15,171 nt of DNA from Desulfocapsa sp. (GTDB lineage: Bacteria > Desulfobacterota > Desulfobulbia > Desulfobulbales > Desulfocapsaceae). The DNA lies in NCBI GenBank assembly GCA_029934915.1, contig JAOZLI010000031.1:1-15171 (forward strand). The letters are read 5' to 3'. The notes under the pieces were generated by a model. The model did no database searches. It saw only the letters and a list, made by a program, of their open reading frames with translations, and was not told the origin of the DNA. Shown here piece after piece: positions 1-15,171 of the stretch (position 1 is its first letter; each line of letters begins with the position of its first letter). Both the position numbers and the translations under genes were made by a program.

Positions 1-25
1 TTTACTCAAAAACAAAAGAAAACTC

Positions 26-895
26 ATGAATAAGCTATACGAATGGATAACCTGGATTTTTGATCCCCTGCATCAGTTTTATGAACATGAAAAGGTCCAC
101 CGCAAGATCTCTGTCCTGCTGGTGCTGTTCTTTATTTTCAGCCTGTTGGTCATTGAACTGAAGCGTCAGAACCTGTTGCCGGCGGCGCTGAGCGATATGG
201 TACCGGGAAATCATTTTTACGCCATCGGAGGAGCCTTCACGGTGATTCTGATTCTAGAGGTGATCAGTCTCATTTTTGTGCTGCCCTGTTCTTTTTCCCG
301 GTCAGTGGGCAAACAGTTTGAGATCCTCGCCCTGATTTTGATGCGCAACGCCTTTAAGGAGTTATCCCACTTCGAGGAACCGGTTACCTTTGTCGGAAAC
401 GAGGAAAGCATCCTCTATATTTTATCAGATGGATTTGGGGCTGTTCTTATTTTTGCCCTGTTAGGTGTATATTACCTACTCCAGACCAGAACCGGTGATG
501 ATCGAGACTCGCTGGATGACCTGTACAGCTTTGTCGCGGCAAAAAAGGGCATTGCTTTGGTTTTACTCGCTTCCTTTATCGCCATGGGAATACATGCACT
601 GTACGGGACGATAACCGGCGGTAAACAGGATGATTTCTTTCATGCTTTTTACACCCTCTTAATCATAACTGATATCCTGCTGGTTCTTGTTGCCCAGTGC
701 TTTCATCCCTCCTTTTACAGCATTTTTCGTAACTCCGGATTTGCCCTCTCCACCATGATCATCCGCCTTGCCCTGGTAGCTCCGGTGTATTATAACGTCC
801 TGCTCGGCCTTGCCGCGATGCTTCTGGCCATCCTGCTGACGGTGATCAGCGACAAGCTGTTTACAACAACGTTGGAGGAACCATCCAGTAGTTGA
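26..895 (+). CDS. Unrecognised multi-pass inner-membrane protein (289 aa)
   Basis: I do not recognise this protein. It has about seven hydrophobic stretches that could span the inner membrane, near residues 27-44, 65-87, 132-153, 174-193, 206-224, 239-253 and 257-275. The amphipathic N-terminal stretch contains HQFYEHEKVHRK, and the tail is short and polar (LEEPSSS). No enzyme motif, cofactor site or transporter signature is visible. The start is the first ATG of the open frame; the upstream sequence is A-rich with no clear Shine-Dalgarno, so the start is uncertain. It is the only plus-strand gene in the window and converges on the protease gene with about 50 bp between them. A partial beginning outside the window cannot be excluded, but a full-length membrane protein fits. 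The coding call is firm; the function is unknown. Confidence 0.82.
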   Translation: MNKLYEWITWIFDPLHQFYEHEKVHRKISVLLVLFFIFSLLVIELKRQNLLPAALSDMVPGNHFYAIGGAFTVILILEVISLIFVLPCSFSRSVGKQFEILALILMRNAFKELSHFEEPVTFVGNEESILYILSDGFGAVLIFALLGVYYLLQTRTGDDRDSLDDLYSFVAAKKGIALVLLASFIAMGIHALYGTITGGKQDDFFHAFYTLLIITDILLVLVAQCFHPSFYSIFRNSGFALSTMIIRLALVAPVYYNVLLGLAAMLLAILLTVISDKLFTTTLEEPSSS

Positions 896-947
896 TCAAT
901 TTCCATTCCATATCCAGTACCTGATGCGCTAACAAGGGAGGGGTGAT

Positions 948-1898
948 TTACTCACGTAACAGAAGCATCAGCCATGACATCCCCTTCTGACCAAGATGAA
1001 TTGAAACATCAGGTACGTATTGTTTGATAAAATCAAGATAACTTGAGGTACGAGTGTATACACCGTACCAACCATTATACATATCACACGGTGCACCAAA
1101 AGATACCAGGCCAACATGCACCCAGGTTCCATCCACCTCACTCACCATCGCCCCGCCACTATCACCACCGCATGTATCCTTCCCTTCATAATATCCTGCG
1201 CAGATTTGTGATGGCAGAAGATAAGGAGATCCGTAGATATCATCACAATTACTATTAGAAACTATTGGTAACTCAACCTGGCGAAGCTTTTCGGGGTAAT
1301 ATAGAGAGGAAGCACTGTCTGCCAGCCCCCACCCCAGAGCAGTTATCATTTCACCAATCATGGAAGGGGGAACGCCTTCTCTTGATTCTCCTGCAAACAG
1401 TGAAAGTCTGGGCTGCGAAGAAGACTGAGCAATCTCAAGCAAAGCTATATCATTTTGAATATGAGTGGCGTTATATTCTGAATGAATCTGTATGCTTTTT
1501 ACCGGGATTCGGTTACCTGCAAAACTACGCAAATCATATGCACCTACAGCGACTTCAATCTCGCCAGGTGATTTACCATAAACACAATGAGCAGCAGTTA
1601 AAATCCAGGAACTGCCAACCAACACTCCCCCACAAAACTGGGCCTGATATGAATTTGGTTCATCAGATGAAAGTAATGCCGTCATCCACGGCCAGTCACC
1701 ACTCTTAGATTCAGTACCACCAAGAATCTTAACAGAATCTGGACGAATCGCCTCATAAGTAGCATCAATCTGCTCCGACGACACATCGATATCTGGCAGG
1801 CTCTGTTGGTCGGCCTGAACTATATTTGTCGTAGGGATGCAGTTTAGCAGTAAAATCAGACTAAGCGTAAGGGGCAATCTTCTTTTTCTTATCATCAT
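948..1898 (-). CDS. Secreted trypsin-like serine protease (S1 family)
   Basis: This is a chymotrypsin-fold endopeptidase expected to act outside the cytoplasm. Residues 1-29 look like a Sec signal peptide (basic MMIRKRR, then a hydrophobic core). A propeptide of about 28 residues ends at the activation site KILGG (57-61). The catalytic triad is His104 in LTAAHC, Asp150 in NDIALL and Ser247 in CGGDSGG. Asp241, six residues before the serine, predicts trypsin-like cleavage after Lys or Arg. Cysteines at 89/105, 218, 233, 243 and 271 fit conserved disulfides, which suits an oxidising compartment. After the normal end of the domain (about 295) there is a short tail with a hydrophobic patch, GMSWLMLLL, ending in Arg-Glu; it may be a vestigial sorting or anchoring tail. 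The start is the first of two ATGs after a weak AGG/AAAAAG region. It stands apart from the biosynthetic run and is probably a separate transcript. Confidence 0.93.
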   Translation of the reverse strand: MMIRKRRLPLTLSLILLLNCIPTTNIVQADQQSLPDIDVSSEQIDATYEAIRPDSVKILGGTESKSGDWPWMTALLSSDEPNSYQAQFCGGVLVGSSWILTAAHCVYGKSPGEIEVAVGAYDLRSFAGNRIPVKSIQIHSEYNATHIQNDIALLEIAQSSSQPRLSLFAGESREGVPPSMIGEMITALGWGLADSASSLYYPEKLRQVELPIVSNSNCDDIYGSPYLLPSQICAGYYEGKDTCGGDSGGAMVSEVDGTWVHVGLVSFGAPCDMYNGWYGVYTRTSSYLDFIKQYVPDVSIHLGQKGMSWLMLLLRE

Positions 1899-1967
1899 CT
1901 TTTTAACCTATGGTTGAGGGGATAAAGAAATGAAGGAAGGACTAACACCGCCCAAGAATATGGACGA

Positions 1968-2258
1968 TCACGGGACACTATCCTGCAGATGTTTTTTACG
2001 CTCCGCTGTAAACTTCCACCAGGGAGCAGCCTCACCTCCTTCCATAAAATCTACGGCGGCAAGGAATACATCAATTACGCAAGGATCATGCTGTTGCGCG
2101 GTTTTTTCGCATAATTTCGCGTACAACTCGTAAGCGTTTTTACCAATCAGTTCATGTGGCCGTCGGATACCAACAAGTCTAAGATCTTCTGCCATGGCCG
2201 GCCCGATATTTGGCAGCAGAGTGAGTTTTGCCACCGTCTTGCGATCAGGGTTTTTCAA
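1968..2258 (-). CDS. Small helix-hairpin-helix protein (pathogenicity-locus/Cdd1-like)
   Basis: This 96-residue protein has an N-terminal helix-hairpin-helix element, LPNIGPAMAEDLRLVGI (about residues 15-31), as in non-specific DNA-binding proteins. A second part (about 45-90) contains DPCVIDVFLAAVDFM and PWWKF. This arrangement matches the small mitomycin-resistance/Cdd1-type HhH family found in many bacteria, whose biological role is poorly known. The best start is a TTG at 2258, inside the last codons of pgsA, giving a 14-bp overlap and suggesting translational coupling; a GTG at 2234 is an alternative. No ATG start is available in frame near the beginning. It is the last gene of the long minus-strand run. 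The family assignment is by pattern only. Confidence 0.8.
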   Translation of the reverse strand: MKNPDRKTVAKLTLLPNIGPAMAEDLRLVGIRRPHELIGKNAYELYAKLCEKTAQQHDPCVIDVFLAAVDFMEGGEAAPWWKFTAERKKHLQDSVP

Positions 2259-2805
2259 AAAATATATCTCGCAGATTATATATATATTGCGCTGCAGACC
2301 AATAGCTCAACACGATTGATATCCAGATCAGCACCATTGCAAACTGATACTGATACGGGATGGGCAGCAATCCCAGTGGAAAAACCAGAAAGCCGATACC
2401 AAAATATTGAAAATTCGCTTTAATTTTCCCAAGATTATCTGCTGCAACCACTTTATTCTTTGAGGCGGCAAGACCACGAACACCGGTTATCAACATCTCC
2501 CGGGCAATAATCAGCAAACAAACCCAGGCAGCAATTCGATCAAGGGGGATAAGCATAAGAAGTGCGCCTGTTACCAGAAGCTTATCCGCCAGTGGATCCA
2601 TTAGTTTTCCAAGGACGCTTTCACAATTAAGCTTACGGGCCAGGTACCCATCCAACCAGTCAGTAAATGCAGCAAAAGCGAAAACGAACCAGGCCCAGAA
2701 TGCAGGCCACGTGGTTTGTTCATAGGAGAGGAGCAAGACCAGTAGTGGAATCAAGGCCAAACGTAAGCCCGTAAGGATATTTGGCAGGAGTGTCTTGTAC
2801 TGCAT
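2245..2805 (-). CDS. pgsA: CDP-diacylglycerol--glycerol-3-phosphate 3-phosphatidyltransferase
   Basis: This integral membrane enzyme makes phosphatidylglycerophosphate from CDP-diacylglycerol and glycerol-3-phosphate, the committed step to phosphatidylglycerol and cardiolipin. The CDP-alcohol phosphotransferase signature D-G-x2-A-R-x8-G-x3-D-x3-D is complete: Asp52, Gly53, Ala56, Arg57, Gly66, Asp70 and Asp74. The remainder is hydrophobic, with about six membrane segments. The N-terminus LPNILTGLRL and the length of 186 residues are typical of PgsA rather than of phosphatidylserine synthase. The start ATG is preceded by GGAG lying within the final codons of the transglycosylase gene 5 bp upstream, so the two are probably co-translated. 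The 3' end overlaps the HhH gene. Confidence 0.95.
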   Translation of the reverse strand: MQYKTLLPNILTGLRLALIPLLVLLLSYEQTTWPAFWAWFVFAFAAFTDWLDGYLARKLNCESVLGKLMDPLADKLLVTGALLMLIPLDRIAAWVCLLIIAREMLITGVRGLAASKNKVVAADNLGKIKANFQYFGIGFLVFPLGLLPIPYQYQFAMVLIWISIVLSYWSAAQYIYNLRDIFFEKP

Positions 2806-2810
2806 AGAAT

Positions 2811-3452
2811 TTATTCTCCGGGCAGGGAGCCTCGGTAGCCTTTGTAATGTGCGAGCACTTTTTTCACGTAGCGAACAGTTTCGGTGTTAGCAGGGATTCG
2901 CTGTAATCGTTTCACAAGCGTGGGACCCGCATTATAAGCGGCCAGACTTAGTTCTACATTGCCGTTGAACAGTTTCAGCATATTCCGTAGATACCTGGTA
3001 CCACCATCAATATTGTCATGTGGGTTAAAGGGATTAATCACATGTAACTCTCTGGCAGTCGCCGGCATAAGCTGCATCAATCCCTGGGCGCCTTTTTTTG
3101 AAAGGGCGTAACGGTCAAAATCTGACTCTGCTTTTATTACTGCCTTAATCAAATACGGATCAACATTATACCGACGCCCACTTCTTTTTATATGCTGATC
3201 ATAGGATGATGAGTTTGAAGTTACCCACTTTCGATGAACAATCTGACTTTTAGAACTGCCACCACTTCCAGGCCGCCTTATAGCCCTGCCACGCTGTCGT
3301 AAGGGCTGGCAATTACCAGAAGAATTCATGTTGGTGTACTGCTTTTTTCCGTTTGCATCCACGCAAACATACATCTGCGCCTTACTTTGCTGTGGCAAAA
3401 CCAGCAACAAAACAGCACACACTATCAACAAACACCAACGTGATCTTCCCAT
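2811..3452 (-). CDS. Lytic murein transglycosylase (SLT domain), secreted
   Basis: This protein cleaves the MurNAc-GlcNAc bond of peptidoglycan with formation of the 1,6-anhydro product. Residues 1-25 form a signal peptide ending in SKA. Residues 27-48 (YVCVDANGKKQYTN, then Cys48) look like a DUF4124-type module, followed by a basic, Ser/Gly-rich linker (about 50-82). The SLT (Slt70/MltC-like) domain runs from about 85 to 205: Glu109 in IKAESDFD is the expected catalytic acid, followed by SKKGAQGLMQLMPATA (118-133), NIDGGTRYL and the AAYNAGP motif (171-177). At 213 residues it is a compact single-domain member. It lies 22 bp after the transaldolase gene and 5 bp before pgsA. SD-like GGTG precedes the ATG. 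Confidence 0.93.
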   Translation of the reverse strand: MGRSRWCLLIVCAVLLLVLPQQSKAQMYVCVDANGKKQYTNMNSSGNCQPLRQRGRAIRRPGSGGSSKSQIVHRKWVTSNSSSYDQHIKRSGRRYNVDPYLIKAVIKAESDFDRYALSKKGAQGLMQLMPATARELHVINPFNPHDNIDGGTRYLRNMLKLFNGNVELSLAAYNAGPTLVKRLQRIPANTETVRYVKKVLAHYKGYRGSLPGE

Positions 3453-3474
3453 AAATCACACCATAAAAAAAATC

Positions 3475-4119
3475 CTACTTTTTTCGAGTTTCCCAGTCTG
3501 CCAGAAACTGCTCAATCCCTATATCTGTAAGGGGATGTTTGGCCAGCTGCTCAATAACCTTCAATGGGATAGTGGCAATATCAGCTCCAATGGCTGCCGA
3601 CTCCATTACATGCTGCGGGCTTCTGACACTTGCCACAATAATTTCAGTTTGCAGTCCATAATTACGGAAAATAGTCAGAATCTCATCAATCAGATCCATT
3701 CCGGGGACGCCGATATCATCGAGGCGACCGACAAAAGGACTCACATAGGTAGCGCCGGCCTTAGCTGCAAGCAGAGCCTGAGCTGCTGAAAAAACGAGCG
3801 TTACATTGGTTTTAATATCAAGAGCTGTAAGCTGTTTTACCGCTTTAACGCCTTCCATAATCATCGGAATCTTAATAACAATATTATCGCCCATGGCAGC
3901 CAGCACCTTCGCTTCCTCTACCATACCGTCCGCTTCAAGGCTTACCACTTCAGCACTGACGGGACCATCGACCACGGCAAGAATATCTTTCAAAATCTCT
4001 TCGAAGGGCTTGTCTTCTTTGGCGATGAGCGAAGGATTTGTGGTAACACCATCCACCATCCCCATTTCCAGGCCTTTCTTAATTTGATCGAGATTTGCTG
4101 TATCTATAAAAAATTTCAT
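3475..4119 (-). CDS. fsa: Transaldolase of the TalC / fructose-6-phosphate aldolase subfamily
   Basis: This is a cytoplasmic class I aldolase-fold enzyme of central sugar-phosphate metabolism. Landmarks are the N-terminus [20 protein letters not shown] (26-32), Lys83 in IKIP as the Schiff-base lysine, NVTLVFS (105-111), SPFVGRLDD (127-135) and the C-terminal PLKVIEQL segment. At 214 residues it belongs to the short TalC/FSA group. In this group Tyr in the SPY/APY position goes with true fructose-6-phosphate aldolase activity and Phe with transaldolase activity. Here the residue is Phe129, so I infer transaldolase (sedoheptulose-7-P plus glyceraldehyde-3-P exchange), although annotation pipelines usually name it fsa. 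The start overlaps the upstream stop as ATGA, and AGGAG lies within reach, so translation is probably coupled. Confidence 0.93.
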
Positions 4120-4406
4120 TCCTGCTCTCCTGTTTGACTAAATTTGTTACAGCACTCCTCGCTGCAAAAATACACATAATCCTGTCGACCTTTTTGTTTT
4201 AAGCGAATGGCCTGCCGCCTGGGAACCAGTTTATGACATACGGGATCTTCCACAAGCACGTCTTCCACCTGGTCGTCTTCCAGCTTACTTTCCTTTGGGC
4301 TTTCTTCGTCGTCTCTCTTTCTTCTTTTCTTCTTCCAGTCGCTGATAAGCAGACGGTAGCCCAGATAAAGAAGGATGGCTATGATAACTAATTTGAGGGG
4401 ACTCAT
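4116..4406 (-). CDS. Small membrane-anchored protein with a YHS/TRASH-like Cys motif
   Basis: This 96-residue protein has one N-terminal membrane segment (residues 4-20), then a very basic stretch (KKKRRKR, 25-31) that should keep the rest in the cytoplasm. A charged linker follows, and then a small C-terminal module with DPVCHKLVP (54-62) and [11 protein letters not shown] (79-89). Cys57, Cys81 and Cys85 or 86 have the spacing of YHS/TRASH-type metal-binding domains. The order of parts resembles short PP0621-like proteins, but I cannot name it with certainty. It starts directly at the folK stop (TAG-ATG, no gap) and ends in a 4-bp overlap with the transaldolase gene, so it is embedded in the operon. 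The ligand and role are unknown. Confidence 0.85.
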
Positions 4407-4940
4407 CTATTTCAGGTTCACCCATATTTCTTGCTGAATTTTCTGAAAAGCCAAACTGCCCTTTGAAATCTTTCTCAAAAGTGCACTGTGCATGGCACTA
4501 ACCTGCTCTCCGGTACGTGGATCACAATATTCAGGATCAATTTCAGCCAGAGGTGCCAGAACAAACAGACGTTCAGAAATATGGGGATGAGGAATCTGCA
4601 GCTCATCCGTCACCAATTGCCGATCACCAAAATAGAGGATATCAAGGTCTAGAAATCGATCCTGATAGCCATCCGTCCCCGTTTTTACTTTACGTCCAAA
4701 TTCCTTTTCAACCCTCTTTAAAAGCCTGAGAAGTTCGTGAGGCGCCAGATTCGTTTCAAGAAGCCCGGCACCATTCACAAAAGGATTGTCGCTCTCCATC
4801 CCCACAGGATCAGAGGCATAGGGTGAAGAAAGAGAAAGAAGATTTACATGTGGTTCCTTTCCCAATTCCTCCCAGGCGTCCTGCAAAATCTGCTGACTGT
4901 TGCCAAGGTTTGAGCCAAGGCCCAGCCATACTTTCTCCAT
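4407..4940 (-). CDS. folK: 2-amino-4-hydroxy-6-hydroxymethyldihydropteridine pyrophosphokinase
   Basis: This enzyme transfers pyrophosphate from ATP to 6-hydroxymethyl-7,8-dihydropterin, the step before dihydropteroate synthase in folate synthesis. The N-terminus VWLGLGSNLG (4-13), then SDPVGMESDNPFVNGA (43-58), and the HPPK signature DRFLDLDILYFG (94-105) with IPHPHISERLFVLAPLAEI downstream are diagnostic. The length of 177 residues is normal. The ATG follows dapB by 6 bp. The only purine-rich stretch, AAAAGG, directly abuts the ATG, so initiation may depend on coupling to dapB. No other folate gene is in the window. Confidence 0.96.
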   Translation of the reverse strand: MEKVWLGLGSNLGNSQQILQDAWEELGKEPHVNLLSLSSPYASDPVGMESDNPFVNGAGLLETNLAPHELLRLLKRVEKEFGRKVKTGTDGYQDRFLDLDILYFGDRQLVTDELQIPHPHISERLFVLAPLAEIDPEYCDPRTGEQVSAMHSALLRKISKGSLAFQKIQQEIWVNLK

Positions 4941-4946
4941 CCTTTT

Positions 4947-5756
4947 CTACAAATCCTGAAGGTCAAGGACATCAAACATGGTGTACATGCCAGCTTCTTT
5001 ATCAGCTATCCAGGCAGCAGCTTTGGCCGCGCCCTGAGCAAAATTATCCCTGCTGTGAGCACGATGAGTAATTTCGATCCGCTCGCCAGGTCCTGCGAAA
5101 TAGATGGTGTGTTCGCCAACAATATCGCCGCCACGGACAGTCTGGACACCGATTTCTTCAACGGTACGCTCACCAATAATTCCGTTTCGTTCGTAGACAC
5201 CCACTTTTTCCAGATCTCTGTTCACACCGCTTGCTGCCATTTCAGCGAGTTTTAATGCGGTTCCTGACGGGGCATCCTTCTTTTTGTTGTGATGCAATTC
5301 TACGATTTCAATATTATAATCATCACCAAGGATGGATGCAGTTTTTTCAGCGAGCTTAAACAATACATTCACACCCACTGCCATATTCGGAGCCTGTACA
5401 CAAGGGAAGTTGGCAGAGAGTTTTTTGAGCTCTTCAAGATTCTCCACGCTTAAACCTGTGGTGCCGATAACCATGGCTCGCTTATGAGCAGAGGCCATCT
5501 TTGCAAACTCCATGGTTGCCTTATGAAAGGTGAAATCAATAATGACATCACCTTTGTCGATAACTGCTTCGAGGCCTTCTTCAATTTTTATTCCAGCCTC
5601 ACCCCAACCACCCATTACACCAGGATCATTACCGATTGCAGGGCTTCCTGGAGCCTCAAATGCAGCTGCATAATTGAGATCAGGATGCTGGCTCACCATA
5701 TATCCGATGCGCTGCCCCATTCTTCCGGCTGCGCCTGCTATTATTACGTTTATCAT
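4947..5756 (-). CDS. dapB: 4-hydroxy-tetrahydrodipicolinate reductase
   Basis: This enzyme reduces the DapA product to tetrahydrodipicolinate with NAD(P)H, the second dedicated step of diaminopimelate/lysine synthesis. The nucleotide-binding loop AGAAGRMG is at residues 7-14; IGTTGLS is at 97-103. The family signature lies at 149-167, with His155 and His156 (general acid region), Lys160 and the substrate loop DAPSGTA (161-167). The C-terminal domain has FAGPGERIEITHRAHSRDNFAQGA. The length of 269 residues is standard. It is separated from dapA by 208 bp holding two hairpin repeats, so it may be expressed at a lower level or from its own signal. It precedes folK by 6 bp. Confidence 0.97.
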   Translation of the reverse strand: MINVIIAGAAGRMGQRIGYMVSQHPDLNYAAAFEAPGSPAIGNDPGVMGGWGEAGIKIEEGLEAVIDKGDVIIDFTFHKATMEFAKMASAHKRAMVIGTTGLSVENLEELKKLSANFPCVQAPNMAVGVNVLFKLAEKTASILGDDYNIEIVELHHNKKKDAPSGTALKLAEMAASGVNRDLEKVGVYERNGIIGERTVEEIGVQTVRGGDIVGEHTIYFAGPGERIEITHRAHSRDNFAQGAAKAAAWIADKEAGMYTMFDVLDLQDL

Positions 5757-5770
5757 GTCTTTTCAGGTTA

Positions 5771-5861
5771 TTTAGGCTGTAGGCGTTTAGGCTGTTAGGA
5801 TACTACCAAAGAGCGTCTTCACAGCCCTAATAGTCTAACAGCCTTTGGCCTGATGGGCCTG
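5771..5861. repeat. Hairpin repeat unit 1 in the dapB-dapA gap
   Basis: This is an imperfect inverted repeat. The segment AGGCTGTTAG (about 5790-5799) is matched by its exact complement CTAACAGCCT (about 5835-5844). The outer arms are rich in the short words TTTAGGCT and GGCCT and pair imperfectly. A core containing ACTACCAAAGAGC recurs with one change in unit 2. It is non-coding on both strands. Confidence 0.7.
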
Positions 5862-5880
5862 TTGTTATTTTTTTAGATTG

Positions 5881-5954
5881 TTTAGGCTATAGTATTTAGA
5901 CTGTTAGCAACTACAAAAGAGCCCTTCCTAACAGCCTTCAGCCTATAGCCTAAA
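5881..5954. repeat. Hairpin repeat unit 2 in the dapB-dapA gap
   Basis: This is the second copy of the same design, about 110 bp after unit 1. The left arm TTTAGGCTATAG (5881-5892) is the exact complement of CTATAGCCTAAA (5943-5954), and an inner CTGTTAG pairs with CTAACAG. The core ACTACAAAAGAGC corresponds to ACTACCAAAGAGC of unit 1. On the transcript it lies directly after the dapA stop. It could act as a processing or stabilising hairpin, or as a weak terminator, but there is no strong U-tract. Confidence 0.72.
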
Positions 5955-5964
5955 AAGCTGCTTT

Positions 5965-6846
5965 TTACAATATTCCAGCGCCTTTCATGGCAGCAGTCAC
6001 AGCGGCAAGAGACTTCTCATCGATTGCAGTCAATGGCAACCGCGCGCCACCATCCTTAATCTTACCCAATAATTCCGCACCTTTTTTAGCAGGAACAGGA
6101 TTTGGCGCAGAAAACATGGAAGTCATCAGCGGATAGAGGCTGTAGTGAATTTCATTGGCTTTCTTGATATCACCTGCAAGGGCTGCTTCCATAAGGTCTG
6201 CCATTCCACGGGGATGGACATTGGAAGTTACAGATATAACACCTTTGCCACCAATAAATACGGTGGGCATGGAAGTGAAATCATCGCCAGAAAGAACGAT
6301 AAAATCATCGGGACACTGACGGATAACTTCGCTGATCTGCTGCAATGATCCTGAGGCCTCTTTGATGCCTATAATGTTATCAAACCCGGCAAGTCTGGCA
6401 ACGGTCTCGGGCAACATGTTGGTAACTGTTCGACTGGGTACATTGTAGAGAATAACCGGAATATCCACAGCTTCTGTAATGGCCTTGAAATGCTGATACA
6501 GACCTTCCTGGCTAGGCTTATTATAATAGGGAACGACCGACAGGGTTGCATCAGCTCCACTTTCCTTAGCACTTCTAGCAAGATCAATGGATTCTGCGGT
6601 ACTGTTGGCACCGGTTCCGGCAATAACGGGAACACGACCGGCAACTGTTTTGACAGTGAGTTCTATTATTCGTTTATGTTCATCAAAACTGACGGTTGCG
6701 GATTCACCAGTGGTTCCGCAGGGTACTATTCCGTGGGTTCCGTTGTCGATCTGAAAGTTGATCAGATCTACCAGCCCCTGCTCATCAATCTCGTTATCGA
6801 TAAAGGGGGTGACTATTGCAACTATTGCACCGTGATATTTTTCCAT
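5965..6846 (-). CDS. dapA: 4-hydroxy-tetrahydrodipicolinate synthase
   Basis: This enzyme condenses pyruvate with aspartate-semialdehyde, the committed and usually lysine-inhibited step to diaminopimelate. It has the TIM-barrel class I aldolase landmarks: VPCGTTGES (41-49) with Thr44/Thr45, Tyr107 in VPYYNKPSQEG, Tyr134 in LYNVPSRT, and the Schiff-base Lys162 in GIKEASG. The C-terminal region contains NPVPAKKGAELLG. The length of 293 residues is typical. A strong GGAGG lies 5 bp before the ATG, the best ribosome-binding site in the cluster. The gene follows dapF by 17 bp. No lysine riboswitch is seen upstream, since the gene is internal to the run. Confidence 0.97.
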   Translation of the reverse strand: MEKYHGAIVAIVTPFIDNEIDEQGLVDLINFQIDNGTHGIVPCGTTGESATVSFDEHKRIIELTVKTVAGRVPVIAGTGANSTAESIDLARSAKESGADATLSVVPYYNKPSQEGLYQHFKAITEAVDIPVILYNVPSRTVTNMLPETVARLAGFDNIIGIKEASGSLQQISEVIRQCPDDFIVLSGDDFTSMPTVFIGGKGVISVTSNVHPRGMADLMEAALAGDIKKANEIHYSLYPLMTSMFSAPNPVPAKKGAELLGKIKDGGARLPLTAIDEKSLAAVTAAMKGAGIL

Positions 6847-6863
6847 GATTCCTCCGAACTCTA

Positions 6864-7703
6864 TTATAGTAATGCCTCGGCAGTTAACTGACCGATATAA
6901 ATTATTTTCGCCGGTCCCTGCAAATATACATTCTCTGCGGTTCCGTCTTCCTGTAAATCAAAAACTATGCGAAGCAGCTCCCCCCCGGATGTGGTAACAC
7001 TCACGGGAGATGCACTTATTCCTTTTTCTGCAGCAAAAATGGCAGCAGCAACGGCTCCTGTGCCGCAGGCCATGGTTTCGTCTTCAACCCCCCGTTCATA
7101 GGTGCGAACGCGAATAGCGCCACCATCGAGTGCCTGGACAAAATTGGCATTGGTGCCAGCCGGTTGAAACAGTTCATGGAAACGGACGATATTTCCCCAC
7201 TCTTTTACCGGAATATCAGCATCATTATCGACAAACAGTACCGCATGCGGAACACCCGAATTCATAAAAGAGATATCCTTTGCTGTCCCATCAAGCTCAA
7301 CTGACAATCCTTTTTTATAATCAAAGGGAGCGGTCATCAGTAGGCTTACTTCATTATCATCGAGGATTTCCGCCTCGATAATGCCGGCAAGCGTTTCAAA
7401 GCGCATCTTTTTATCAGCAATACCTCGTGCGTAGGCAAAACGAGCAGCACATCGTGCTCCATTTCCGCACATCTCGGCAACGGATCCATCGCCATTATAA
7501 AAACGCCAGCTAAAATCAGCGTTGTCCGAATTTTCGATAAGAATGACGCCATCGGCACCTGCCGAAAACATACGACGACAAACCTTGCTCACAAACTCGG
7601 CCTGGTCTTGTTCCGGTATCAACGGCTGACGATGATCAATAACGATAAAATCGTTACCGGTGCCGCTCATTTTAGCAAATGCTAATGGAAATTCTATATT
7701 CAT
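6864..7703 (-). CDS. dapF: Diaminopimelate epimerase
   Basis: This cofactor-free racemase converts LL-DAP to meso-DAP, the form used for peptidoglycan and for decarboxylation to lysine. The N-terminus has FAKMSGTGNDFIVID; the two catalytic cysteines are Cys79 in MCGNGARC and Cys213 in MACGTGAVA. PHAVLFV and GTNANFVQ are also family features. I chose the ATG at 7703 (279 aa), 4 bp after the lysA stop, because GGTGAG lies at good distance and FAKMSGTGNDF then starts near residue 9 as in other DapF proteins. The frame is open to a GTG at 7736, which would add 11 residues overlapping lysA and looks less likely. Confidence 0.96.
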   Translation of the reverse strand: MNIEFPLAFAKMSGTGNDFIVIDHRQPLIPEQDQAEFVSKVCRRMFSAGADGVILIENSDNADFSWRFYNGDGSVAEMCGNGARCAARFAYARGIADKKMRFETLAGIIEAEILDDNEVSLLMTAPFDYKKGLSVELDGTAKDISFMNSGVPHAVLFVDNDADIPVKEWGNIVRFHELFQPAGTNANFVQALDGGAIRVRTYERGVEDETMACGTGAVAAAIFAAEKGISASPVSVTTSGGELLRIVFDLQEDGTAENVYLQGPAKIIYIGQLTAEALL

Positions 7704-7707
7704 ACTT

Positions 7708-8976
7708 TTACTCACCAAATTCAGGAATTGCTTCACCCTGTATTAGACTTTCCATGGTTTCACGCTTGCGAATCACCCGAAACTGGTCACCCGAGACCAT
7801 GACTTCCGCCACTCGCGGTCTTGAATTATAATTCGAGGCCATGGTAAAGCCATAGGCACCAGCACTTTCCACAGCCAGCAGATCGCCCTGGGCAACTTCC
7901 GGAAATTCTCTGTCCTTTGCCAGAAAGTCACCTGTCTCACAAATAGGACCTACGATATCAGCAACCTGCGAACCATTCCCTTTTTCGACCACAGGGGATA
8001 TGGAATGATAGGCTCCATACAGGCTGGGACGGGTAAGATCATTCATTCCCGCATCAACCACGATAAAATGTTTTTCCTGCTCGCCGCCACGATTGGTCTT
8101 GGTGTACTGCACCTCTGTAACCATAATACCAGCGTTGCCGACAATGACCCGCCCCGGTTCCAGAATCAACGTAACATCAAGGCCGGCCAACTCTTCCTGA
8201 ATAGCCTTTGCGTACTCCATTGGATGCGGAGGTTCTTCGTCATCATAGGTTATTCCGACTCCACCGCCCAGATCGAGGTACTGAATATTTATGCCTTTAT
8301 CCGCCAGTTGCAATGCAAACTTCTTCAACTTACGCAGAGTTTCAACAAATGGCGAAATAAGGGTCAACTGAGAACCGATATGACAACTTACACCCTGAAC
8401 ATCAATATTCGTCATCTCATTGGCTTCAAGATACAAATCCAATGCTTCCTGAATGGGGATGCCAAACTTGTTTTTAGCAAGCCCCGTGGAAATATAGGCA
8501 TGGGTTTTCGGGTCAACATCCGGATTTACCCTAAAGGCAATGGCTGCCTTCAAGTTCATATCGGCAGCCACTTCGTTTATACGATGTAACTCCTGTGCCG
8601 ACTCCACATTAAAAAGCAGTATGCCAGATGTAAGACCATAACGAATCTCCTCTTCTGTTTTACCAACCCCGGAATAGATAATTCGCTTGGGATCCATCCC
8701 AGCGGACAACGCCCTGAACAACTCCCCACCGGAAACGATATCGGCACCACCACCAAGGCCGGAGAAGAGTGAAAGCACAGCAATGTTTGAACAACTCTTC
8801 ACAGCAAAACAGGTAAGGTGATCGACACCTTTAAAACCTGAGTCAAAGGCCTCAAAGTGACGTTCCAAGGTTGCTTTGGAATAGAGATAGAATGGTGTTC
8901 CCACCTCTTTTGCAATTGTACTTACGGCAATATCTTCACAAAAAAGCTCTCCATTTTTATATTCAAAATGATTCAT
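7708..8976 (-). CDS. lysA: Diaminopimelate decarboxylase
   Basis: This PLP enzyme of the alanine-racemase fold (group IV) converts meso-DAP to L-lysine, the last step of the pathway. Lys60 in FAVKSCSN is the expected PLP lysine. Other landmarks are the His-containing loop VSCHIGSQ, the glycine-rich phosphate-binding YLDLGGGVGI, EPGRVIVGNAG, the C-terminal active-site Cys in GPICETGDFL and GAYGFTMASNYN. The length of 422 residues is normal. The gene lies 6 bp after the lipoprotein gene and is followed closely by dapF. No good Shine-Dalgarno precedes the ATG, so coupling to the upstream gene is likely. Confidence 0.97.
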   Translation of the reverse strand: MNHFEYKNGELFCEDIAVSTIAKEVGTPFYLYSKATLERHFEAFDSGFKGVDHLTCFAVKSCSNIAVLSLFSGLGGGADIVSGGELFRALSAGMDPKRIIYSGVGKTEEEIRYGLTSGILLFNVESAQELHRINEVAADMNLKAAIAFRVNPDVDPKTHAYISTGLAKNKFGIPIQEALDLYLEANEMTNIDVQGVSCHIGSQLTLISPFVETLRKLKKFALQLADKGINIQYLDLGGGVGITYDDEEPPHPMEYAKAIQEELAGLDVTLILEPGRVIVGNAGIMVTEVQYTKTNRGGEQEKHFIVVDAGMNDLTRPSLYGAYHSISPVVEKGNGSQVADIVGPICETGDFLAKDREFPEVAQGDLLAVESAGAYGFTMASNYNSRPRVAEVMVSGDQFRVIRKRETMESLIQGEAIPEFGE

Positions 8977-8982
8977 AACTTT

Positions 8983-10035
8983 TTAATGCCGTATGGCTGC
9001 CTCTCGGGACTTAACACTTTCATTCGGGGGAGCCATCTGATCAAATGCCGTAACACTATAATACACACTGGTGTTTGCCGGCACATTAGTATCCTCAAAG
9101 ATATTAACCACCGCCTCAACCTCAGCAATCAATTCCGGAGCACTTTCCTTTGCTCCACGCCGATACACTCTATACCCTTCCACATCTGTATCCCGGGATT
9201 TTTCCCAGAAGACTTTTATCCCCTTGTTCGTCTGTACAGCGGTCACTCCCGTGGGAGCGGAAGGAGGCGTGAGGTCTACAGGAGTAACACTCACACTTTC
9301 TGAAAGTCCGCCTTTCACTGCATTTCCATCCACATCAAAAATAGATTGGATCTTATAGGAATACGTCACACCGTTTACCAGACTGTTATCTGTAAAGTCT
9401 GTCTTGCCGGTCGCACTGCCAATGGCAGAAAATGTTGCATTATCTTTACTACGCAGAACCTGATACGTCAGCGGATACTCCGTCTGTTTCCCGTCCATCA
9501 GCAGAGTTACCGGTGTCCAGCTGAGCATAGCACTGGTATCAGCTGCTTTTGCCGTTACATTCTCGGGGCCCCTGGCTGGAACATGCCAGACAAAAGAAAT
9601 GATGTTAGAATCTGCACTGGCTGCCCACCAACTGGTTCTGGCATTAACCTTAAAGAAATATTTATGCCCGGGACGAAGAATCGCTGTTTCGTAGCTTGCC
9701 CGACGATTATGTTCGGGGTCAACAACCCCACCAGGAACCTGTACCGCCTCGGTAAAAGGAATGGGACAAGTCGGACAATAATCAGCCACTGGAACCACTG
9801 CTCGATGCACATCAAAAGTTGTAATATCAGTAAGGTCTGTCCCCTTGATGGTCTCTTTGGGGAATGTCCAGTTCAGGGTTACACCTTTATCACTCACTGT
9901 GTACCGTAAGTCTTCTATGGCCTTGGGAACAACGGTATCCGGTGGTACCGGCCTGGTTTTAAACCCGCACCCTCCAACAAAAAACAATGTCCCTGTGAGT
10001 AATAGCACCCCAGCCAACTGCGTCCTTTTCAACAT
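8983..10035 (-). CDS. Fibronectin type III lipoprotein with an LptM-like N-terminus
   Basis: This is a predicted lipoprotein. A signal peptide (1-22) ends in the lipobox VGGC, with Cys23 as the lipidated residue. The mature protein begins CGFKTRPVPPDTVVP, similar in style to the CGxKGPxxxP start of small LptM-type lipoproteins. Three fibronectin type III-like beta domains follow, at about 37-155, 157-253 and 256-346; the last has VFWEKSRDTDVEGYRVYR and YYSVTAFD. A CPTC pair (87-90) sits in the first domain. It starts 3 bp after argH, with GGAG inside the argH end, and stops 6 bp before lysA. The position next to lysA/dapF recalls LptM in gammaproteobacteria, so a role at the outer membrane in assembly or scaffolding is an inference only. 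Confidence 0.87.
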   Translation of the reverse strand: MLKRTQLAGVLLLTGTLFFVGGCGFKTRPVPPDTVVPKAIEDLRYTVSDKGVTLNWTFPKETIKGTDLTDITTFDVHRAVVPVADYCPTCPIPFTEAVQVPGGVVDPEHNRRASYETAILRPGHKYFFKVNARTSWWAASADSNIISFVWHVPARGPENVTAKAADTSAMLSWTPVTLLMDGKQTEYPLTYQVLRSKDNATFSAIGSATGKTDFTDNSLVNGVTYSYKIQSIFDVDGNAVKGGLSESVSVTPVDLTPPSAPTGVTAVQTNKGIKVFWEKSRDTDVEGYRVYRRGAKESAPELIAEVEAVVNIFEDTNVPANTSVYYSVTAFDQMAPPNESVKSREAAIRH

Positions 10036-10038
10036 CCT

Positions 10039-11436
10039 TTATTCTCCAATTCCCATCTGTTTTTCGGCAGCACTCACTGCTTCCTCAACACGTTGTGTTG
10101 AAGTCCCGCCTGTGGAAATTCTAGAATTCACAGAACCTTCAACACTCAACACTTCAAAAATATCCTTGTCAATTATCGGTGAAAACTCTTTGATTTCAGC
10201 AAGGGTCAAATCGGTCAGCTCACAACCTTTTTCGATACATGTAGCAACTGCTCTTCCCACTATACCGTGTGCTTCACGAAATGGCACATTATGTAAAACC
10301 AGATAATCAGCAAGATCCGTTGCAGTCATAAAACCGGTTTGGGTGCATTCTGCCATACGTTCTGTATTAAAATCAAGATTACCAAGCATCTCTGCCATGA
10401 TAGCCATGGAGGCAGACACCGTATCCACTGCATCAAATACCGGTTCTTTGTCTTCCTGCATATCTCGGTTGTAAGTCATCGGCAAACCTTTCATCAAGGT
10501 TATCAATGACATGAGACTTCCAACCACACGCCCTGATTTTCCTCGAATAAGCTCTGGAATATCAGGATTCTTCTTTTGCGGCATGATGGATGAGCCGGTA
10601 CAGAATTTATCCGCTATCTGGACAAAGGAAAACTCCTGGCTTGACCAGAGCACCAATTCTTCCGAAAGACGGGAGAGGTGCAATTGTATCATGGTGCAGC
10701 AGGATGTAAACTCAATGGCAAAATCACGATCCCCGGAAGTATCCATGGAGTTCGCCGTCACTTTGTCAAAACCAAGTAATTCAGCCACCATTTCTCTATC
10801 AATGGGAAGACCAGTCCCTGCCATTGCTGCAGCACCCAGGGGCGATATATTTATCCGTTTTCTGCAATCAATTATGCGTTCACGATCACGGCCAAACATC
10901 TCGAAATACGCCATCATGTGATGAGAAATAAGCACCGGTTGCGCACGCTGCATATGGGTATAGCCCGGCATGACATTCCCCATATACTTTCTGGCAAGGC
11001 TAACAAACGCACGCCGCAGATCATCAAGTAGTACCACGAAGATATCGCACTGATCACGAAGATACATACGAAAATCCAGGGCAATTTGATCATTTCTACT
11101 ACGAGCACTGTGCAATTTTGCACCGGCCGGTCCAATGGCATCAATGAGCGCCTTTTCGATATTCATATGAATATCTTCAAGTTCACTCTTAAAAGGAAAA
11201 TCTCCCGCATCAATTTTAGACTCAATGGTCGTTAGACCTTCGGTGATGGCAGTAAGTTCTTCCTTAGAGAGTAATCCATTGTCCGCAAGCATAGTAGCAT
11301 GCGCTTTACTGCCAGCAATATCATAACGATAGAGACGGCTATCGTAACTGATAGATTCGGTGAAGGCCTCAACCGAGGCAGCGGTTCCACCTTCAAAACG
11401 TCCACCCCAAAGCTTTTCTGATTTTGAACTTTCCAC
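10039..11436 (-). CDS. argH: Argininosuccinate lyase
   Basis: This enzyme splits argininosuccinate into arginine and fumarate, the last step of arginine synthesis. It belongs to the fumarase/aspartase superfamily. LWGGRFEGGT is near the start, HSARSRNDQ is at 109-117, GYTHMQRAQP at 158-167, and the flexible signature loop GSSIMPQKKNPD at 281-292, which carries the catalytic serine. The length of 465 residues fits. The start codon appears to be GTG (11436), because no ATG lies between it and the conserved LWGGRF; AAAGG is about 12 bases upstream. It follows argG by 16 bp. Confidence 0.97.
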   Translation of the reverse strand: MESSKSEKLWGGRFEGGTAASVEAFTESISYDSRLYRYDIAGSKAHATMLADNGLLSKEELTAITEGLTTIESKIDAGDFPFKSELEDIHMNIEKALIDAIGPAGAKLHSARSRNDQIALDFRMYLRDQCDIFVVLLDDLRRAFVSLARKYMGNVMPGYTHMQRAQPVLISHHMMAYFEMFGRDRERIIDCRKRINISPLGAAAMAGTGLPIDREMVAELLGFDKVTANSMDTSGDRDFAIEFTSCCTMIQLHLSRLSEELVLWSSQEFSFVQIADKFCTGSSIMPQKKNPDIPELIRGKSGRVVGSLMSLITLMKGLPMTYNRDMQEDKEPVFDAVDTVSASMAIMAEMLGNLDFNTERMAECTQTGFMTATDLADYLVLHNVPFREAHGIVGRAVATCIEKGCELTDLTLAEIKEFSPIIDKDIFEVLSVEGSVNSRISTGGTSTQRVEEAVSAAEKQMGIGE

Positions 11437-11452
11437 TTTTAACTTTTACCTT

Positions 11453-12652
11453 TCAACTCTTATTTTGCATAGCTGCAATCTGCAGACGCAATCCGTTTAA
11501 ACGAATAAACCCACCGGCATCTGCCTGGTTATAGACATCATCTTCTTCAAAAGTTGCAAAGCTCTCCTGATAAAGTGATTGGTCAGATTTCTTACCCACA
11601 GCAAAACAGTTCCCCTTATAGAGCTTCATGCGCACCGTTCCACTTACAGTTTTCTGACTTTCATCCATGGTGACCTGCAGGAGTTCACGCTCAGGAGAGA
11701 ACCAGAAACCATTATACACCATCTGCGCATACTGAGGGATCAATGAATCCCTGAGACGCATCACTTCACGATCCATGGTGAGGGTTTCAAGATCCATATG
11801 TGCTTCACGGAGCAAGGTTCCACCAGGGGTTTCGTACACACCACGCGACTTCATACCCACAAAACGATTCTCAAGCAAATCCAGACGCCCAATACCATTC
11901 TCACCAGCCACCTTATTTAACGCAGTAAACAGTGAGAGAGGCTCCATACGTTCGCCGTTAATCGCCACAGGGTTACCCTGCTCAAAATCAATTTCGATAT
12001 AGGTGGGCTTGTCCGGCGCATTTTCAGGCGAAACGGAGAGCCTGTACATATCCTCATCCGGCTCATTCCATGGATTTTCCAGTAAGCCGCCCTCAAAACT
12101 GATATGAAGGATATTTTCATCGGAGCTATAAGGGTTCTTTTTAGAAGTCGGAACCGGAATATTATGCTTCTTGGCAAACACTTCCAGCTTCGCTCTGGAA
12201 TTCAAATCCCAGATCCGCCAGGGAGCAATGATCTTCAAACTTGGGTCAATGCCAAGATAGGAAAGCTCAAACCGCACCTGGTCATTCCCCTTTCCTGTCG
12301 CACCATGGCTTACCGCATCTGCACCTTCAGCGTGGGCAATACGTACCTGTTCTTTACCAATAATTGGTCTTGCCAGGGAGGTTCCCAGAAGATATTTGCT
12401 TTCATAAATGGCATTACAACGAAAGGCAGGAAAGATATAATCTTTTACAAATTCTTCCCGAAGATCAGAGATAATCACCTTCTCTGCTCCCGTAGCCATA
12501 CCCTTTTCACGTATAGCATCCCAGTCTTCAGTCTGACCAACATCGGCGGCGTAGGCAACTACCGGACACTCATACTCTTCGGCCAGCCATGTTAAAATTA
12601 CTGAAGTATCAAGACCGCCCGAATAGGCGAGAACTATTTTCTTTACATCCAT
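11453..12652 (-). CDS. argG: Argininosuccinate synthase
   Basis: This enzyme joins citrulline and aspartate with ATP to give argininosuccinate. The N-terminal PP-loop SGGLDTS is at residues 11-17; [16 protein letters not shown] and [10 protein letters not shown] are the other family signatures. The length of 399 residues corresponds to the common bacterial class. The ATG is preceded by AGGAT about 10 bases upstream. The 159-bp gap on its 5' side holds a long palindromic element, so expression relative to argF could be altered. A separate promoter inside that gap is possible but I see no convincing one. Confidence 0.97.
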
Positions 12653-12672
12653 TTTTTATTTATCCTATCAAC

Positions 12673-12798
12673 GATGGCGTCGTAAAAATTCTTCATCTAC
12701 TTCGTCACTGCGAATTTACAGTCACTGCGGCGTACCTAAGTACGCCTCATTCCTGTAAATCCACGTTCCTCGTATATGAAGTTTTTTACTTAGCCATC
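12673..12798. repeat. MITE-like long palindromic element between argG and argF
   Basis: This 126-bp stretch folds almost end to end on itself. The left end (12673-12700) and right end (12772-12798) are inverted repeats that match at most positions with one gap; both start GATGGC when read inward and share GTAAAAA and TTCAT. Inner arms ATTTACAG (12714-12721) and CTGTAAAT (12753-12760) are exact complements. The centre is GGCGTAC (12729-12735), CTAA, GTACGCC (12740-12746). It carries no coding capacity, and no target-site duplication is obvious. It starts about 14 bp after the argF stop. Confidence 0.72.
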
Positions 12799-12811
12799 CA
12801 AGTTTTGTTTT

Positions 12812-13726
12812 TTACAAGTCTATTAATTTTTCAAGTATTGCTTTATGCATGTGCATTTTATTTTCGGCCTGATCAAAGGCTACACACTGATCTGATTCGA
12901 GAACGTCCTCTGTTATTTCTTCTTCACGATGGGCCGGCAAACAATGGAGCACGATGGCATCAGCAGGTGCTTTTGCCATAAGATCACTGTTAACCTGATA
13001 GGGGGCGAATATTTTCATTCGTTCCTCCTGTTCATCTTCCTGCCCCATGGAAGCCCAGACATCGGTGTTCACCACATCGGCACCTGCCATGGCCTCTTCG
13101 GGATTGCGTACCAGGGTGATAGGCTTTGTCGCCTGTTTCCGGGCACTTTCCAGAATCTGCGAATCTGGGTCATATCCTTCCGGACAGGCCATCACCAGCT
13201 CAAAACCGATGATTGATGCTGCCTGAATCCAGGAGTTAGCCATATTGTTACCATCGCCTATCCAGGCAATTTTCAGGTTTTCAATGCTGCCCTTTTTCTC
13301 AATCACCGTCATCACATCACTTAAAATCTGGCAGGGATGATGCAAATCAGTGAGCGCGTTAATCACGGGAACAGTAGCATATTTGGCAAGTTCGGTGACC
13401 ACTTCCTGACCAAAGGTTCGTATAACCAGACCGTCGACATAGCGTGACATAACACGTGCCATATCCTTCAACGGTTCGGAGCGGGCAAGTTGCGTGTCAC
13501 GGCCGGACAGAAATATGACCTGCCCCCCAAGACCATACATGGCCGCTTCAAAGGAAACTCTGGTACGGGTTGAGACTTTCTCAAAAACCATTCCCACGGT
13601 TTTCCCAGAAAGCTGCAGGTGTTGAACTCCGGAAAGACGTTCCTGTTTCAGGGTGATAGCTCTGGTAATAAAACCAAGCAATTCTTCTTTAGTAAAACCT
13701 TGTAATGACTCTAAATGGCGTAACAT
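12812..13726 (-). CDS. argF: Ornithine carbamoyltransferase
   Basis: This enzyme makes citrulline from ornithine and carbamoyl phosphate. The carbamoyl-phosphate loop STRTR is at 52-56, HPCQ at 130-133, the ornithine-loop motif SMG at 226-228 (DVWASMGQ), and the catalytic HCLP at 261-264. These distinguish it from aspartate carbamoyltransferase. The length of 304 residues is normal. It is the first gene of the long minus-strand run, followed by argG after the palindromic element. The Shine-Dalgarno (GAAACGAG) is weak. A leader of about 140 nt separates it from a good -10 box. No palindromic ArgR box is apparent in that leader. Confidence 0.97.
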   Translation of the reverse strand: MLRHLESLQGFTKEELLGFITRAITLKQERLSGVQHLQLSGKTVGMVFEKVSTRTRVSFEAAMYGLGGQVIFLSGRDTQLARSEPLKDMARVMSRYVDGLVIRTFGQEVVTELAKYATVPVINALTDLHHPCQILSDVMTVIEKKGSIENLKIAWIGDGNNMANSWIQAASIIGFELVMACPEGYDPDSQILESARKQATKPITLVRNPEEAMAGADVVNTDVWASMGQEDEQEERMKIFAPYQVNSDLMAKAPADAIVLHCLPAHREEEITEDVLESDQCVAFDQAENKMHMHKAILEKLIDL

Positions 13727-13870
13727 GACTCGTTTCAGTTCATGGGTGTTTTGACAAATCCACCCTTTTCAGATACTCCCCCGAAGCCCAATTGCTCTTT
13801 TTAGTAGGGGGAAAGGAATCATATTTACATAAAAGAGGAGGGTTTTGCAAAGTTTTTTGGAAATTTTGTT

Positions 13871-13898
13871 ATTATACAGCAGTAATTTCTAATATCAC
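13871..13898 (-). promoter_or_regulatory. Candidate sigma-70 promoter for the argF run
   Basis: The minus strand has a perfect -10 hexamer TATAAT (13876-13871). A -35 candidate GTGATA (13898-13893; four matches to TTGACA) lies 16 bp upstream. It points at argF with a leader of roughly 135-140 nt. The leader includes a small hairpin GGGTG...CACCC just before the gene. This is sequence match only. Confidence 0.45.
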
Positions 13899-13917
13899 CC
13901 ACTCCAAAACGGGTGAT
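13894..13917. promoter_or_regulatory. 7-bp inverted repeat at the argF promoter / end of selenoprotein transcript
   Basis: ATCACCC (13894-13900) and GGGTGAT (13911-13917) are exact complements around a 10-nt loop. The repeat overlaps the candidate -35 region of argF and lies about 30 bp after the stop of the upstream ArsC-like gene. It could be an operator or part of a terminator; no U-tract follows on the minus strand, so an operator or chance is as likely. Confidence 0.35.
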
Positions 13918-13947
13918 CAGATATGTAAACATGCGTCTAAATACCGC

Positions 13948-14286
13948 TCATTTGGTGAGCTCCCGGTACATCTCTTCGTTAAACCCAACGTACACGCGCT
14001 TACCTACTCGAGCAGTTGGTGCCCGCAGGTTCCCGGTACGGCCAAGGCACACCTTCAGTATTTCGTCCTTTTGTCCATCATCTGGGACAAAATCCTGCAC
14101 CTTCTTTCCTCGTCCCACGGAAAGTTTTTCTGCTGTTGCAATCATTTCCCAGGCACCATCAGCCTTGATTACATTTTTTCGCGCATCTTCAATTTCATCT
14201 ACCTGTACATCTGCCTTCTCAAGAGCCTCTTGAGCTTTGGTACAGGATTTTCAGCCCTTTCGTAAATACAACCAATCGATCTTCAT
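13948..14286 (-). CDS. ArsC/Spx-family selenoprotein (in-frame UGA read as selenocysteine)
   Basis: Reading through a TGA at 14253-14251, one open frame gives a 112-residue protein, the usual length of ArsC/Spx/YffB-like thioredoxin-fold proteins. It starts MKIDWLYLRKG, then U12-K-S-C15, then TKAQEALEKADV. U12 falls exactly where this family has its N-terminal redox cysteine after the first beta strand, giving a UxxC motif. The C-terminal half has GNLRAPTARVG (cis-proline region) and VGFNEEMYREL, as in ArsC-like folds. The ATG at 14286 has AAGGAG 9 bases upstream. A stem-loop right after the UGA fits a bacterial SECIS. Without recoding there would be only an 11-residue peptide, and an internal ATG start at 14145 would lose the active site. 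The likely role is a thiol/selenol oxidoreductase; the substrate is unknown and arsenate reduction is not shown. Confidence 0.85.
14202..14253 (-). promoter_or_regulatory. UGA codon and predicted bacterial SECIS element
   Basis: The UGA is 14253-14251. Downstream on the transcript an outer stem CCTGTAC (14246-14240) pairs perfectly with GTACAGG (14208-14202). An inner stem CTCAAG (14234-14229) pairs with CTTGAG (14223-14218), leaving the apical loop AGGCT. The loop begins 22 nt after the UGA, inside the 16-37 nt range known for bacterial SECIS elements, and it carries the guanines expected near the tip. SelB would bind here to bring Sec-tRNA. The fold was worked out by eye, without an energy calculation. 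Confidence 0.78.
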
Positions 14287-14422
14287 CTCTGCCTTCTCCT
14301 TGTGGATTTCTCGTATTTTCATGTAACTTGATATAACTACAACGTAAAGACTACATAGTGGGGAAGAATATGGCAACTGCAAAGAGACAAAAGACCAACT
14401 ACTTTTCAGCGGACTACAACAG

Positions 14423-14548
14423 TCAATCGCTGTTTTTGATCTTATCAAGAAGATTTTTTTGAATACGCTGAGAAAGGGACAATTTCCGATCCATTGATTC
14501 TGAAATCATACAGCTTATTTGTTTGCAGCTAAATATCCAGTGACGCAT
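14423..14548 (-). pseudogene. Truncated zinc-finger anti-sigma factor remnant (41 codons)
   Basis: This short frame starts ATG at 14548, with GGGGGGAAG just upstream and 11 bp after the sigma-factor stop. It reads MRHWIFSCKQISCMISESM, then DRKLSLSQRIQ. That is the typical opening of the small zf-HC2-like anti-sigma proteins encoded beside ECF sigma factors (CK-x-(I/V)-S-x-x-(I/V)-S-E-S-x-D-R-x-L-S-L). The expected continuation with the H-x3-C-x2-C zinc ligands is absent: the frame ends after KNLLDKIKNSD at a TGA (14425-14423). Either an internal segment was deleted or the 3' part has decayed. No other frame downstream restores the motif. It is too short to be a working anti-sigma of this type. 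Confidence 0.5.
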
Positions 14549-14559
14549 GGCTTCCCCCC

Positions 14560-15138
14560 TTATCCTTTCCCAGCAAACCAGTTTACTTCAAGACAACGCC
14601 TAAGCAGCATTCTCGCCCGGTACAAGATGACCCAACAGTTGTTTTTTCCTGTCTGAAAAAGCTCACATATCTCAGCGGTCGTCACCCCTTCTATTTCACG
14701 CAGGGTGTAAACTTTGGCCATCTTTTCGGGCATATCCCCAAGACAGGCATGAATAACAGTCATAAGCTCTTTCCGTTCATAAACATTCTTGGGATCTCCG
14801 CCCCAGTCACCCGGTTTGATTTTCCATTTTTCCTTTTCGTTAAACAGGCTATCCGTACTGTAGGCAAAATCTTCAATGCTGGCATCAGCCGACTCAGGTG
14901 TTAGTTTTCGGTAATAATCTATTACTTTATGCTTCAGGATACCGATCAGCCAGGTACTCACAGTAGATCGCCCGGAAAATTTTTCGCGGGAACGATAGGC
15001 TGCAAACAGGGTTTCCTAGACTAGATCCTCTGCGGCAAAGGAGTCACGTACTCTGGCCCGGGCAAATCGATACAGTGTGTCACCATGCTGATCAAGCCAG
15101 GTTATGGAAGCATTTTCCTCTTTACTTTCTGCGGGCAT
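14560..15138 (-). pseudogene. ECF-type RNA polymerase sigma factor interrupted by an in-frame amber codon
   Basis: The full frame starts at ATG 15138 (MPAESKEENA; GGAG 6 bases upstream) and would give 192 residues, normal for an ECF sigma factor. Region 2 (about 15-75) has YRFARARVRDSFAAEDLV, then a TAG at 15018-15016 (codon 41), then ETLFAAYRSREKFSG and STWLIGILKHKVIDYYRK. Region 4 (about 125-182) has CLGDMPEKMAKVYTLREIEGVTTAEICELF and YRARMLLRRCL, ending EVNWFAGKG. The TAG sits where sigma factors have the Gln of DLVQETF, so CAG to TAG is the simplest origin. A GTG at 14961 could restart translation but would remove most of region 2, which recognises the -10. Both flanks of the TAG are well conserved, so the lesion is recent, is suppressed, or is a sequencing error. 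Confidence 0.72.
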
Positions 15139-15171
15139 GTTTTCTCCATCAGCGTGGAGACGGGGGCAGAT

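Follow-up and report, generated by a model that had tools for sequence, protein, structure and literature searches.

A probable selenocysteine codon in an ArsC/Spx-like gene of family NF041106 from Desulfocapsa sp.

ArsC-like selenoproteins are listed in PMC1794560, one of them from Desulfotalea psychrophila, and 'Arsenate reductase 2, UxxC' is listed in PMC2398784. An arsenate reductase-like UxxC protein is also listed in PMC9312934. A table of PMC13188914 contains the entry 'Arsenate reductase-like protein, NF041106, UxxC' and cites PMC2398784 for it, and the 2008 entry is therefore taken to be the NF041106 family. As catalogued in these lists, the UxxC ArsC-like selenoprotein family is already in print (2008-2026). 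The D. psychrophila protein resembles the one presented here in having selenocysteine (Sec), in being named ArsC-like, and in coming from a deltaproteobacterium; it likely belongs to the same family. A literature search found no described function for the NF041106 family, and nothing on ArsC selenoproteins of Desulfobulb- bacteria.

The locus described here lies in a 15,171-nucleotide stretch of Desulfocapsa sp. DNA (the window; contig JAOZLI010000031.1), and its features are collected in Table 1. The gene comprises one frame of 112 codons on the minus strand, laid out as AGGAG, 9 bases, ATG, 10 codons, TGA, 100 codons, and a final TGA. The first TGA is codon 12, and its reading as Sec gives a product with the sequence RKG-U-KSC near the N-terminal start. 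When this TGA is taken as a stop, the frame is cut into two open reading frames of 65 codons each (13948-14145 and 14251-14448), and the Sec reading recovers the gene that is otherwise split. The frame, the TGA, the UxxC motif, and the ribosome-binding site are all as given in a preliminary description of this DNA, read from the sequence. The same description called the piece at 13948-14145 start-less, which is wrong, as the open reading frame list shows that it opens with an internal ATG. The genuine stop of the gene is likewise a TGA, so the cell has to distinguish two TGAs within one short gene. Three places in the window combine a TGA, a cysteine at a distance of three residues, and a following open stretch of 60 codons or more; of these, the protein-family comparison covered the selenoprotein locus.

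Table 1. Positions of the selenoprotein gene, its elements, and the adjacent gene in the window
Feature	Position	Strand	Details
ArsC/Spx-like selenoprotein gene (predicted)	13948..14286	minus	112 residues, Sec at 12; stop TGA 13950-13948
In-frame TGA (codon 12) read as selenocysteine (U12), first residue of UxxC	14251..14253	minus	U/C in 74/74 distinct genes (pattern demanded U or C)
Ribosome-binding site AGGAG	14296..14300	minus	9 bases upstream of ATG 14286-14284; read from sequence
Putative bacterial SECIS hairpin	14218..14234	minus	7 bp stem, GGC loop 14227-14225, 23 nt behind TGA
argF, next gene downstream (context only)	12812..13726	minus	ORF; 85-88% identical (tblastn) to genes in L020-L022

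The occurrence of the TGA at a conserved active-site position, the presence of the decoding genes, and the SECIS-like hairpin that follows argue that codon 12 is decoded as Sec, with a probability of about 0.96. The proposal that the UGA-split gene encodes a selenoprotein was made in the preliminary description, and it is supported by the family score, by the Sec or Cys of relatives, and by the Sec machinery. The translated product matches the NCBIfam model NF041106, 'ArsC family (seleno)protein', with 128 bits against a cut-off of 85 and over model positions 1-107 of 107. It is the only NF041106 match in its own genome. The comparison with the catalogued 'Arsenate reductase-like protein, UxxC' shows a family match above the cut-off, UxxC with the same place of Sec, and the same length, and no difference between the family and the gene of the window was found. 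By these sequence features, the gene very probably encodes a selenoprotein of family NF041106. Matches to this model occur in 168 of the 257 genomes of the host's order, and exceed the cut-off in 165 of the 257. The closest named relatives are Desulfocapsa assemblies with 79-83% identity (6 loci), and a tblastn search against plasmids gave no match to the selenoprotein.

The relatives were compared at codon 12 in 76 loci, the window included, of which six came from sequence records and 70 from the genomes of the order (the window's own being L043). Two were duplicates. Forty of the stretches read were chosen by hand from the matches listed, for spread and for the remaining listed Cys cases. 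Among the 74 distinct genes, codon 12 is TGA in 69 and Cys in five; all 76 loci fitted the motif pattern, which itself demanded U or C at this position. Sec or Cys is therefore found in the homologues at the position where the preliminary description had proposed to look for it. The five Cys genes all fall under one genus label (g63). Among the matches listed, five had no internal stop (G242, G241, G238, G237, and G239), and the rest had one TGA. Serine is present at U+2 in 74/74 distinct genes, and cysteine at U+3 in 73/74, where the pattern allowed only Cys or Ser.

This distribution bears on the possibility that the gene is a pseudogene or a sequencing error, with the TGA as a nonsense mutation in what was once a Cys gene. 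The draft state of the assembly and the unexplained in-frame stop in the adjacent sigma-factor gene are in line with such an origin. In contrast, the TGA is found at the same codon in 69 of the 74 distinct genes, in many genera, which makes a base error at codon 12 very unlikely. The presence of the Sec machinery in the genome is also against it, and a pseudogene or error is an extremely improbable explanation of the locus.

The machinery was sought in the same genome, as the preliminary description had suggested, in an assembly of 606 contigs that is 83% complete. The tRNA-Sec (71.5 bits, cut-off 47, anticodon tca), SelA (604 bits), and SelD (377 bits; L015, G000:C454:77-1018, minus strand) are all present. 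SelD has one in-frame TGA, and is thus probably a selenoprotein itself. SelB is also present, as two pieces at contig ends: one, which closes its contig, covers profile positions 1-121, and the other, which opens a different contig, covers 108-580. Their scores of 207.6 and 182.6 bits are both below the cut-off of 242, and their family identity was confirmed separately. The complementary coverage of the profile suggests a single gene split between the two contigs. A further elongation-factor-like match to the SelB profile in this genome reaches 191.4 bits (C316), and below-cut-off matches were present in 14/14 control genomes, two of which also had matches over the cut-off.

The RNA behind the TGA contains a hairpin of bases 20-36, numbered from the TGA, in which seven pairs enclose GGC. 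According to the limits given in PMC13188914, a bacterial SECIS (bSECIS) element has a loop of 3-9 nt, a stem of 4-16 bp, and a G within the first two loop bases, lies 16-37 nt from the UGA, and has an energy of at most -7.5 kcal/mol. The hairpin lies within these limits, with a loop of 3, a stem of 7, G as the first loop base, a distance of 23 nt, and -10.3 kcal/mol for the 46-base fold. The well-placed stem-loop of the preliminary description is thus present at 14234-14218, but by energy it is no better than chance in this sequence. When the 46-base stretch is shuffled 200 times, 32 of the shuffled sequences fold equally well or better, and the z of the native sequence is -0.95 with dinucleotide shuffles and -0.76 with synonymous-codon shuffles. 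The mean z at the hairpin of 69 Sec genes is -1.21, compared with -0.07 to -0.35 elsewhere in the same genes. Mean folding energy fails as a discriminator of Sec and Cys genes, since the five Cys genes have a mean z of -1.0 at the same place. A scan of the window at the Rfam gathering thresholds gave no match, which says little about bacterial SECIS elements.

The pairing pattern across relatives is more informative than the energy of the single sequence. In the 30 Sec genes that have Glu at U+8, read in a register taken from the window's own fold, 92% of the stem cells are paired, whereas slid registers give 32-60%. None of 2000 shuffles reaches 92%, in a test that the kinship of the genes makes generous. 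The five Cys genes still have 74% paired in this register. The loop-initial G is found in 30/30 of these Sec genes and, in their own register, in 37 of the 39 other Sec genes. It is found in 0/5 Cys genes, one of which has G as the second loop base. The 39 other Sec genes form a second hairpin class with 83% paired against at most 58% in slid registers, and this class is the weaker of the two because its register was chosen after the folds were viewed.

The Glu codon that gives the loop G is GAG in 30/30 Sec genes, compared with 104 of the 209 Glu codons elsewhere in them. The four Cys genes that also have Glu at this position all use GAA (4/4), and the remaining Glu codons of the Cys genes comprise 15 GAG and 13 GAA. 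As GAA would encode the same residue, selection on the RNA appears to be the simplest reading of the GAG preference, in a comparison with few Cys genes, all of them close relatives. The Sec and Cys genes together provide a natural experiment on the conservation of a SECIS within a coding region.

The name ArsC-like, used in the preliminary description, agrees with the family name, but sequence and fold are closer to Spx. The Pfam ArsC model (PF03960) gives 20.3 bits, below its gathering cut-off of 24. An AlphaFold2 model built from an 11-row alignment has a mean pLDDT of 92.8, and its best solved matches by Foldseek are Spx structures (E 4e-5; TM 0.52-0.58 and rmsd 5.7-7.4 over the first seven matches). 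Spx is also the top solved relative by sequence, weakly (E 0.0036), and U12 is aligned to the first Cys of the Spx CxxC. The likeness to Spx (e.g., 6gho and 3l78) comprises a thioredoxin-type fold, CxxC where the protein of the window has UxxC, and the motifs R-x-P and G-[FY]-N-E shared in sequence alignments. In contrast, Spx has Cys instead of Sec and is a transcription regulator, and the protein of the window scores far under the Spx model cut-offs. The catalogued UxxC ArsC-like family thereby gains a further member, which is nearer to Spx than to classical arsenate reductase.

A true arsenate reductase with Sec as its nucleophile would account for the family name and for the weak Pfam ArsC match below cut-off. 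None of the open reading frames of the window was recognised as an arsenic gene when their list was read by eye, and the top sequence and fold matches are Spx proteins with CxxC in place of UxxC; an arsenate reductase is thus very improbable. A CxxC-like thiol switch or reductase appears better supported, as Spx ranks first by both predicted fold and sequence and U12 falls on the first Cys of Spx. The same likeness to the nearest solved relative would fit an Spx-like transcription regulator that binds to RNA polymerase and uses its Sec-Cys pair to sense oxidants. The scores with the Spx/MgsR model TIGR01617 (22.2 bits against 75.05) and with the Spx model NF002459 (21.6 bits against 123) are against this role, and it is improbable.

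The protein is instead likely to be an oxidoreductase acting through UxxC, to judge from its motif and relatives. SelB with Sec-tRNA would read the TGA as Sec, with the hairpin assisting. The product would be a small thiol-disulfide (or persulfide) oxidoreductase with a thioredoxin fold. The selenolate of Sec12 would attack a disulfide, a persulfide, or a peroxide-derived bond of the substrate, and Cys15 would resolve the selenyl-sulfide.

The gene neighbourhood in the window includes argF and argG downstream. In three Desulfocapsa assemblies (L020-L022), the selenoprotein gene is part of a row of arginine genes, flanked by argD and argF (by Pfam for L021 and L022). Pfam OTCace matches the argF counterparts of both L021 and L022. 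The loci L020-L055, 36 in all, have in many cases a flank of 1.5 kb and in some a shorter one, and nine of them show part of a rubrerythrin-like gene behind the selenoprotein gene. These nine are L020 (a fragment beside an N run), L021, L028, L030, L042, L046, L050, L051, and L054. The other 27, the window and L022 included, do not show this neighbour. When its sequence is followed further upstream, this neighbour proves to be a fusion of rhodanese and rubrerythrin. At an E-value of 1e-20 or lower, 186 of the 257 genomes of the order have a match to the fusion. The Desulfocapsa sp. genome has its fusion on another contig and with its own TGA (L103; G000:C440:10792-11580, minus strand). The neighbourhood link between selenoprotein and fusion is not general, and the two are not adjacent in this genome. 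The L103 fusion lies 44 bases from the contig end, and its upstream neighbour is thus unassembled.

The fusion was compared in 22 loci, comprising L103, 19 further best matches (L106-L124), L020, and L021, a sample that favours close relatives. Compared over 48 bases starting at the active-site codon, 20 of them are distinct. The rhodanese active-site codon is TGA in 11 of these and Cys in nine, and the fusion stands directly behind an ArsC-like gene in 18 of the 20, the exceptions being L103 and G107. A hairpin with 6/6 pairs follows the TGA in 11/11 Sec copies. Read in the Sec-copy register, the full hairpin is found in 0/9 Cys copies, which have two to five pairs; a shift of register reveals a shorter stem of five pairs in three of the nine (L113, L123, and L124). 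The sequence contrast between Sec and Cys copies is clear, though not absolute. Rhodanese selenoproteins with UxxG are listed in PMC13188914, the main text of which contains the word 'rubrerythrin' 0 times, and the Sec fusion may be among these listed UxxG rhodaneses. A literature search, with most subscription journals outside its scope, found no description of a Sec rhodanese-rubrerythrin fusion.

The presence of the fusion gene next to the selenoprotein gene in some related genomes weakly suggests that the protein acts in the redox balance of sulfur or peroxide. That the selenoprotein works jointly with the fusion protein is doubtful. More doubtful still is a two-selenoprotein unit, in which the UxxC protein would be the redox partner of a fusion with a Sec rhodanese nucleophile (YUHSG), and persulfide and peroxide would be handled together in sulfur-cycling bacteria. 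Both are set lower because the fusion neighbour is lacking in 27/36 loci, some of them short. The pair of fusion and selenoprotein is nevertheless a more interesting lead than the selenoprotein alone, and the Sec fusion behind the selenoprotein gene in some relatives provides a concrete, testable hypothesis for the role of the family.

The window also contains an ECF-type sigma-factor gene at 14560-15138 on the minus strand, with an in-frame TAG at 15018-15016. Pyrrolysine at this TAG is not favoured, as the best PylS match in the genome, which is 83% complete, has 27.1 bits against a cut-off of 178.15. Within the genus, one genome (G115) carries an intact relative of this gene, at 69% identity.
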